Positions 1 through 64,000 of a DNA stretch of 64,000 nucleotides are shown piece after piece. Below the pieces are notes generated by a model. It had not been told where the DNA came from, ran no database searches, and saw only the letters and a program-made list of their open reading frames with translations. The DNA lies in contig OMWK01000020.1 in NCBI GenBank assembly GCA_900314745.1, positions 1 through 64,000 on the forward strand, read 5' to 3'. Source of the stretch: an uncultured Eubacteriales bacterium (GTDB taxonomy: Bacteria > Bacillota > Clostridia > Saccharofermentanales > Saccharofermentanaceae). Positions within the stretch are counted from its first letter, which is position 1, and each line of letters opens with the position of its first letter. Made by a program: the position numbers and the translations under genes.

Positions 1-1943
<1,943 letters not shown>

Positions 1944-1947
<4 letters not shown>

Positions 1948-2825
1948 AGAAGACTCCTCTTAACAGTAAAGATTATGGCCGTGTAGTTATCCTGCTTCGG
2001 GCGCTTACGTGAAGCTACCGCACGCTTAAGTTCGACAGCGGTCGCAGTCGCGTTGTCCTTGATGTAGTGATGGAACAGTCGAAGCGGAACGGCATCCGTA
2101 AGACCGTCCGAGCTTACAATTATCTTGTCTCCGTCAAATATCCTGATGGGCTTCTTGGTATAGATGACCCTCGGATTCTTGTTGCCCATAAAATCGATGA
2201 GGGCTCTCGACTTTGGATTGCTGTATGCCTGCTGAGTCTGCTTGTTATTGCGGCAAAGGTTCTTGATGAGAAGCGTCATGTAATTCTGTCTGGGGTTAAG
2301 GATCGTAGGAACGCCGTCTCTTACAAGGATGATGTCGCTGTCACCTACGCTGTAGTAGTTCATGTAGTTCTCAGATATATGAACCATGGCGAGCGTGGAA
2401 CCGCCGGACAGGTTATATTCGTCGTAAAGAGTGTTGGAGAGCTTACGTAATTCGTCTGCATTCTGCTCCGTAGCGAAGAACGACAGAGGACACATCTGCT
2501 CAACGAAGTCCGCCACCTTCTCGGAAATGTCGCCTCCGAACTCCATGCCTCCCATTCCGTCGGCGACGAGAGCCGTGATGCCGTATTTCTTATAGTCCCC
2601 CAGAGGCGAGATGAATACCGAATCCTGCTGCGAAGGTCTCTTGCCCACCTCCTGGAAGTAGGCGCAGTCTATGTAAAGGTTTGAATCGTCAGGATTGCCG
2701 AATCCCTTCTTCTTTATGTAGACGACCGTAAACCAGATGAATACTATAGTGGTTAAAAAGAACAGAATAAAGGCTGCATAAACAGCACTTTGAAGCGCGG
2801 TGATATCTTTAAAATCAATCCCCAT
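1944..2825 (-). CDS. membrane-anchored PP2C-type serine/threonine protein phosphatase
   Basis: 293 residues. One transmembrane helix (about residues 13-37) is followed by a basic KKK stop-transfer segment and a cytoplasmic PP2C domain. Visible PPM motifs in order: QQDSVF, VADGMGGMEFGG (metal-binding Asp), GGSTLAMV, YSVGDSDIILVRDG, IIVSSDGLTDAV and KQDNYTAIIF. All metal-ligand aspartates appear present, so the enzyme should be active on phospho-Ser/Thr proteins. No Hanks-type kinase is encoded in the window. It overlaps the upstream membrane protein by 11 bases and the degenerate PP2C downstream by 4, implying one operon. Confidence 0.88.
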
Positions 2826-3795
2826 CGCCTTCAGCAGCCGTCATATCCGTGCCTTGAAGATCTTCCTCATCATTGAGGTCACTCATATCTTCAGGCTGCT
2901 CCGTAACCGGGGTCTTGGGATCCATATACTCCTTCATGAGCTCACCGGTAAAGAAAGCGATTACATACTGGTCCACACCGAAAATAAAAGTAAGATAGTA
3001 GACTACAACAACTGCATACGCCGCATATGTCGTGGTGACCATGAGCAGAGCGGGTATGACGATCATGGTAACGATTAGAAGGAATATGATTCCGAGACAG
3101 GGGCCGAACTTAAGAAGGAAGAACAGCAGAGCGTTCTTATATATCTTCTTAAGGGGAAGCTCTCTTGAGACTATCATCGTATATACCATATTCTGAATGA
3201 CTATGAATATGAAGAACAGTATGACGAAGAACGTACCGATGGCAGTTCCTGCCGTTGTTCCCATATTAAGATAGAATCCCATGGACAGCAGACAAAGGGC
3301 CGTGACAACCAGGGAGATCAGGGACGCAACGAGAGACTGCTTCCAGTTGTTCTTCATGCCTTCCTTGAAGTCAGTGAAGATAAAGACACCCTCCTGCCTG
3401 TACAGATTCCTGTAAATCTGAGAGAAACCTGCCTGGAAAGGTCCTATGACCATAAGACAGCTCCCGAGGAGGAACATTACACAGAACACGACTATCAGAT
3501 AGTAGATCTGATAAGCTGCATCCGCTCCTACATCGTTGATCGATTCATTGCCGACTACTCCGGAGTCAAACATGAACTGAGCGAAGTTAGCAGGTACGAA
3601 CACGCTGTTGATATACGGAAGAAATCCTAATACATATGCAAAAGCCAGAAGCATCATGGGGATGTTAAAGACCATGAAAAGGAAATTAACGGACATGATC
3701 ATCATGTAATGGGTCTTAAGCGAATAGAAAAAGTTATATACGGGGCCGTGCTGCTCCGGTACGTAATCATCCTTGGGTACTTTCTTCAGATTCAT
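2815..3795 (-). CDS. YesL-like (DUF624-type) polytopic membrane protein
   Basis: 326 residues with about six hydrophobic segments (near residues 32-60, 98-120, 160-185, 195-215, 235-265 and 270-285) and an acidic C-terminal tail. The loop GPFQAGFSQIYRNLYRQEG followed by DFKEGMKNNWKQSL matches the loop typical of YesL/DUF624 membrane proteins, whose biochemical role is unknown. The gene sits 10 bases downstream of trmFO and overlaps the PP2C phosphatase, so a link to phosphatase signalling is possible. Family assignment is by pattern only. Confidence 0.65.
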   Translation of the reverse strand: MNLKKVPKDDYVPEQHGPVYNFFYSLKTHYMMIMSVNFLFMVFNIPMMLLAFAYVLGFLPYINSVFVPANFAQFMFDSGVVGNESINDVGADAAYQIYYLIVVFCVMFLLGSCLMVIGPFQAGFSQIYRNLYRQEGVFIFTDFKEGMKNNWKQSLVASLISLVVTALCLLSMGFYLNMGTTAGTAIGTFFVILFFIFIVIQNMVYTMIVSRELPLKKIYKNALLFFLLKFGPCLGIIFLLIVTMIVIPALLMVTTTYAAYAVVVVYYLTFIFGVDQYVIAFFTGELMKEYMDPKTPVTEQPEDMSDLNDEEDLQGTDMTAAEGDGD

Positions 3796-3805
3796 CAGAA
3801 TCTCC

Positions 3806-5152
3806 TTAATTCAAATGCTCTTTCTTGATTATATCGCAGAAAGCATCGATACGCGCAAGCGAACGTTCTGCAATGGCGGTATTTTTGTCCTGCTTTGCAG
3901 TCTTGCCCTTAAATCTTCCGGGCATAGTCGCTACTATGCCGAAATTCGCATTCATGGGAACGAACTTCGTAACCGATACATCAGAGACGTACGCCGCCAT
4001 GGCTCCGATGACAGTCTCATCGTTAAGCTGAACCTCAGGCTTAATCCCAAGCACCCTTAATGCAGCGTTAAGACCTGCCATAAATCCTGATGCTGCTGAT
4101 TCTATGTAACCTTCAACACCGGTGATCTGTCCTGCAAAATAAATATCGGGATAATCTCTCATGCTGTAGTCCGGATTAAGTAGCTTCGGCGAATTGATGT
4201 AAGTATTCCTGTGCATAACGCCATATCTTAGGTACTCGGCATTCTCAAGTCCCGGTATCATTCCGAATACTCTTCTTTGTTCCGGGAATTTAAGTCTCGT
4301 CTGGAAGCCTACAAGGTTATACATGGAAGATGCCCTGTCGTCCTGTCTTAACTGAAGACATGCATAGGGCTCCTTGCCGGTATTGGGATCAACAAGTCCT
4401 ACCGGCTTCAAAGGTCCGAATCTCATCGTATCCTCTCCCCTTGACGCCATTACCTCGATGGGCATGCATCCTTCAAAGACATTGATCTTATCGAATCCGT
4501 GAACATCCGCCTTATCGGCACTTATGATCGCATTGTAGAACGCCTTGTATTCCTCTTCGTTCATGGGGCAGTTGATGTAATCATTACCGCCCTTACCGTA
4601 TCTGCTCTGTCTGAACGCCTTGTTCATGTCGATGGAATCTGCCGACACGATCGGTGCCGCTGCATCGAAGAAATGAAGGTCGAGGTTGCCCGTAAGTCTC
4701 ATGATGTCATCATAAAGATCACCGTCCGTGAGAGGCCCCGTTGCTACAATGACCATCCTGTCCCTCGGTATGCTTGTTACTTCTTCGGTAAGCACATGTA
4801 TATGGGGATCATTCTTAATTGATTCGGTTATATAGGAAGAGAACTCATCCCTGTCGACTGCAAGGGCTCCTCCTGCGGGAACTTCGGCTTTGTCTGCGGC
4901 TTCCATGATAAGTGAGCCGAGTCTTCTTAATTCCTCCTTAAGAAGGCCGACGGCATTGGTTATGGCTGCAGCTCTCAATGAATTGCTGCACACAAGCTCA
5001 GCGAAAAGATCACTCTTATGAGCCGGGCTCTTCCTTGCAGGCTTCATCTCATAAAGATCTACGTCAATGCCAAAAGAAGCAATAATATGAGCAGCCTCGC
5101 ATCCTGCGAGGCCGGCTCCGATAACTGTTATTCTGTCAGTACGCTCAGGCAT
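3806..5152 (-). CDS. trmFO: folate/FAD-dependent tRNA (uracil-54-C5)-methyltransferase
   Basis: 448 residues. It methylates U54 of the tRNA T-loop using methylenetetrahydrofolate and FAD. The N-terminal dinucleotide-binding motif VIGAGLAGCEAA, the YEMKP segment, SNSLR near residue 62, and the C-terminal FAGQITGVEGY block are diagnostic. The ATG at 5152 is chosen over the ATG at 5167: the later one has AAGG about 7 bases upstream and overlaps the topA stop by 8 bases, while the earlier one has no spaced ribosome site. The topA-trmFO order is the common Bacillota arrangement. Confidence 0.95.
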   Translation of the reverse strand: MPERTDRITVIGAGLAGCEAAHIIASFGIDVDLYEMKPARKSPAHKSDLFAELVCSNSLRAAAITNAVGLLKEELRRLGSLIMEAADKAEVPAGGALAVDRDEFSSYITESIKNDPHIHVLTEEVTSIPRDRMVIVATGPLTDGDLYDDIMRLTGNLDLHFFDAAAPIVSADSIDMNKAFRQSRYGKGGNDYINCPMNEEEYKAFYNAIISADKADVHGFDKINVFEGCMPIEVMASRGEDTMRFGPLKPVGLVDPNTGKEPYACLQLRQDDRASSMYNLVGFQTRLKFPEQRRVFGMIPGLENAEYLRYGVMHRNTYINSPKLLNPDYSMRDYPDIYFAGQITGVEGYIESAASGFMAGLNAALRVLGIKPEVQLNDETVIGAMAAYVSDVSVTKFVPMNANFGIVATMPGRFKGKTAKQDKNTAIAERSLARIDAFCDIIKKEHLN

Positions 5153-7292
5153 CCTCTGCCTTACCATCCTTATCAGACTTCTTCTTTATCTTCCTTGTGG
5201 GACAATCCTCATTACCGCACCTCGGGTACATCTTCCCCCTGAATCTGTGTAGCACCATGTAAGAACCGCAGGTCTCACACTTCCTGCCTTCGACAGGAAG
5301 ATCCCAGGAAATGAACTTACACTCGGGATCAGATCCCTTCTTATCGCAGACGAAGAACTTTCTGTGATTCTTTATCGTCTTCTTCTCGAGAAGTCCGGAA
5401 CCGCAAAGAGGACACTTGCCCTTTGCCTGAACCTCGATGTTCCTCGTGTATTTACAGTCAGGATAGTTGGAACATGCTATGAACTTACCGTTCCTTCCGT
5501 CCTTGATAACGAGTTCGCCACCGCAGTCAGGGCAAAGCTCACCGGTCTTAACATCCTCGATCTTTACCTTCTTGATATTAGCGTCAGCCGTCGTTATCTT
5601 CTGATGGAATGACGGATAGAAATCCTTAAGAAGTCCTACCCAGTCCTTCTGTCCGACTTCGACATCATCAAGCTTGGACTCCATTCCTGCAGTAAAAGAG
5701 ACATCTACGATCTCGTTGAAGTTCTCTTCAAGCATATTGGTTACGAGCTTTCCAAGATCGGTAATGAGAAGATTCTTGCCTTCCTTCTCAACATACTTCC
5801 TGTCGAGAACCGTTGTGATTGTCTTCGAATAAGTAGAAGGTCTTCCGATTCCGAATTCCTCCATCGCCTTGATGAGAGATGCTTCGTTATAGTGCGCCGG
5901 AGGCAGCGTCTGCTTGGCTTCAATCTTTGCTCCGAGATTCTTAAGAGTCTGTCCTTCCTCTATGTCAGGAAGGATAGCCTTACCTGATTCTGCACTATTC
6001 TCATCCTTAATATCACCGTATGCAGCGAGGAAACCCGGGAAAACAACAGTCTCGCCCGTCGCCCTGAACACATCATCACCGCATCTGGCATCTATAGTTA
6101 CTGTATTGGTTACTGCATCTGCCATCTGAGATGCAAGAAATCTCTCCCAGATGAGTTTATAGAGCTTATACTGCTCTGAAGTAAGAGATGACTTAACGGA
6201 CTCGGGATTGAGCTCGAAGTGCGAAGGTCTTATGGCCTCGTGAGCATCCTGAGCGGAATTACGGTTCTTGAAATGTCTCTTATACGGACATACATAATTC
6301 TCGCCATACTTATCCTTGATAAGACCTCGCGAAGCATTAACAGCCTCGTCAGATACTCTTACGGAGTCTGTTCTTATGTAGGTAACGAGAGCCGTCTGTC
6401 CCTGGCCTTCGATGTTAACACCTTCATAGAGCTGCTGTGCAACCCTTGTTGTTACTCTTGTAGTAAAGCCGAGTCTTCTGGAAGCTTCCTGCTGCATCGT
6501 CGAAGTCGTAAACGGAGGAGCGGGCTTCCTCGCGCCGTTGCCCTTCTTTACGGAAACGGCAGTGAAGTCACTCTCCTTGATGTTCTCATATATTCTTCCG
6601 GCAAGAGCTTCATCTGATACCCTGCCGTCCTTGGGCTTAACTATGTCGGAGTCTTCCATGGTGCCGTAATACTTAACGGTAAAGGAATCCTTCTTGGCAC
6701 CGGGTGTAACCTCAGCACTTAAGTTCCAGTAATCCTCAGGAATGAATGCATCGATCTCGGCATCCTTATCCATTACCATTCTGGTAACAACGGACTGAAC
6801 TCTGCCTGCAGAAAGACCGGTCCTTATCTTCTTGCAAAGAAGAGGACTGAGTTCATATCCTACAAGTCTGTCGAGTATTCTTCTTGCCTGCTGAGCATCC
6901 ACAAGATTCATGTCGATGGATCTCGGATTATCTATGGCTGCCTGAACAGCCTTCTTCGTAATCTCATTAAATGTAACTCTGCACTTTGAAAGCGGATCTA
7001 TCTTCAAAGTCTTGGCAACATGCCATGCAATTGCTTCTCCCTCACGGTCCGGGTCGGTTGCGATATAAACGACATCGGCCTGTCCGGCGAGAGCAATCAG
7101 CTCCTTCTTTACTTTTACATTCTTATCTATATATAAAGGCTTGAAATCGTTATCTACATTTACGCCAAGCGTCTTATCCGGCAGGTCTCTGAAATGACCT
7201 ACCGTTGCCGTAACCTTAAAATCGTGACCAAGATATCTCTCTATTGTCTTCGCTTTTGCCGGAGACTCAACAATTACAAGATTCTTACCCAT
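5145..7292 (-). CDS. topA: DNA topoisomerase I (type IA)
   Basis: 715 residues. It relaxes negative supercoils through a 5'-phosphotyrosyl intermediate. The TOPRIM domain begins at residue 1 (VIVESPAKAKTIE; catalytic Glu-9) and includes the acidic triad DPDREGEA. The active-site Tyr lies in VTYIRTDS near residue 310. Three C-terminal four-cysteine zinc ribbons run from about residue 600 to 710 (CPDCGG, CPLCGSG and CETCGSY each open one). The ATG at 7292 is preceded by GGTGAAG at 7-base spacing; an in-frame TTG at 7298 is rejected. A near-consensus promoter lies just upstream, inside the end of dprA. Confidence 0.97.
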   Translation of the reverse strand: MGKNLVIVESPAKAKTIERYLGHDFKVTATVGHFRDLPDKTLGVNVDNDFKPLYIDKNVKVKKELIALAGQADVVYIATDPDREGEAIAWHVAKTLKIDPLSKCRVTFNEITKKAVQAAIDNPRSIDMNLVDAQQARRILDRLVGYELSPLLCKKIRTGLSAGRVQSVVTRMVMDKDAEIDAFIPEDYWNLSAEVTPGAKKDSFTVKYYGTMEDSDIVKPKDGRVSDEALAGRIYENIKESDFTAVSVKKGNGARKPAPPFTTSTMQQEASRRLGFTTRVTTRVAQQLYEGVNIEGQGQTALVTYIRTDSVRVSDEAVNASRGLIKDKYGENYVCPYKRHFKNRNSAQDAHEAIRPSHFELNPESVKSSLTSEQYKLYKLIWERFLASQMADAVTNTVTIDARCGDDVFRATGETVVFPGFLAAYGDIKDENSAESGKAILPDIEEGQTLKNLGAKIEAKQTLPPAHYNEASLIKAMEEFGIGRPSTYSKTITTVLDRKYVEKEGKNLLITDLGKLVTNMLEENFNEIVDVSFTAGMESKLDDVEVGQKDWVGLLKDFYPSFHQKITTADANIKKVKIEDVKTGELCPDCGGELVIKDGRNGKFIACSNYPDCKYTRNIEVQAKGKCPLCGSGLLEKKTIKNHRKFFVCDKKGSDPECKFISWDLPVEGRKCETCGSYMVLHRFRGKMYPRCGNEDCPTRKIKKKSDKDGKAEDA

Positions 7293-7329
7293 TACCAATC
7301 TTCACCGCTTTCAATCGATTCAGTGTTTT

Positions 7330-7358
7330 ACTATAGATTAACACCCGTTAATTGTCAA
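7330..7358 (-). promoter_or_regulatory. predicted sigma-A promoter of topA-trmFO
   Basis: On the minus strand TTGACA (7358-7353) is separated by exactly 17 bases from TATAGT (7335-7330). That gives a 5' leader of about 31 bases before the topA ATG at 7292. The -35 element lies within the last codons of dprA, so topA can be transcribed independently of the comM-dprA pair. Confidence 0.72.
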
Positions 7359-8555
7359 AACATATTTGCCTTTCTCATTGGCAATACGGCCTTCAATCTC
7401 CAAAGATGTAACAAGAGCCGATAGGTATGAGAAAGGAATTCCGAGCGTAAGACAAAGCTCATCTATGTTCTTTGGCTTCTCAGATAATTCATCAAGGACA
7501 AGCACCTTCCAGTCCTTCTCTTCAAGCCTGTCCGGACACTTCTTCGACAAATCCCGAAGTTCGGATATATTCATGCTGCCTGCATCATACGGAACGGGAT
7601 CATAATCAAAGTATTCTGCCCTGTTTCCTACCTCTCCCCTTATCCTCTCATACACCGTATCGACGTCGATCAGAACTTCGGCTCCGTCCCGCAGAAGCTT
7701 AAGTCCGCCGATGGAGTTCTCCGCATAAATGCTGTTAGGCAGTACAAAGACGTCCCGGCTTTGGGCAGCGGCAAATGACGCTGTATGGAGAGTTCCGCTG
7801 TATTCTCCGGCCTCCATTATCATGCACACATCAGAAAGCGCTGATATAAGCCTGTTTCTTGACGGAAAGTACTGTTTAATTATCTCCTGACCCGGAGGCA
7901 GTTCAGAGAGAACGACCCCGTTCTCACATATCCGGTCATACAGATCATTGTTCTGATACGGATATACGACATCACATCCACCGGGGAGAACGGCAATAGT
8001 CTTCCCTCCCGCATTTATGCATGCTTCATGAGCCTGTCTGTCAATGCCCAGAGCCATACCCGATACTATAACCACACCTTTCGTGCTTAACCTTGACGAG
8101 AATTCCTTGGTTGCATACAGGGCATAACGGCCGGGAGACCTGCTTCCGACTATCGAGGCTCCGCCGTTATGGTCAAGATCACATAATGTCGTAACATCTC
8201 CCTTAACGAAGATAACGCGAGGCATTCCGCTTAAGTTCTTCCAGATATCCGGGTAATACTTTCCGCCATCATATAAGATCCTGATGTCATTTCTGTTAAT
8301 AAGACCTGCATAACGCTCTACCGCACGTTTGACTTTATCCGAGTTCTTTATTGCATCGTCTGTCAAAACCTGTGTCCTCTCACTTAAAGTACATATGGTG
8401 AATGAGTTATTAAGCTCATCAAGGTCCTTAAGATTCGGGAAATAGTATTGAGGGAAAACGCCTTCGCTTATGAATTCCTGCCACACTTTGTAGTCTATTG
8501 ATGTCTCGTGTCTTATTGCCGTGTACTCAAGAAGCCTTAAATCCCGATCGTCCAT
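7338..8555 (-). CDS. dprA: DNA processing protein DprA (Smf)
   Basis: 405 residues. DprA binds incoming single-stranded DNA during transformation and loads RecA. The Rossmann-like core has GSRSPGRYA, SGMALGIDRQAH, VLPGGCDVVYP and FPSRNRLISALSD between about residues 135 and 250. A winged-helix-like C-terminus (about 335-400) is present. The N-terminal 100 residues are more divergent. AAGGGGG lies 8 bases upstream of the ATG. The gene overlaps the end of comM by 29 bases, a common pairing in Clostridia. Confidence 0.95.
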   Translation of the reverse strand: MDDRDLRLLEYTAIRHETSIDYKVWQEFISEGVFPQYYFPNLKDLDELNNSFTICTLSERTQVLTDDAIKNSDKVKRAVERYAGLINRNDIRILYDGGKYYPDIWKNLSGMPRVIFVKGDVTTLCDLDHNGGASIVGSRSPGRYALYATKEFSSRLSTKGVVIVSGMALGIDRQAHEACINAGGKTIAVLPGGCDVVYPYQNNDLYDRICENGVVLSELPPGQEIIKQYFPSRNRLISALSDVCMIMEAGEYSGTLHTASFAAAQSRDVFVLPNSIYAENSIGGLKLLRDGAEVLIDVDTVYERIRGEVGNRAEYFDYDPVPYDAGSMNISELRDLSKKCPDRLEEKDWKVLVLDELSEKPKNIDELCLTLGIPFSYLSALVTSLEIEGRIANEKGKYVLTINGC

Positions 8556-10089
8556 TTACCAGATCCCCCTTCCTGTATATTCCTGCCTCAGCAACATCCG
8601 CTGTCTCCATATCCTCTCTTCCTGCGATATCGGCGATCGTTCTTCCTACTCGAAGAATCCTGTTAAAACCCCTTGCCGAGAAACCGCAGGCTTCCGATAT
8701 CTCGGCTGCGTAATTCACAACTTCCGAAGATGCACGGAAGAGTTCGGCGTCGGCGTTGCAGCATGTTCCGTTAAACACCCCGTCGTTGAACCTTCTTCTT
8801 TGCATATCCCAAGCCTGCTTCACGAGCTGCTTCATCTGCTCATTGATCTTCCTGTCTTCGGCGGAAGCGGATTCCGCCATACTCTTACCTGAGATTGACC
8901 TCATCTCGGCAACCAGATCCAGCCTGTCCCTTATGGGACCTGACAGTTTGGACATGTAGCTGTTGATCACATTAGGCGTACATGTGCATCTTCTTCCGCT
9001 CTCGTAAAGCATTCCGCATCTGCACGGATTACCTGCCGCTACAAATACGAAGGACGCAGGGAAAGCAAAATTGCGGCCGTCCTTGCTCATTCTGACTACA
9101 TGGTCTTCAAGAGGAACTCTTAATGCTTCCAATACTTCCCTCTTATATTCAAATATCTCATCGGCAAAGAGCACACCGTGATTTGCCAGAGCAAATTCTC
9201 CCGGCATGAGTTTGCTCGGTATCCCCAGAATCCTTCCCCTGCTCATCCCGGGGTAGATATACCTGAATGGTCTTCTGTCACTTAATATGAGCCCCTCTTC
9301 CGGATCATCCTTAAGGCCTGCCGCCTCCATTACGGAATAGACATCGCCTATCTCGGAACCCTGAAGCGGCGGAAGTATTCCCGCAAGTATCTTCCCCGCC
9401 ATCGTCTTGCCGCATCCGGGACTTCCAAGAAGCAAAATGTTATGCACTCCTGCCGCTGCGATAAGAAGTGCCCGCACTGCCTTCTCCTGTCCTTTAACCG
9501 CAGAGAAATCAGGAATCTCTTCCTCGTACTCTTCTATGTCATTAAGTGAATAGTTTACGGGCGAATACGAATCACTATCGAAGGCATCGCGGAAAGCTGA
9601 AAGCGAATTCACGGCCGTTGCCGTGAGACACGCGCACCTGGCGGCATCGGTCTCTTCTTCGGGGATGAATACATAATCGTATTCATCCGGAAGCATACGA
9701 AGCCTCATGGCAGCCTGTGGCGTTCCTGCAATCTTGCCGTCGAGCTTGATCTCACCGCTCGAATATATCCTTACATCTTCCGGCACTTGAAGCTGACCGG
9801 AAGCAATGAGCATCCCCAATGCGATCGGCAGATCAAAACCGGTTCCCGATTTTCTAATATACGACGGTGATATGGAAGCGGTTATGTGTCCCTTGGGCAT
9901 GCAAAAACCCGATGACACCAGAGCAGGCTGTATCCTTCCCCGTGACTCCCTTATAGACGAGTCGCAAAGACCGATGACATCGAATGTCGGCAGTCCCGGA
10001 GTTATCGACACCTCGACCTCGGCCGGGACCGGCGTCATACCGTCCATGAAGGACGTGTACACCTTGACTATTCTGACTTTTGAAGCCAT
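8527..10089 (-). CDS. comM: YifB/ComM-family Mg-chelatase-like AAA+ ATPase
   Basis: 520 residues. The N-terminal ChlI-like domain (residues 1-170, with GLPTFDVIGL and the KGHITASISP block) is followed by an AAA+ ATPase with Walker A GSPGCGKTMAGK near residue 220 and Walker B LFADEIFEY near residue 310. A C-terminal Mg-chelatase domain starts near residue 430. ComM is a hexameric helicase that promotes branch migration in natural transformation; many Bacillota carry homologues of uncertain role. The ATG is preceded by AAGGGAGG. It is translationally coupled to dprA. The intergenic region shared with ychF carries Spo0A-like boxes. Confidence 0.92.
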   Translation of the reverse strand: MASKVRIVKVYTSFMDGMTPVPAEVEVSITPGLPTFDVIGLCDSSIRESRGRIQPALVSSGFCMPKGHITASISPSYIRKSGTGFDLPIALGMLIASGQLQVPEDVRIYSSGEIKLDGKIAGTPQAAMRLRMLPDEYDYVFIPEEETDAARCACLTATAVNSLSAFRDAFDSDSYSPVNYSLNDIEEYEEEIPDFSAVKGQEKAVRALLIAAAGVHNILLLGSPGCGKTMAGKILAGILPPLQGSEIGDVYSVMEAAGLKDDPEEGLILSDRRPFRYIYPGMSRGRILGIPSKLMPGEFALANHGVLFADEIFEYKREVLEALRVPLEDHVVRMSKDGRNFAFPASFVFVAAGNPCRCGMLYESGRRCTCTPNVINSYMSKLSGPIRDRLDLVAEMRSISGKSMAESASAEDRKINEQMKQLVKQAWDMQRRRFNDGVFNGTCCNADAELFRASSEVVNYAAEISEACGFSARGFNRILRVGRTIADIAGREDMETADVAEAGIYRKGDLVNGRSGFKAS

Positions 10090-10149
10090 AAAATATCCTC
10101 CCTTATTGTTATTCCTCTATTACGATAGCAAGGTCCCGGGGCGGATAGT

Positions 10150-10186
10150 GGCGACAATTGAGAACAAATTTCGACAACAATCGACA
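10150..10186. promoter_or_regulatory. three phased Spo0A-box-like sites between comM and ychF
   Basis: Heptamers starting at 10150 (GGCGACA), 10170 (TTCGACA) and 10180 (ATCGACA) match the complement of the Spo0A box TGTCGAA with two, zero and one mismatch. They lie 20 and 10 bases apart, on the same helical face. The exact copy covers the putative -35 of ychF. Established: Spo0A dimers bind tandem 0A boxes with 10-base spacing. The link to this site is inference. Confidence 0.5.
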
Positions 10187-10200
10187 AAGAGTGGTACAAT
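10171..10200 (+). promoter_or_regulatory. predicted ychF promoter
   Basis: TCGACA (10171-10176), one mismatch from TTGACA, is followed after 18 bases by TACAAT (10195-10200). The start codon at 10245 is about 38 bases after the expected transcription start. The -35 is inside the exact Spo0A-like box at 10170-10176, so protein bound there would touch RNA polymerase. Confidence 0.55.
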
Positions 10201-10244
10201 ACGTACGCTTTTCGAAGCGAGTAAATATAACCGAGGTAATAATA

Positions 10245-11336
10245 ATGGAACTGGGTATTGTAGGTCTTCCGAACGTAGGCAAGAGCACGCTGTTCAACGC
10301 GATAACCAAGGCAGGAGCAGAATCCGCCAACTACCCCTTCTGTACCATAGAACCGAACGTAGGTGTTGTGGCAGTGCCCGATCACAGACTTGATGAGCTT
10401 GCCAAGATGTACAACCCTGAGAAATACACACCTGCCGTCATCAAGTTCGTTGATATCGCAGGTCTTGTTAAGGGCGCGAGCAAAGGTGAGGGTCTCGGCA
10501 ACAAGTTCTTATCCAACATCAGAGAAGTTGATGCCGTAGTTCACGTCGTAAGATGCTTTGACGATCCCGACGTAATCCACGTAGACGGCAATGCCGATCC
10601 TGAGCGCGATATCGGAGTAATCAACCTCGAGCTCATCCTCTCCGACATGGAAGTCATGGAGAAGAGAATCGACAGAACCAAGAAGATGATGAAGGGCGGA
10701 GACAAGTCATTCCAGGCTGCTCTCGATGTTTACGAGAAGATATATGCTGCTCTTGAAGCGGAGAAGCCCGCCAGATCCGTTGAGCTCGACGCTGAAGAAG
10801 TTGAATTAACCAGGGACCTTCAGCTCATCACATTGAAGCCCGTCCTCTACTGCTGCAACATTAAAGAAGACGATATCGGAAACGATAACATCCCATATGT
10901 TGAGACAGTTAAGAAGATCGCAGCCGAAGAGGATTCGCAGGTTGTAGTTATATCTGCAAAGATCGAAGAGGAATTAAGCCAGCTTGAAGATGAAGACAGA
11001 CAGATGTTCCTCGATGACTTGGGCCTCGATTCCGCAGGTCTCGATAAGATGATCCAGGCATCATACAAGCTCCTCGGTCTCATCTCTTTCCTCACAGCGG
11101 GACCTCAGGAAGTACGCGCATGGACGATCAAGGAAGGAACCAAGGCTCCCCAGGCTGCCGGTAAGATTCACTCCGACTTCGAGCGCGGATTCATTCGTGC
11201 CGAGGTTGTATCCTATGACGATCTCGTGGGACTCGGTTCAATGACAGCATGCAAAGAGAAGGGACTTGTCCGTTCTGAAGGTAAAGAATACGTGATGAAG
11301 GACGGAGACGTAGTTCTGTTCAGATTTAACGTCTGA
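10245..11336 (+). CDS. ychF: redox-regulated ATPase/GTPase YchF (Obg family)
   Basis: 363 residues, the standard YchF length. The G1 motif GLPNVGKST is at residues 6-14, switch II is [14 protein letters not shown], and the C-terminal TGS domain begins around RAWTIKEG. YchF proteins bind ATP rather than GTP and associate with ribosomes. The ATG at 10245 is chosen because GAGG lies 8 bases upstream and it starts the G domain correctly; the open frame extends further upstream without homology. It is transcribed alone and ends 9 bases before the convergent GH2 gene. Confidence 0.96.
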
Positions 11337-11345
11337 CAGAACCCG

Positions 11346-13637
11346 TCAACGCTCGTTGATCTTGATCTCAAACGTCTCCTTATAGGTGACGTTTTTCTTT
11401 AGCGGCAAAGTAGTTGTATTGGAGTCCGTACGCTCTATCTCCTTAGAACAGAAGTCGATCATAAGCTCACAGAAATCGTTCTGCATGAGAAGCTCGTCGT
11501 GCAAAGACTCGTTCATCTGCTCCGGTGTGAAAGGAAGGATCGTAAAGTCGAATTTCTTCTCTCCCGTCACTCTTCTTACTACAAAAGAACTGCCCTGCGA
11601 AGACTCCAGTCTCATCGCATCCGTATCAGTATGTGAGCTGTTCTCGGCAGGTCTTGCATACGAATGGAAGATCTTATCAGCACTGACGGAATACTCGCCG
11701 ACTCTCGTGGCATTCTTACGGTCATAGTAAGACTCTCCGGGGCCTCTTCCGTACCATGTACATATCATGTCATCTCTGGAAACGGGGACTCTGAAGCCGT
11801 ATCTTATCATGTCATACTTTGGCGTGAATCTTAAAGTAACCAGGACCTTGTCAGGAGAAGGCACTTCATAGGCTACAAGGATATCTCCCTTGAACGCGAA
11901 TGACTTGTATCTTGATACCAGGGAGAATATGCCGTTTACGACACCGTAGTTCATTCCGTCAAACTTAACGGACTTCTGTATCTGCTCATAATCACTCTCG
12001 TTAGAGAAGATCGTCCTCGACAGTACAAAGCTTCTGTCCGTTCTGTCGATATTTGAAGGACAGCGGTAGAAACTCGGCAGCATCGGTCCCTTAAGGAATT
12101 CGACACCGTGCGAGCTGATTCCGCACAAAGCTCCGTCCTTACGGGAGAATTTGATGTTAAGGTAATCCCTCGCAATCTGAAGCTCCTCGGGAAGCGCCGT
12201 AAGTTCCGAAGGTGCTATCTTGGAAACGGAAGTCTCCTCGAGCGACTCGGACTCTGCAACAGCGATCTCCAGATTATCCAAAGCTATCTCTTCGGGCTCT
12301 TCGGGAACGGACTCCATTACCGTAAGGGAGCCGTCGAAATTCTCCTCATTAACCTCGGGAGAAGGCAGGGCCTTGCCGCTTAACTCGGGCTTCTTCTCCT
12401 CTATGGCAGCAACAGCCTTGGGAGCACCGCCGCCCGGCATGCCACACTCTGATGCGATCACGTCCTGATAGAAAGCTACTTCGAAGCCTTCCTTGGCGTA
12501 GTATGTATCCTTGGCAAGCTTAAGCGTAATCGCGAAAAGGATCTGATGAGACAGAAGATTCATGTACATCTCGACAAGTTCAGGTCTGCCCTCTGCCCAG
12601 CCGTCTTCCATAAATTTATCGACATTGATCGGGAACTTAAGCGTTCTGGTTCCGTAAGGCTCTATCTGAGGTATGGTACCTCGTCCGTTCATTACGACAT
12701 GACCTCCGAGCAGGACCTGCCACTCGAGCAGGAGTTCGGAAGTATATGCGAACGGATGTGCATTACGGAGTGTAAGCGTCGAAGGATCATCAGGATGCGA
12801 GAATATATTCAGTGTATTGCACTGATTCTTGATATCGAGATAAATCGGATGAGGGTTTCTCTCCGCATCAACGATACCCTGACCAATACAGCTGTCAACC
12901 TTATTCTTACCTCCTACGAGGTCAGCGTGGTGGATCCACTTATAATCCGCGTCATCATCGGGGAAGCGCTTTCTTCCGGGAATGTTCTCGAATAAGCTCT
13001 TACCCGTCTTGTTCTTACCGAATATCTCTGCTCTGTCGAGGCACAGGTCTTCCCACGGACCGTAGACGATACCCGCTTCATTCGGGAAAGGAAGGATGTC
13101 GGAAACCTGCTTCGTCTCATCAGATGAGCAATACCACGCCCTCGAATGATCTACTTCGGATAATATCTCCTTCTTAACCTTGAGGCATTTATCCTGCTTA
13201 TAACGGTATTCATTAAACGCCCACATTACGACACTCGGGTGATTTACGGCACTCTCGGCATAATCCCTCATAAACTTTCTGTCACCGCAGGCGATTACAT
13301 ACATGCCGTACTGGTCACAAAGATTAAGGAAATCATCACTTAAGGGGAATCCTTCGCCGATGACACCGTTAATGCCGCAGCGCTTCATGAGGATGATATC
13401 CTGACGGAATCTTCCAAGAGGCACACTGATGCCGCCCTTGGGATCGAATTCGTAATATCTTACGAGGTTGAGCTTAACGGGCACATCATTGATATGGAAC
13501 TTGTCCGCGAGTATTTCTGCAGTTCTGAAGCCGAATCTCTTCTTCTTTACGCAGATGACCCTTCCCTCCGAATCCATGAGTTCAATGATCAGATCATAAA
13601 GAACCGGGGTCGCATCATTCCATGTGGCAACATCCAA
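11346..13637 (-). pseudogene. GH2 beta-galactosidase-like protein, C-terminal fragment after frameshift
   Basis: 763 codons continuing the LacZ-like reading frame after a one-base shift near 13660. Order: end of the second beta-sandwich, a GH2 barrel (CDQYGMYVI, then HPSVVMWAFNEY with the acid/base Glu of the family NE motif), a low-complexity acidic insert (about residues 395-480), and a Bgal-small-like domain (LPSFYRCPSNIDR, GRGPGESYYDRKNA). The usual nucleophile block (CEYxHAMGNS) and the HYP and EANIE-type segments are not recognisable. The only local start is a TTG inside the domain, so independent translation is doubtful. It may be an inactive paralogue, a decaying gene or a sequencing error. 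Confidence 0.7.
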
Positions 13638-13653
13638 AGCAACAAATTCAACT

Positions 13654-14598
13654 TTAGGACTGTATGCTTATCTGTGAGAACGGGAGCTTATAGGGATCGT
13701 ACTCCTGCCTCGTCTCCATCAAAGATACGCTCAGCTGATAAGGCATGACAGAATCCGTATGGTTACGAACCCTGAAATCGGCAGTGACGTTGAAATTGCC
13801 TCTCGACAACCCGGACTTGGTCTTCGTAGTAAGCTCGGTCGATTCCTTGTTGGGATTAATGATATCGAGCTGATCTACATAAGCATCCGGAACAGAAGCT
13901 ATGTTAAGACGAAGATTGGATATCTCAAGCAAAGGCTCGGCAACGATCATAACGGGCCTTACAAGGCCTGAGAAGCCGAAATTCATGAGTTCCTTTATGA
14001 CATGGCCGTACTTCTCCCTGTCCCATCTGTAGACCGCTATGGCTATCTGGTTGGTACCGGGCCTTGCGCTGTCGGAGAGAAGTATCCTCTTCCTTGTCAT
14101 GACCGAGTGAGACTCTGTCATGAGCTGACCGTTAAGGTACAGATCGAAGCTTCCGCATATGCCCGAAGCCTCAAAATACAATGCTCTGTCTATGTCCTGA
14201 GGAGTGAATACGACTGTGGTCCTGTAAAGACCTATCTCATCCTGATCCTCATTCGTTGATTTGATGATGTACTTGTCACTTATCGACTCTTCGCCGCGCT
14301 TGCTTATCTTCTCAAGTTCCCCCGGATAATTATAGAGCAGGTTCTGAGGCATGCCGTAACCCTCAGTCTGCCATGTTGAAGGAACGTTGATAATATCCCA
14401 GTCTGAATCGTCAAATGAGGATGACTCAAAACCGAAGGGAACCTGTCCCTCTCCCTGCGCCACAAAAAACTTCCATGAAGACAAAGTCCTCACATAAGGT
14501 GATTCGACATTTCCGAATTCGGGAAGCTTTCTGTCTTTGTATATATAATCGAACGAATCATATGGCAAAAATCCGTCTGTACTGAATTCAAAATCCAT
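13654..14598 (-). pseudogene. GH2 beta-galactosidase-like protein, N-terminal fragment before frameshift
   Basis: The ATG at 14598 has TAGGAG about 6 bases upstream. The 314-residue fragment covers the GH2 sugar-binding jelly roll (WKFFVAQGEG, NVPSTWQTEGYG, GLYRTTVVF, FEASGICGSFDLYLNG) and most of the following sandwich domain, then stops at a TAA (13656-13654). The downstream fragment begins in the +1 frame, and removing one base around 13660 would join them into one LacZ-like chain of about 1,080 residues. Beta-galactosidases of this group normally hydrolyse terminal beta-galactosides in the cytoplasm. No lactose transporter or regulator is nearby. Confidence 0.72.
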
Positions 14599-14711
14599 AA
14601 TAACTCCTAAGATCTCATAATTATTCAGTATTATTTTATCAGATAGTCTTATATGTCTTCGTTTCCGAATGGTTACAAGTTGTGGCAATTTGCATCAGCT
14701 TTTCGAGATGT

Positions 14712-14745
14712 AAAAAGGCCGCCTCCCTTATGAGAGACGGCCCTT
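14712..14745 (-). terminator. rho-independent terminator of the pyrophosphatase gene
   Basis: On the minus strand an 11-bp GC-rich stem (GGCCGTCTCTC pairing with GGGAGGCGGCC, with G-T wobbles) and a 4-base loop are followed by TTTTT. It lies about 20 bases downstream of the hppA stop. Confidence 0.85.
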
Positions 14746-14765
14746 TAATCAAAACCTGTTTCTTA

Positions 14766-16925
14766 TCAGAATCTGAAAAGAGAAATGCTTCTTAAGATAG
14801 GAGCAAGTGTATTCGCTACAGTCGACATCAGCTTGATGAAGATATCGAGAGCAACACCGACAACGTCCTTACGTGTGTCACCGATCGTGTCACCGGTAAC
14901 GGATGCCTTGTGTGCAGCGGAGCCCTTGCCGTGGCCCTCGAGCATGCCGGACTCGATGTACTTCTTGGCGTTGTCGAACGCACCGCCGGAGTTACCCATG
15001 AAGATAGCTCTCGGGATGGCAACGATAGTAGCACCTACGAGGAGACCTCCGACGAACTGTACGCCGAAGAGGATACCGCCTACTACAGGTATAACCAGAG
15101 CGAGTATCGAAGGAACGATCATCTTTCTTATAGCCTCGTGTGCAGCCATGGCGATCATCTTGTTGTAGTCAGGCTTAACCTTACCCTCAAGGACGCCGGG
15201 AACGGACATCTGCTTGTCGCCCTCGTCAGCCATGAGCTTAGCCGAGTCGATAGTGTTGTCCGTGAGAACGGCACTGAAATACTCTACGAGAGCACCGCCG
15301 ATGATACCGCCTGAGATAACTGCGAATGAAGCGAAGTTAAGAACGGGATCTGCGCCGATCTCTGTATACTGTCCTACGTAAGCCGTGATGAGGGATACAG
15401 TAGCGAAAGCGGCAGAACCGATAGCGAAGCCCTTACCGATAGCAGCTGTAGTGTTACCTACTGCATCGAGCTTATCTGTGATGGCGCGAACTTCCGGAGG
15501 AAGGTGGCAAGCCTCAGCGAGACCGCCTGCGTTATCTGCGATAGGACCGAATGCATCGATGGAAACTGTAGCACCTACGAAAGCGAGCATTCCGAGAGCG
15601 GAAACTGCAACGCCGTATGTGCCGCCGAGAACACCCGAGATGAGGAGCGATACACCGATGAGAAGGATCGGCATGAGGCAGGATCTCGAACCGATGGCGT
15701 CACCCTTCGTAACAACAAAGGCCTCACCTTCAGTACAGATCTCAGCAAGCTCTCTTGTGGGCTTGTGCTCAGTAGCTGTGTAGTACTCTGTGATGATACC
15801 GATGGCAACACCGCTTACGATACCGAGAACGGATGAGATCCAGGGTGAAGCCCAGCCGAGCTTGAAGCCGTAAGCAGACATGTCATAGTTGCTGAAAAGA
15901 ATGTATGAAGCGACACCTCCGAGAACGACAGTAACGCCTGCGGAGATCCATGTGGAGAGGTCGAGCTCTCGTGAAGGATCATCACCCATCTTCTTGAAGT
16001 TGGCGATACCGAGACCGATAAGGCATCCGATGAGTCCGCATGCAGCGAGTACGATCGGGAACAGTGAAGCATTCGTAAATGCCTGCTCAGCGATCTCAAG
16101 GCCCTTATGTACTGCTACCTGATAGAGAGTAACGGCGATCATGATCGTAGCGGACATTGTGGCAACGAAGCTCTCGAGAAGGTCAGAGCAGTTACCTGCG
16201 ATGTCGTTTACGTTATCACCGATGAAGTCTGCGATTGTGTTAGGGATTCTGGAGTCATCCTCAGGAAGGTCGTGACGGAGCTTACCGAGAATGTCAGAAG
16301 AGATGTCTGCTGCCTTTGTGTAGTTACCGCCGGCAACACGGTTAAACATAGCAACGATGGAGCATCCGAGTGAATAAGTCGAGATACGCATCATTGTAGG
16401 ATTACATACGAGGTTTACCAGGAAGCCTCTGCTCTCGGCTACATGTGAAACACCGCCGTCGAAGCAGAACTCACCCAGAAGGAGGACAAGAATGATACCG
16501 AACATACCGAAAGCCTGAACTGCAAGTCCGCTGATGGAACCGCCGCACAGAGCGACCTTAACGGTCTCTCCGATTGAAAGAGACTCTCTTGCCTTGTTAG
16601 ATGTTCTTACGTTAGCGTAAGTGGCGCTCTTCATTCCGAGAATACATACGATGGAGCTCATGAGTCCTCCGATGAGGAATGAGATACCTGAGGTCTTCTC
16701 GATGACCATGCAGAAAATAACTGCAACTACACAGAGAACGATTCCGATATACTTGAACTCAGTCTTAAGGAATGTCTCTGCACCGGATCTGATGATACCT
16801 GCAAGTTCTGACATCTCCGCTGTACCCTCCGGCATCTGCTTGATCCTGGCATAGTTCCAGAAAATGTAGACCATAGCAACGACGGTGAGACAGAGGATGA
16901 TAAGCCAAACAGCTACTGTTGACAT
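14766..16925 (-). CDS. hppA: potassium-dependent membrane ion-translocating pyrophosphatase
   Basis: 719 residues with about 15-16 transmembrane helices. It couples hydrolysis of cytoplasmic pyrophosphate to export of H+ and/or Na+. The substrate-binding blocks are clear: GGNYTKAADISSD, IADFIGDNVNDIAGNCSDLLESF, and the C-terminal GDTIGDTRKDVVG. In GNTTAAIGKGFAIG an Ala stands where potassium-independent enzymes have Lys, which by established family rules predicts potassium dependence. Whether H+ or Na+ is pumped cannot be decided by eye. AGGAGG lies 9 bases before the ATG. Transcription appears monocistronic, with its own terminator. Confidence 0.95.
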   Translation of the reverse strand: MSTVAVWLIILCLTVVAMVYIFWNYARIKQMPEGTAEMSELAGIIRSGAETFLKTEFKYIGIVLCVVAVIFCMVIEKTSGISFLIGGLMSSIVCILGMKSATYANVRTSNKARESLSIGETVKVALCGGSISGLAVQAFGMFGIILVLLLGEFCFDGGVSHVAESRGFLVNLVCNPTMMRISTYSLGCSIVAMFNRVAGGNYTKAADISSDILGKLRHDLPEDDSRIPNTIADFIGDNVNDIAGNCSDLLESFVATMSATIMIAVTLYQVAVHKGLEIAEQAFTNASLFPIVLAACGLIGCLIGLGIANFKKMGDDPSRELDLSTWISAGVTVVLGGVASYILFSNYDMSAYGFKLGWASPWISSVLGIVSGVAIGIITEYYTATEHKPTRELAEICTEGEAFVVTKGDAIGSRSCLMPILLIGVSLLISGVLGGTYGVAVSALGMLAFVGATVSIDAFGPIADNAGGLAEACHLPPEVRAITDKLDAVGNTTAAIGKGFAIGSAAFATVSLITAYVGQYTEIGADPVLNFASFAVISGGIIGGALVEYFSAVLTDNTIDSAKLMADEGDKQMSVPGVLEGKVKPDYNKMIAMAAHEAIRKMIVPSILALVIPVVGGILFGVQFVGGLLVGATIVAIPRAIFMGNSGGAFDNAKKYIESGMLEGHGKGSAAHKASVTGDTIGDTRKDVVGVALDIFIKLMSTVANTLAPILRSISLFRF

Positions 16926-16952
16926 AATTCAACCCTCCTAAATAAACAAACT

Positions 16953-16981
16953 AATGTATCTTAACAAATTTAAGGGAGCAA
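16953..16981 (-). promoter_or_regulatory. possible hppA promoter
   Basis: TTGCTC (16981-16976) and TACATT (16958-16953) are separated by 17 bases on the minus strand, ending about 28 bases before the ATG. The match is moderate, but the TTGC-type -35 recurs at other promoters in this window. Confidence 0.4.
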
Positions 16982-17872
16982 TTACAATTCATTATTGAGA
17001 TCAAATATGCTTATCTGGTTATTTTTATCAGGGAATTCGTTGAGGTATCTGAAGCAGTCTTCCCACGAGCTCATTATCCCGTTGTCCCTGCACACTTTCC
17101 TAAGGCATGTCATGAGCTCCTTATTGTTTGGACTCATCAGTTCATAAGCATAACCAAACTTCCTTATATACCGATCCTTCACCCCCGGGAAATGCCTGTC
17201 GAGAGCATCATAAAAGTACTCCCTGTCCCCTTCCCTTAAGGTCATGCCCATGCCGTATGTGACAATACCTTTTACCTTCGCTTCCACGCAGGCACAAAGG
17301 ATAGGTTCGATATTCTCCCTCGTGTCATTAATAAACGGAAGTATGGGCGTAAGCCAGACCATGGTCGGAATGCCTCTTCTGTTCATTTCCTTAAGCACTT
17401 CGATCCTTCGTTTGGTGTTGCATACATGAGGCTCAAGAATACTGCAAAGATCATCATCATAAGTAGTCAGTGTCATTTGTACCACGCATTTGGCCCTATC
17501 GTTAATCTTCTCAAGAATATCCGTATCCCGCAGAACGAGGTCAGATTTGGTGAGAAGTGATACCCCGAAGCCATACTCATGTATGATCTCAAGGCACTGC
17601 CTCGTGAGCTTAAGATCCTTCTCGCAGTGCATATATGAATCTGACATGGAGCCCGTGCCTATCATGCACTTTTTACGCTTCGACTTAAGAGTTCGCCTCA
17701 GAAGATCCGGGGCATTGCGCTTCACCTCCACATCCTCGAAAGGATGGGTGAACTGATAGCACTCGCTTCTGCTGTCACAGTAAACACAGCCGTGAGTACA
17801 GCCACGGTAGATATTCATGCCGCAAAATCCGTGATTATTGGTCAGTATCCCCTTGGCATCTGCAAAATGCAT
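16982..17872 (-). CDS. SPL-type radical SAM protein (spore photoproduct lyase-related)
   Basis: 296 residues. The iron-sulfur cluster motif CTHGCVYC (CxxxCxxC) is at about residues 25-32, preceded by GMNIYRGC. The following SRSECYQF and MIGTGSMSDSYMHCEK segments match the COG1533 SplB-related family, which includes spore photoproduct lyase and uncharacterised relatives. The cysteine spacing and a length near 290 fit the uncharacterised Rv2578c-like branch better than true SplB. The start codon overlaps the stop of the upstream small membrane protein by one base, so both are probably co-translated. The substrate is unknown. Confidence 0.82.
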   Translation of the reverse strand: MHFADAKGILTNNHGFCGMNIYRGCTHGCVYCDSRSECYQFTHPFEDVEVKRNAPDLLRRTLKSKRKKCMIGTGSMSDSYMHCEKDLKLTRQCLEIIHEYGFGVSLLTKSDLVLRDTDILEKINDRAKCVVQMTLTTYDDDLCSILEPHVCNTKRRIEVLKEMNRRGIPTMVWLTPILPFINDTRENIEPILCACVEAKVKGIVTYGMGMTLREGDREYFYDALDRHFPGVKDRYIRKFGYAYELMSPNNKELMTCLRKVCRDNGIMSSWEDCFRYLNEFPDKNNQISIFDLNNEL

Positions 17873-18330
17873 CAGAAAACGATGATAAGACCGATGATCT
17901 CAAGAATAATGATAAGGGCGCAGACTATAGAGCCAATGATGAGATCAACGGGACTTTGGAAAAACCTCGGCGTGGAGAACGACTCCCTGGTAAGTATTCC
18001 CATATTCTCGGTCCGGTCAAAAGAATCAGTGTTATTAACCTGTTCCACATTGTCCTTGGAAGGGTCATAGATATTGGGCTTGCCGTCGTAACCCGTATCG
18101 TAGACGGCAGTAACCTCCGGCTTTACCTGACCTGATATGAGAGCCTCATCTTCGAAAGGAGCTCCATACTGAAGAGAAGTCTCGGTAAACTCGACCGATT
18201 CATAACGGCCCGATCGCATGATCTTGCGTTTGTCTTCATCGGTCTTGATAACGAAGCCGGTGTTATCATCCGGATCCTTTGTATTAAGGACATTACGTTC
18301 CGGATCCATGTCGTATTTTCTAACCGCCAT
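17872..18330 (-). CDS. small C-terminally anchored membrane protein, unknown function
   Basis: 152 residues from the ATG at 18330. The first 125 residues are hydrophilic, acidic and low in structure signals; the last 25 (IIGSIVCALIIILEIIGLIIVF) form one transmembrane helix, so the protein is tail-anchored. I do not recognise a family. GTG codons at 18360 and 18348 are possible alternative starts. No Shine-Dalgarno sequence precedes 18330, and a TATTAT hexamer lies 8 bases upstream, so the message may be leaderless. It overlaps the radical SAM gene by one base. Confidence 0.6.
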   Translation of the reverse strand: MAVRKYDMDPERNVLNTKDPDDNTGFVIKTDEDKRKIMRSGRYESVEFTETSLQYGAPFEDEALISGQVKPEVTAVYDTGYDGKPNIYDPSKDNVEQVNNTDSFDRTENMGILTRESFSTPRFFQSPVDLIIGSIVCALIIILEIIGLIIVF

Positions 18331-18338
18331 ACAATCGC

Positions 18339-18368
18339 ATAATATCACGCTTCGCGACACGCATGCAA
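18339..18368 (-). promoter_or_regulatory. predicted promoter producing a leaderless mRNA for the 18330 gene
   Basis: TTGCAT (18368-18363), an 18-base spacer, then TATTAT (18344-18339). Eight bases separate the -10 from the ATG at 18330, where transcription would be expected to begin. Confidence 0.42.
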
Positions 18369-18373
18369 ATACA

Positions 18374-18468
18374 GTTCGCGGCCAAGCGCTGTTTACGTGG
18401 GAGCGAGCAATGACGGCGCTGCAAGTTACGCAGACGCGTAGCGGCGAGTACTGTTCGCGGCCAAGCGC
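18374..18468. repeat. GC-rich intergenic direct repeat
   Basis: The 16-mer GTTCGCGGCCAAGCGC occurs exactly at 18374-18389 and again at 18453-18468, 79 bases apart, in the 123-base gap between two minus-strand genes. The sequence between is GC-rich with short palindromes (for example CTGC/GCAG). It codes for nothing I can see and differs in composition from the AT-richer promoters around it. Confidence 0.65.
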
Positions 18469-18483
18469 CTCATTGCGAGCGAC

Positions 18484-19338
18484 TTACCAAGGAGTGCCGT
18501 TAAACCCGTACGCAGTCGTCGTATCGTCAGGAGTTCCGTTCGCACCGCCGTAGCGCTCCTGCTGAGCCTGAGCCTGAAGGTCCTGTATCTGCTCTTCAGG
18601 TGTCATGGTTGGCGTAGGCGTTGCTCCTCCCTGCCCTCCCTGAGGTGTAGGTGTCGGAGTTCCGTCTCCGCTTCCGGGCGTAGGTGTGGGAGTCTCGCCT
18701 CCGGGTGTCGGAGTCGGTGTCTCACCGTCAGGCGTAGGTGTAGGAGTCTCACCGTCTGGTGTCGGCGTAGGAGTCTCTCCATCCGGTGTCGGAGTTGGTG
18801 TCTCATTGGGATCAGGTGTCGGAGAAGGAGTCGGCGTGGGATCCTGCTGGAACTGCTCCAGAAGCTGCCTCTCGAACTCGTCTATCTCATTCTTAAGAGT
18901 CTGTGCTGCCGGGAAGTGTCCGCTGTTGTCATCTCTTGATGCGCAGCCGTTCTCACAGAGTATATCCCTTGCCTCATCAAGTATCGCAAGGACATCATCC
19001 AGATTCTCTTCAGTTATCTCATTCGGATGAATCTGTTCTACCATGGACAACGCGTAATTAACACGCAGTCTGCAGTCCTGCCTCTCCTGAAGCTCACTTC
19101 TCATTGCCTGCTCATACTCGCTCTCGGCAAGCTCATACTGTCCGAGTGCATAGTAGATGTTTCCTCTGTTGTAGTAGTTGACATAAGGCTCGACAAATCC
19201 AAGGAAACCAAGGGGATTTTGCTCGTACGTTCCCTCGTTGAACTTATCTATCATCCTGTTATTGCTGTAATCGGCAAGAAGGAGAATGACAAGGAAAATG
19301 GCAACCAACGTCCAGACTGCTGCTATGAATCTCTTCAT
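18484..19338 (-). CDS. BatC-like TPR protein with Thr-Pro repeat tail
   Basis: 284 residues. An N-terminal membrane helix (about residues 5-24) is followed by a TPR-like segment (YNRGNIYYALGQYELAESEYEQA, residues about 55-80) and further helices to residue 165. A long extended tail follows, built from a nine-residue unit (ETPTPTPDG and variants) to about residue 245. The last gene of the moxR-DUF58-VWA operon is usually a TPR protein (BatC), which fits. The Thr-Pro tail is likely extracytoplasmic and possibly wall-spanning; its role is unknown. It is two bases from the next VWA gene. Confidence 0.75.
   Translation of the reverse strand: MKRFIAAVWTLVAIFLVILLLADYSNNRMIDKFNEGTYEQNPLGFLGFVEPYVNYYNRGNIYYALGQYELAESEYEQAMRSELQERQDCRLRVNYALSMVEQIHPNEITEENLDDVLAILDEARDILCENGCASRDDNSGHFPAAQTLKNEIDEFERQLLEQFQQDPTPTPSPTPDPNETPTPTPDGETPTPTPDGETPTPTPDGETPTPTPGGETPTPTPGSGDGTPTPTPQGGQGGATPTPTMTPEEQIQDLQAQAQQERYGGANGTPDDTTTAYGFNGTPW
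18650..18812 (-). repeat. in-gene 27-base minisatellite encoding ETPTPTPDG units
   Basis: At least five tandem copies of a 27-base unit (nine codons, ETPTPTPDG or PGG variants) lie in the 3' half of the BatC-like gene. The unit is conserved at protein level while third positions vary, so it is maintained as protein sequence, though slippage could change copy number. Confidence 0.8.
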
Positions 19339-19340
19339 CC

Positions 19341-20294
19341 TTATCCCCTCCTCTTCAGGCTTATGAACTCATAAGCTATAAGAATTGCCAGAGGGATCAT
19401 AAAGAAGTAGTAAATGTCTACATATCCCTGTCTTGTATCATCCTCAGGTTCAGCTTCATGCATCTCCTGAATCCCCTGAACGACAGACTCTAGCCCGCTG
19501 TTGCCGCTCATATTTATGTACTGAATATCCATATCGAGAGCAATGGACTCAAGATTATCCTCATTGATTCGTGTAACAGCCTCGGCACCGCCATCCATAA
19601 CCGTGACGTTCGTACCCTGAAGCTGGCTGTAATAACTCATGTGGCCGCCGTGCTCGGTACCGTAACCCATGACTGCACCTCCTGAGAGGTAATCCGCGAG
19701 TCTCGTAAACGAACGCATTCTGTTATTATCCGTATTCTCACCATCGCTTAAGAAGAACAGCACTACTTCCTGGCTTGCCTCCTCTTCGGAATTCGCATCA
19801 TCGAGAACATCCTCAAGTGTACCTACACAGCTGCTTATATTGGTTCCTGTGGCATACGTAGGCGACAAAGGATATATGGAATCAAGGGCATTATAAATAT
19901 AAGGAACCGAGTCAGTAAAAGGCGTAAGCACATGGACGTTATTGTTGAATGCTATGATTGAGAATTTTGCTCCCGGAAGATTCTCAACAATATAACGCAC
20001 GTCTTCCCTAACCTTATCAATACGCGTATCGTACCCCGGCTGATCATCACCCAGCATACTTATGGTATCGTCGATGACAACCACTACCTTAAGATCAAGC
20101 TTGGAGGTCTTGACCGTGATGTTATCCGAAGGATACATGGGCCTTAAGTTGACGATAAAAAGAAGGATAACCGCAATGATCTGTCTGATATAAGGTGTAA
20201 CGCCTCTTCTTTTGAACACAAGAAGAACCACGCAGAATATCAGCATGACAGGAACCGGAATTATAGGGTTGAATATTATATCCATAATTCTCAT
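19341..20294 (-). CDS. BatB-like membrane protein with von Willebrand A domain
   Basis: 317 residues. Two N-terminal transmembrane helices (about 10-28 and 34-50), a VWA domain, and a C-terminal helix (about 292-310). The MIDAS metal site is readable: DDTIS near residue 75, the Thr in TGTNIS near 155, and the Asp in LSDGENTD near 192. This is the topology of BatA/BatB proteins, which work with the MoxR ATPase in envelope-stress or complex-assembly roles. It sits in order within the operon, 4 bases after the preceding VWA gene. Confidence 0.85.
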   Translation of the reverse strand: MRIMDIIFNPIIPVPVMLIFCVVLLVFKRRGVTPYIRQIIAVILLFIVNLRPMYPSDNITVKTSKLDLKVVVVIDDTISMLGDDQPGYDTRIDKVREDVRYIVENLPGAKFSIIAFNNNVHVLTPFTDSVPYIYNALDSIYPLSPTYATGTNISSCVGTLEDVLDDANSEEEASQEVVLFFLSDGENTDNNRMRSFTRLADYLSGGAVMGYGTEHGGHMSYYSQLQGTNVTVMDGGAEAVTRINEDNLESIALDMDIQYINMSGNSGLESVVQGIQEMHEAEPEDDTRQGYVDIYYFFMIPLAILIAYEFISLKRRG

Positions 20295-20298
20295 GATC

Positions 20299-21333
20299 TC
20301 ACACCTTACAGAGCCACTGCAGAAGTATCATGGCAGCCATTGATATAAGAAGGATGATGAACGGTATCTCGGGAGTAACCGTCTCACTGATCTCATATTC
20401 CACGGTATCGAGGGTAGCCATGTGTTCCTGTATTTTCTCAACAATGTCGTCAACAACTCTGGAGCTCTCACCATAATAGAATTCGCCGCCCGTCATCTCA
20501 ACGGCGTTCTTCATCATAGTCCTGTCACTAGGATACATCTGCTCGGTGCCGATTCCGTATACGGTTATGCCGCGGTCAACGCAAAGCTGTCCCGCCTGGG
20601 GAAGCGTGATAATCTCGTCTCCCTGAAGATCGTTATCAGTAGAAAATATAATTATCCTTGACCTGTCCGGATCCTCTTCGATTCCGGTAAAATCAAGAGC
20701 TGCAGCTGCAAGGCCGTCGCCTATGATAGAAGATCCTCTTTCCTGGTTTCCGATAAGCGTACCGGCGCTTATATACTCGTCCAGTTCAACGAGTCTTGAA
20801 CTGTATGAGCCGGAACCGTTGTAGTAATCATATCGGAGATCAAGAGCCTCTTCGATTATGTCCAACTCCTCGAGGACCTGCTCATAGTCAGTAGTCAGAG
20901 GACATAAATACAGCGGTGTCGTGTTGAAGATAACGATACCGAATCTCTCTCCGTTAAGATTCTCGACCATTTCCTTAAGCTTGCCGACAAGCTCGAAGTT
21001 CAGATGATCTACGGTAGTCGAGATATCCATGCAGAGTATTATGTCCCTGTTCATGTGCTTGATCTCATTTACCTGTGTCTTATAAGGCACGGCCATGAGG
21101 AAGCCTGACAGAAGCAGGTTGACCATGATGGAAACGGTAAGAATGAACTTCAGCACTTTATATGCTGCGAGCCTCCTTCGAAAATGAGGGATCTCCTTCA
21201 TGTATTCGGCTTCTATTGCTTTGGTGCCGCCCTTAAACTTCTTCCTCCTTCGAAATCTTACGAAAGAGAATATAAGGTAAGCGAGGGCAACAGCTGCACA
21301 TGCGTAAAGGGCGACTACATATTTCAGTTCCAT
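20299..21333 (-). CDS. BatA-like membrane protein with von Willebrand A domain
   Basis: 344 residues with transmembrane helices near residues 5-25, 63-85 and 323-342 around a VWA domain. The MIDAS Asp-x-Ser lies in CMDISTTVDH near residue 101. The fifth position is Thr instead of the usual Ser, a conservative change. Later metal-site elements are less regular (FSTDND near 230). It overlaps the upstream DUF4381-like gene by 10 bases. In other bacteria the paired VWA proteins interact with each other and with MoxR. Confidence 0.83.
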   Translation of the reverse strand: MELKYVVALYACAAVALAYLIFSFVRFRRRKKFKGGTKAIEAEYMKEIPHFRRRLAAYKVLKFILTVSIMVNLLLSGFLMAVPYKTQVNEIKHMNRDIILCMDISTTVDHLNFELVGKLKEMVENLNGERFGIVIFNTTPLYLCPLTTDYEQVLEELDIIEEALDLRYDYYNGSGSYSSRLVELDEYISAGTLIGNQERGSSIIGDGLAAAALDFTGIEEDPDRSRIIIFSTDNDLQGDEIITLPQAGQLCVDRGITVYGIGTEQMYPSDRTMMKNAVEMTGGEFYYGESSRVVDDIVEKIQEHMATLDTVEYEISETVTPEIPFIILLISMAAMILLQWLCKV

Positions 21334-21809
21334 TTTGTTATCACCCTTCTCGTATTCTCAATTGAGGCCTTAACATCGCCAACCGATATCTTGTCAAACT
21401 CAGGTGCATAGAACTCTTCAATGAGATCGGCCAGTTCGTCGAGATCCGTCTTACGTATCTCGGACAGCGTATACTTCAGAACTTCAATACCCGTGGACTT
21501 GTAAACGAAGTCTCTTACAAGCTTACTCATCTTCTCGTAAGCAGGTCTGATCTTAGTGGTATCGGCATCAAATTCCATCTCTATCTTCATAAGCCTTGCA
21601 AGATACTCCTGCTTAAGCTTATCCATGTCAGGCTTGACCCAGAGCAGCGATTTGATCGTGTTCTTACGTCCCGCTTTCTTGTTCCTGATGATATTCAAAA
21701 CTATAAGAAGGATGAACAATAAAGTAAGCAGAAGCAGCGCCAAAGCAGTAAGTGCTATCGGCGTCAGTGAATACTTAAACATCTTCTGCAGTTCAACTGT
21801 AGTCGGCAT
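21324..21809 (-). CDS. DUF4381-like membrane protein of the MoxR/Bat operon
   Basis: 161 residues: one transmembrane helix (about residues 16-40) followed by a basic segment and a helical cytoplasmic domain with LVRDFVYKSTGIEV and LIEEFYAPEF. A short protein of this design between the DUF58 and VWA genes is commonly DUF4381. Assignment rests on position and topology more than on sequence. Confidence 0.6.
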   Translation of the reverse strand: MPTTVELQKMFKYSLTPIALTALALLLLTLLFILLIVLNIIRNKKAGRKNTIKSLLWVKPDMDKLKQEYLARLMKIEMEFDADTTKIRPAYEKMSKLVRDFVYKSTGIEVLKYTLSEIRKTDLDELADLIEEFYAPEFDKISVGDVKASIENTRRVITKWN

Positions 21810-21812
21810 ACG

Positions 21813-22694
21813 TCACTTCCAAAGTTTATGCTTCTCAAGAAGCTCTATGAGATTACGGTCGATATGATCAGTCTCATCCACCGTAACATGTGCTATTCCG
21901 TGATGATTAAGTTTCTCTTCACAGAATTCCTTAAGTTCCTGTCTCTTCTTCATTGATATAGCCTTAAGTTTCTTGTTCTCGGTAACAAAAGGCGGAAGAT
22001 AATCATTTCTCTCTACGCTGTATATCTTCTTGCCGAACATATCAGCGTCACTTACGTTTATAAGAAGAACGTCATGAACGATAAGAAGCTGTCTTATTAC
22101 GGAATCCGAGAGTTTCTTTACTCCTTCGAGATCAGTGATTATCACGATTATCATCCTTCTTCTGATATTGCGCATGAGATAAGAAAGAGCGCCGTTAAGA
22201 TCGGAACAGTTCTCCGTTGTAACGGAGTCATGATAATTGCTTAAGATGTTCTCGAGATTAAGAAGACCTCTCTTAAAAGGGAACATCCTCATCGACTTCG
22301 AATCCGGGAAAATGGCGCTTACATAGTCACCGTTATGATCGACCATATACGCGAGGCTTCCGCCTGCAATAAGAGCAACATCCCTCTTCTCTTCCCCTTT
22401 GTCCGTATCAGCGAGCATTCGTCTGTTCGTATCCATTACGAACATGATGTTATGCTTTTTCTCCGCGATATACTGTCTTACAAGGACCTTCTGAGATCTC
22501 GAGGTCGCCTTCCAGTCTATGTCCTTTATGTCATCTCCGGGAACATATTCGCGCAGCTCATCAAAGTTCATACTTCTACCCTTGTAGATAGAGTTATATG
22601 AACCGTCCAAAACCCTGCTGGTCGCCTTCTTGGTATAAATTGTCTTATATCGCTGAAGGCCGAAGCTTATCCTCGATACATAATCTAATTTCAT
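21813..22694 (-). CDS. DUF58 domain protein of the MoxR operon
   Basis: 293 residues, no membrane helix. The DUF58 core is clear: ELREYVPGDDIKDIDWKAT near residues 45-63, then VRQYIAEKKHNIMFVMDTN, where the VWA-like part of these proteins begins. DUF58 proteins are constant partners of MoxR ATPases; their biochemical role is unproven. It overlaps moxR by 4 bases and is followed 3 bases later by the DUF4381-like gene. Confidence 0.88.
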   Translation of the reverse strand: MKLDYVSRISFGLQRYKTIYTKKATSRVLDGSYNSIYKGRSMNFDELREYVPGDDIKDIDWKATSRSQKVLVRQYIAEKKHNIMFVMDTNRRMLADTDKGEEKRDVALIAGGSLAYMVDHNGDYVSAIFPDSKSMRMFPFKRGLLNLENILSNYHDSVTTENCSDLNGALSYLMRNIRRRMIIVIITDLEGVKKLSDSVIRQLLIVHDVLLINVSDADMFGKKIYSVERNDYLPPFVTENKKLKAISMKKRQELKEFCEEKLNHHGIAHVTVDETDHIDRNLIELLEKHKLWK

Positions 22695-23683
22695 GGAGTC
22701 TCAACAGCCTGGAATATAGCGTCGATAATTGTCTCGGGTTTAACGCCATCAGCAATGGCAGCGAAGTTAAGCATGATTCTGTGTCTTAAGACTTCATTAC
22801 GCATTTCCTTGACGTCATCGGGAGTTACATAAGCTCTTCCCTGTGTCAAAGCCACTGCCTTGGAAGCCTCCATGAATGCGATTGCCGCACGTGTGGATGC
22901 ACCCATTGCAACATAAGGAGCGAGATCCTTGAATATCTTCTCCTTGGCGTTTCTGGAAACGTGGACAAGGTCAACGATGTACTTCTTGATGGAAGGAGCA
23001 ATATAGATCTTCTTGCACAGATTCTGAAGAAGAAGAACGTCATCTATGGTAGCAACGGGAGTAACCGAAGTGAAAACATCCTTCTCAATACGGTTCAGGA
23101 TCTCCACCTCCTGCTCGGCAGTAGGATATGTGATTATCTCCTTAAGAAGGAATCTGTCGAGCTGAGCCTCGGAAAGCTCATAAGTACCTTCCTGCTCAAT
23201 AGGGTTCTGTGTCGCTACTACTACAAAAATATCGGGAAGCTTATAACTTGTGCCGCCGATACTTACAGTTCTCTCCTGCATCGCCTCGAGCATGGCACTC
23301 TGTGTCTTCGCACTGCTTCGGTTGATCTCATCGAGAAGAACGAAGTTGGCAAAAACAGGACCGATCTTCGTCTCGAAAGTGTTATTGCTCATATTGAAAG
23401 TCTGAGTACCGATAATGTCACTCGGTAGAAGATCAGGCGTACACTGGATTCTTGAGAAGTTACCGTTAACGGCTTCCGTTACAACCTTAGCCGCCGTAGT
23501 CTTCGCAAGTCCCGGTACAGATTCAAGAAGAATGTGTCCGTTTGCAATCATGGATACCAACAATGAGAGACCTAATCTCTCCTGGCCAACCATCTTGGAT
23601 GAATAATAATCGCGGATGTTCTTAATGATCTCGCCGGCATGATTCATCTGCTCTACTGTGATATCGGTCTGTATCTGTTCCAT
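22691..23683 (-). CDS. MoxR-family AAA+ ATPase
   Basis: 330 residues. Walker A-like ESVPGLAKTT near residue 54, Walker B VLLDEINRSSAKTQSAMLEAMQE near residues 115-138 and sensor 1 VVATQNPIEQEGTYELSEAQLDRF are typical of MoxR. These ATPases act as chaperones that mature or insert protein complexes together with VWA partners. First gene of the six-gene operon, preceded by a short AT-rich leader adjacent to the aldolase terminator. Confidence 0.93.
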   Translation of the reverse strand: MEQIQTDITVEQMNHAGEIIKNIRDYYSSKMVGQERLGLSLLVSMIANGHILLESVPGLAKTTAAKVVTEAVNGNFSRIQCTPDLLPSDIIGTQTFNMSNNTFETKIGPVFANFVLLDEINRSSAKTQSAMLEAMQERTVSIGGTSYKLPDIFVVVATQNPIEQEGTYELSEAQLDRFLLKEIITYPTAEQEVEILNRIEKDVFTSVTPVATIDDVLLLQNLCKKIYIAPSIKKYIVDLVHVSRNAKEKIFKDLAPYVAMGASTRAAIAFMEASKAVALTQGRAYVTPDDVKEMRNEVLRHRIMLNFAAIADGVKPETIIDAIFQAVETP

Positions 23684-23732
23684 AATACCTTATCCCTCTC
23701 GTAATTATTAAAAGAACTTTAACAGTATACCA

Positions 23733-23762
23733 CAAAAAAGGGGCTGCAATTGCAGCCCCTCA
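23733..23762 (-). terminator. rho-independent terminator after the aldolase gene
   Basis: A perfect 22-base palindrome (23739-23760, arms AGGGGCTGCAA) followed on the minus strand by TTTTTT. It lies about 25 bases downstream of the fba stop codon. Confidence 0.9.
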
Positions 23763-23785
23763 AAATGAATCGTAAATATTGGTAA

Positions 23786-24652
23786 TTAAGCCTTACCTGC
23801 AGCCTCGAAGCCTTCGCAGAGCTCCTTAGCCTTAGCAACAATAGCCTCACAGCCGGGCTTGAGAAGCTTTCTGGGATCGTAACCCTTACCCTCGAGGTCC
23901 TTGCCCTCTTCGATGTACTTTCTTGTAGCAGCAGCGAATACGAGCTGGAGCTCCGTGTTGATATTGATCTTGGAAACACCGAGAGAAACAGCCTTCTTTG
24001 TCTGCTCGAAAGGAATACCGGAACCGCCGTGGAGAACCATAGGCTTACCGCCGATAGCTTCCTTGATCTCAGCAAGTCTGTCGAAGTTAAGGCCTGCCCA
24101 GTTCTCAGGATACTTACCGTGGATGTTACCGATACCTGCAGCGAGGAAATCTACGCCGAGGTCAGAAATGAGCTTGCACTCTGCAGGATCAGCGAGCTCA
24201 CCGTTAGATGTAACGCCGTCCTCTGTACCGCCGATACCGCCGACTTCGCACTCTACGGAAACGCCCTTAGCGTGTGCGAGTTCGATGATCTCCTTGGACT
24301 TAGCGATGTTCTCTTCGATCGGGAAGTGAGAACCGTCGAACATAACGGAAGAGTAACCGGCTTCGATACAAGCCTTAGCACCTTCGTATGTACCGTGGTC
24401 AAGGTGTAAAGCAACAGGAACCGTGATACCCATGGAATCGATAAGGTCGTTAACCATATCAACTACAACCTTGTATCCACCCATGTACTTAGCAGCACCC
24501 TCGGATGTCTGGATCATAACAGGAGTGTTTGTCTCCTGAACAGCCTTAAGAATGCACTGTGTCCACTCGAGGTTGTTTGTGTTGAACGCAGGAATTGCGT
24601 AGTGGCCCTCATGAGCCTTGTTGATCATTTCTACAGCAGAAACTAATGCCAT
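23786..24652 (-). CDS. fba: class II fructose-1,6-bisphosphate aldolase
   Basis: 288 residues. It cleaves fructose-1,6-bisphosphate to dihydroxyacetone phosphate and glyceraldehyde-3-phosphate in glycolysis. Zinc and substrate motifs are visible: VALHLDHGTYEG (about residue 78), SSVMFDGSHFPIEENI (about 100), the glycine loop of VECEVGGIGG, and MVLHGGSGIP (about 205). The ATG at 24652 has GGAGG 8 bases upstream; an in-frame TTG at 24667 overlaps that site and is rejected. The gene is monocistronic with its own promoter and terminator. Confidence 0.96.
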   Translation of the reverse strand: MALVSAVEMINKAHEGHYAIPAFNTNNLEWTQCILKAVQETNTPVMIQTSEGAAKYMGGYKVVVDMVNDLIDSMGITVPVALHLDHGTYEGAKACIEAGYSSVMFDGSHFPIEENIAKSKEIIELAHAKGVSVECEVGGIGGTEDGVTSNGELADPAECKLISDLGVDFLAAGIGNIHGKYPENWAGLNFDRLAEIKEAIGGKPMVLHGGSGIPFEQTKKAVSLGVSKININTELQLVFAAATRKYIEEGKDLEGKGYDPRKLLKPGCEAIVAKAKELCEGFEAAGKA

Positions 24653-24686
24653 ATATATGTCCTCCAAAAAATTAATAACCTTGAAT

Positions 24687-24714
24687 ATATTACATTCTTT
24701 CAGTCAAAATGCAA
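24687..24714 (-). promoter_or_regulatory. predicted fba promoter
   Basis: TTGCAT (24714-24709) and TAATAT (24692-24687), 16 bases apart, with TG just upstream of the -10. The leader before the ATG at 24652 would be about 28 bases. Confidence 0.5.
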
Positions 24715-24743
24715 CCTGAAATATTCACATAAGTTAGTTATCT

Positions 24744-25163
24744 TTAACCGAAGATTGCCGCTATGCGCGTTGCCGTCTCCTCCAAAGATACGGATGTCTC
24801 GTTAAGTCTCTCAATTGCCTCGTTAAGAGTTGCAAAATCAATTGTAGCCATATTCGATGTCTGTTCCTGAAGTCCCGATGCAGCTTCAGACAAAGCGGAA
24901 GCAGCCTCCGTCAGGGCTTCAACATCTTCAGGAGAAACAGAATCAGGCATAGAAGAAGGCTCAGTCACCGGGGACTCCCCGTGTTCTGAAGCCTCTGCAC
25001 CTGAAGAGATCAGGGATACCTGTTCCTCAATATCTGCAATCTTGGATAAAGTTCTGTCCGAATTCTCCTTGAGGGCACCCGCCGTCAGGATCACAAACAC
25101 GGTTATCGTTATCATGCACAGAGCGGTTATGGCCGCCATGATATTGAGAAATACATTCTTCAT
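24744..25163 (-). CDS. small membrane-anchored coiled-coil protein, unknown function
   Basis: 139 residues: one N-terminal transmembrane helix (about residues 7-30), a Ser/Pro/Glu-rich middle, and a C-terminal amphipathic helix rich in Ala, Ser, Glu and Leu (about 82-137) likely to be a coiled coil. No family recognised. The gene lies 5 bases after the 222-residue membrane protein and ends the valS-side transcription unit. The form, a membrane anchor plus coiled coil, resembles partitioning or cell-division accessory proteins, but nothing specific supports a function. Confidence 0.6.
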   Translation of the reverse strand: MKNVFLNIMAAITALCMITITVFVILTAGALKENSDRTLSKIADIEEQVSLISSGAEASEHGESPVTEPSSMPDSVSPEDVEALTEAASALSEAASGLQEQTSNMATIDFATLNEAIERLNETSVSLEETATRIAAIFG

Positions 25164-25168
25164 AGGAA

Positions 25169-25837
25169 TTACTTACCCTCGTTATGCTCCTCGGTAACCT
25201 CATCAACGATGGACTCAAGCTCATCATCATTCAGATCCGTAGGTCCGATATCCTTCTTACCCCTGCCGTCTGTATTGGGCTTGATGGCACCCTCGCTGTT
25301 CCTTGCGCCGTACGCGTCAGCAATGGCAAAGGACTCCTTCTTAAGCTGCTCAAAATCCTCTTTCGATGCGAGGTCCTTTGTGGAAGTCTGATAGCAAGCT
25401 TCATCAAAAACGTTATCGAGTACGAGGTACTGTGTAAGAGAACCCTTGTTAACGGCGTTGTTAAGCATCTCCTCTGCCTTATCGGGCTCACCGTCTCTTG
25501 CATCAAAGCTGTCGAAAGGAATGTCAATAAGGCTGTATCTGTAGCGGAGAACAAGCTTCTTCTCGTTGTAATCGATCGCTACACGGAACTTCTCGATAAG
25601 GAAAGTCTGGATGAATACGAGAAGGCTGATAACGAATCCAAGAACAGATACGCAGGAAAGGACGATGAGCTTGTTCATAACAAAATAGAACACAGCCGCA
25701 AGTGCTATGAAAGCAATCATCAGTATTACCGTAATTATTCTTCTGTTCTTGATCTGGGCGGGGTTCGCAGGGAAGCAATGTACTCCCTCCGAAGGAAGCT
25801 TAGCGATCAAGCCGTTGTTCTCAAATCCTGTACCCAT
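25169..25837 (-). CDS. two-helix membrane protein, unknown function
   Basis: 222 residues. Two adjacent transmembrane helices (about residues 34-54 and 57-80) with PH-like basic and aromatic residues after them (IEKFRVAIDYNEKKLVLRYRYSLIDIPFDSF), then an acidic hydrophilic tail. The segment after the helices recalls bacterial PH-type membrane proteins, but the match is weak. It lies 26 bases downstream of valS and 5 bases upstream of the coiled-coil protein. The long open frame on the opposite strand is a shadow. Confidence 0.6.
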   Translation of the reverse strand: MGTGFENNGLIAKLPSEGVHCFPANPAQIKNRRIITVILMIAFIALAAVFYFVMNKLIVLSCVSVLGFVISLLVFIQTFLIEKFRVAIDYNEKKLVLRYRYSLIDIPFDSFDARDGEPDKAEEMLNNAVNKGSLTQYLVLDNVFDEACYQTSTKDLASKEDFEQLKKESFAIADAYGARNSEGAIKPNTDGRGKKDIGPTDLNDDELESIVDEVTEEHNEGK

Positions 25838-25863
25838 ATTATTATTCCTCCTTGGAAACTGTA

Positions 25864-28521
25864 TTAAAGTGCTGACAATGTCGTGATTCTCTCGGAGATG
25901 TTCTTCTCCATCTCCTCGTACTTCACAAGCTTTGCTCTCTCAGCGTCTACGACCTGTGCAGGAGCCTTTGAAGTAAAGCTCTCGTTGGAAAGCTTGCCGT
26001 TAAGTCTCTTGATCTCGCCCTCAAGCTTCACCTTCTCCTTGGAAAGACGCTCGAGCTCCTTACCGATATCGATGAGATCTTCGAGAGGCATGTAGATCTC
26101 TCCTCCTTCGAAAAGCGCAGCTACGGCAGTTGAAGGGATGCCTTCCTTATTCTTCTTGATTTCCATGGAACCGACAGATGCGAGTCTCTCAAGGAAAGCG
26201 ATGCCGTTTGTGAACATTGAAGCTACTTCATCGGAAGAAGTTACTACAATGATGTGTGCCTTACGTGAAGGAGCAACATTCATCTCTGCTCTGATGTTAC
26301 GCATTGATCTTATTGCATCCATGAGAGTAGACATCATCTTCTCATCTGAAGGGAATGAAGGAACCTTGGAAGCATCGGGCCAATCCGTGATCATGATGGA
26401 ATCGTTCTTGTCATCGATAACAAGGTTCCTGTAAACCTCTTCCGTAAGGAAAGGCATCACCGGATGCAGAAGCTTCATGAGGCTTCCCAATACATTGTTG
26501 AGAAGATAGAGAGCTTCCTTACGAGTAGGACAATTCTCATCGAACAGACGGCTCTTCGCGATCTCGATGTACCAGTCGCAGTAGGACTCCCAGATGAAGT
26601 CAACGATCTTCTGCAAAGCTACGCCGTAGTCGTAGTTCTCGTAGTTTACTGTAACCTCGGAAATAAGCCTGTTAAGACCTGTGAGGATCCACTTATCCTC
26701 GAGTGTGTATCTTGAAGGATCGACATCCTCATAGGAGAGGTCATCGTCGCAGTTCATGATGACGAATCTCATAGCATTCCAGATCTTGTTCGAGAAATTT
26801 CTTCCCATCTCGATCTTATCTTCCTGGAATCTCTGGTCATTACCGGGAGCGTTACCTATTACGAGAGCAAATCTCAATGCATCAGCACCGTACTTGTCAA
26901 TGATCTCGAGAGGGTCAATACCGTTGCCTAAGGACTTACTCATCTTTCTGCCCTGTGAGTCTCTAACAAGACCGTGGATGAGGACATCCTTGAACGGAAC
27001 CTCATTCATGTGAGCACAGCCTGCAACCATCATTCTGGATACCCAGAAAGTGATGATGTCATAACCTGTTACGAGAGTATCAGTAGGATAGAACCTCTTA
27101 AGATCCTCAGTATTCTCAGGCCAGCCCAATGTGGAGAAAGGCCAGAGAGCTGAAGAAAACCATGTATCGAGTGTGTCGGGATCCTGACGCATCGGCTTGC
27201 CGCACTTGGGGCATACTGCCGACTCATCCTTGGTTACGACAACTTCACCGCAGTCATCGCAGTAGAATGCAGGAATCCTGTGTCCCCACCAGAGCTGTCT
27301 TGAGATACACCAGTCACGGATGTCATTCATCCAGTTGAAGTAATTCTTCTCGAATCTTGCGGGAACGAATCTCGTCTTACCTGTCTTAACGGCTTCAATC
27401 GCGGGCTTTGCAAGTTCTTCCATCTTAACGAACCACTGCAGAGAAACACGGGGCTCGATTGTAGTGCCGCAGCGGTAGCAGGTACCGACATTGTGGCTGT
27501 GGTCTTCAGTTCTTAAGAGGAAGCCGCCTTCCTCGAGGTCCTTAACGATGGCCTTTCGAGCTTCGTAACGGTCCATGCCGGCATACTTCGGGTAATCCTC
27601 AGTGATCTTCGCATCCTCAGTAAGAACCGTAATAACCTCAAGGTTATGTCTTCTTCCTACCTCAAAGTCGTTAGGATCGTGTGCAGGAGTAATCTTAACG
27701 GCACCTGTTCCGAACTCAACATCAACGTAATCATCCGCGATAACCGGGATCTTCCTTCCTACGAGAGGAAGAACGAGCATCTTGCCTACGATGTCCTTAT
27801 AACGCTCATCCTTGGGGTTAACTGCAACAGCAGTATCTCCGAGCAAAGTCTCAGGTCTTGTTGTAGCAAGCTCAATGTAACCCGTTCCGTCTTCAAAAGG
27901 ATACTTCAGGTGCCAGAAATGGCCGGCCTGATCCTCATACTCAACCTCGGCATTCGAGATTGAAGTAAGGCAGTGAGGACACCAGTTGATAATCCTCTCA
28001 CCTCTGTATATGTATCCCTGGTTGTAGTACTTAACGAATACTTCCTTAACTGCATCGGAGCAGCCCTCGTCCATGGTGAAACGCTCGTGGTCCCAGTCAC
28101 ATGAAGAACCCATCTTCTTGAGCTGCTCAACGATCCTTCCGCCGTACTTGGCCTTCCAGTCCCATGCGCGCTCAAGGAAGCCCTCTCTTCCGAGATCTTC
28201 CTTGAAGATGCCTTCCTTACGCATCTGCTCAACGATCTTGGCTTCCGTGGCAATGGAAGCGTGGTCTGTACCGGGTACCCACAAAGTTGAGTAGCCTCTC
28301 ATTCTCTTATATCTGACGAGAATGTCCTGAAGGGTATTATCAAGGGCATGTCCCATGTGGAGCTGTCCCGTGATATTCGGCGGGGGCATTACGATAGAGA
28401 ATGTCTCCTTGCCTTCTGTCTCATCGGGCTTAAAGTAGCCCTTGTCCTTCCATTCATTGTAAAGCCTGGGTTCAGCCTCCTTGGGGTCAAAAACCTTGTT
28501 TACCGAATCAATTCTCGCCAT
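25864..28521 (-). CDS. valS: valyl-tRNA synthetase
   Basis: 885 residues, normal length. Class I synthetase signatures: the HIGH-type motif in PPPNITGQLHMGHAL (about residue 50) and KMSKSLGNGIDP (about 530). The editing CP1 domain lies between, with TTRPETLLGDTAV. A C-terminal coiled coil runs from about residue 820. It charges tRNA-Val and clears misactivated threonine. No T-box leader is seen; only 25 bases separate it from the glucokinase gene, so it is transcribed from further upstream. Confidence 0.97.
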   Translation of the reverse strand: MARIDSVNKVFDPKEAEPRLYNEWKDKGYFKPDETEGKETFSIVMPPPNITGQLHMGHALDNTLQDILVRYKRMRGYSTLWVPGTDHASIATEAKIVEQMRKEGIFKEDLGREGFLERAWDWKAKYGGRIVEQLKKMGSSCDWDHERFTMDEGCSDAVKEVFVKYYNQGYIYRGERIINWCPHCLTSISNAEVEYEDQAGHFWHLKYPFEDGTGYIELATTRPETLLGDTAVAVNPKDERYKDIVGKMLVLPLVGRKIPVIADDYVDVEFGTGAVKITPAHDPNDFEVGRRHNLEVITVLTEDAKITEDYPKYAGMDRYEARKAIVKDLEEGGFLLRTEDHSHNVGTCYRCGTTIEPRVSLQWFVKMEELAKPAIEAVKTGKTRFVPARFEKNYFNWMNDIRDWCISRQLWWGHRIPAFYCDDCGEVVVTKDESAVCPKCGKPMRQDPDTLDTWFSSALWPFSTLGWPENTEDLKRFYPTDTLVTGYDIITFWVSRMMVAGCAHMNEVPFKDVLIHGLVRDSQGRKMSKSLGNGIDPLEIIDKYGADALRFALVIGNAPGNDQRFQEDKIEMGRNFSNKIWNAMRFVIMNCDDDLSYEDVDPSRYTLEDKWILTGLNRLISEVTVNYENYDYGVALQKIVDFIWESYCDWYIEIAKSRLFDENCPTRKEALYLLNNVLGSLMKLLHPVMPFLTEEVYRNLVIDDKNDSIMITDWPDASKVPSFPSDEKMMSTLMDAIRSMRNIRAEMNVAPSRKAHIIVVTSSDEVASMFTNGIAFLERLASVGSMEIKKNKEGIPSTAVAALFEGGEIYMPLEDLIDIGKELERLSKEKVKLEGEIKRLNGKLSNESFTSKAPAQVVDAERAKLVKYEEMEKNISERITTLSAL

Positions 28522-28546
28522 TTCTTTTTACAACTTCTTTCCTAAA

Positions 28547-29506
28547 TTATTTGTCTGTTATCATAGAGAGCGCACCGTAGAGAATGGAATCATCTCCCAG
28601 ACCCGCTGTCTTAAACTCAACTGTCTCTCTTATAGAAGGCATGCAGTATCTGTCTACCTCAGAGAGGATCTTCTCGAGGAAGTAATCTCCGCAGGCTTCG
28701 ATAACGCCGCCTCCGAATACAACCATCTCGGGACTGAATGTAGTTGCCAGATTGCCTGAAGCGATTGCCAGATAGTGGCACGCGCGGTCTACTGCTTCAA
28801 CAGCAACAGCATCCTTGGCAGCAAGGCTCTTCTTGAGGATCTTGCTCTTAAAGACTCCGCCCTCAACTGCCTCAGCCATCATGGACTCGCGTCCTCTTGC
28901 AACCTGACCTCTGATATAGTCACTCATACCCTGCTTGCTTGAGAAAGCCTCAAGGCATCCCCTCTGACCGCAATTGCAGCGCGGTCCTTCAGGGTCGAGG
29001 ATCATGTGACCGTACTCAGCACCCTTGAACTTATGACCGGTATAGAGCTTGCCGTCGAGAATGAGGCCTCCGCCCATACCTGTTCCGACAAAGAGTCCGA
29101 CTACGTTCTTCTTACCCTTGGCAACACCGTACTTGTACTCTCCGAGAACGCCTACGTTAACATCATTGCCGATGAAGAACGGAGCACCGAACTTCTTCTC
29201 GATGGGCTTCCTGATATCATAATTCTTCCATGGAAGATTAGGTGAAGTAAGAACGATACCGTTACCCTGGTCAATTACGCCCGGAGCACCTGCAGCGATA
29301 GCCTTGATCTGTGTCCTCTTGATTCCGAAGCCGCCGATAAGCTCATCCACGACAGAGATGATCGTCTCCTCAACATTCTGTGTTGCATCTCCGTCTGCCT
29401 TGGTCTTCTTCTTGATACGATAGACGATGTTCTTCTTGGAATCGAAGATAGCTCCAAGGATCTTGGTTCCACCGATATCAAGACAGATGTTGTACATAGC
29501 GGGCAT
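28547..29506 (-). CDS. ROK-family glucokinase
   Basis: 319 residues. The phosphate-binding motif CLDIGGTKILGA is at residues 8-19, the sugar-binding and catalytic block is near residue 105 (GNDVNVGVLGEYKYG), GTGMGGGLILDGKLY lies near 140, and the zinc motif CNCGQRGCLEAF is near 177. The ROK signature and the EYGHMILD segment support a glucokinase (ATP:glucose 6-phosphotransferase), though related N-acetyl-sugar kinases cannot be excluded. AAGGAGG lies 7 bases before the ATG at 29506, which decides against the second ATG at 29497. Confidence 0.88.
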   Translation of the reverse strand: MPAMYNICLDIGGTKILGAIFDSKKNIVYRIKKKTKADGDATQNVEETIISVVDELIGGFGIKRTQIKAIAAGAPGVIDQGNGIVLTSPNLPWKNYDIRKPIEKKFGAPFFIGNDVNVGVLGEYKYGVAKGKKNVVGLFVGTGMGGGLILDGKLYTGHKFKGAEYGHMILDPEGPRCNCGQRGCLEAFSSKQGMSDYIRGQVARGRESMMAEAVEGGVFKSKILKKSLAAKDAVAVEAVDRACHYLAIASGNLATTFSPEMVVFGGGVIEACGDYFLEKILSEVDRYCMPSIRETVEFKTAGLGDDSILYGALSMITDK

Positions 29507-29525
29507 AGTCTTACCTCCTTAATCG

Positions 29526-30854
29526 TCAGCCGACTCCGAGAGCGTTATCCGCACCGGAATTGCCGTAATTCTTATTATCAGACGACTTTTTCCTGAATAC
29601 CAGAGTAGGCTCCTTGCCCTCTGTTATACAGGGACCGTCGATAATGCACTTGGATACATCCTTCTGTGAAGGGATATTGAACATTACGCTCTGCATTGTC
29701 TCTTCAATAATGGATCTTAAGCCTCTGGCACCGGTCTTCTGCTCAATCGCCTTATTGGCAATGGCAAGAACAGCCTCATCCGTGAATTCGAGATCTACGT
29801 CATCAAGCTTAAGCATCTTCTTGTACTGCTTTACGATGGCGTTCTTAGGCTGTGTAAGTACTCTTACGAGATCCTCGGCAACCAGCTTATTAAGAGCAAC
29901 AGTTACGGGGATTCTTCCGATGAACTCGGGAATAAGACCGTACTTCATGAGATCTAAAGGCTGAACCTGATTGTAGTAAAGGCCGCTGTGCATGTCCTTC
30001 TTGGACTGAACATCAGCACCAAAACCGTACTGCTTATCGGCAACTCTCTGTGCAATGATCTCGTCCAGACCGTCGAAAGCACCGCCGCAGATGAACAGGA
30101 TATTAGTCGTATCGATGTTGTAGCATTCCTCGTTAGGATGCTTCCTTCCGCCCTTGGGAGGGACATTTGCAACCGTACCCTCGAGAATCTTAAGGAGAGC
30201 CTGCTGAACGCCTTCACCGCTGACGTCTCTCGTAATAGATACGTTCTCGGACTTCTTCGTGATCTTATCGATCTCATCGATGTAAATGATTCCCGTCTGA
30301 GCGCGCTCTATATCGTAATCTGCTGCTATGATGAGCTTAAGAAGAATGTTCTCAACGTCCTCACCTACGTAACCTGCTTCTGTAAGAGAAGTAGCGTCAG
30401 CAACAGCGAAAGGCACATCGAGAATTCTCGCGAGTGTCTGAGCAAGAAGAGTCTTACCTGAACCCGTAGGTCCTAACATAAGAATGTTGCTCTTCGAGAT
30501 CTCAGTATCATCATCTGAAAGATCTGCATACACTCTCTTGTAGTGGTTATAAACGGCAACGGAAAGTGCAATCTTCGCATCGTCCTGTCCGATTACATAC
30601 TGGTCAAGCTTGTCCTTAATGTCGTGAGGAGTAATAAGCTTATTCGGTCTCGTGGACTTAAGCCTCTTCTTCTTCCTCACCTTCTCCTCTTCGGAAATAA
30701 TACCGTAAGCGGTTCTGATACAATCAATGCAGATATAGCAATTAACACCCGAGAAAAGTCTCGGTACATCGTATTCTGACTTACCGCAGAAAGAACAGCT
30801 TAAGATCTCTCCCCCATTGCCGCCGTTTCCGCCTTCGTATCTCATATTCGCCAT
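29526..30854 (-). CDS. clpX: ATP-dependent Clp protease ATP-binding subunit ClpX
   Basis: 442 residues. The N-terminal zinc-binding domain ([10 protein letters not shown] ... CYICIDC, residues 20-45) precedes the AAA+ domain with [12 protein letters not shown] near residue 128 and [10 protein letters not shown] near 193. ClpX unfolds substrates for ClpP. Unusually for Bacillota, clpP is not beside it: the gene follows tig after a terminator. The C-terminal tail past residue 420 is Asn/Gly/Ser-rich and likely disordered. Confidence 0.96.
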
Positions 30855-30910
30855 ATGATACTCCTATCATCCATATCTTAACAATTTAGTTTATCACATA
30901 TATTATAAAT

Positions 30911-30944
30911 AATAAAACCGCCGTTTCATTCAAGAAACGGCGGT
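30911..30944 (-). terminator. rho-independent terminator after tig
   Basis: An 11-bp perfect stem (ACCGCCGTTTC / GAAACGGCGGT, 30917-30944) with a 6-base loop, followed on the minus strand by TTTTATTATTTA. It lies about 40 bases after the tig stop and before clpX, so clpX depends on read-through or its own promoter in the 55 bases that follow. Confidence 0.88.
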
Positions 30945-30984
30945 ATTTTGCTTAATAATCCCGAGGATTTAAGCGGCAAGGATA

Positions 30985-32301
30985 TTACTCCTCGTTCTTA
31001 GCCTCTTCCTCGGCTTCCTTGGGCTCTGTCTTAACAGCCTTGTCAGCGAGCCACTCAACAGTCTTCCTGTTGATGATAGTCTCCTTGATGTAAGGGTTAT
31101 CCTCACCGAATGCCTGCTTGAGGTTATCGATCTCAGTGTTGTAAGCCTTAGCCATATCCTCGAGTTCCTTCTCGTACTCCTCGGAAGTAGCCTCCATCTT
31201 GAGCTCCTTGGCAACAGCCTCGATAACGAGATTGCTCTTTACTCTCATGAGAGCCATAGGCTTCATTCCGGCCTTGAAATCATCCATGCTCTGACCTGTG
31301 TACTGGAGATACATGTCAAGGCCGATACCCTGCTGGCTCATTCTGGAAGCCTGCTCATCAGCCATGTTCTCAACTTCGTTATCGATCATGACGTCAGGAA
31401 TCTCGATCTCAGCATTATCAGCAACTACGCCGACAACAGAGTTGATGAAAGCATTCTTTGCCTCATTCTCAGCAGCCTCTTCCTGATTCTTCCTGATGTC
31501 AGCCTTAAGCTCATCAAGAGTATCGAACTCGGAAACATCCTTTACAAACTCGTCATCGAGCTCAGGAATCTTCTCTTCCTTGATGTTGTGGATCTTAACA
31601 TTGAATGTTGCTGCTGCACCCTTGAGCTCCTCAGCGTGGTAATCCTCAGGGAATGTAACCTCGATAGTAAATTCCTCATCAATGCTATGACCAGCAACCT
31701 GCTCCTCGAAGCCGGGGATGAAAGACTTGGAACCAAGCTTAAGGCTGTAGTTCTCGCCCTTGCCGCCCTCGAAAGCAACTCCGTCCTTGAAGCCCTCATA
31801 GTCGATAACAACTGTATCGCCTTCCTTAGCAGGACGGTCTTCAACGTTCTCCAATGTGGAGTTTCTTCTTCTCATAGCCTCGATATCGGCATTAACAGTC
31901 TCATCTGTGATCTCTCTCTTAAAGTAAGGAGCCTCAACGCCCTCGTACTTGCCGAGCTTAACCTCAGGCTTAACAGTAACTGTGAGAGTATACTTCATGC
32001 CGTTCTCGTCGATGGACTCAACGTCGAGCTCAGGACGTGATACAACCTGAAGTTCGTTCTCCTTAACAGCTGCCTGATATGCAGGATTTACGATCTCATC
32101 GATAGCATCCTCATAGAGAACGCCCTCACCGTAGTACTTGATTACGAGCTGATAAGGTACCTTACCCTTACGGAAACCGGGAACCTGAAATCTCTTCTTA
32201 TTCTTGTTGTAAGAGCTCTGGAGAGCCTTCTGAAATTCTTCTCTATCGCACTCGAGCTTAATAGCTACCTTGGAATGCTCAAGTTTCTCAATCTGGGCCA
32301 T
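30985..32301 (-). CDS. tig: trigger factor, ribosome-associated chaperone and prolyl isomerase
   Basis: 438 residues. The N-terminal ribosome-binding domain carries the signature FRKGKVPYQLV near residues 42-52. The FKBP-type PPIase domain follows (GDTVVIDYEGF through FNVKIHNI, about residues 155-245), and the C-terminal helical chaperone arms complete it. AAGGAGATATATAC precedes the ATG. The C-terminus is Glu/Lys-rich, as usual. Confidence 0.96.
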   Translation of the reverse strand: MAQIEKLEHSKVAIKLECDREEFQKALQSSYNKNKKRFQVPGFRKGKVPYQLVIKYYGEGVLYEDAIDEIVNPAYQAAVKENELQVVSRPELDVESIDENGMKYTLTVTVKPEVKLGKYEGVEAPYFKREITDETVNADIEAMRRRNSTLENVEDRPAKEGDTVVIDYEGFKDGVAFEGGKGENYSLKLGSKSFIPGFEEQVAGHSIDEEFTIEVTFPEDYHAEELKGAAATFNVKIHNIKEEKIPELDDEFVKDVSEFDTLDELKADIRKNQEEAAENEAKNAFINSVVGVVADNAEIEIPDVMIDNEVENMADEQASRMSQQGIGLDMYLQYTGQSMDDFKAGMKPMALMRVKSNLVIEAVAKELKMEATSEEYEKELEDMAKAYNTEIDNLKQAFGEDNPYIKETIINRKTVEWLADKAVKTEPKEAEEEAKNEE

Positions 32302-32342
32302 GTATATATCTCCTTAAAAAAATAATAAACAATCGACGTATG

Positions 32343-32372
32343 ATTCTATCACAGCAAATGACAGATTTGCAA
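32343..32372 (-). promoter_or_regulatory. predicted tig promoter
   Basis: TTGCAA (32372-32367) and TAGAAT (32348-32343), 18 bases apart. The leader to the ATG at 32301 would be about 35 bases. Confidence 0.55.
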
Positions 32373-32378
32373 TAAAAA

Positions 32379-32903
32379 TCAGAGTACAGTTACCTGAATG
32401 CCCCGAAGAATATCGTATGTCGCACTGTCAAGCTTCTTATCGAATGAATCCGTAAGGGCGCTGTCAACGATTATCTTTGCCTCGGGAGCAGCTGCCTTGG
32501 CTATTACCGCATTTGAAATAACACAGATATTTGATACAAGGCCGCATATCTCGATCGACTCATATTCTGCCGCATTCTCGAAGATATAGTTACCGAGCTC
32601 CATGGAGCCGAATGTGGGTTTCTTAAAGGCACGGCAGGAGGAAAGCACATCCTTAAGTTGAGGAACGAGTTCAAAACCCGATGTTCCCTCTATGCAGTGG
32701 GGAACCGGAAGATTTCTTCCTTCCTGTGTATCGGAATAATTCTCATGATGGGTATCAAGCGTATATACGACTTCATCGCCGGAGGACTTATATTCATTGA
32801 TCCTGTTAACGATCCCGCCGATTATGCCGTCAGCTCCCTCGAATCCCAGGGACCCGTCTACAAAGTCATTCTGCATGTCAACAACTACCAAAAGTCTTCT
32901 CAT
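32379..32903 (-). CDS. isochorismatase-fold hydrolase (nicotinamidase-like)
   Basis: 174 residues from the ATG at 32903, which has GGAGG 5-6 bases upstream. The cysteine-hydrolase fold is shown by VVVDMQNDFVDG near residue 7 (catalytic Asp), the metal-site segment TLDTHHENYSDTQEG near residues 48-62 and GLVSNICVISNA near 127-138 with the nucleophilic Cys. PncA-type enzymes convert nicotinamide to nicotinate in NAD salvage, and this is the most likely activity. The frame stays open upstream through a tRNA gene; that extension is not coding. Confidence 0.85.
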   Translation of the reverse strand: MRRLLVVVDMQNDFVDGSLGFEGADGIIGGIVNRINEYKSSGDEVVYTLDTHHENYSDTQEGRNLPVPHCIEGTSGFELVPQLKDVLSSCRAFKKPTFGSMELGNYIFENAAEYESIEICGLVSNICVISNAVIAKAAAPEAKIIVDSALTDSFDKKLDSATYDILRGIQVTVL

Positions 32904-32930
32904 ATTGACCTCCGCATAGAACCTGATTGT

Positions 32931-32962
32931 AAAAAAACGGCCGTCGCACATACGACGGCCGT
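32931..32962 (-). terminator. terminator after tRNA-Arg
   Basis: A perfect 10-bp stem (ACGGCCGTCG / CGACGGCCGT, 32937-32962) with a 6-base loop and TTTTTTT on the minus strand. It separates the tRNA transcript from the hydrolase gene, whose start lies 28 bases on. Confidence 0.9.
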
Positions 32963-32967
32963 CCATC

Positions 32968-33044
32968 TGGCGCGCCCGGCAGAAGTCGAATCCGCAGCCT
33001 TCTGATCCGTAGTCAGACACTCTATCCAGTTGAGCTACGAGCGC
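32968..33044 (-). tRNA. tRNA-Arg (anticodon ACG)
   Basis: 77 bases including an encoded CCA end. The acceptor arms GCGCTCG and CGGGCGC pair with one G-U, the T-arm contains GATTCGA, and the D-arm contains GCTCAACTGGATAGAG. The anticodon stem TCTGA/TCAGA encloses the loop CTACGGA, giving anticodon ACG (read as ICG after A-to-I editing by TadA). It has its own near-consensus promoter and a terminator. Confidence 0.97.
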
Positions 33045-33057
33045 GTAAAGCCTACTA

Positions 33058-33086
33058 ATATTAGTACAGGGCTGGTTGAATGTCAA
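33058..33086 (-). promoter_or_regulatory. promoter of tRNA-Arg
   Basis: Consensus TTGACA (33086-33081), a 17-base spacer and TAATAT (33063-33058), ending 13 bases before the mature tRNA 5' end. It overlaps the divergent promoter of the 33133 gene. Confidence 0.78.
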
Positions 33087-33105
33087 CATCGACCTGTTGT
33101 AGAAT
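33076..33105 (+). promoter_or_regulatory. promoter of the tyrosine-phosphatase-like gene
   Basis: TTGAAT (33076-33081), an 18-base spacer and TAGAAT (33100-33105). The leader to the ATG at 33133 is about 20 bases and holds CAGGAG. Its -35 shares bases with the -35 of the divergent tRNA promoter. Confidence 0.55.
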
Positions 33106-33132
33106 ACCGACTGAAATTTACAGGAGTTGTTT

Positions 33133-33873
33133 ATGACTAATTACGATCCTTCCGAACAAAGGCTGTACTTTGATGATCTTATCAACTGCAGAGAGATGGG
33201 CGGAATGCCCGGCTCTGATTCCCGTGTTTTTAAGAAGGGAATCATGATACGCGCGGGCTCCCCCTCCAATGCTTCGCAGAAGGCTTACAGGGAACTTAAG
33301 GAATTCGGCATCAAGACCGTTATCGATTTAAGATCCACCGCCGAGCTCATGCACCGAGGCAATCCTTTTAAGGACGATCCCGATATTGAGTTCTATAACA
33401 TACCCCTGTTCGTCGGAGATCCCGACTCTAATGAAGACCCAACCATGAACTTCCTCCGTACCCACACCATGGGGGACTTTTATGTAATGCTGATCCAAAA
33501 GCTTGGAAGTCAGGTCGTTGAAGTCATGAGGGCATTTATAAGATGCAGCGGTAACTACATCCTCTTCCACTGCGAACACGGCAAGGACAGGACCGGAGTT
33601 ATCGCCGCCATTCTCTATATGCTTATCGGAGCTTCGAAGGAGAACATAGTATTAAATTATAAAGTATCCTATGAATATGCTAAGCATTTCCTCGACCCCT
33701 TAATGGAAGATAAGGAAGAATGCATGAAGCACACCTTAAGATCTGACGCAGGCAATATGGTCACTCTTCTTAACTTCTTTGATGAAAGATACAATATGCG
33801 CGCCGAGGACTATCTTAAAGAGAACGGCATGACGGAAGAAGAAATCAATACTCTTAAGTCGATTATCTGTTAA
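33133..33873 (+). CDS. tyrosine-phosphatase-like enzyme (Y_phosphatase3 type)
   Basis: 246 residues. The cysteine-phosphatase P-loop HCEHGKDRTG is at about residues 152-161, and the N-terminal NCREMGG and TVIDLRSTAEL segments match the Y_phosphatase3 family of protein-tyrosine/phosphoinositide phosphatases. The Lys-Asp in the P-loop (CxxGKDR) is the form found in family members with lipid or phosphoinositide activity. No secretion signal is seen, so it acts in the cytoplasm. ATG 33133 is preferred over a TTG at 33127 because CAGGAG lies 6 bases before it. It ends 4 bases inside the convergent lipoprotein gene. Confidence 0.83.
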   Translation: MTNYDPSEQRLYFDDLINCREMGGMPGSDSRVFKKGIMIRAGSPSNASQKAYRELKEFGIKTVIDLRSTAELMHRGNPFKDDPDIEFYNIPLFVGDPDSNEDPTMNFLRTHTMGDFYVMLIQKLGSQVVEVMRAFIRCSGNYILFHCEHGKDRTGVIAAILYMLIGASKENIVLNYKVSYEYAKHFLDPLMEDKEECMKHTLRSDAGNMVTLLNFFDERYNMRAEDYLKENGMTEEEINTLKSIIC

Positions 33874-35108
33874 GCAGAGATTTTCACATAAGATACATAA
33901 TCTTCATCATCGAATCCGAACTGCACCTCATACTCTCCAACTCGTATTGTGTATTCCGAATCGTCTGCAAACGGATATGACAGAAGTATCTGAGAACGTG
34001 TCATTCCCGAGTAGAGATTATATCCTACGGTATACGTTGAATTGCTCATCAGTCTTATCGATGAAAGCGTACCCGTCATCTCAGTCTCATCCATCTCGAC
34101 ATTATCAAATCTTAATATCACGCCGCTGTAGATGACTATCATCACGTTATCCATCTGATTGTAACTGTATGTAGACGGCTCACCGAGAATACCTGTAAGA
34201 TCAGTGAAAGTATATTCATTACCGACTCTGATTAGCCTCTCATCCCCTCTTACAAGATAAAGAAGATTGACGTCGGGAGTTGCCGATATCTTGTCATCGA
34301 TGAAATAATTGCCGTTGTCGCGAAGCGTGATCGATACTATATGTTCCTCGAACAGATTGCCGTCGGCAGCAATTGTCTCGGGAATCCTGATGGTCATTTC
34401 CCATGGCACAAGTCTGGTTATCTCATACTCAGACTGATTCGACATTACCCTCAGCCTGTAGAACTCACAAAGCTGCATGGCCTTAGTATAGATTACTTCA
34501 TCAGTATATTCTTCACCGATAAGTCCGGGGGCAAGAAGGGCCTTGACCGCATCGGCATTCTGGCTGTCGAGCAAGGTGAAATAGTGATTGCTGTAGTTAT
34601 AGATATTCAAAATGGATGTTACCCATCCGCTTGAAAGATACGGAATTCCGTCTTCATTGACACTGAAGAAGATGTACACGGGGTAATCCGATTCAGTTGA
34701 ATAGAGAAGTTCTGCTCCTTTGATCTGACCGTAAGCGGAAGACACATCGCGTCCCAGAATGTTCCTGCATTCGTCATCGCCCATGATGCGGAACGATACG
34801 ACTTTGCCCTTGTTGTCCTGAGACGATACTGTACGGAGAATATTGAGATACTCGTAAAAGTAAGAATAGGACAGTCCGTCGAGCTGCTCTGAAGGTATCT
34901 CAGAGAACGCCTCCGTTGTCTTCCTCTTATCATTGATGGAGCTTACAAGAAGTCTCGTCAGTTCCTGTATTGTAACGGGATTCTGAATTACGATTCTCTC
35001 GTGAAGGCTGCTTCTTATCTGATCAGCTATATTACAGCCGCCAAAAGAGAATGCGAACACTACGCAAAGAAAGGCGGCTGTAATTCTTGTCAATAGGCCC
35101 TTCCTCAT
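33870..35108 (-). CDS. lipoprotein of unknown function
   Basis: 412 residues. A type II signal peptide (basic RKG start, hydrophobic core, lipobox FGGC) places the lipidated Cys at residue 25. The mature part is rich in beta-strand patterns and Tyr/Ser/Asp, with no family I recognise. The C-terminal 80 residues (YNLYSGMTRSQILLSYPF onward) resemble the small domains of secreted proteins that recur in Clostridia. Its start overlaps the end of the larger lipoprotein gene by 4 bases, so the two are co-translated and probably act together at the cell surface. Confidence 0.72.
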   Translation of the reverse strand: MRKGLLTRITAAFLCVVFAFSFGGCNIADQIRSSLHERIVIQNPVTIQELTRLLVSSINDKRKTTEAFSEIPSEQLDGLSYSYFYEYLNILRTVSSQDNKGKVVSFRIMGDDECRNILGRDVSSAYGQIKGAELLYSTESDYPVYIFFSVNEDGIPYLSSGWVTSILNIYNYSNHYFTLLDSQNADAVKALLAPGLIGEEYTDEVIYTKAMQLCEFYRLRVMSNQSEYEITRLVPWEMTIRIPETIAADGNLFEEHIVSITLRDNGNYFIDDKISATPDVNLLYLVRGDERLIRVGNEYTFTDLTGILGEPSTYSYNQMDNVMIVIYSGVILRFDNVEMDETEMTGTLSSIRLMSNSTYTVGYNLYSGMTRSQILLSYPFADDSEYTIRVGEYEVQFGFDDEDYVSYVKISA

Positions 35109-37495
35109 CCGAGCACCTCTTCTGCTTCTTCCTCAAATGCCTCCAGCGCCTCATCAGGCGATCCGTAACCTCCGTTAACATAATCATCTACGGTACGTAT
35201 GAAGGCATCGTTAATAACATCATCGTATGGCGAAACAGCCGAAGCGTCAATCCCCAATGCAACCTGTGAGAACACTCTGAACGGATTCTGGCCGTTAAGC
35301 CATGATTCACAGTAAGCATCATTATCCGCACACGCCATGAGCACGCTTATGTTGTTGACTGTAATACCGTCCTCACTCATCGAGTAGAGGTTATCTTCGT
35401 TGATGCAGACGTTCCTTATGAACCTCGCGGCTGAAGCTTCCATGTCGCAGTATGAGGTAACGTAGATATAGTTGCCGCCGTCGTAGTAATTTACCGGCGG
35501 CATTACGATTCCCCAGTCACCCGGATGATACTGCTTAAGGAACAGCTCCCCGAATCTCATCGTGCCCATGTAAGCTATTGCAGTTCTGTTATTGATCCTC
35601 TGCGTCCAGTCGGAACTCCATCTGGAGCAGTCAAAAGTCAGACCTTCGTTCGTAAGCGCATTGATGAACGGGATGTAATCGTTCATGTAATCAGGTGTAC
35701 TGATATTGCCATTTCCATCGAACCAGCTCTCATTTCTTCCGTAGATATAAGCTCCCTCGACATCAGCGGGACATGAGAAAAGATTTCTGGTTCCGTCGGA
35801 AGCCTCGTTGACAGCCTGTGCCGTATCAAGAACTGCATCCCAGCTTGCGAAAAGCGGTGCCACTTCTCCGGGTTCGCTCACACCGAGTGCGGATGACATC
35901 GCACTTCTGCAGTAGAAGACGGCTCCCGGGGTTACTTCCCAAGTTACTCCCTTGATGACGGAATCTGCATCAGCAGCAAGAGCGAAAGTGTATTCGTACA
36001 TATACTGAAGCTCCGAGTAGGATATTCCGATGTTGTTGACAGGTATCGTCATATCGCTCAAAGCATATCTTCTCGCATAATCACTGTCGCATATGATCAT
36101 ATCAGGCGCATCCTCACCCGAAGCCAGAACCGCATCAAGTCTCGTGGTGAAGATGTTCATGCTGATACTGGTCGAATGGAAATCAACATCAGTATAATCG
36201 TCAGCAACATCAATGGCATTGGTGCTGCCCGTAAATATCTCAAGTCTTGCCCCCTCTTCCTCATTCGAGTCCGCTACATTATCAGGAACTTCAAGTTCGA
36301 GATAATCGTCAGGATCAAGATTCAATATGACACTTGCTATGGAGCTTCCGGCGAAGGTTCCGTTGTTGTAAACGTTGATTGAATAAGAACCCGTATCAAG
36401 GGGACCGTCGCCGTATGAACAAACAGCAATTCCGTCGTATATATCGGCCTCGCCGCCGCTATAGATCATCTCGCCGTCACGGAAGATATCGTATGTAATA
36501 TCAAGCGGCCTTCCTGAATCGATGTAACGGGAATCGAGCCATACCTTCGCCACTATATCAGAGCAGTTAAAGTAGATGTTTGATCTGTCCGTATACTGCC
36601 AGATAATGTCGTCAACAGCAGTACCGTCAGGGAACAGCAGAGGGCTTAATGTGCATGCCCTGTAATCCTCGTAGAAAACGTTGCCGTTATTAAGGATCTG
36701 AAGCCTGTAGTTATACTCGGGAAGATAATCGAAGTTAAGATTCGTATCGTCGATGTTAAGAGGGAACGATACGCCCGACATATCATCATCGTATACGGGA
36801 TCCCCCGAATAGATGAGTTCATCATTCCGGTAGTACTCGTATGTAAGATTGAGGGAAACACCCGAAGAGATGAAAGCATCCGAGAAATCATAATGACAGC
36901 TGATTCTCTGAACATCATTAAAGCTTCCGTCCTCATTGGAACCTGTCCATGTTCCGTCAAGAAGAATTGAGTGACCGTCGAGTATGAATTCATATCCCGG
37001 GTAGAACAGCGAACCGTAAAGATTAGAAGCAATCTCATCGGAATTAATGACGCGCCATTCGCCGTCGATCTTCTTCAATACAACCGTAACGGTGACATCA
37101 CTTTTACCCATCGTATTGAGGAATTCGACAAACTCGTCAAAATTGTCCGGATTCGAAGAAATGGATGCATTAAGGTTAGGCATGACAAGCGTATATGCAG
37201 CAACGACCGAGCCGTCTTCACCGTCGCCCGAGAGCCCCGGTTCAAAGCGGTAATGTGTCATGCCGAGAACCTGTGAGACAGCCCTCATCTTATACTCGAG
37301 AGACATGTAATCTCCAAGATGAGAATTGCCTTCCATGGAAAGAGCATCAGCAGCTGCAACATCCATTGCAAGAACCGCGTTGATGTAGGAATCGGAGACG
37401 CGCTTAACCGCACCGCCTATTGAAGAACAGCCGACCGAGCCTGCGAATATGATAGCCGCTGATAACGCCGCCAGACCTTTCTTCAGACCATCCAT
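35105..37495 (-). CDS. large lipoprotein with C-terminal substrate-binding-protein-like domain
   Basis: 796 residues from the ATG at 37495, chosen because a lipoprotein signal then starts at residue 1 (lipobox AGSVGC, Cys at about 23). Residues 25-165 resemble a DUF-type lipoprotein module, two related beta-rich segments follow (about 170-290 and 300-400; both contain YSG and LNIYNNG-like strands), and residues from about 430 resemble family 1 ABC solute-binding proteins (VTWEVTPGAVFYCR, ASWDAVLDTAQ, RTAIAYMGTMRFGELF). No ABC permease or ATPase is adjacent. It begins 1 base after the rlmB stop. Confidence 0.72.
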   Translation of the reverse strand: MDGLKKGLAALSAAIIFAGSVGCSSIGGAVKRVSDSYINAVLAMDVAAADALSMEGNSHLGDYMSLEYKMRAVSQVLGMTHYRFEPGLSGDGEDGSVVAAYTLVMPNLNASISSNPDNFDEFVEFLNTMGKSDVTVTVVLKKIDGEWRVINSDEIASNLYGSLFYPGYEFILDGHSILLDGTWTGSNEDGSFNDVQRISCHYDFSDAFISSGVSLNLTYEYYRNDELIYSGDPVYDDDMSGVSFPLNIDDTNLNFDYLPEYNYRLQILNNGNVFYEDYRACTLSPLLFPDGTAVDDIIWQYTDRSNIYFNCSDIVAKVWLDSRYIDSGRPLDITYDIFRDGEMIYSGGEADIYDGIAVCSYGDGPLDTGSYSINVYNNGTFAGSSIASVILNLDPDDYLELEVPDNVADSNEEEGARLEIFTGSTNAIDVADDYTDVDFHSTSISMNIFTTRLDAVLASGEDAPDMIICDSDYARRYALSDMTIPVNNIGISYSELQYMYEYTFALAADADSVIKGVTWEVTPGAVFYCRSAMSSALGVSEPGEVAPLFASWDAVLDTAQAVNEASDGTRNLFSCPADVEGAYIYGRNESWFDGNGNISTPDYMNDYIPFINALTNEGLTFDCSRWSSDWTQRINNRTAIAYMGTMRFGELFLKQYHPGDWGIVMPPVNYYDGGNYIYVTSYCDMEASAARFIRNVCINEDNLYSMSEDGITVNNISVLMACADNDAYCESWLNGQNPFRVFSQVALGIDASAVSPYDDVINDAFIRTVDDYVNGGYGSPDEALEAFEEEAEEVLG

Positions 37496-37496
37496 C

Positions 37497-38372
37497 TTAT
37501 TCAGAACGCCCCTTAACCGCCTCGTAAATGACAATACCGGCAGCAACCGCCGCATTAAGGCTGTTTACATTGCCCGCCATCGGTATTGAGAGAAGGAAAT
37601 CGCACTCCTTACGGACTACGTCTCTCATCCCCTCGCCTTCGCTTCCTATTACTATGGCGATCGCGCCTTTATAATCTGCTTTATCGTAATCCGTCTTACC
37701 TTCGGCATCCGTGCCGAACACCCAGAAGCCGTGTTTCTCCTTAAGTTCACGAAGTGTCATGGCAATATTGGTGACTCTCGCCACGGGAACATATTCGATG
37801 GCTCCGGCTGAAGCCTTGGCAACGACACTGTCAAGTCCAATCGACCTGTGCTTCGGAATGATAACGCCGTCTACTCCGGCTGCATCGGCAATCCTTAATA
37901 CGGACCCGAGATTATATGCATCCTTAAGCTCATCGAGAACTACAAAGAACGGATTCCTTCCTTCATCCTTACACCTTAATATCATCTCGTCGATGTCGGC
38001 ATACTCGTGGCTTGCAACCTGAGCGATAACGCCCTGATGATTATGAGTCTCACTCATTCTGTCGAGCGCTTCCCTCTTCGCTCTCATTACGGGAATCTTA
38101 CGCTTCTCGGCTTCATTCAGGATCCTGCTAAGGATAGGATCAGGCTTCTTGCCTCCGGTGGATTCAAGCACCCAGATCTTATTAAAAACACGTCCCGCCT
38201 TAAGAGCTTCGAGAACGGAATTTCTGCCCTCGAGCCTGTCTGCAGAAGGCGTCTTCTCGGCGCTGTCCTCGTGCCTTTCGCTGTAGTCGCGTCTGATGTT
38301 ATCGCGTGCGGGCCTCATGTCTCTTCTGCCCCTGCTGTCGCGTCTTCCGTTATTATCCCTGCTCACTGTCAA
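37497..38372 (-). CDS. rlmB: 23S rRNA (guanosine-2251-2'-O)-methyltransferase RlmB-like (TrmH family)
   Basis: 291 residues. A charged, disordered N-terminus (about 1-48) precedes the substrate-binding domain and the SPOUT fold. SPOUT motifs: NLGSVLRIADAAGVDGVIIP (about 155-175), IVIGSEGEGMRDVVRKECDFLLSIPM near 235-260, and SLNAAVAAGIVIYEA at the end. Methylates a 2'-O in 23S rRNA; some members act on tRNA. It belongs to the cysE-cysS-mrnC-rlmB operon, overlapping mrnC by 20 bases. Confidence 0.92.
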   Translation of the reverse strand: MTVSRDNNGRRDSRGRRDMRPARDNIRRDYSERHEDSAEKTPSADRLEGRNSVLEALKAGRVFNKIWVLESTGGKKPDPILSRILNEAEKRKIPVMRAKREALDRMSETHNHQGVIAQVASHEYADIDEMILRCKDEGRNPFFVVLDELKDAYNLGSVLRIADAAGVDGVIIPKHRSIGLDSVVAKASAGAIEYVPVARVTNIAMTLRELKEKHGFWVFGTDAEGKTDYDKADYKGAIAIVIGSEGEGMRDVVRKECDFLLSIPMAGNVNSLNAAVAAGIVIYEAVKGRSE

Positions 38373-38760
38373 TCACCTCGAAAGCTCTTTGAATAATGTA
38401 ATCCAGTCTGTCACCCTGATTATCAAGAAACAGAAATCCCAATAAAGCCTCGAACCCGGTGGCATTCATGTAATCCATCGGGCTCGCGTTCTTAGACATT
38501 GTAGGGGAATTGGAATTTCGCCCTCGCTTAAAATAATCCAGTTCAGTATCGGTAAGTTCATCCATGACCGCATTCACTGCCTTCGCCTGCGATGAAGCTG
38601 ATACATAATGCACGTTAAGCTTATGCATCTTACCGGAATTGGAAGCCGTCTTCTCACTCACATGACATCGGGAATAAAGCTCATAAACAGAGTCCCCGAT
38701 ATATGCGAGTACAGAAGGATTAATCTCTCGAAGATCGGCAGCAATGAACGGAATTATCAC
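38353..38760 (-). CDS. mrnC: Mini-ribonuclease III
   Basis: 135 residues, the usual size. It contains the RNase III catalytic core without a dsRNA-binding domain: LAYIGDSVYELYSR near residue 18 holds the catalytic Asp, and YMNATGFEALLGFLFL near residue 95 holds the metal-binding Glu. Mini-III matures 23S rRNA ends in Bacillota. It overlaps cysS by 4 bases and rlmB by 20 bases. Confidence 0.93.
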   Translation of the reverse strand: MIIPFIAADLREINPSVLAYIGDSVYELYSRCHVSEKTASNSGKMHKLNVHYVSASSQAKAVNAVMDELTDTELDYFKRGRNSNSPTMSKNASPMDYMNATGFEALLGFLFLDNQGDRLDYIIQRAFEVIDSEQG

Positions 38761-40160
38761 AGCTTCTCCACCTGAGGTCCCTGAGGAGTATCCTTAACGG
38801 AATAACCCTTGGAAGTAATGAGGTCTCTGATGCGGTCTGCTTCAGCATAGTCCTTGTTCTTCTTGGCAGCAGTTCTCTGCTCAACAAGCTCCATGATCTC
38901 GGAAGGAATGCCGTCATCCTCTGCCTCTGTCTCAATACCGAGAACACCGGTAAGCTCAACGAGCTTATCGAGAGCAGCCTTCAAAGCGTCATCGGAAACT
39001 TTACCCGAAGCTACGGCTGTGTTGATATCGCGAACAAGATTGAAGATGACCGTGATTGCATCAGCCGTATTAAGGTCATCGTCCATTACCTTGATGAACT
39101 CGTCACCTGCGGTCTTAATCTGGGAAAGCAGGAGCTCGTCTTCTGATCCGTCACCAGAATTCTTGCCGATTACGAATCTTAGATTATTCGCACATGTAAC
39201 GATTCTGTCGAGGCCGTTCTGAGCTGACCTGAGAAGCTCATCAGAGAAGTTGATGGGCATCCTGTAGTGGCCTGAGAGAATGAAGAATCTTATTACCTGA
39301 TAAGGGAAATGCTTAACGATATCCCTGATTGTGAAGAAGTTGCCGAGGGACTTGCTCATCTTCTCGCCGTCAACGTTAACAAAAGCATTGTGTACCCAGC
39401 AATTAGCGAAAGGACATCCGTTTGCAGCCTCACTCTGAGCTATCTCGTTCTCGTGGTGAGGGAATATAAGATCCTGTCCGCCGCCGTGAATGTCGATGGT
39501 GTCACCGAGGTACTTCTTGATCATGGCGGAGCACTCGATGTGCCAGCCGGGTCTGCCCTCTCCCCAAGGGGAATCCCATGAAGGCTCGCCTTCCTTCTTA
39601 AACTTCCAGACAGCGAAGTCTCCGGGGTTCTTCTTGCCTTCATATGAAGCCTTGCGCTCACCGCCGCCCGCTACGAGATCCTCGAGCTTATAGTGTGAGA
39701 GCTTGCCGTAATCCTTGAACTTGGTTACGTCATAATAAACGCCGTCGCCTTCGATTACGTAAGCATATCCCTTATCCATAAGGGACTGAACGAGTCCGAT
39801 GATGGCATCAATGGACTCAGTTGCTCTGGGCTGGTATGTCGGGCGCTTGCAGTTAAGGCCGTCAGCATCGACGTAATATTCCTTGATGAAGCGGTCAGCT
39901 ATATCCTTAACCGTAACTCCCTCTTCGTTTGCGCGGTTGATCATCTTATCATCGATATCCGTAAAATTCTGACAGAACTCGACGTCATACCCTCTGTATT
40001 CAAGATACCTTCTAAGCGTGTCAAACGTTACGAAGGGTCTTGCATTACCTAAGTGGAAATAGTTGTAAACCGTAGGGCCGCACGCATACATCTTGACGTG
40101 GCCTTCCACCATCGGCTTAAACTCTTCCTTTGTACGTGTGAGGGTGTTGTAAAGTCTCAT
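38757..40160 (-). CDS. cysS: cysteinyl-tRNA synthetase
   Basis: 467 residues. Class I motifs: YACGPTVYNYFHLGNARPF (HIGH-type, about 27-44) and EKMSKSLGNF near residue 266. Zinc-site residues C28, C209-like and the HHENE segment near 233-237 are present. It charges tRNA-Cys. Overlaps cysE by one base and mrnC by 4, the standard Bacillota arrangement. Confidence 0.97.
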   Translation of the reverse strand: MRLYNTLTRTKEEFKPMVEGHVKMYACGPTVYNYFHLGNARPFVTFDTLRRYLEYRGYDVEFCQNFTDIDDKMINRANEEGVTVKDIADRFIKEYYVDADGLNCKRPTYQPRATESIDAIIGLVQSLMDKGYAYVIEGDGVYYDVTKFKDYGKLSHYKLEDLVAGGGERKASYEGKKNPGDFAVWKFKKEGEPSWDSPWGEGRPGWHIECSAMIKKYLGDTIDIHGGGQDLIFPHHENEIAQSEAANGCPFANCWVHNAFVNVDGEKMSKSLGNFFTIRDIVKHFPYQVIRFFILSGHYRMPINFSDELLRSAQNGLDRIVTCANNLRFVIGKNSGDGSEDELLLSQIKTAGDEFIKVMDDDLNTADAITVIFNLVRDINTAVASGKVSDDALKAALDKLVELTGVLGIETEAEDDGIPSEIMELVEQRTAAKKNKDYAEADRIRDLITSKGYSVKDTPQGPQVEKL

Positions 40161-40840
40161 TAAATTCCTTCTCCTTCCGTTCCCTGAAGATCGATTATAT
40201 CCTGCATCTGCAGGTGATAGATCCGCTCCTGAAGCTCGGATACAACCTTCGCAAGTTCCTTTACCTCTGCTTCCGTAGGATCATCGGTTATGTAGTGGTC
40301 AAGTGCAACAGCATGTGATTCTCCGGCGCTCTCTATCTTTACGATCTTGCCCGGAACACCAACTACTGTGGAATTATTCGGCACATCATGAAGGATAACC
40401 GCATTGGCACCGATTGACGATCCGCTTCCGATGGTTACGGGACCTAATATCTTGGCGCCTGCTCCGATAAGAACGTTGTCGCCGATAGTAGGATGACGCT
40501 TCGCTCCCTTAACGTGTCCTCTTCCTCCAAGTGTTACGCCATGGTAGATGGTGCAGTTATCACCGATAACTGCTGTCTCGCCGATTACGATACCCATGCC
40601 GTGGTCAATAAAAAGACCGCTGCCGATAGTGGCACCCGGATGGATCTCAATTCCGGTCTTGTGTCTTGCCCTCTGGGAATTCCATCTGGCAAGAAAGTAA
40701 AGCTTATGCTTATAAAGGAAATGACTTACGCGGTGATAAACGAGCGCATGAAAGCCCGAATACAAAAAGATAACGCTAGCAACACTTCTAGCGGCCGGAT
40801 CTCTAGAATAGATCTGCCTTGCATCATTAAGCAAACTCAT
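40160..40840 (-). CDS. cysE: serine O-acetyltransferase
   Basis: 226 residues. A short N-terminal helical domain (compact SAT type of Bacillota) and a left-handed beta helix with hexapeptide repeats from about residue 65 ([48 protein letters not shown]). It makes O-acetylserine, the precursor of cysteine, from serine and acetyl-CoA. The ATG at 40840 is preferred over a TTG at 40843. The Shine-Dalgarno sequence is weak (GTGGA, about 12 bases upstream). A structured leader or independent RNA lies directly upstream. Confidence 0.95.
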
Positions 40841-40870
40841 CAACTAACAATTCCACTTCTTTTTTTGCAC

Positions 40871-41036
40871 AAAAAGGCCTGAATTGAGTGAACCCCGCTT
40901 GACCCCTCGAATTCTCAAGGGCGGTACCCTGCAATCGATTTCAACAGTCCAATTTAAAAGGCTTTGCCTACGCCGACTGACTCCGGGTTCCATTTAACGT
41001 CATGTAGGTTCAATGTAGAGCCCACCCGCCTCAGGT
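40871..41036 (-). ncRNA. structured small RNA candidate, 6S-RNA-like
   Basis: The 253-base gap upstream of cysE has a TATAAT (41048-41043) on the minus strand, a predicted start near 41036, and ends in TTTTT at 40875-40871, giving about 166 bases. The fold read by eye is rod-like: CCTGA/TCAGG and TGAACC/GGTTCA outer helices, an internal bubble with a small 3'-side hairpin (CCCTTGA/TCGAGGG), then GGAACCC/GGGTACC, CAGTC/GACTG, and a terminal AGGC-AAA-GCCT hairpin. This is the shape of 6S RNA. A fragment AGGGTACCGC recalls the T-box motif but lacks its TGG. No coding sequence lies here. Confidence 0.45.
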
Positions 41037-41042
41037 ACTCTA

Positions 41043-41048
41043 ATTATA
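41043..41048 (-). promoter_or_regulatory. -10 element upstream of the small RNA candidate
   Basis: A perfect TATAAT on the minus strand in an AT-rich block. A matching -35 is not obvious (TGGAAT at 17-base spacing). Confidence 0.5.
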
Positions 41049-41096
41049 TATAATTAATAGGAATAATTCCACCCGCACGCTTAAATGTGCGAAGTA

Positions 41097-41831
41097 TCAG
41101 CACGATTCGGCATTAAGAACCGCCCTGTTGCCCGCGAATGCCGCACAAAGAACCCTGCAGGCACCCGATTCATACAGGGCCGAAGCGGCTTCGTGAAGAG
41201 TGTTTCCGGTTGTAGCAACATCATCTATCAGCAAGATGGTGAGACCATCCGTGACAAAATCATCCTTCACCTTAAAGGCTCCCTCCACATTAGAACTTCG
41301 CATCGCATTATCGGTGATCTGCGTCTGACGCATGGTGTCGCGAATCCTTATGAGAACCTCTTCAGAGTACGGGATGCCGCATATTCTCGCTGCTTCCTGA
41401 GCGATGAGACCGGCCTGATTATATCCCCTTTCGCGGTGTCTTGAAGGCGCAAGCGGGACGGGCACCACAAGATCCGCCGCAATGCCGTCGCTTTCCATGA
41501 GGCTTCCGAGAACCATGCCCAGGAAAGATGCAAGTTCGGGGTGGGAATGGAACTTTATCTTCGGCATGGCAGCAGAACAGAAACCCTTGTACGGGAACGG
41601 CATGTATAGTTTAAGCTCGGGATGAGGATCGCCCTCGTAAGGCTCTGACATAAGCGGGAAGAACCTGTTGTCAGAAGGCTGCGGAACGAGACCTGACAGG
41701 CATTGCGAACATATGCAGAAATTATCGGGAACGGCATAAGGTATCTTGCCGCGGGCATCGGGAAACCTGCCGCAGATGCAGCATCCCGGAGGAAGAATCA
41801 GATCAATCGCACTTCTTATCAGCTTCTTCAT
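41097..41831 (-). CDS. comFC: ComFC-like phosphoribosyltransferase-fold protein
   Basis: 244 residues. N-terminal zinc-ribbon cysteines (CCICGR near 17-22 and CSQC near 41-44), then a PRTase core with VVPVPLAPSRHRERGYNQAGLIA near residues 122-142 and the PRPP loop LLIDDVATTGNTLHEA near 200-215. ComFC is needed for DNA uptake in transformation, and its catalytic activity is not established. It overlaps recD2 by 29 bases, so the two competence/repair genes are co-translated. Confidence 0.93.
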   Translation of the reverse strand: MKKLIRSAIDLILPPGCCICGRFPDARGKIPYAVPDNFCICSQCLSGLVPQPSDNRFFPLMSEPYEGDPHPELKLYMPFPYKGFCSAAMPKIKFHSHPELASFLGMVLGSLMESDGIAADLVVPVPLAPSRHRERGYNQAGLIAQEAARICGIPYSEEVLIRIRDTMRQTQITDNAMRSSNVEGAFKVKDDFVTDGLTILLIDDVATTGNTLHEAASALYESGACRVLCAAFAGNRAVLNAESC

Positions 41832-44127
41832 GTCTTGCCGCCACTATCTTCAAAAAGTCAGGAAGCGAAGTCTTACGCTGGAGTTCGGACTCGGAGCCGA
41901 GCATCTTAAGCAGCCTGTTGCCAGAATCAATGATTATGACCTTGTTGCGTCCCCTCGTAACGGCGGTATATAGAAGCTTCCTGTTTGAGAGCCTGTAATT
42001 CATCTTGCCGAGCACGACCGCCACGGAATCGAACTCACATCCCTGAGACTTATGCACCGACAGCGCATACGACAGCTCGATATCGGCCATGTATTTCTTG
42101 TCGTAACCTACACGCCTGTCGTCATCAAAGATGACATCATACTTACCCGTGAGAACATCAAAGCCCTTGAATACACCTATCTCGCCGTTATAAACGCCAT
42201 GCTGCACCTCACGAGCATCAGGATCATAGTACTCTATCGAGTAGTTGTTCCTTACCTGCATGACGTGGTCTCCGGGGTACAGCTTAAGGTCCGACCTGAC
42301 GTTGACGTAATCTTCTACGTCTTCGTTGTGCCTGCTTTGAAGAAGCGAATTGAGATACTCCGTTCCAAGGAGATTTCTTCGGGTCGGACTCAGTATCGCG
42401 AAGTCACCGTTCCTGTTGCCGAGGGAAAGCTCCTCAACATAATGCAGAGCCTCCTCGTCACTCTCGGTTTTAATTATCTCGAAGTCATCGCCGGGAAGCG
42501 GCATCTCGCCTCTTAATATCCTTACCGCATTGGAAGCTATGGAACTTTCTTCATCCTGCCTGAATATGTACTTAAGTCTTACACTCGGTATCGCAGGACA
42601 CGACAGCATGTCTTCGAGAACGTTGCCTGCACCAACTGAAGGAAGCTGTTCCGGGTCTCCCACAAGAATTAGAGATGACCCGGGTCTCATGGCATCAAGC
42701 AGCGCTTTGAAAAGGAAGATGTCGACCATCGAAGCCTCATCAACCACGACCACCCTGCACTCCAGCGGATTGCTTCTGTTCCTTCCGAAGAAAGCCTCAT
42801 TATCGTCTTCATCATCGGAAGGTGCACTCATCTCCAGAAGCCTGTGTATCGTCGAAGCGCTTACGCCCGATGCCTCGGAAAGTCTCTTCGCAGCCCTTCC
42901 TGTAGGTGCACAGAATTCGAAGTCTATCTTCTCCTCCTTAAAGTGGTGTGCGAGTATCGAAGTTATGGTTGTCTTGCCGGTACCGGGACCGCCCGTGATT
43001 ATGGCTATCGGAGAATACATGCAAAGAAAGAGCGCCTCCTCCTGATGCTCATCCAAAGTAATGCCGCGGGCTTCACCCATGTCCCTTATCTTGCTTCTTG
43101 TCTTCTCCTCATCGGGGACAACAGACTTAGCATTGATGTACTTCTCTATCTCGGCCTTGATCGCGCGCTCGGTACCGAAGTACACTCCGGAAGCAATTCT
43201 GGCGCCCTCATCTTCCGCCCCGCACCCGATGCACTTGCCTTCGGCGAATCGGTAGATAACGATAAATTTATCCTCTTTGGCTCTCTCAAGAGCGTCGCTG
43301 TAAAGCCCGTCGAAAAGCTCATCCGGCATCTGCCCTCCGGTGTCTGCCGCAAGTATTGACATCACCTTGCTTCTCACCTGTCCCGGGATAAGATATGTAT
43401 CACCAGATGATTCATGAAGTCCGTTAACCGCACTTACCACAGCGCCTTCAAAACGGGATATGCTCAAAGGCTCCATATTAAGCTTCCTTGCAATTGCCTC
43501 ACACGTCTCGAAGCCGATGCCGGAGACCTTCATGAGCATATAGGGATTCCTGCTTATCTTATCGATGCAGTCGGGGCCCAGAAGATCGTAGATTTTGTTA
43601 GCCCTCTTATGACTTAATCCGAGTTTACGAAGGCCCAGGATGATCTTGTAAAACTCAATCCTCTCCTCAATCTCGGAAGCAATGGAAGTCGCCTTATCCA
43701 AGGTAAGACCGTCTATCGAAGATGAGGCTTTTACCGGATCATTAACTAGCCCCTCCAGAACCTCATCACCGTAAAGGTCAGCAAGTGCGCCTGCAGTCTT
43801 CTTACCAACCGCCTTGAAGTTATCTTTAAGAAATTCCGCAATGATCGCCTTATCCTCATCAGATGAATCAGCAGCTTCAATTGAAGAAGCCGATATCTGC
43901 GGCTGATCGTTATAGGCTGTCACCAAACCGGAAACCCTGTATGACAGTCCTTCGACGACACTTCCGGCAAAGCTTCCCTTGATCGAGAAACCGCCTTTAC
44001 ATGCGAAGATAACAAAACCGTTGCGTTCGAAAATGAGCTTGACGGCTGTAACAATACATCCGTCAAGCTCCTTCCCTATATCATCTTTACTCAATCTTCT
44101 GAGAACTTCAGAATCAGATGAACCCAT
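41803..44127 (-). CDS. recD2: RecD2-family ATP-dependent 5'-3' DNA helicase
   Basis: 774 residues. An N-terminal OB-like and helix-hairpin-helix region (residues 1-320) precedes the SF1 core. Walker A GGPGTGKTTITS is near residue 385, VVVDEASMVDIFL (Walker B) near 465, and the UvrD-like C-terminal block YALSVHKSQGCEFD near 695. RecD2 lacks the RecBC partners and acts in mismatch and replication-fork repair. It touches metK by one base. Confidence 0.95.
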   Translation of the reverse strand: MGSSDSEVLRRLSKDDIGKELDGCIVTAVKLIFERNGFVIFACKGGFSIKGSFAGSVVEGLSYRVSGLVTAYNDQPQISASSIEAADSSDEDKAIIAEFLKDNFKAVGKKTAGALADLYGDEVLEGLVNDPVKASSSIDGLTLDKATSIASEIEERIEFYKIILGLRKLGLSHKRANKIYDLLGPDCIDKISRNPYMLMKVSGIGFETCEAIARKLNMEPLSISRFEGAVVSAVNGLHESSGDTYLIPGQVRSKVMSILAADTGGQMPDELFDGLYSDALERAKEDKFIVIYRFAEGKCIGCGAEDEGARIASGVYFGTERAIKAEIEKYINAKSVVPDEEKTRSKIRDMGEARGITLDEHQEEALFLCMYSPIAIITGGPGTGKTTITSILAHHFKEEKIDFEFCAPTGRAAKRLSEASGVSASTIHRLLEMSAPSDDEDDNEAFFGRNRSNPLECRVVVVDEASMVDIFLFKALLDAMRPGSSLILVGDPEQLPSVGAGNVLEDMLSCPAIPSVRLKYIFRQDEESSIASNAVRILRGEMPLPGDDFEIIKTESDEEALHYVEELSLGNRNGDFAILSPTRRNLLGTEYLNSLLQSRHNEDVEDYVNVRSDLKLYPGDHVMQVRNNYSIEYYDPDAREVQHGVYNGEIGVFKGFDVLTGKYDVIFDDDRRVGYDKKYMADIELSYALSVHKSQGCEFDSVAVVLGKMNYRLSNRKLLYTAVTRGRNKVIIIDSGNRLLKMLGSESELQRKTSLPDFLKIVAARHEEADKKCD

Positions 44128-45193
44128 CAGCGAAGCTTAGCTGCCTCACTCTTAAATGCATCGACGAGGTCGAGCTTCTCCCATGGGAAGCCCTCTTTCT
44201 CTCTTCCGAAATGTCCGTATGATGCTGTCTTCTTGTAGATAGGTCTTCTCAGATCAAGATCCCTGATGATGGCAGCAGGACGAAGATCGCAGACGGAAGA
44301 TACAATATCGGAGATCTTGGAATCATCAATTGCACCTGTTCCGAAAGTATCGATCATTACCGATACAGGACGGGCTACACCGATGGCGTAAGCGATCTGA
44401 ACCTCACACTCCTTGGCAAGGCCTGCCGCAACAACGTTCTTGGCGATATGACGTGCAGCATATGCGGCACTTCTGTCAACCTTCGTCGGATCCTTACCGG
44501 AGAAACATCCACCGCCGTGACGGCCGAATCCGCCGTATGTATCTACGATGATCTTCCTTCCCGTAAGCCCCGTATCACCTGCAGGACCTCCAAGAACGAA
44601 TCTGCCCGTAGGATTGATAAATATCTTCGTGGTGTGGGACCGTCGTACTCTACCGTTACCTGAGACTTTCCGTCAGGGCTTAAGATGCTGGCAGGATCGT
44701 TCTTCCTGACTTCAGCGAGCTTCCTTGTAAGCTTATGCGCGAGAGAAATAGGAAGAGGCATATATTCCGGAGTATCGTCATTAGCATAACCGAACATCAT
44801 GCCCTGGTCTCCTGCACCGATATCAAGCTGTCCTTCTCCTCTTGTCTCAAGAGCATCATTAACGCCCTGGGCAATATCGGGAGACTGCTCATCGATCGAT
44901 GTCATTACAGCGCATGTGTTGTAGTCAAAACTTACGTCACTGCTGTTATAACCGATCTCCTTCAATGTCTCACGGGCAACGCTCGGGATATCAACATAGG
45001 ATGAAGTTGTTATCTCCCCTGCCACGATGATCATTCCCGTTGCAGCAAAAGTCTCGCATGCGACTCTTGCTTCAGGGTCATTGGCAATGATGGCGTCGAG
45101 AACAGCATCCGAGATCTGATCGCATACTTTATCAGGATGCCCCTCAGTTACTGATTCGGAAGTAAAAAGCCACTTACCACTATTTTTCCTCAT
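44127..45193 (-). pseudogene. metK: S-adenosylmethionine synthetase with internal deletion and frameshift
   Basis: The first part (from ATG 45193) is normal Met[27 protein letters not shown] and [14 protein letters not shown]. At about 44630-44640 the frame changes and jumps straight to [10 protein letters not shown]; intact enzymes have roughly 45-50 residues between these two blocks. The second part ([19 protein letters not shown] to the C-terminus) is normal in the shifted frame, ending EAAKLR at 44127. So about 140 bases are missing, not a multiple of three. metK is normally essential and single-copy, so an assembly or sequencing deletion is the leading explanation. Confidence 0.85.
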
Positions 45194-45234
45194 ATTTAAT
45201 ACCGCCTTAAATATAATCAATCTTGTAAAAAGCT

Positions 45235-45263
45235 ATTCTAACATTGAGCACTCTCATGTACAA
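45235..45263 (-). promoter_or_regulatory. predicted metK promoter
   Basis: TTGTAC (45263-45258) and TAGAAT (45240-45235) with a 17-base spacer. The leader to the ATG at 45193 is about 35 bases and contains AAGGCGG. Spo0A-like boxes lie just upstream. Confidence 0.6.
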
Positions 45264-45272
45264 CATTCCCTT

Positions 45273-45299
45273 TGTCGTTTTTTGTCGAAAATTGTCGAA
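45273..45299. promoter_or_regulatory. three Spo0A-box-like heptamers at 10-base spacing between metK and the tad locus
   Basis: TGTCGTT (45273), TGTCGAA (45283) and TGTCGAA (45293) read on the plus strand, each exactly 10 bases from the next. The last two match the Spo0A box perfectly. Tandem boxes 10 bases apart are the known Spo0A dimer-binding arrangement. They lie about 10 bases upstream of the metK -35 and about 35-60 bases upstream of a GATAAT (45335-45340) that could serve the tad genes. Which gene is regulated is not decided by sequence. Confidence 0.6.
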
Positions 45300-45370
45300 C
45301 TTTGGTAGGTAAAATCGGCTTTTGAACGCTGTATGATAATTCCAAGAACAGCCAAGAAAGGAATAAGGAA

Positions 45371-46282
45371 ATGGCATTCGGGATAGTAATTTACGAGGAA
45401 GATAATTATCTTTACAAACTCATAAGAGAGCGCCTGTCCTGCGTTTTTCCGGAAGCTTATATAAGACAACCGAACGGCGAGGGCGGCGAGTTCCCGGCTA
45501 TGATCAAGGACATCTACGTAATCTATGACAACAGATCGGACCCTCAGCCTGAAGTTAACGGCACGCATGATCCCATCCCGCTTTTCCAGGACGACGGCAA
45601 AGGGCACATGATCATAGACATGAAGAAGGTTGCAGCATCGATACGAAGCACTGACACCGGTGATGCTTTTACAGCCGGCAGGCTCCAGGATGAATGCAGC
45701 GACAGATTGAGGCTTCTCATATCATATGCCTATATCGACGAGCGTGAGAATTTCATAAGGAACGCTATTGGTCCGGAGACCTTCTCCACGCTTCATCCCA
45801 TCAGAATCGATCTTATGTCAGGAATAAGGATGCCGACTCCCTTTACCTCAGATATGTCAGGTTCAATAACGAAGCTTCTGCGTGCATGCACGAACAGAAG
45901 ATTCCGGCCTGAACACATACTCGGATACATTAACCCGGACAGTTCAGGGTTTCTCTCCTGCGGCAAACCGGATAACGAAGATGACGTATTTGACATAGGG
46001 ATAGACGCATCTGTGAAGCTTATATGTTTACTGAGAGAACTGTGTATAAGGGATAATTCCGGAGCTTTGATAGTGGCAGAAGGATGGAGAGTCGCAGACC
46101 TGACCAAGCTCATCAGTCTGTGCGATACAATTCATCTGCTCCTTCCTGCCAGGATGTGCACAGAAGACACAGGGATAACAAAGGAACTCGGCCTGTTCAA
46201 GCGTTCCCTGTCTTCCGGAGCACTCATGACGGTTCACTACTGTGAGGATTACAGGAACGAATATGAATCAATCAACATTTGA
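45371..46282 (+). CDS. degenerate TadZ/CpaE-like protein of the Tad locus
   Basis: 303 residues. The N-terminus (FGIVIYEEDNYLYKLIRERL) resembles a receiver-like domain of CpaE/TadZ. The later part keeps the pattern of a MinD-type ATPase domain (LLRELCIRDNSGALIVAEGW, SLCDTIHLLLPARM), but no Walker A motif is visible, so it is unlikely to hydrolyse ATP. TadZ positions the Tad machine in the cell. It is the first gene of the Tad operon, with AAGGAAT and AAGGAA just before the ATG. Its 3' end overlaps tadA by 20 bases. Confidence 0.55.
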   Translation: MAFGIVIYEEDNYLYKLIRERLSCVFPEAYIRQPNGEGGEFPAMIKDIYVIYDNRSDPQPEVNGTHDPIPLFQDDGKGHMIIDMKKVAASIRSTDTGDAFTAGRLQDECSDRLRLLISYAYIDERENFIRNAIGPETFSTLHPIRIDLMSGIRMPTPFTSDMSGSITKLLRACTNRRFRPEHILGYINPDSSGFLSCGKPDNEDDVFDIGIDASVKLICLLRELCIRDNSGALIVAEGWRVADLTKLISLCDTIHLLLPARMCTEDTGITKELGLFKRSLSSGALMTVHYCEDYRNEYESINI

Positions 46283-47465
46283 TATATCCGAGATCAAGGA
46301 GAAGCTGATATATTACGTTCTTAATGCCTTGAGAGATGAGTCCGATCCGTCTGATGACAGACTTAAGGAGATCATCTCGGAGATAATCGGAATGGACAGC
46401 AGCACTGCCACTCTTCCTCTCGAGAGCAAAAGAGAACTGGCACTAAGCGTATTCAACAGCTTAAGGCGCCTTGATGTCATAGAACCCCTGATGGAAGATC
46501 CGTCCATTACGGAGATTATGGTCAACGGACCTGATAAGGTCTTCTACGAACGCGGAGGAAAGCTTCATAAGACCGACATCAAATTCAAGGATGCCGACTC
46601 ACTTAAGACAGTAATATCCTGCTTCTTCGCGAACAGGAACAGGCCGCTTAACGAAGCCAATCCGATATCGGACTTAAGGCTTCCGGACGGTTCAAGAGCA
46701 AACTGCGTCCTTCCGCCTGTCGCCCCGGACGGCCCGATAGTCACGATAAGGAAATTCACGGGCATATCCCACGACATAGTCACGTTGATAAGGCAGGGAT
46801 TCATAAGTGAGGAAGCAGCGAGATTTCTATGCGACTGCGTAAGGAACAAGAAGACGATATTTCTCTGCGGCGGAACAGGATCCGGTAAGACAACTTTCCT
46901 TAATACATTATCGGGATTTATCCCTTCGGATGAGCGAGTAGTAACCATCGAGGATTCGGCAGAACTCAACCTTCAGGGAATAGACAATCTCGTACGAATG
47001 GAAGCAAGGCTGCCGGGTCCGGACGGAAGCGGCGAGGTGAACATCGGCATGATGATCAGGGCTGCACTTCGAATGCGCCCTGACCGGATAATCGTAGGCG
47101 AAGTCCGAGGTTCCGAGAGCGCCGATATGATGCACGCACTTAACACAGGGCACCGCGGCAGTCTCTCTACCGGCCACGCGAATTCATGCATCGAGATGCT
47201 CGAGAGACTAACGGGCATGGTCATGGCGGGATCTTCCCTGCCCTATAACGCTATCATGACCCAGCTGTCCATGGGCATCGACATAATCATTCACATAACA
47301 AGAGACAGGAACGGCAAAAGATATATAGACGAGATCTGCTCAGTCCTTCCCGCGAGAGGCAAGGACTTTAATCTTCTCAAGCTGTTCATAAACGACGGAG
47401 GCAAAGGCTGTGAACGGGTCTGTACTGATTCAGAACTTAAAGACACGTGTGAATATAAAGGATGA
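46263..47465 (+). CDS. tadA: TadA/CpaF-family secretion ATPase
   Basis: 400 residues from the ATG at 46263 (7 codons after the longest open start, chosen for AGGA spacing). Walker A LCGGTGSGKTTFLN near residue 205, VVTIEDSAELNLQG near 234, the Asp-box and arginine region with LRMRPDRIIVGEVRGSESADM near 275-295, and the HAN box TGHRGSLSTGHANS near 303. Powers assembly of Flp pili. It overlaps the downstream TadBC gene by 56 bases. Confidence 0.95.
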   Translation: MNQSTFDISEIKEKLIYYVLNALRDESDPSDDRLKEIISEIIGMDSSTATLPLESKRELALSVFNSLRRLDVIEPLMEDPSITEIMVNGPDKVFYERGGKLHKTDIKFKDADSLKTVISCFFANRNRPLNEANPISDLRLPDGSRANCVLPPVAPDGPIVTIRKFTGISHDIVTLIRQGFISEEAARFLCDCVRNKKTIFLCGGTGSGKTTFLNTLSGFIPSDERVVTIEDSAELNLQGIDNLVRMEARLPGPDGSGEVNIGMMIRAALRMRPDRIIVGEVRGSESADMMHALNTGHRGSLSTGHANSCIEMLERLTGMVMAGSSLPYNAIMTQLSMGIDIIIHITRDRNGKRYIDEICSVLPARGKDFNLLKLFINDGGKGCERVCTDSELKDTCEYKG

Positions 47466-48960
47466 TCCGCTAAGGTTATTCCTCATAAGGAACATATGGG
47501 TATATCCGGTATTCGTTATCGTCATCTATTCGATATCCTCATTCTTCATAAGCGGAATGATACCGAGACTCACAGGAAGCATAATCCTGGGATTCTTCCC
47601 GTGGAAGGAACTCATGAAGAAGATATTCTCAGGCAATTACAAGCATATGAGAACACAGCTTCTGATCATGCTTCAGGTTCTTACGACAAGCGTCAGCAGC
47701 GGATACTCCATCGAGAGATCGCTGACGCTTATAAGGCCTGTGATTGAGCATTCATTCGGAAGCAGAAGTGTTCTTATCAAACCGCTGATAACACTCGAGA
47801 ACAACATCAAGGTACATATGAATCTTGATAAGGCGCTGGATATTTTCTCCAAGGAACTGAACTTTCCTGAGACGATACCCATCTTTCACGCGCTCGCCAT
47901 ATCATCTGACATCGGCAACAACAGCCTTGCGATACTAAGAAGCAGCTGTCAGATGCTGTCGGAAATGAACGCAGTACAAAATGAGATAAACGCCGCTAAT
48001 GCGGGCAAGAACGCGGAAGCTGTGATGCTTTGCATCATGCCGTTCGTAATAACCGCGGCGCTGGACAGAATGGGAGGCAATTACCTCGAGACTGCAAGGG
48101 CATCACGGACGGGTTCTATCATACTTATCGCTGCTTTTTCAGTCGCTATCCTCGCTTCTGCCCTTCTGTTCAGATTCATGACGCACTCCGAGAAGGTAAA
48201 GAAATCATCAGAACTCGAACAAAGACCCGTCGACTCATCATCCGAGAAGCTGATGCTTACCGAGCTTCTTAAGAAAGTTATGCCTTCGGGATTCATAGCA
48301 TCGAGACACGAGATATTCAACGAACTGTCGATTGATCCCAAGCATGCATATGAAACATATCTACGTAAACAGGTAATTATCTGCTCAACAGTCTTCGTAA
48401 TGTCCTTATTGGTTCTGTACATAGCAGGAATAAAACTTCTCTTCAGTCCGCTTCTGACAATCACAGTAGCCGTTCTCGGAGCATACGACATAAGACGGGA
48501 GGCTGAACTTCGAAGAGAAGATCTGATGAGGGACATGCCATTATTTCTGTGCCTCATAACGACTCTTCTTGAAGCAGGACTTCAGCTTCCCAAATCAATT
48601 GAAATATGCTCATATGCCTTCAAGGAAAGCAACAGCCTGTCTTCCGAGATACGCAATCTTCGGGCCATGATGCTAAGCGGAATGACAGCCTCGGATGCGG
48701 TAGACAGACTTTCCTTAAGGATACAGATACCGGAAGCCCAGTCTGCGCTCCTTCTGGTCGCAAGATACGGAAGACTGGGAACATCCGAGGTATTGGGACT
48801 TCTAGGTCTTCAGGCTTCAGCCTGCTGGAACCTTTGCAGGAACGCTGCAAGAAAGAAACAGGAACGCGAAGCATTAGGCCTTCTGTTCCCCATGACACTC
48901 GACTTCGTATCAGTGCTCATGGTCGCTACAACACCGGCAATAATCTCTCTGGGTATATAA
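47410..48960 (+). CDS. TadB-TadC fusion, inner-membrane platform of the Tad pilus
   Basis: 516 residues holding two T2SF-type modules. Residues about 75-225 (TadB-like) are flanked by helices at 22-38, 46-60, 200-216 and 232-252. Residues about 345-500 (TadC-like) follow helices near 315-360 and end in a hydrophobic pair near 490-515. Elsewhere TadB and TadC are separate genes. The GTG start at 47410 is supported by GGAGG 8 bases upstream, although it overlaps tadA by 56 bases. The AUG-free start and coupling suggest that TadBC is limiting relative to TadA. Confidence 0.85.
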   Translation: MNGSVLIQNLKTRVNIKDDPLRLFLIRNIWVYPVFVIVIYSISSFFISGMIPRLTGSIILGFFPWKELMKKIFSGNYKHMRTQLLIMLQVLTTSVSSGYSIERSLTLIRPVIEHSFGSRSVLIKPLITLENNIKVHMNLDKALDIFSKELNFPETIPIFHALAISSDIGNNSLAILRSSCQMLSEMNAVQNEINAANAGKNAEAVMLCIMPFVITAALDRMGGNYLETARASRTGSIILIAAFSVAILASALLFRFMTHSEKVKKSSELEQRPVDSSSEKLMLTELLKKVMPSGFIASRHEIFNELSIDPKHAYETYLRKQVIICSTVFVMSLLVLYIAGIKLLFSPLLTITVAVLGAYDIRREAELRREDLMRDMPLFLCLITTLLEAGLQLPKSIEICSYAFKESNSLSSEIRNLRAMMLSGMTASDAVDRLSLRIQIPEAQSALLLVARYGRLGTSEVLGLLGLQASACWNLCRNAARKKQEREALGLLFPMTLDFVSVLMVATTPAIISLGI

Positions 48961-48981
48961 CGAATAAAGGAGGATTGGAAT

Positions 48982-49155
48982 ATGCGGATATTTGATGTCA
49001 GAAACAAACGCGGCATGGGAACCGTGGAAATCGTCATCATCATAGCTGTACTGGTAGCACTTGCTCTTATATTCCGTGAAGGACTTACAAGATATGCAAG
49101 CAACGTTATGCAGTATGTATTTGATGAAGGCCGTGTTACCGGAGCGTTCGGCTGA
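48982..49155 (+). CDS. flp: Flp1-family type IVb pilin
   Basis: 57 residues, preceded by an excellent AAAGGAGG 8 bases before the ATG. A basic leader (MRIFDVRNKRG) ends in the prepilin-peptidase site G|MGTVE, which places Glu at position +5 as in type IVb pilins. A single hydrophobic helix (IVIIIAVLVALALIF) and a short amphipathic tail follow. This is the major pilin and lies directly after the TadBC gene. No prepilin peptidase (TadV/CpaA) gene or TadE/F pseudopilin gene is in the window, so processing must rely on genes elsewhere. Confidence 0.88.
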   Translation: MRIFDVRNKRGMGTVEIVIIIAVLVALALIFREGLTRYASNVMQYVFDEGRVTGAFG

Positions 49156-49185
49156 CATAATCATTAAAGAATAAAGGACACAATT

Positions 49186-50298
49186 ATGGAAATTAGAAAA
49201 GGTCCCTACGGACATTATGCTGTCAGAAAGATTGAAGACATAGACTCTATACACGACTATACCCGGAAGATCGTTGCAGAAAACATTCTGGGTCATATGC
49301 TTCCGCTGTACATAATCCCGACAATGGACCATTATGAAGCATCATATGATTTTTCAGGGCTTACGTCTCTCTTTCATACATCTAACCAAAACAATAATCC
49401 AAACAAGCTTCGTAAGGCCATTGGGGACCTTCTCTATTTCTTGTCCGGTCTTCCAGACTACCTTCTATCCCCCGCTTCGGTACTCTTGGATATCAACTAC
49501 ATATTCACGGACGAGGATTATTCCGAACTTAAGGTATGCTTCGATCCGGTCAAAGTACCGCCCGAATACCTGAATATAGGTTCAATATCCAAAACAGAGG
49601 TTAAAACCTTTCTTAATTCGGATATCGTATCCGCGGCCGTATCACCCTCGGAAACAGACAGTGTCATATATGCCATTGAACAGAACGATCCGGAACTTCT
49701 CAGGAAAGCCGCCGACGTGATAAGAACTCCTGTTGAGAAGGAGAAGAAACAGCCTGAATTACTGGAGAACAATGAATTCAAGATGATCATTCTCCTAAGC
49801 ATAATTTCACTTATCTTCGCGATAACCAAGCTCACCGTTCTGTCGCTTATATCTGAATCATTAGTCTTATTCTTCTCTTACAGATTATGGAAAACTCTTA
49901 CGAACAAGCCTGAGATAACAGTGCCGCACACTTTGGAGAACACCAAGAAACAGATGCTCTTCGGTGATGAGTCGGAAATCTGCCGCGGACTTAATGCCGT
50001 CATACTGTCAAGCCGTGACCCCGCTACCAACCAAGATGACAAGAAAGCTATCTATACTGATGACGCGGTGATCGGTTCAGACAGATTTCTGTGCGACATA
50101 TTTACTCCCGATAAAGGAATCTCGCCTATGCACGCGAGGATCAAGAAATCGGGAAGAACCTATTATGTCAGCGACTTATCTTCGGATAATTCAACTTTCC
50201 TGAATGACATGAGACTTGATCCCGGCAGAGACTACGAGATCAAAAGCGGTCAGTCACTCATATGCGGAAACAGGGAGTTTCAGATAGAGATAATCTGA
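49186..50298 (+). CDS. FHA-domain protein of the Tad locus (DUF6382-like N-terminus)
   Basis: 370 residues. The N-terminal domain (residues 1-165) resembles the region found with FHA domains in Clostridial Tad loci (DUF6382-like, uncertain). Two transmembrane segments lie near 203-235, and a C-terminal FHA domain spans about 295-370 with GSDRFLCDI, SPMHARIKKSG and YYVSDLSSDNSTFLND, which binds phosphothreonine. The PP2C phosphatase at 1944 could act on such sites, but no kinase is in the window. It ends directly at the convergent atpC stop. Confidence 0.7.
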   Translation: MEIRKGPYGHYAVRKIEDIDSIHDYTRKIVAENILGHMLPLYIIPTMDHYEASYDFSGLTSLFHTSNQNNNPNKLRKAIGDLLYFLSGLPDYLLSPASVLLDINYIFTDEDYSELKVCFDPVKVPPEYLNIGSISKTEVKTFLNSDIVSAAVSPSETDSVIYAIEQNDPELLRKAADVIRTPVEKEKKQPELLENNEFKMIILLSIISLIFAITKLTVLSLISESLVLFFSYRLWKTLTNKPEITVPHTLENTKKQMLFGDESEICRGLNAVILSSRDPATNQDDKKAIYTDDAVIGSDRFLCDIFTPDKGISPMHARIKKSGRTYYVSDLSSDNSTFLNDMRLDPGRDYEIKSGQSLICGNREFQIEII

Positions 50299-50802
50299 TC
50301 AGATTATGCTCTTCCAGCCGTATTCATCAACAAGGACGGCTATCCTCTCCTTCTGGTGATCCGAACCATGCTCTTCAAGAAGATGACGTCTCGCCCTGGC
50401 TCTCGCCATAGCCTGCTCAATGTCCTTTACCATTACGTCACGGGCTATCCTGTCCTCGATAAGTCTTGCTTCCTTGAGTTTCTTGGAAGCTTCAGTATAG
50501 GATCTGCAGGTTCTTCTGGGACTTAGATCCTCAGGGAATTCAGCTGCATTACATACAATCATTATGCTGTTCTCGCGGACTTCACAATAACCTTCCGAAT
50601 GAGTGAAATACTTTGTCTCACCATCCTGAACAAGATGTGCAACTCCGGGAAACAGCGTAACTATTAAGGCCGGATGACCCGGCATGAATCCCATCTGTCC
50701 GTCAAGCGTTGTGATGACGACGGAACTGACGTCCCCCTCGAAGAAAAGCTTATACGGAGTAACAATTACAAGCTTAATTGTCTTGGAATTAACTTCAGCC
50801 AT
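50299..50802 (-). CDS. atpC: ATP synthase epsilon subunit
   Basis: 167 residues, about 30 longer than usual. The N-terminal beta-sandwich is typical (KLVIVTPYKLFFEGDVSSV, DGQMGFMPGHPALIV). The C-terminal helical part runs RLIEDRIARDVMVKDIEQAMARARARR and ends in an additional tail of about 20 residues. Central-stalk subunit; the C-terminal helices can inhibit the enzyme. Last gene of the atp operon. Confidence 0.93.
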   Translation of the reverse strand: MAEVNSKTIKLVIVTPYKLFFEGDVSSVVITTLDGQMGFMPGHPALIVTLFPGVAHLVQDGETKYFTHSEGYCEVRENSIMIVCNAAEFPEDLSPRRTCRSYTEASKKLKEARLIEDRIARDVMVKDIEQAMARARARRHLLEEHGSDHQKERIAVLVDEYGWKSII

Positions 50803-50806
50803 CGGA

Positions 50807-53177
<2,371 letters not shown>

Positions 53178-53178
<1 letters not shown>

Positions 53179-55067
53179 CAGTCTTCTTCTTTATACTCGG
53201 GATGCTCTTCTATGTAGTAATCCCTGAAATCTGCCTCGAACTCATCAATCTTGGCCTTGGTCTCATCCTCGAACTTACCCTCGGAGCGGATGTCCTCGAG
53301 AATATCCATTCTGTTGAGTCTGATCCTGTCCAGAACCTCGAAGATGTACTCCTTGATATCCTCTTTGGCAAGGAAAGTCAGCTTGTCGGAAGTCGCAAGG
53401 TACAGCATTATAACCTGCTCCTCCATCGACAGAGGAGAGTACTGCTCCTGCTTGAGCACCTCATTAAGAATTACGCCTCTTTTAAGCTGAAGCTGCGTGT
53501 TCTCATCAAGATCCGTTCCAAACTGAGCGAAAGCCGCCATCTCACGCGCCTGTGCAAGTGCAATACGCACCGGGCCTCCGACCTTCTTCGTAGCCTTCGT
53601 CTGCGCAGCGCCGCCTACTCGGGATACCGAGAGACCAACGTTTATAGCAGGACGCTGACCAGAGAAGAACAATTCGGGTGAAAGATAAATCTGACCGTCC
53701 GTAATCGAGATTACGTTAGTCGGGATGTAAGCCGAGATATCATCGCCGAGCGTCTCGATGATCGGAAGTGCCGTCATTGAGCCGCCGCCCTTCTCGGAAG
53801 AAAGCTTGGATGCTCTCTCGAGAAGTCTGCTGTGCAGATAGAATACATCACCGGGGTAAGCTTCTCTTCCCGGAGGTCTTCTAAGAAGAAGCGAGATTGC
53901 TCTGTAGGCCTGCGCATGCTTACTTAAGTCATCGTAAATTATCAGAACATCCTTGCCGTCATACATGAACTCCTCACCCATGGCACAGCCGGAGAAAGGT
54001 GCGATGTACTGCAAAGATGCCGTATCCGAAGCGCTCGCCGCTACTACTATCGTGTAATCCAGAGCGCCGAATTTATCGAGGGTATTAACCGTGTTAACGA
54101 TAGTGCTCATCTTCTGACCTATGGCTACATAGATACAGATAGTATCCTTGCCCTTCTGGTTGATGATCGTATCGATTGCAATTGCCGTCTTACCCGTCTG
54201 ACGGTCACCGATTATGAGCTCTCTTTGTCCTCTGCCAATTGGCGTCATGGCGTCAATTGCCGTAATGCCGGTGGCGAGAGGTTTGTTTACGGGCGATCTG
54301 TCTACTATCGCAGGAGCCTTGGCCTCGACAGGCCTTGTTCTCGTATAGCGGATGATGCCCTTGCCGTCTATAGGGTGACCCAGAGGGTCTACAACACGTC
54401 CGAGAAGCCCCATGCCGACGGGAACTGAAACCGTGGTCCTCGTTCTCATGCAGACCGTGCCCTCAACTACGTCGTCTGCTCCGGACAGAAGGACGACACC
54501 GACGCCGTTCCTCTCGAGGTTAAGCGCAAGTCCGAAACCGCCTGTGGTAAACGTAACCAGCTCAGACAGCATGCAGTGTTCCAGACCGGAGACCATTGCA
54601 ACGCCGTCGCTTACACTCTGGACAAGACCGACTTCCTCTATGTTGTCGACATTATCAAAAGCTTCTTCGATACGCTTCTGCAGGGCCTCGCCTGTAAGCT
54701 TTGCTATCTCTGCACTGTCAAAAGAAGATGTAGGCGACTCTTCAAATCTGTCGATAGCCTTCCTGATATCATCTCTTACCTTCTCCTTCGAGAATGAAAT
54801 GTCATCATCGGCCTCCTCGAGATTACGGGAACGCTTAACAAACGTTCCGAGTCTTTGCAGCTGGCCCTTTACACTGTAGTCATATCTTGTACCGCGCGCG
54901 TAGATAACGAAGCCGCCGATAAGAGCCTCGTCAACCTCGAACTCGAGCTCATAATGCTCGATATTATTCTTGGCGGCAAAAGTATCGGCGATACGCGATA
55001 TCTCAAGCTCGGTCATATCGCCCGCAGCGACTACCTTAAGAAGAAGGGGTTTACTGCTCAACTTCAT
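53178..55067 (-). CDS. atpA: ATP synthase alpha subunit with fused delta C-terminal domain
   Basis: 629 residues, about 115 longer than normal AtpA. Residues about 105-629 are a standard alpha subunit ([12 protein letters not shown]-loop [54 protein letters not shown]). Residues 1-75 match the C-terminal domain of subunit delta ([35 protein letters not shown]). A charged linker (about 76-112) joins them. The operon has no separate atpH, and the N-terminal six-helix delta domain is missing. ATG 55067 has AGAGG upstream and overlaps atpF by 17 bases; the fused region lies in the same open frame, so it is not a frameshift artefact. Confidence 0.92.
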
Positions 55068-55629
55068 CCACCTCTTCCTTGATCAAATCTTGAACGTGCT
55101 TATCCGCGAGAGTCTTGAGCTTATCGTGCTCAACTACGTCGCCGATTACTCTTCCTGCGACTTCAACAGAGAGATCGGATATCTCATCCTTCATCTCCTC
55201 TATCGCGACTCTCTTCATACGGACAACTTCATTCTCGGCTCTGGATATCATCTCGGAAGCTTCATCCTTAGCCTTCTGCTTGATTATCGCAGCCTGCTCA
55301 TCAGCACTTGCCCTCGCATCCTCAAGGATCTGGGCAGCTTCAGCTCTGGCATCGTCAATGGCCTGCTTGGACTTCTCGGCATTTGCCTTCGCTTCTTCCT
55401 CCTGCTTCTCGGCATTCGCGATATTGCTGTTGATCTGCTCTTCCCTCTTCTTGATTATTCCGAGGATCGGCTTAAACAGCACGAACTTAAAGAACAGGAA
55501 CACAAGAAGGACATTGAAGACCGTTATGAGGATAGTTGCCGCATAGCCGCCCATCTGATCGGCGGAGAACAGCGAAGACTCCTCTGCGGCTTCTTCTGCC
55601 ATCATAAACATCGAATACATGTTAATCAT
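55051..55629 (-). CDS. atpF: ATP synthase b subunit
   Basis: 192 residues. One N-terminal transmembrane helix (about residues 29-50, [20 protein letters not shown]), then a long charged helix rich in Ala, Glu and Lys (about 60-165) that dimerises as the peripheral stalk, and a C-terminal tail. The C-terminus of b normally contacts delta; here delta's C-terminal domain is part of alpha. The ATG 55629 has GGGAG 10 bases upstream; a second ATG nine bases downstream is possible. Confidence 0.93.
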
Positions 55630-55645
55630 CAGTAATGATCTCCCG

Positions 55646-55927
55646 TTACTTTACAGTGAATATCAAAAGCAGTGATACAACGAGTGCATAAATGGCAAGT
55701 GACTCGATGAACGCTATACAGATAAGGAGCAATGTCTGTATCTTACCGAAGACCTCGGGCTGTCTTGCACCCGCATCGAAAGCACGGGAAGCAGCAATTC
55801 CGATAGCAAGAGAAGCGCCGCACGAACCCAAGCCTATAGCAATTCCAGCAGCGAGAACCGCCAATGCCCTGGGCTCGATAGTGCCCGTCGTGTCAAGTAT
55901 CGCACTTGTAAAACTGATAAGATCCAT
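55646..55927 (-). CDS. atpE: ATP synthase c subunit (proton type)
   Basis: 93 residues: two transmembrane helices (about 20-48 and 64-90) joined by the polar loop GARQPE. The ion-carrying Glu lies in AFIESLAIYALV. The Na+ type of c-ring carries a Gln in the first helix about 12 residues before the loop; here that position is Ile, and the residue two before the Glu is Phe instead of Val. This predicts proton coupling by established c-ring rules. The glycine-rich first helix has an unusual LGSCGASLAIG sequence. Confidence 0.95.
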   Translation of the reverse strand: MDLISFTSAILDTTGTIEPRALAVLAAGIAIGLGSCGASLAIGIAASRAFDAGARQPEVFGKIQTLLLICIAFIESLAIYALVVSLLLIFTVK

Positions 55928-55942
55928 ATAAAACCTCCGTTA

Positions 55943-56791
55943 TTACTCGACAGCGGCAGCAGATGCTGCTTCTGTTGATTTCTTTTTCTTATCTTTCTTC
56001 TTCTTAACAAACAGTTCAGGATGCTCCTCCATCTCGTGACCTACTTCGATACTCTCACCGATGTAGTAGATCGTAAGATAAGAGAAGATGATAGCCTGTA
56101 AAACTCCGTCGGCAAGATCGAACCAGAGACCGAAAGCCGCAGGAACGATGATCGGGCAGACAATGTGGAGGAACTCCATGAATACGAATGCTCCGAATAC
56201 GTTACCGAACAATCTCAGGCAGAGAGATACAGGTCTAACAAGTATGTCTATGATCTTAAAAGGAAGCATGAAGGCCATGGGATGAATGAGCATTCTTCCG
56301 AATCCCTTAAATCCTACAAACCTGATGGATACATAGATTACATAGACGATCGCACAGAGCGCCATAGCTATCGGGAATCCTATGTTCTTAGCGGGCGGCG
56401 CGATGCCGAAGATCGATATGGTATTACATGCGGTGATCATGATAAAGAAAGTACCTATCATCGGCGCGATATGACGGGCCTCGTCCTCCCTTATGCCGAA
56501 TCCCTCCGCAACTGTAATTACGAGTCCGACGAGCATCTCAACAAACGTCTGCTTCGTGTCGGGGCGGATCTTTGGCTTTGAAGCCATTATGGCGAATATG
56601 ATTGCAAATATGCCGACTGCGATCCATGTGACGATTACGGCATCCGTAAGGACAACCTTGAAGTCACCGATTACCAGGTAGTTCTGAACCTGCAAGATCG
56701 CTTCATTTATCTTCTCACCTATGTCCCCTATGGTGAAGTGCTCCTTAAGGTGTTCCAGGAAAGAAGCTCCGAATTCGACGAACCATTCCAT
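55943..56791 (-). CDS. atpB: ATP synthase a subunit
   Basis: 282 residues with about six transmembrane helices. The essential channel Arg is in PVSLCLRLFGNVFGAF near residue 195. The C-terminal tail is Lys-rich and then Ala/Ser/Glu-rich (from about residue 255), which is an extension beyond the usual protein. First gene of the atp operon, 18 bases downstream of upp, so upp and the synthase share a transcript. No atpI is present. Confidence 0.94.
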   Translation of the reverse strand: MEWFVEFGASFLEHLKEHFTIGDIGEKINEAILQVQNYLVIGDFKVVLTDAVIVTWIAVGIFAIIFAIMASKPKIRPDTKQTFVEMLVGLVITVAEGFGIREDEARHIAPMIGTFFIMITACNTISIFGIAPPAKNIGFPIAMALCAIVYVIYVSIRFVGFKGFGRMLIHPMAFMLPFKIIDILVRPVSLCLRLFGNVFGAFVFMEFLHIVCPIIVPAAFGLWFDLADGVLQAIIFSYLTIYYIGESIEVGHEMEEHPELFVKKKKDKKKKSTEAASAAAVE

Positions 56792-56809
56792 CAGCAGTTC
56801 ACGCTTTCC

Positions 56810-57445
56810 TTAGTTTGTTCCGAAGATACGGTCACCGGCGTCTCCGAGACCCGGGATGATATATGAATGATCATTAAGTCTCTCATCCTTTGCTGCACAG
56901 TAGATATGAACATCAGGGTGATCCGTTGTGATTCTCTCGATTCCCTCGGGAGCTGCGATGAGACACATGAACTTAATGTTGTGGATGCCCTTCTCCTTGA
57001 GATATCCGATGGCGGCTGAAGCCGATCCGCCGGTAGCGAGCATGGGATCGAGAAGGATTACATCCCTCTCGTTGATATCTTCGGGAAGCTTACAGTAATA
57101 AGTATGAGGCTCAACGGTTACGGGGTCTCTGTAAAGACCGACGTGGCCGACCTTTACGTTAGGAATGAGCTTTACCATGCCGTCAACCATTCCAAGCCCG
57201 GCGCGAAGGATGGGAACGATCGCGATGTTCTTCCCTGCGAGCACCTTGGTGTGGGCTACGGCAACCGGAGTCTCGATCTCGACTTCCTTCATGGGAAGAT
57301 CTCTTGTAACCTCGTAAGCCATGAGCATCGATATCTCTGATACGAGCTCACGGAACTCCTTTGTACATGTATTCTTATCACGCAAAAGCGAGATCTTATG
57401 CTGGATCAGCGGGTGGTCAAATACGAATACGTTTCCTTCTGCCAT
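56810..57445 (-). CDS. upp: uracil phosphoribosyltransferase
   Basis: 211 residues, standard. Type I PRTase motifs [13 protein letters not shown] near residue 76 and the PRPP loop [19 protein letters not shown] near 128-146, plus the uracil-binding [13 protein letters not shown] at the end. Salvages uracil with PRPP to UMP. Lies between rpiB and atpB, as in many Bacillota. Confidence 0.96.
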
Positions 57446-57466
57446 GGGGTTACCTCTCTTAACTTA

Positions 57467-57919
57467 TTACTTGAAATTCTCGTCTTCTGTCTGCTTCATC
57501 TGTCCGATACGCTCAGCATGCCTTCCGCCTGCAAACTCCTCTTCGAAAAAGCAGTCCACCATCGCGAAAGCGATCTCGGGACCAACTACTCTGGCACCGA
57601 AAGCAAGAACGTTGGCATCGTTATGCTGACGGCACATTCTTGCCATGTACTCGTTGTTGCACAAAGCGGCTCTGATGCCCTTGTGCTTATTGCAGACCAT
57701 CGAAATGCCTATGCCTGTTCCGCATATTGCAATTCCGCGGTCAGCCTTGCCGGACAAAACGTCATTTGCAACCTTATTGCCGGCCTCAACATATGAGAAA
57801 CGCTCAGTTGCAGATACGGCACCGCCGTCGATAACCTCAAAACCCTTGGACTTAAGGTGCTCGATAACGAGCTGCCTCATGTCGAAACCTGCGTGATCAG
57901 ATGCTATTGATACGATCAT
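57467..57919 (-). CDS. rpiB: ribose-5-phosphate isomerase B
   Basis: 150 residues. RpiB motifs: ASDHAGFDMR at residue 6, GIAICGTGIGISM near 67, with the catalytic Cys in ICGTG, and the RAALCNNEYMARMCRQHNDANVLAFGAR region near 84-107. Interconverts ribose-5-phosphate and ribulose-5-phosphate in the pentose phosphate pathway; related enzymes act on other sugar phosphates. Its start overlaps the proA stop by 4 bases. Confidence 0.94.
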   Translation of the reverse strand: MIVSIASDHAGFDMRQLVIEHLKSKGFEVIDGGAVSATERFSYVEAGNKVANDVLSGKADRGIAICGTGIGISMVCNKHKGIRAALCNNEYMARMCRQHNDANVLAFGARVVGPEIAFAMVDCFFEEEFAGGRHAERIGQMKQTEDENFK

Positions 57920-59169
57920 ATATCTCTCCTTATATGCTTGAATTTCTTATTGCCTGAAGCGTAATCCGCTACTATGTCGCCGTTGCCGTACAGCTTGTAC
58001 TTATACGATACAAGTCCCTCAAGACCTACCGGGCCTCTGGCATGAAGCTTGCTCGTTGATATTCCGACTTCCGCACCGAAGCCGTATCTGAAGCCGTCTG
58101 CAAATCTGGTGGAGCAGTTAAGAAGAACACTTCCGGAGTCAACCTTGTTCATGAAATACTCCGCATTCTCCTTATTAGTTGTAATAATGGCATCCGTATG
58201 ACCTGAACCGTACTTATTGATGTGGTCGATAGCCTCATCGATGCTGTCAGTAAGCTTTATGGATACCTCGTAATCAAGGTACTCGTGATGCCAGTCGGTA
58301 ACCTCATCCTCTGTATGAACAACAACGTTCTTCTCCTCCAGAGCCTTAATGAGCCTGGGAAGCAACGTATCCTTCAATGACCTGTCGACAAGGATGGTCT
58401 CTGTCGCATTACATACAGATACATACTGTGTCTTCGCATCAACCGCGACCTTGACGGCCGTAGCCTCATCGGCATCCTTATCGATGTATGTATGACACAC
58501 GCCGTCAGCATGTCCCATTACGGGAATGGTCGTATTCTTCATGATGTACTGAACGAAGGCATTGGAACCTCTCGGGATGATGAGATCGATGCAGTCGCTT
58601 AAGCCGAGCATTCCAGTTACCTCGTCTCTCGACTCAAGAAGATTGATCCAGCCTTCGGGAACGCCGGCTTCTACTGAAGCATCCCTTATGGTCTCAAAAA
58701 GAACCCTGTTGGTCTCTATAGCCTCTCTTCCTCCCTTGAGGAAAACAGAGTTGCCGCTCTTAAGGCAGAGTGTTGCGATCTGAACAAGAGCATCAGGGCG
58801 GGATTCGAAGATTACGCCGATTACGCCTATTGGGCTTGTAACCCTGTAAAGCTCAAGACCGTCATCCAATGTTGTATGCAGCTTGATCTTGCCGACCGGA
58901 TCCTCGAGACCAATCAGACTTCTTATTCCGTCAACGACATCAGTGAGCTTATGCTCGTCGAAGCGGAGTCTCTTCATGAGAGGTCCCTCAAGGCCCTCTC
59001 TCTCGGACCTTGTAAGGTCGGCTTCATTAGCCTCGAATATCTTCTTACTGTCAGCAAGGAGAGCAGATGCAACTGCTTCAAGAGCCTTGTTCTTGGTATC
59101 GCTATTAAGAAGCGCCATCTTGAATGAGGCCTGCTTGGAAGCTACCGCCTTAGAATAAAGATCAGACAT
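57916..59169 (-). CDS. proA: gamma-glutamyl phosphate reductase (glutamate-5-semialdehyde dehydrogenase)
   Basis: 417 residues. An aldehyde-dehydrogenase-fold enzyme of proline synthesis, reducing gamma-glutamyl phosphate with NADPH. The catalytic Cys lies in TQYVSVCNATETILV near residue 258; PIGVIGVIFESRPD near residue 112 and GLEGLVSYKYKL near the end are diagnostic of ProA. The partner kinase ProB is not in the window. The gene heads the proA-rpiB-upp-atp unit, with an extended -10 promoter upstream and AGGAG about 10 bases before the ATG. Confidence 0.96.
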   Translation of the reverse strand: MSDLYSKAVASKQASFKMALLNSDTKNKALEAVASALLADSKKIFEANEADLTRSEREGLEGPLMKRLRFDEHKLTDVVDGIRSLIGLEDPVGKIKLHTTLDDGLELYRVTSPIGVIGVIFESRPDALVQIATLCLKSGNSVFLKGGREAIETNRVLFETIRDASVEAGVPEGWINLLESRDEVTGMLGLSDCIDLIIPRGSNAFVQYIMKNTTIPVMGHADGVCHTYIDKDADEATAVKVAVDAKTQYVSVCNATETILVDRSLKDTLLPRLIKALEEKNVVVHTEDEVTDWHHEYLDYEVSIKLTDSIDEAIDHINKYGSGHTDAIITTNKENAEYFMNKVDSGSVLLNCSTRFADGFRYGFGAEVGISTSKLHARGPVGLEGLVSYKYKLYGNGDIVADYASGNKKFKHIRRDI

Positions 59170-59198
59170 ATGTTTATACTCCTCTTTTACCTCTGATG

Positions 59199-59207
59199 AT
59201 TATAACA
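59199..59207 (-). promoter_or_regulatory. extended -10 promoter of proA and the downstream atp transcript
   Basis: TGTTATAAT on the minus strand: perfect TATAAT preceded by the TGn extension, which can compensate for the absence of a good -35. The leader to the ATG at 59169 is about 22-25 bases. All of proA through atpC (about 8.9 kb) may depend on this promoter. Confidence 0.58.
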
Positions 59208-59549
59208 CTCATGTTACAGCTAATTAATAAAAGAGCTTTTATTTTTTATCAAATTTCTTTTACCATATAAATTGAAAAGCCGTCGTTTTTGATTATTTTC
59301 ATTCGAAAAGTGTTCATAATGTTCATAACTCTGTCGATAACCTCAAAACAAGCCTTTTCTGATTTCCGATTTTTCAAAGTCAATGATTATTAGTCTTTTG
59401 ACGATTATGACCAAAAGATTGCCAAATTGTTACAGACTCTTTGCAGAATTTGCGAACGCCCAATTCATCGGGCTTCGCGCCGTTTTTGACGCTTGTCCGG
59501 AAGGCTGTGTGTCCACGAGAGAAATACAGTCAAAAATCAAAAAAAGATA
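59208..59549. other. AT-rich gap with repeated TTTTTGAC motifs
   Basis: About 340 non-coding bases between two divergent genes. GCCGTTTTTGAC occurs at 59479-59490 and again at 59557-59568 (inside the promoter spacer of the downstream gene), with a related CGTTTTTGA near 59285 and an inverted GTCAAAAA at 59529-59536. GTTCATAA repeats with 10-base spacing near 59315-59330. No ORF, RNA fold or known operator is recognisable. Confidence 0.45.
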
Positions 59550-59580
59550 TTGACATGCCGTTTTTGACATAGGGTATAAT
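59550..59580 (+). promoter_or_regulatory. promoter predicted to start transcription at the start codon of the 59588 gene
   Basis: Consensus TTGACA (59550-59555), a 19-base spacer and consensus TATAAT (59575-59580). Only seven bases separate the -10 from the ATG at 59588, and none of them is a Shine-Dalgarno sequence. Confidence 0.65.
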
Positions 59581-59587
59581 TGCACGT

Positions 59588-60790
59588 ATGAAAATCGTTC
59601 TGACATGTCTATTCGGTCTTGAGAGTCTGGTCCGCGACGACCTCACTTCAATTGGCTACGATTGCAGTAATATCAGCGTTTCCGACGGTTCCGTAACACT
59701 GAACGCGGATGACGATGACTGGGAAAGTGACGTAGCAAGAGTCAATATGTGGACAAGAAGAGCCGAGCGTGTTCTTTTCGAAGTAGGCTCCTTCCCTGCA
59801 AAGCAGTTCGAAGAGCTTTTCGACGGGGCGAGCAGGCTTCCCTGGGACGACTTCATCCCCGAAGGTTATGCGTTCATAATTAACGGCTACTCGAGAAAGT
59901 CCAAACTGTTCGGCATCAGCGCGTGCCAGAGCCTCGTTAAGAAGGCCATCGTCAAGTCACTTTGTAGAGCAAGAGGTCTTCGCGCAGACGGAATCATCGC
60001 GGAGGATGCTGCAAAGGGCGTAGTCAGAGTAAACTTCGGCATAGTTAACGACGTCGTATCGATCATGATAGACACTTCCGGCGAGGGCCTTCACAAGAGA
60101 GGCTACCGCCCGCTTACACACGAGGCTCCCATAAGAGAGACGCTCGCTTCCGGCATGGTATCCCTTGCAAGATACAAGCCTTACGGCGCCGAGGCGCTTG
60201 CAGATCCTTTCTGCGGCTCGGGTACGATACTTATAGAGGCCGCAATGATGGCCTGCAACATCGCTCCCGGCAAGAACAGGCACTTCTCATACGAATCTCT
60301 TCCCTACATAGGCGAATACGCGAGGAAGAAGGCTTACGAGGAGGCGCTCTCCCTCGAAGACAGCGAAAGGCCGGACGACTGCTACTTCTTCGGCTCTGAC
60401 ATAGACCCGAAGGCGATTGAATCCTCGATAAGAAATGCGAAGGCCGCAGGTGTCGACGGACACATCAGGTTTAACGTTGCCGACGCAGCCACAAGAACAC
60501 CGTCTTCATTTGAAAGCATCACGGGATTTAAGCGCACAATGGTTATAACCAATCCCCCTTACGGCGGACGCCTCATGACCGTTGAGGAAGCATATGATAT
60601 CTATAAGATGATATCTTCCCTCTACCTGACATCCAAGGGTACATGCAAGCCCGGAATGAGATTATCCGTTATCTCCCCCGACGATTCATTCGAGGAAGCC
60701 ACGGGACACAAGGCCGACAAGAGAGTCAAGCTTTATAACGGAAACATCAAGTGCCAGCTTAATAACTACTTTAAGCTGAACAGGGATTAA
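59588..60790 (+). CDS. RlmL/YpsC-family 23S rRNA guanine-N2 methyltransferase
   Basis: 400 residues. An N-terminal THUMP-type region opening with TCLFGLESLVRDDL leads to a Rossmann SAM-dependent methyltransferase domain with DPFCGSGTILIEAA near residue 205, FFGSDIDPKAIESS near 267 and the catalytic motif NPPYGGRL near 322. Homologues methylate a guanine in 23S rRNA (G2445 in E. coli). The N-terminus matches the family at residue 1, so the ATG at 59588 is right even though it has no Shine-Dalgarno sequence. The message is probably leaderless. Ends 4 bases inside the convergent glycosylase gene. Confidence 0.93.
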   Translation: MKIVLTCLFGLESLVRDDLTSIGYDCSNISVSDGSVTLNADDDDWESDVARVNMWTRRAERVLFEVGSFPAKQFEELFDGASRLPWDDFIPEGYAFIINGYSRKSKLFGISACQSLVKKAIVKSLCRARGLRADGIIAEDAAKGVVRVNFGIVNDVVSIMIDTSGEGLHKRGYRPLTHEAPIRETLASGMVSLARYKPYGAEALADPFCGSGTILIEAAMMACNIAPGKNRHFSYESLPYIGEYARKKAYEEALSLEDSERPDDCYFFGSDIDPKAIESSIRNAKAAGVDGHIRFNVADAATRTPSSFESITGFKRTMVITNPPYGGRLMTVEEAYDIYKMISSLYLTSKGTCKPGMRLSVISPDDSFEEATGHKADKRVKLYNGNIKCQLNNYFKLNRD

Positions 60791-61641
60791 AGGACATTCC
60801 CTTTCCTTATGTAATAGAACATGAACTGCTGTAAGATGCCCGCTTCATCCGGGTAGGCTTCTGCGTTGAAGTGTCCGCCGTAGTACCTGTCCTCTATCCT
60901 CTTGATCCAGACGTCCACCGGGAATCTTCCCACGCGGTGAAATCCGAACAGCATAACGCAGTTAGCGACCTTCGTACCTACTCCGTACATACCTGTCAGA
61001 ACTTCATAAAGCTCGTCATCGCTTAGCTTTGCCATCGCTTCAGGGATAAGCTTGCCCGAAGCAAAATCCTCCACGGCGGATAAGATGTAGGCTGTTCTGT
61101 AGCCGGCGCCGATAGAATCCAGCTGTTCGGAAGTGATCTTCGATGCCTGTTCAACTGTCGGGAAAGCGTAATAGCAGTCCTTCATGGGCTTTACAAACGG
61201 ATACTCAAGATCCGGAGCCTCTATCCTGTCACCTGCAAGTTCAGAGAACCTGTCAACGCAGGTTGTTATTGAAGGTATGGATCTTCTTTGTGAGATTATG
61301 TAGGAGATGACCGTCTCGAATACTTCCTGCTTAAGTATTCTTATGCCGTAACCGCATCTTATCGAATCCTGAAGGAATTCATCATTGATGTCAGCCCTTG
61401 ATACGGCTTGGGTATAGTCGACCGACAGGTCAAAGTAACCGGACCAGATATCCTTAAACTCTTCATCCGAACACGAGAATAAATAATCGCCGTTTCCTAA
61501 GGTTACGACCTGAAGATATCTTCCCATCGCAACGAGCTCTGTATGGGTATCATCAATCGAATGTATGCGGAACGCCTGGCCGCTGTCGGCGATCTTCAGA
61601 GGATCGAAGAATTCAATGTGTTCCTTGTGCATTACAGCCAT
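60787..61641 (-). CDS. 8-oxoguanine DNA glycosylase (OGG1-type)
   Basis: 284 residues. SGQAFRI near residue 20, EVFETVISYIISQRRSIPSI near 106-125 (helix lining the active site), and the helix-hairpin-helix GMYGVGTKVANC near 214-226 with the catalytic Lys, then GRFPVDVWIKR with the catalytic Asp. Removes 8-oxoguanine opposite cytosine and cleaves the strand. ATG 61641 and ATG 61632 (forming TAATG with the corA stop) are both possible starts; both lie in frame. It overlaps corA, so it is translated with it. Confidence 0.92.
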   Translation of the reverse strand: MAVMHKEHIEFFDPLKIADSGQAFRIHSIDDTHTELVAMGRYLQVVTLGNGDYLFSCSDEEFKDIWSGYFDLSVDYTQAVSRADINDEFLQDSIRCGYGIRILKQEVFETVISYIISQRRSIPSITTCVDRFSELAGDRIEAPDLEYPFVKPMKDCYYAFPTVEQASKITSEQLDSIGAGYRTAYILSAVEDFASGKLIPEAMAKLSDDELYEVLTGMYGVGTKVANCVMLFGFHRVGRFPVDVWIKRIEDRYYGGHFNAEAYPDEAGILQQFMFYYIRKGNVL

Positions 61642-62546
61642 TTCTTCTTCTTGAAGAAAAGAAGACTCAGAATAACTATAAGTACGCTAACGGCAAATAC
61701 AAGAGGATAGCCTATCTTCCAGTCAAGCTCGGGCATGTATTTGAAGTTCATTCCATACCAGCCGGCAATGAGCGTCAGCGGCATGAAGATCGTGGTTACG
61801 ACCGTAAGAAGCGTCATTATCCTGTTCTGCTTAACTTCAATCCTTGAATCGTATGTATCACGTATCTGTATCGTATAGTCAAGAAGCGAATTCACGATGT
61901 CATACAGCCTGGATACCCTGTTGGAAAAAAGCTTGAAGAACCTTATGTTATCAAGCTTAAAGAAGTTATTCTCATTCTCCTCGAGTTCCTGTGCAAGATC
62001 TATGAGCTGACTGTAGTGCGTACGGATATCGCGAAGATCTCCTCTGATGTCATTCAGACGCTCAAGATCAGCGTCCTTCTCATCATCGATATCCTTATCT
62101 ATCTTATCGAGTTCGCGCTCATAGGATTCGAGCATCGACAGATCCTCGTGGATGATCTGCTCGAGGAAATCATAGATGAATCTCTCTAGACTCGGCATGC
62201 GCCACTTCTTGGTGGTTATGATCTTCTTAATGATGTTTACGGCACTGTCACCCGAATCGATGAAGACAATACCCTTCTCATCGAGAGCGAAAGCAAACTC
62301 CCTGTATTTCCCTGCGATATTCTTCCTGTCAGGAAGCGAGAACGCTCCGGTTACGGAATCGTAGTTAACCTCGGCCTTGGTCGTATAAAGATCGAATTCA
62401 TCGAACTCTATGTCGATACCCATCTCGAACTTCTCCCTGTCGCGGGTCCATTCTTCAGGGGACAGGACGGCAACGTACTGGCATTTACCGCCTGTAATCT
62501 CTTCGGGGCTGCATTCTTTTAATGTGCTCTCAATCAAATAATACAT
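61632..62546 (-). CDS. corA: CorA-family magnesium transporter
   Basis: 304 residues from the ATG at 62546. Long acidic cytoplasmic alpha/beta region with a coiled coil (about 130-230), then two C-terminal transmembrane helices (about 245-265 and 282-300) separated by the signature YGMNF. It mediates Mg2+ or related divalent cation uptake. The ORF continues upstream to 62633, but that part overlaps the divergent metF control region. No Shine-Dalgarno sequence precedes 62546, and a -10-like TAGAGT lies 7 bases before, so the message may be leaderless. Confidence 0.88.
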   Translation of the reverse strand: MYYLIESTLKECSPEEITGGKCQYVAVLSPEEWTRDREKFEMGIDIEFDEFDLYTTKAEVNYDSVTGAFSLPDRKNIAGKYREFAFALDEKGIVFIDSGDSAVNIIKKIITTKKWRMPSLERFIYDFLEQIIHEDLSMLESYERELDKIDKDIDDEKDADLERLNDIRGDLRDIRTHYSQLIDLAQELEENENNFFKLDNIRFFKLFSNRVSRLYDIVNSLLDYTIQIRDTYDSRIEVKQNRIMTLLTVVTTIFMPLTLIAGWYGMNFKYMPELDWKIGYPLVFAVSVLIVILSLLFFKKKKWL

Positions 62547-62553
62547 AATATGT

Positions 62554-62582
62554 ACTCTATCGCTTTTTACCTCATAAAGCAA
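62554..62582 (-). promoter_or_regulatory. predicted promoter of corA, leaderless geometry
   Basis: TTGCTT (62582-62577), 17-base spacer, TAGAGT (62559-62554) on the minus strand, then seven bases to the ATG at 62546. The -10 has two mismatches. Confidence 0.4.
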
Positions 62583-62633
62583 AGTCTCGTATGATAAAAT
62601 GATGTGCAGACTATAAATATCGAGGGGAATCAC

Positions 62634-63494
62634 ATGAAACTTACGGATATTTACAAGCAGGACAAGACCATCCTGTCGTTTGAGATCTTCCCGCCTAAGG
62701 CTGAGAGCGAACTTAACAACATCGACGAGACACTCGGGATGCTTTGTGATCTTAATCCTGACTACATATCGGTAACCTTCGGAGCCGGCGGCTCTTCAAA
62801 CAACAATAAAACGATCGAGATCTGCAGGAAGATCAAGGAGCAGTATCATACTGAGCCTGTAGCTCATCTTACATGTCTTTCCTACGACAGGAATGAGATC
62901 GACGAATTCTGCAAGGAACTCGAAGCTGCGGGCATCGAGAACATCCTCGCTTTAAGAGGCGACGTCAACCCCAATGCTCCCGCGAAGCACATTTTCGAGC
63001 ATGCAAGCGAGCTTATCGAGTACATTAAGCCCAAGACAGACTTCTGCATCGCAGGCGCATGCTACCCCGAGTGCCATACCGAGTCTCCGGACAAGGTAAC
63101 CGACATCCGCAACCTTAAGAAGAAGGTAGACGCAGGAGCTGATGTTCTTTTGTCGCAGCTCTTCTTCGATAACAGTTATTTCTTCAACATGGTTGAAGCC
63201 GCGAGGATCGCAGGCATCGACGTTCCCATTACACCCGGCATCATGCCCTGCCTTACTGTCGCATCCATCAAGAGAATGGTATCCACATGCGGAGCTACTC
63301 TTCCTTCAAATTTTCAGCGCATCGTAGACCGCTACGGCGATAACCCGGATGCATTCCTCGACGCAGGTCTCTCCTACGCCATAAGCCAGATAATCGACCT
63401 TCTGACCACGGGCTGCGACGGCATCCATCTTTATACGATGAACCGCCCCTCCGCCGTTAAGAGGATATGTGACGGAATCAAGAACATCATCTGA
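62634..63494 (+). CDS. metF: 5,10-methylenetetrahydrofolate reductase
   Basis: 286 residues. TIM-barrel flavoprotein with the N-terminal FEIFPPKAESEL at about residue 16 and SVTFGAGGSS near 50. Loop motifs CLSYDR near 85, ILALRGD near 105 and the AACYPE-like GACYPECH near 145 fit. Converts methylene-THF to methyl-THF, the methyl donor for methionine and, in acetogens, the Wood-Ljungdahl pathway. The ATG 62634 has GAGGGG 7 bases upstream; an ATG at 62604 is rejected. No partner MetV gene is adjacent. Confidence 0.94.
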   Translation: MKLTDIYKQDKTILSFEIFPPKAESELNNIDETLGMLCDLNPDYISVTFGAGGSSNNNKTIEICRKIKEQYHTEPVAHLTCLSYDRNEIDEFCKELEAAGIENILALRGDVNPNAPAKHIFEHASELIEYIKPKTDFCIAGACYPECHTESPDKVTDIRNLKKKVDAGADVLLSQLFFDNSYFFNMVEAARIAGIDVPITPGIMPCLTVASIKRMVSTCGATLPSNFQRIVDRYGDNPDAFLDAGLSYAISQIIDLLTTGCDGIHLYTMNRPSAVKRICDGIKNII

Positions 63495-63522
63495 GTTCTT
63501 CCGCCTTTTATAGGAAAAGCAA

Positions 63523-63550
63523 AAGAGCCGCAGCAGACGCCGCGGCTCTT
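63523..63550. terminator. bidirectional-looking terminator between metF and the SDR gene
   Basis: 9-bp perfect stem AAGAGCCGC/GCGGCTCTT with a 10-base loop. T-rich tracts follow on the minus strand (TTTTGCTTTT), so it best fits as terminator of the SDR gene, and it may also stop the metF transcript. Confidence 0.7.
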
Positions 63551-63571
63551 GTTATATGTTTGATTAAGGAA

Positions 63572-64000
63572 TCAGACGCAGGTATAACCGCCATCAACAG
63601 CGATAGCCTGACCTGTAACGTAGCTGGACTCCTCAGCTCCGAGGAATACTGCAACTGAGTTGAGCTCACCCTCGTTACCATATCTCTTCATAGGAACAGA
63701 CTGGTTAGCGAATGCCTGGAAGTAGTCGGAATTCAGAGTGTCAGTTGTAAGTTCTGTGTAGAAGTATCCGGGGCAGATTGTGTTAACTGTGATGTTGGAT
63801 GTTGCAAGCTCTGCAGCAGCTCCTCTGGAGAAGTTAACAACAGCACCCTTTGTTGTGTGATATGCGATAGTGGGGATAGCCGTGTTGCCTACAAGACCAT
63901 AGATGGAAGCGATATTGATTACACGTCCGTATGTCTGCTTGCCTTCAGCCATAGCTTCCTTCATGAGGTTAACGAAAGCCTGTGAAACAGAGAATACTGA
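63572..64000 (-). CDS. short-chain dehydrogenase/reductase, C-terminal part
   Basis: The frame stays open to the right edge of the window (143 codons present); the true start is outside. SDR motifs: RVINIASIYG (catalytic Ser region), YHTTKGAVVN (catalytic Tyr-xxx-Lys), TICPGYFYTEL, and the C-terminal VTGQAIAVDGGYT, all as in the classical SDR family. Related to 3-oxoacyl-ACP reductase-like and sugar-acid oxidoreductases such as gluconate 5-dehydrogenase; the substrate is not decidable. Confidence 0.9.
   Translation of the reverse strand, partial: SVFSVSQAFVNLMKEAMAEGKQTYGRVINIASIYGLVGNTAIPTIAYHTTKGAVVNFSRGAAAELATSNITVNTICPGYFYTELTTDTLNSDYFQAFANQSVPMKRYGNEGELNSVAVFLGAEESSYVTGQAIAVDGGYTCV

Follow-up and report, generated by a model that had tools for sequence, protein, structure and literature searches.

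The TTGTCG repeats that precede the tad pilus operon of a Saccharofermentans genome are probably the activator operator of a natural-competence and Tad-pilus regulon, for which a short Spo0A-like protein is the candidate binder. The case for membership of the tad site in such a regulon is strong, and it is carried by the position of the repeats, by their recurrence before competence genes and by their conservation in relatives.

The phased boxes and their position before tad

The window, i.e., the whole 64,000-nucleotide stretch analysed here, belongs to a genome of 2.28 Mb that is 99.9% complete. On its plus strand, TGTCGTT begins at 45273 and TGTCGAA at 45283 and 45293, a spacing of exactly 10 bases. 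The three 10-base-phased Spo0A boxes of the original prediction were thus confirmed at their exact coordinates, and the Spo0A-type tandem geometry was borne out by 10-bp TGTCG units, although the match to the Spo0A box is perfect in two units and only 5/7 in the first; the common core is TTGTCG. The features of this site, and of a second one in the window, are as follows:

45272..45297, plus strand: operator of three TTGTCG units, 10-bp period, aimed at the tad operon; position kept in 32/34 relatives
45303..45316, plus strand: putative degenerate fourth/fifth unit, TGGTAGGTAAAATC, judged from aligned sites; class A sites of the genome are similar
45332..45337, plus strand: predicted -10, TATGAT, 34 bp past the last TGTCG and 24 bp past degenerate unit 4
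45371..46282, plus strand: first tad gene, 303 aa, putatively CpaE-like, judged by its position and its N-terminus; matched no Pfam family
46242..47465, plus strand: tadA/cpaF motor ATPase (T2SSE match)
47410..48960, plus strand: tadB/tadC-like platform protein, probably fused (weak T2SSF match)
48979..49155, plus strand: Flp pilin (Flp1_like match)
49186..50298, plus strand: DUF6382-FHA protein of the tad operon (domain match)
44357..45193, minus strand: metK, divergent neighbour, judged not to be a target; frame broken in this assembly
10152..10186, minus strand: operator TGTCG-TGTCG-TGTTC-TGTCG, 10-bp period, aimed at comM-dprA
10122..10127, minus strand: predicted -10, TATCGT, exactly 24 bp past the last TGTCG
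8527..10089, minus strand: comM (Mg_chelatase and ChlI domain matches)
7338..8555, minus strand: dprA, overlapping comM in the same operon

With at most two mismatches allowed, TGTCG-N5-TGTCG-N5-TGTCG matched the window three times, compared with 0.10 expected in shuffles, and the two matches outside the tad site form the single four-unit site before comM. The named relatives are Saccharofermentans and allied MAGs and isolates from rumen and gut. Of their 34 testable loci, 32 carried two or more phased boxes within 160 bp upstream of the tad start, which upholds the proposed link to the pilus operon. Controls for the 34 loci yielded 2 hits in 6,800 shuffles and none in 30,868 other windows of these loci.

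The original prediction had also offered metK, and with it SAM supply, as a target. metK is the usual divergent neighbour of tad in the relatives' loci; however, the boxes face tad and remain at a constant distance from it while metK moves away, from ~170 bp to 450 bp and, in one locus, to 6 kb. Since metK was also the driven gene at none of 40 operator sites fetched from relatives, it was rejected as the operator's target. As a separate observation, metK of the window lacks approximately codons 196-228 relative to L078, with a change of frame at 44600-44640 (minus strand), reflecting either an assembly deletion of ~100 bp or a real pseudogene.

One operator before competence, pilus and predicted nuclease genes

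A pattern search for exact pairs or triples of the box located about 13 operator sites in the genome of the window. As anticipated, these cluster at promoters: they fall between genes and have a direction, the boxes reading towards a start codon that is mostly some 45-130 bp away. Their targets include the tad operon, a second Tad locus (TadE/TadG-like), comM-dprA, comEC, recA, four paralogous nuclease-like proteins (L003, L010, L013, and L015), a small hydrophobic peptide (L004) and a small helical protein (L005). Toxin-antitoxin-like genes stand behind two sites (L001 and L019), which we counted against a competence reading, and comG was not found among the targets of the sites examined. One-mismatch TTGTCG pairs in the same genome were discarded as operators, since those examined sit within reading frames and represent background; a DNA uptake sequence was set aside, by inference, since the sites are small in number and confined to promoters in intergenic DNA.

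Across 40 related genomes, the exact triple occurred 90 times in 22 genomes, while the reversed control pattern did not occur, so that the tandem is not equally frequent in control sequence. The spacers are rich in T, as an origin by chance or in low-complexity T-rich sequence would have it. Considering the counts of 3 versus 0.10 in the window, 90 versus 0 for the reversed pattern, and 32/34 orthologous promoters versus 2/6,800 shuffles, that origin was rejected and its probability is negligible. The 40 sites surveyed for their targets came from eight relative genomes. Genes for comM (2), comEA (6), comEC (2), recA (1), the CpaE-like first tad protein (7) and TadE-like proteins (6) lie behind 24 of them, the nuclease family behind 12 and other genes behind 4. 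One operator is therefore shared by comEA, comEC, dprA/comM, recA and the putative uptake pilus, which is the mark of a competence regulon. The programme under its control would be DNA uptake and recombination, which the original prediction had not proposed.

The operator also occurs beyond the genus, upstream of comEA and comEC in family f3 and of tad genes in another order. Otherwise, the stricter pattern was almost absent from 391 sampled genomes of the class. A genome of another order (G166) encodes a Spo0A that is divergent and whose receiver is degenerate (L178) and carries four phased TGTCG units at its tadA promoter (L159); with both in one genome, a link between Spo0A and tad may predate the order studied here. 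At the tad promoter in L080:9850-10000, five 10-bp-phased TTGTG units replace TTGTCG.

The box core in the genus is TTGTCG, the final AA of TGTCGAA being free, and the spacers are T-rich. Class A sites consist of three TTGTCG units followed by TTTGGTAG, and class B sites of TTGTCG, TTGTCG, TTGTTCTCAA and TTGTCG; with the degenerate unit counted as a helix turn, the distance from the end of either class to a TATAAT-like -10 is 24 bp. A -10 matching in at least 5/6 positions stood exactly 24 bp past the last TGTCG at 36 of 110 distinct genus sites. The next peak, at 34 bp, comprised 9 sites, a spacing of 23 bp comprised 8, and most other spacings 0-3.

The nuclease paralogs share the motifs RSxxE, (P)DF and E-x-x-G, with E143, D174 and E189 invariant, and a Pfam search assigned them to no family. 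Their structural model (pLDDT 90) matched mainly restriction-endonuclease-like folds (Bax1, Z 8.6; TnsA, Z 8.0; Hjc; Vsr). The modelled fold, together with the conserved acidic residues, would place these regulon members among PD-(D/E)XK nucleases, whose role here may be to process DNA entering the cell or to screen it. Two other groups of small proteins were noted at operator sites. Peptides of ~28 aa, such as MEEMIKSLIISIVAGVIAYYICKWLDRE, lie directly downstream of sites in L129, L050 and L004; they resemble holin-like type I toxins, and competence-linked lysis or killing is possible. A small helical protein family (L005:1622-2068, L128, L070, and L153) is a recurrent target with no Pfam match; distant members matched by BLAST at E 4e-9, and the start of the L005 member is masked.

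A Spo0A-like candidate and competing regulators

The genome of the window yielded no match to PF08769 at E<=0.001 or even at E<=10, and canonical Spo0A was therefore rejected as the regulator; SpoIVA was detected in 0/40 genomes of the order. A protein with a divergent Spo0A effector domain is nevertheless encoded in this genome, in partial agreement with an expectation of spo0A. Such Spo0A-like proteins occur in 57/59 genomes of the order, nearly always in single copy, and those of relatives are about 190-220 aa long, with a short N-terminal part followed by a Spo0A-type effector domain. The Spo0A_C Pfam model matched them weakly in 12 of 17 genomes tested and missed the member in the genome of the window, a protein of 185 aa (G000:C5:144286-144819) that was recovered with an alignment of the relatives' proteins as query (E=8e-40). 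In the two remaining genomes, G006 and G021, the adjacent fthC is missing as well, and the regulator locus is therefore probably missing from these assemblies. Still, G006 has 7 operator sites with the protein undetected, which we counted against its role, as we did the finding that no operator was detected before the Spo0A-like gene itself.

A profile of the family matched Spo0A of PDB 1FC3/1LQ1 at E=2e-12. In an AlphaFold2 model, most C-domain residues had a pLDDT of around 95; across 97-98 residues, this domain aligned to Spo0A at Z 13.6 and 13.1 (next fold, 5.7), and the top Foldseek match was 1LQ1. The N-terminal 75 aa were modelled with low confidence, and the fold match is confined to the C-domain. 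An intact receiver would span about 120 aa, while only ~75 aa precede the effector domain here, with no Pfam receiver match; D20, G35, G44 and D51 are conserved in this part. The E-R-x-x-R positions of the recognition helix are preserved, E143 being nearly invariant and R144 and R147 invariant, and, counted along the profile alignment, they align with E213, R214 and R217 of B. subtilis Spo0A, of which we take E213 and R214 to be base-contacting. On the DNA side, the box positions conserved in the genus coincide with G2, C4 and G5 of TGTCGAA, the bases that Spo0A touches (PMC3485338). In L080/G440, whose arrays are of TTGTG, the helix reads YHTIER, with T for the Q of the xxQxER helices aligned beside it; in further members of the family, however, H or K at that position goes with TTGTCG boxes. 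This co-change of helix and box is one case and suggestive only.

The same regulon might instead, or in addition, be bound by an OmpR/PhoB-type response regulator, e.g., one encoded near the Spo0A-like gene; this is a serious rival, although we consider it unlikely. Members of the OmpR family use direct repeats about one turn apart, as in the WalR box TGTWAH-N5-TGTWAH (PMC4168254). In the genome of the window, the neighbourhood of the Spo0A-like gene encodes an OmpR-type response regulator and a histidine kinase of 718 aa (L230:6271-9152, minus strand), and a kinase fragment adjoins the Spo0A-like gene in L183-L185. However, the conserved core consists of the bases contacted by Spo0A, the WalR period is 11 rather than 10, and families f3 and f4 possess the operator while the examined 1.5-kb flanks of their Spo0A-like gene contain no kinase.

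A part in an alternative sigma factor promoter, rather than in an activator site, would account for the fixed distance to the -10 and for the directional use of the repeats. Since the -10 is sigma-A-like and the units vary from 2 to 5 at a fixed -10 spacing, as in a tandem activator site, this explanation is very improbable. The reading first given to the boxes, that phosphorelay-driven Spo0A couples the pilus or SAM supply to sporulation or stationary phase, agrees with box sequence and spacing and with the confirmed tad side. Against it stand the absence of canonical Spo0A and of SpoIVA, a candidate protein without a full receiver domain, and the exclusion of metK; it is largely refuted and scarcely credible as a whole. 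With sporulation genes and intact Spo0A missing, the tie to developmental state found no support. We retain the short Spo0A-like protein as the candidate binder.

Proposed mechanism and comparison with known systems

Under the mechanism that we propose, the 185-aa Spo0A-like protein would bind three to five head-to-tail TTGTCG units, one per helical turn and on one face of the DNA. Beside a poor -35, the bound regulator would recruit sigma-A RNA polymerase to the TATAAT-like -10 located 24 bp past the last unit. The variable number of units, the fixed -10 spacing and the unclear -35 together suggest that an activator assembles as a polymer extending in the direction of RNA polymerase. The tad pilus, comEA/comEC import, dprA/comM/recA strand handling and recombination, and the predicted endonucleases would be switched on jointly. 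From these sequence comparisons we infer binding by the Spo0A-like protein, activation, DNA uptake by the Tad pilus and transformation itself. Transformation of Micrococcus luteus requires Tad genes, and in Liberibacter crescens such genes are implicated in the uptake of DNA (PMC8513845); by this analogy, a role for the Tad pilus as DNA-uptake pilus is plausible, not proven. We give an even chance to the broader view that loss of sporulation freed Spo0A to become a receiver-less master activator of competence, running a Tad uptake pilus and a new nuclease family through variable TTGTCG arrays.

If correct, these proposals would predict natural transformation, together with its switch and its pilus, for abundant rumen Clostridia, place Tad pili within a competence regulon of Clostridia, and provide a clear example of a master regulator of development that was put to new use once its programme had been lost. 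A means of turning the regulon on would give a genetic handle on these rumen bacteria. Our literature search found no paper naming both Saccharofermentans and Spo0A, and no prior account.

The system resembles Spo0A and the tandem 0A boxes of Bacillus and Clostridioides in its TGTCG(AA) core, 10-bp tandem and sites upstream of sigma-A-type promoters, and in a homologous effector domain whose recognition-helix positions are conserved. It differs in that the receiver is not intact, sporulation genes are absent, the targets are competence and Tad genes, each site has more units, and the AA of TGTCGAA is not conserved. Like the regulons of ComK in B. subtilis, ComX/SigX in streptococci and SigH in Lactobacillus sakei, it would join comEA, comEC, dprA, recA and an uptake pilus under one regulator class; however, operator and regulator differ, the regulon includes Tad instead of the ComG pilus, and predicted nucleases are added. 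With the Tad-dependent transformation of M. luteus and L. crescens it shares the tie between Tad pilus and DNA uptake, which is genetic and phenotypic in those organisms, whereas in Clostridia it is proposed from a shared operator.
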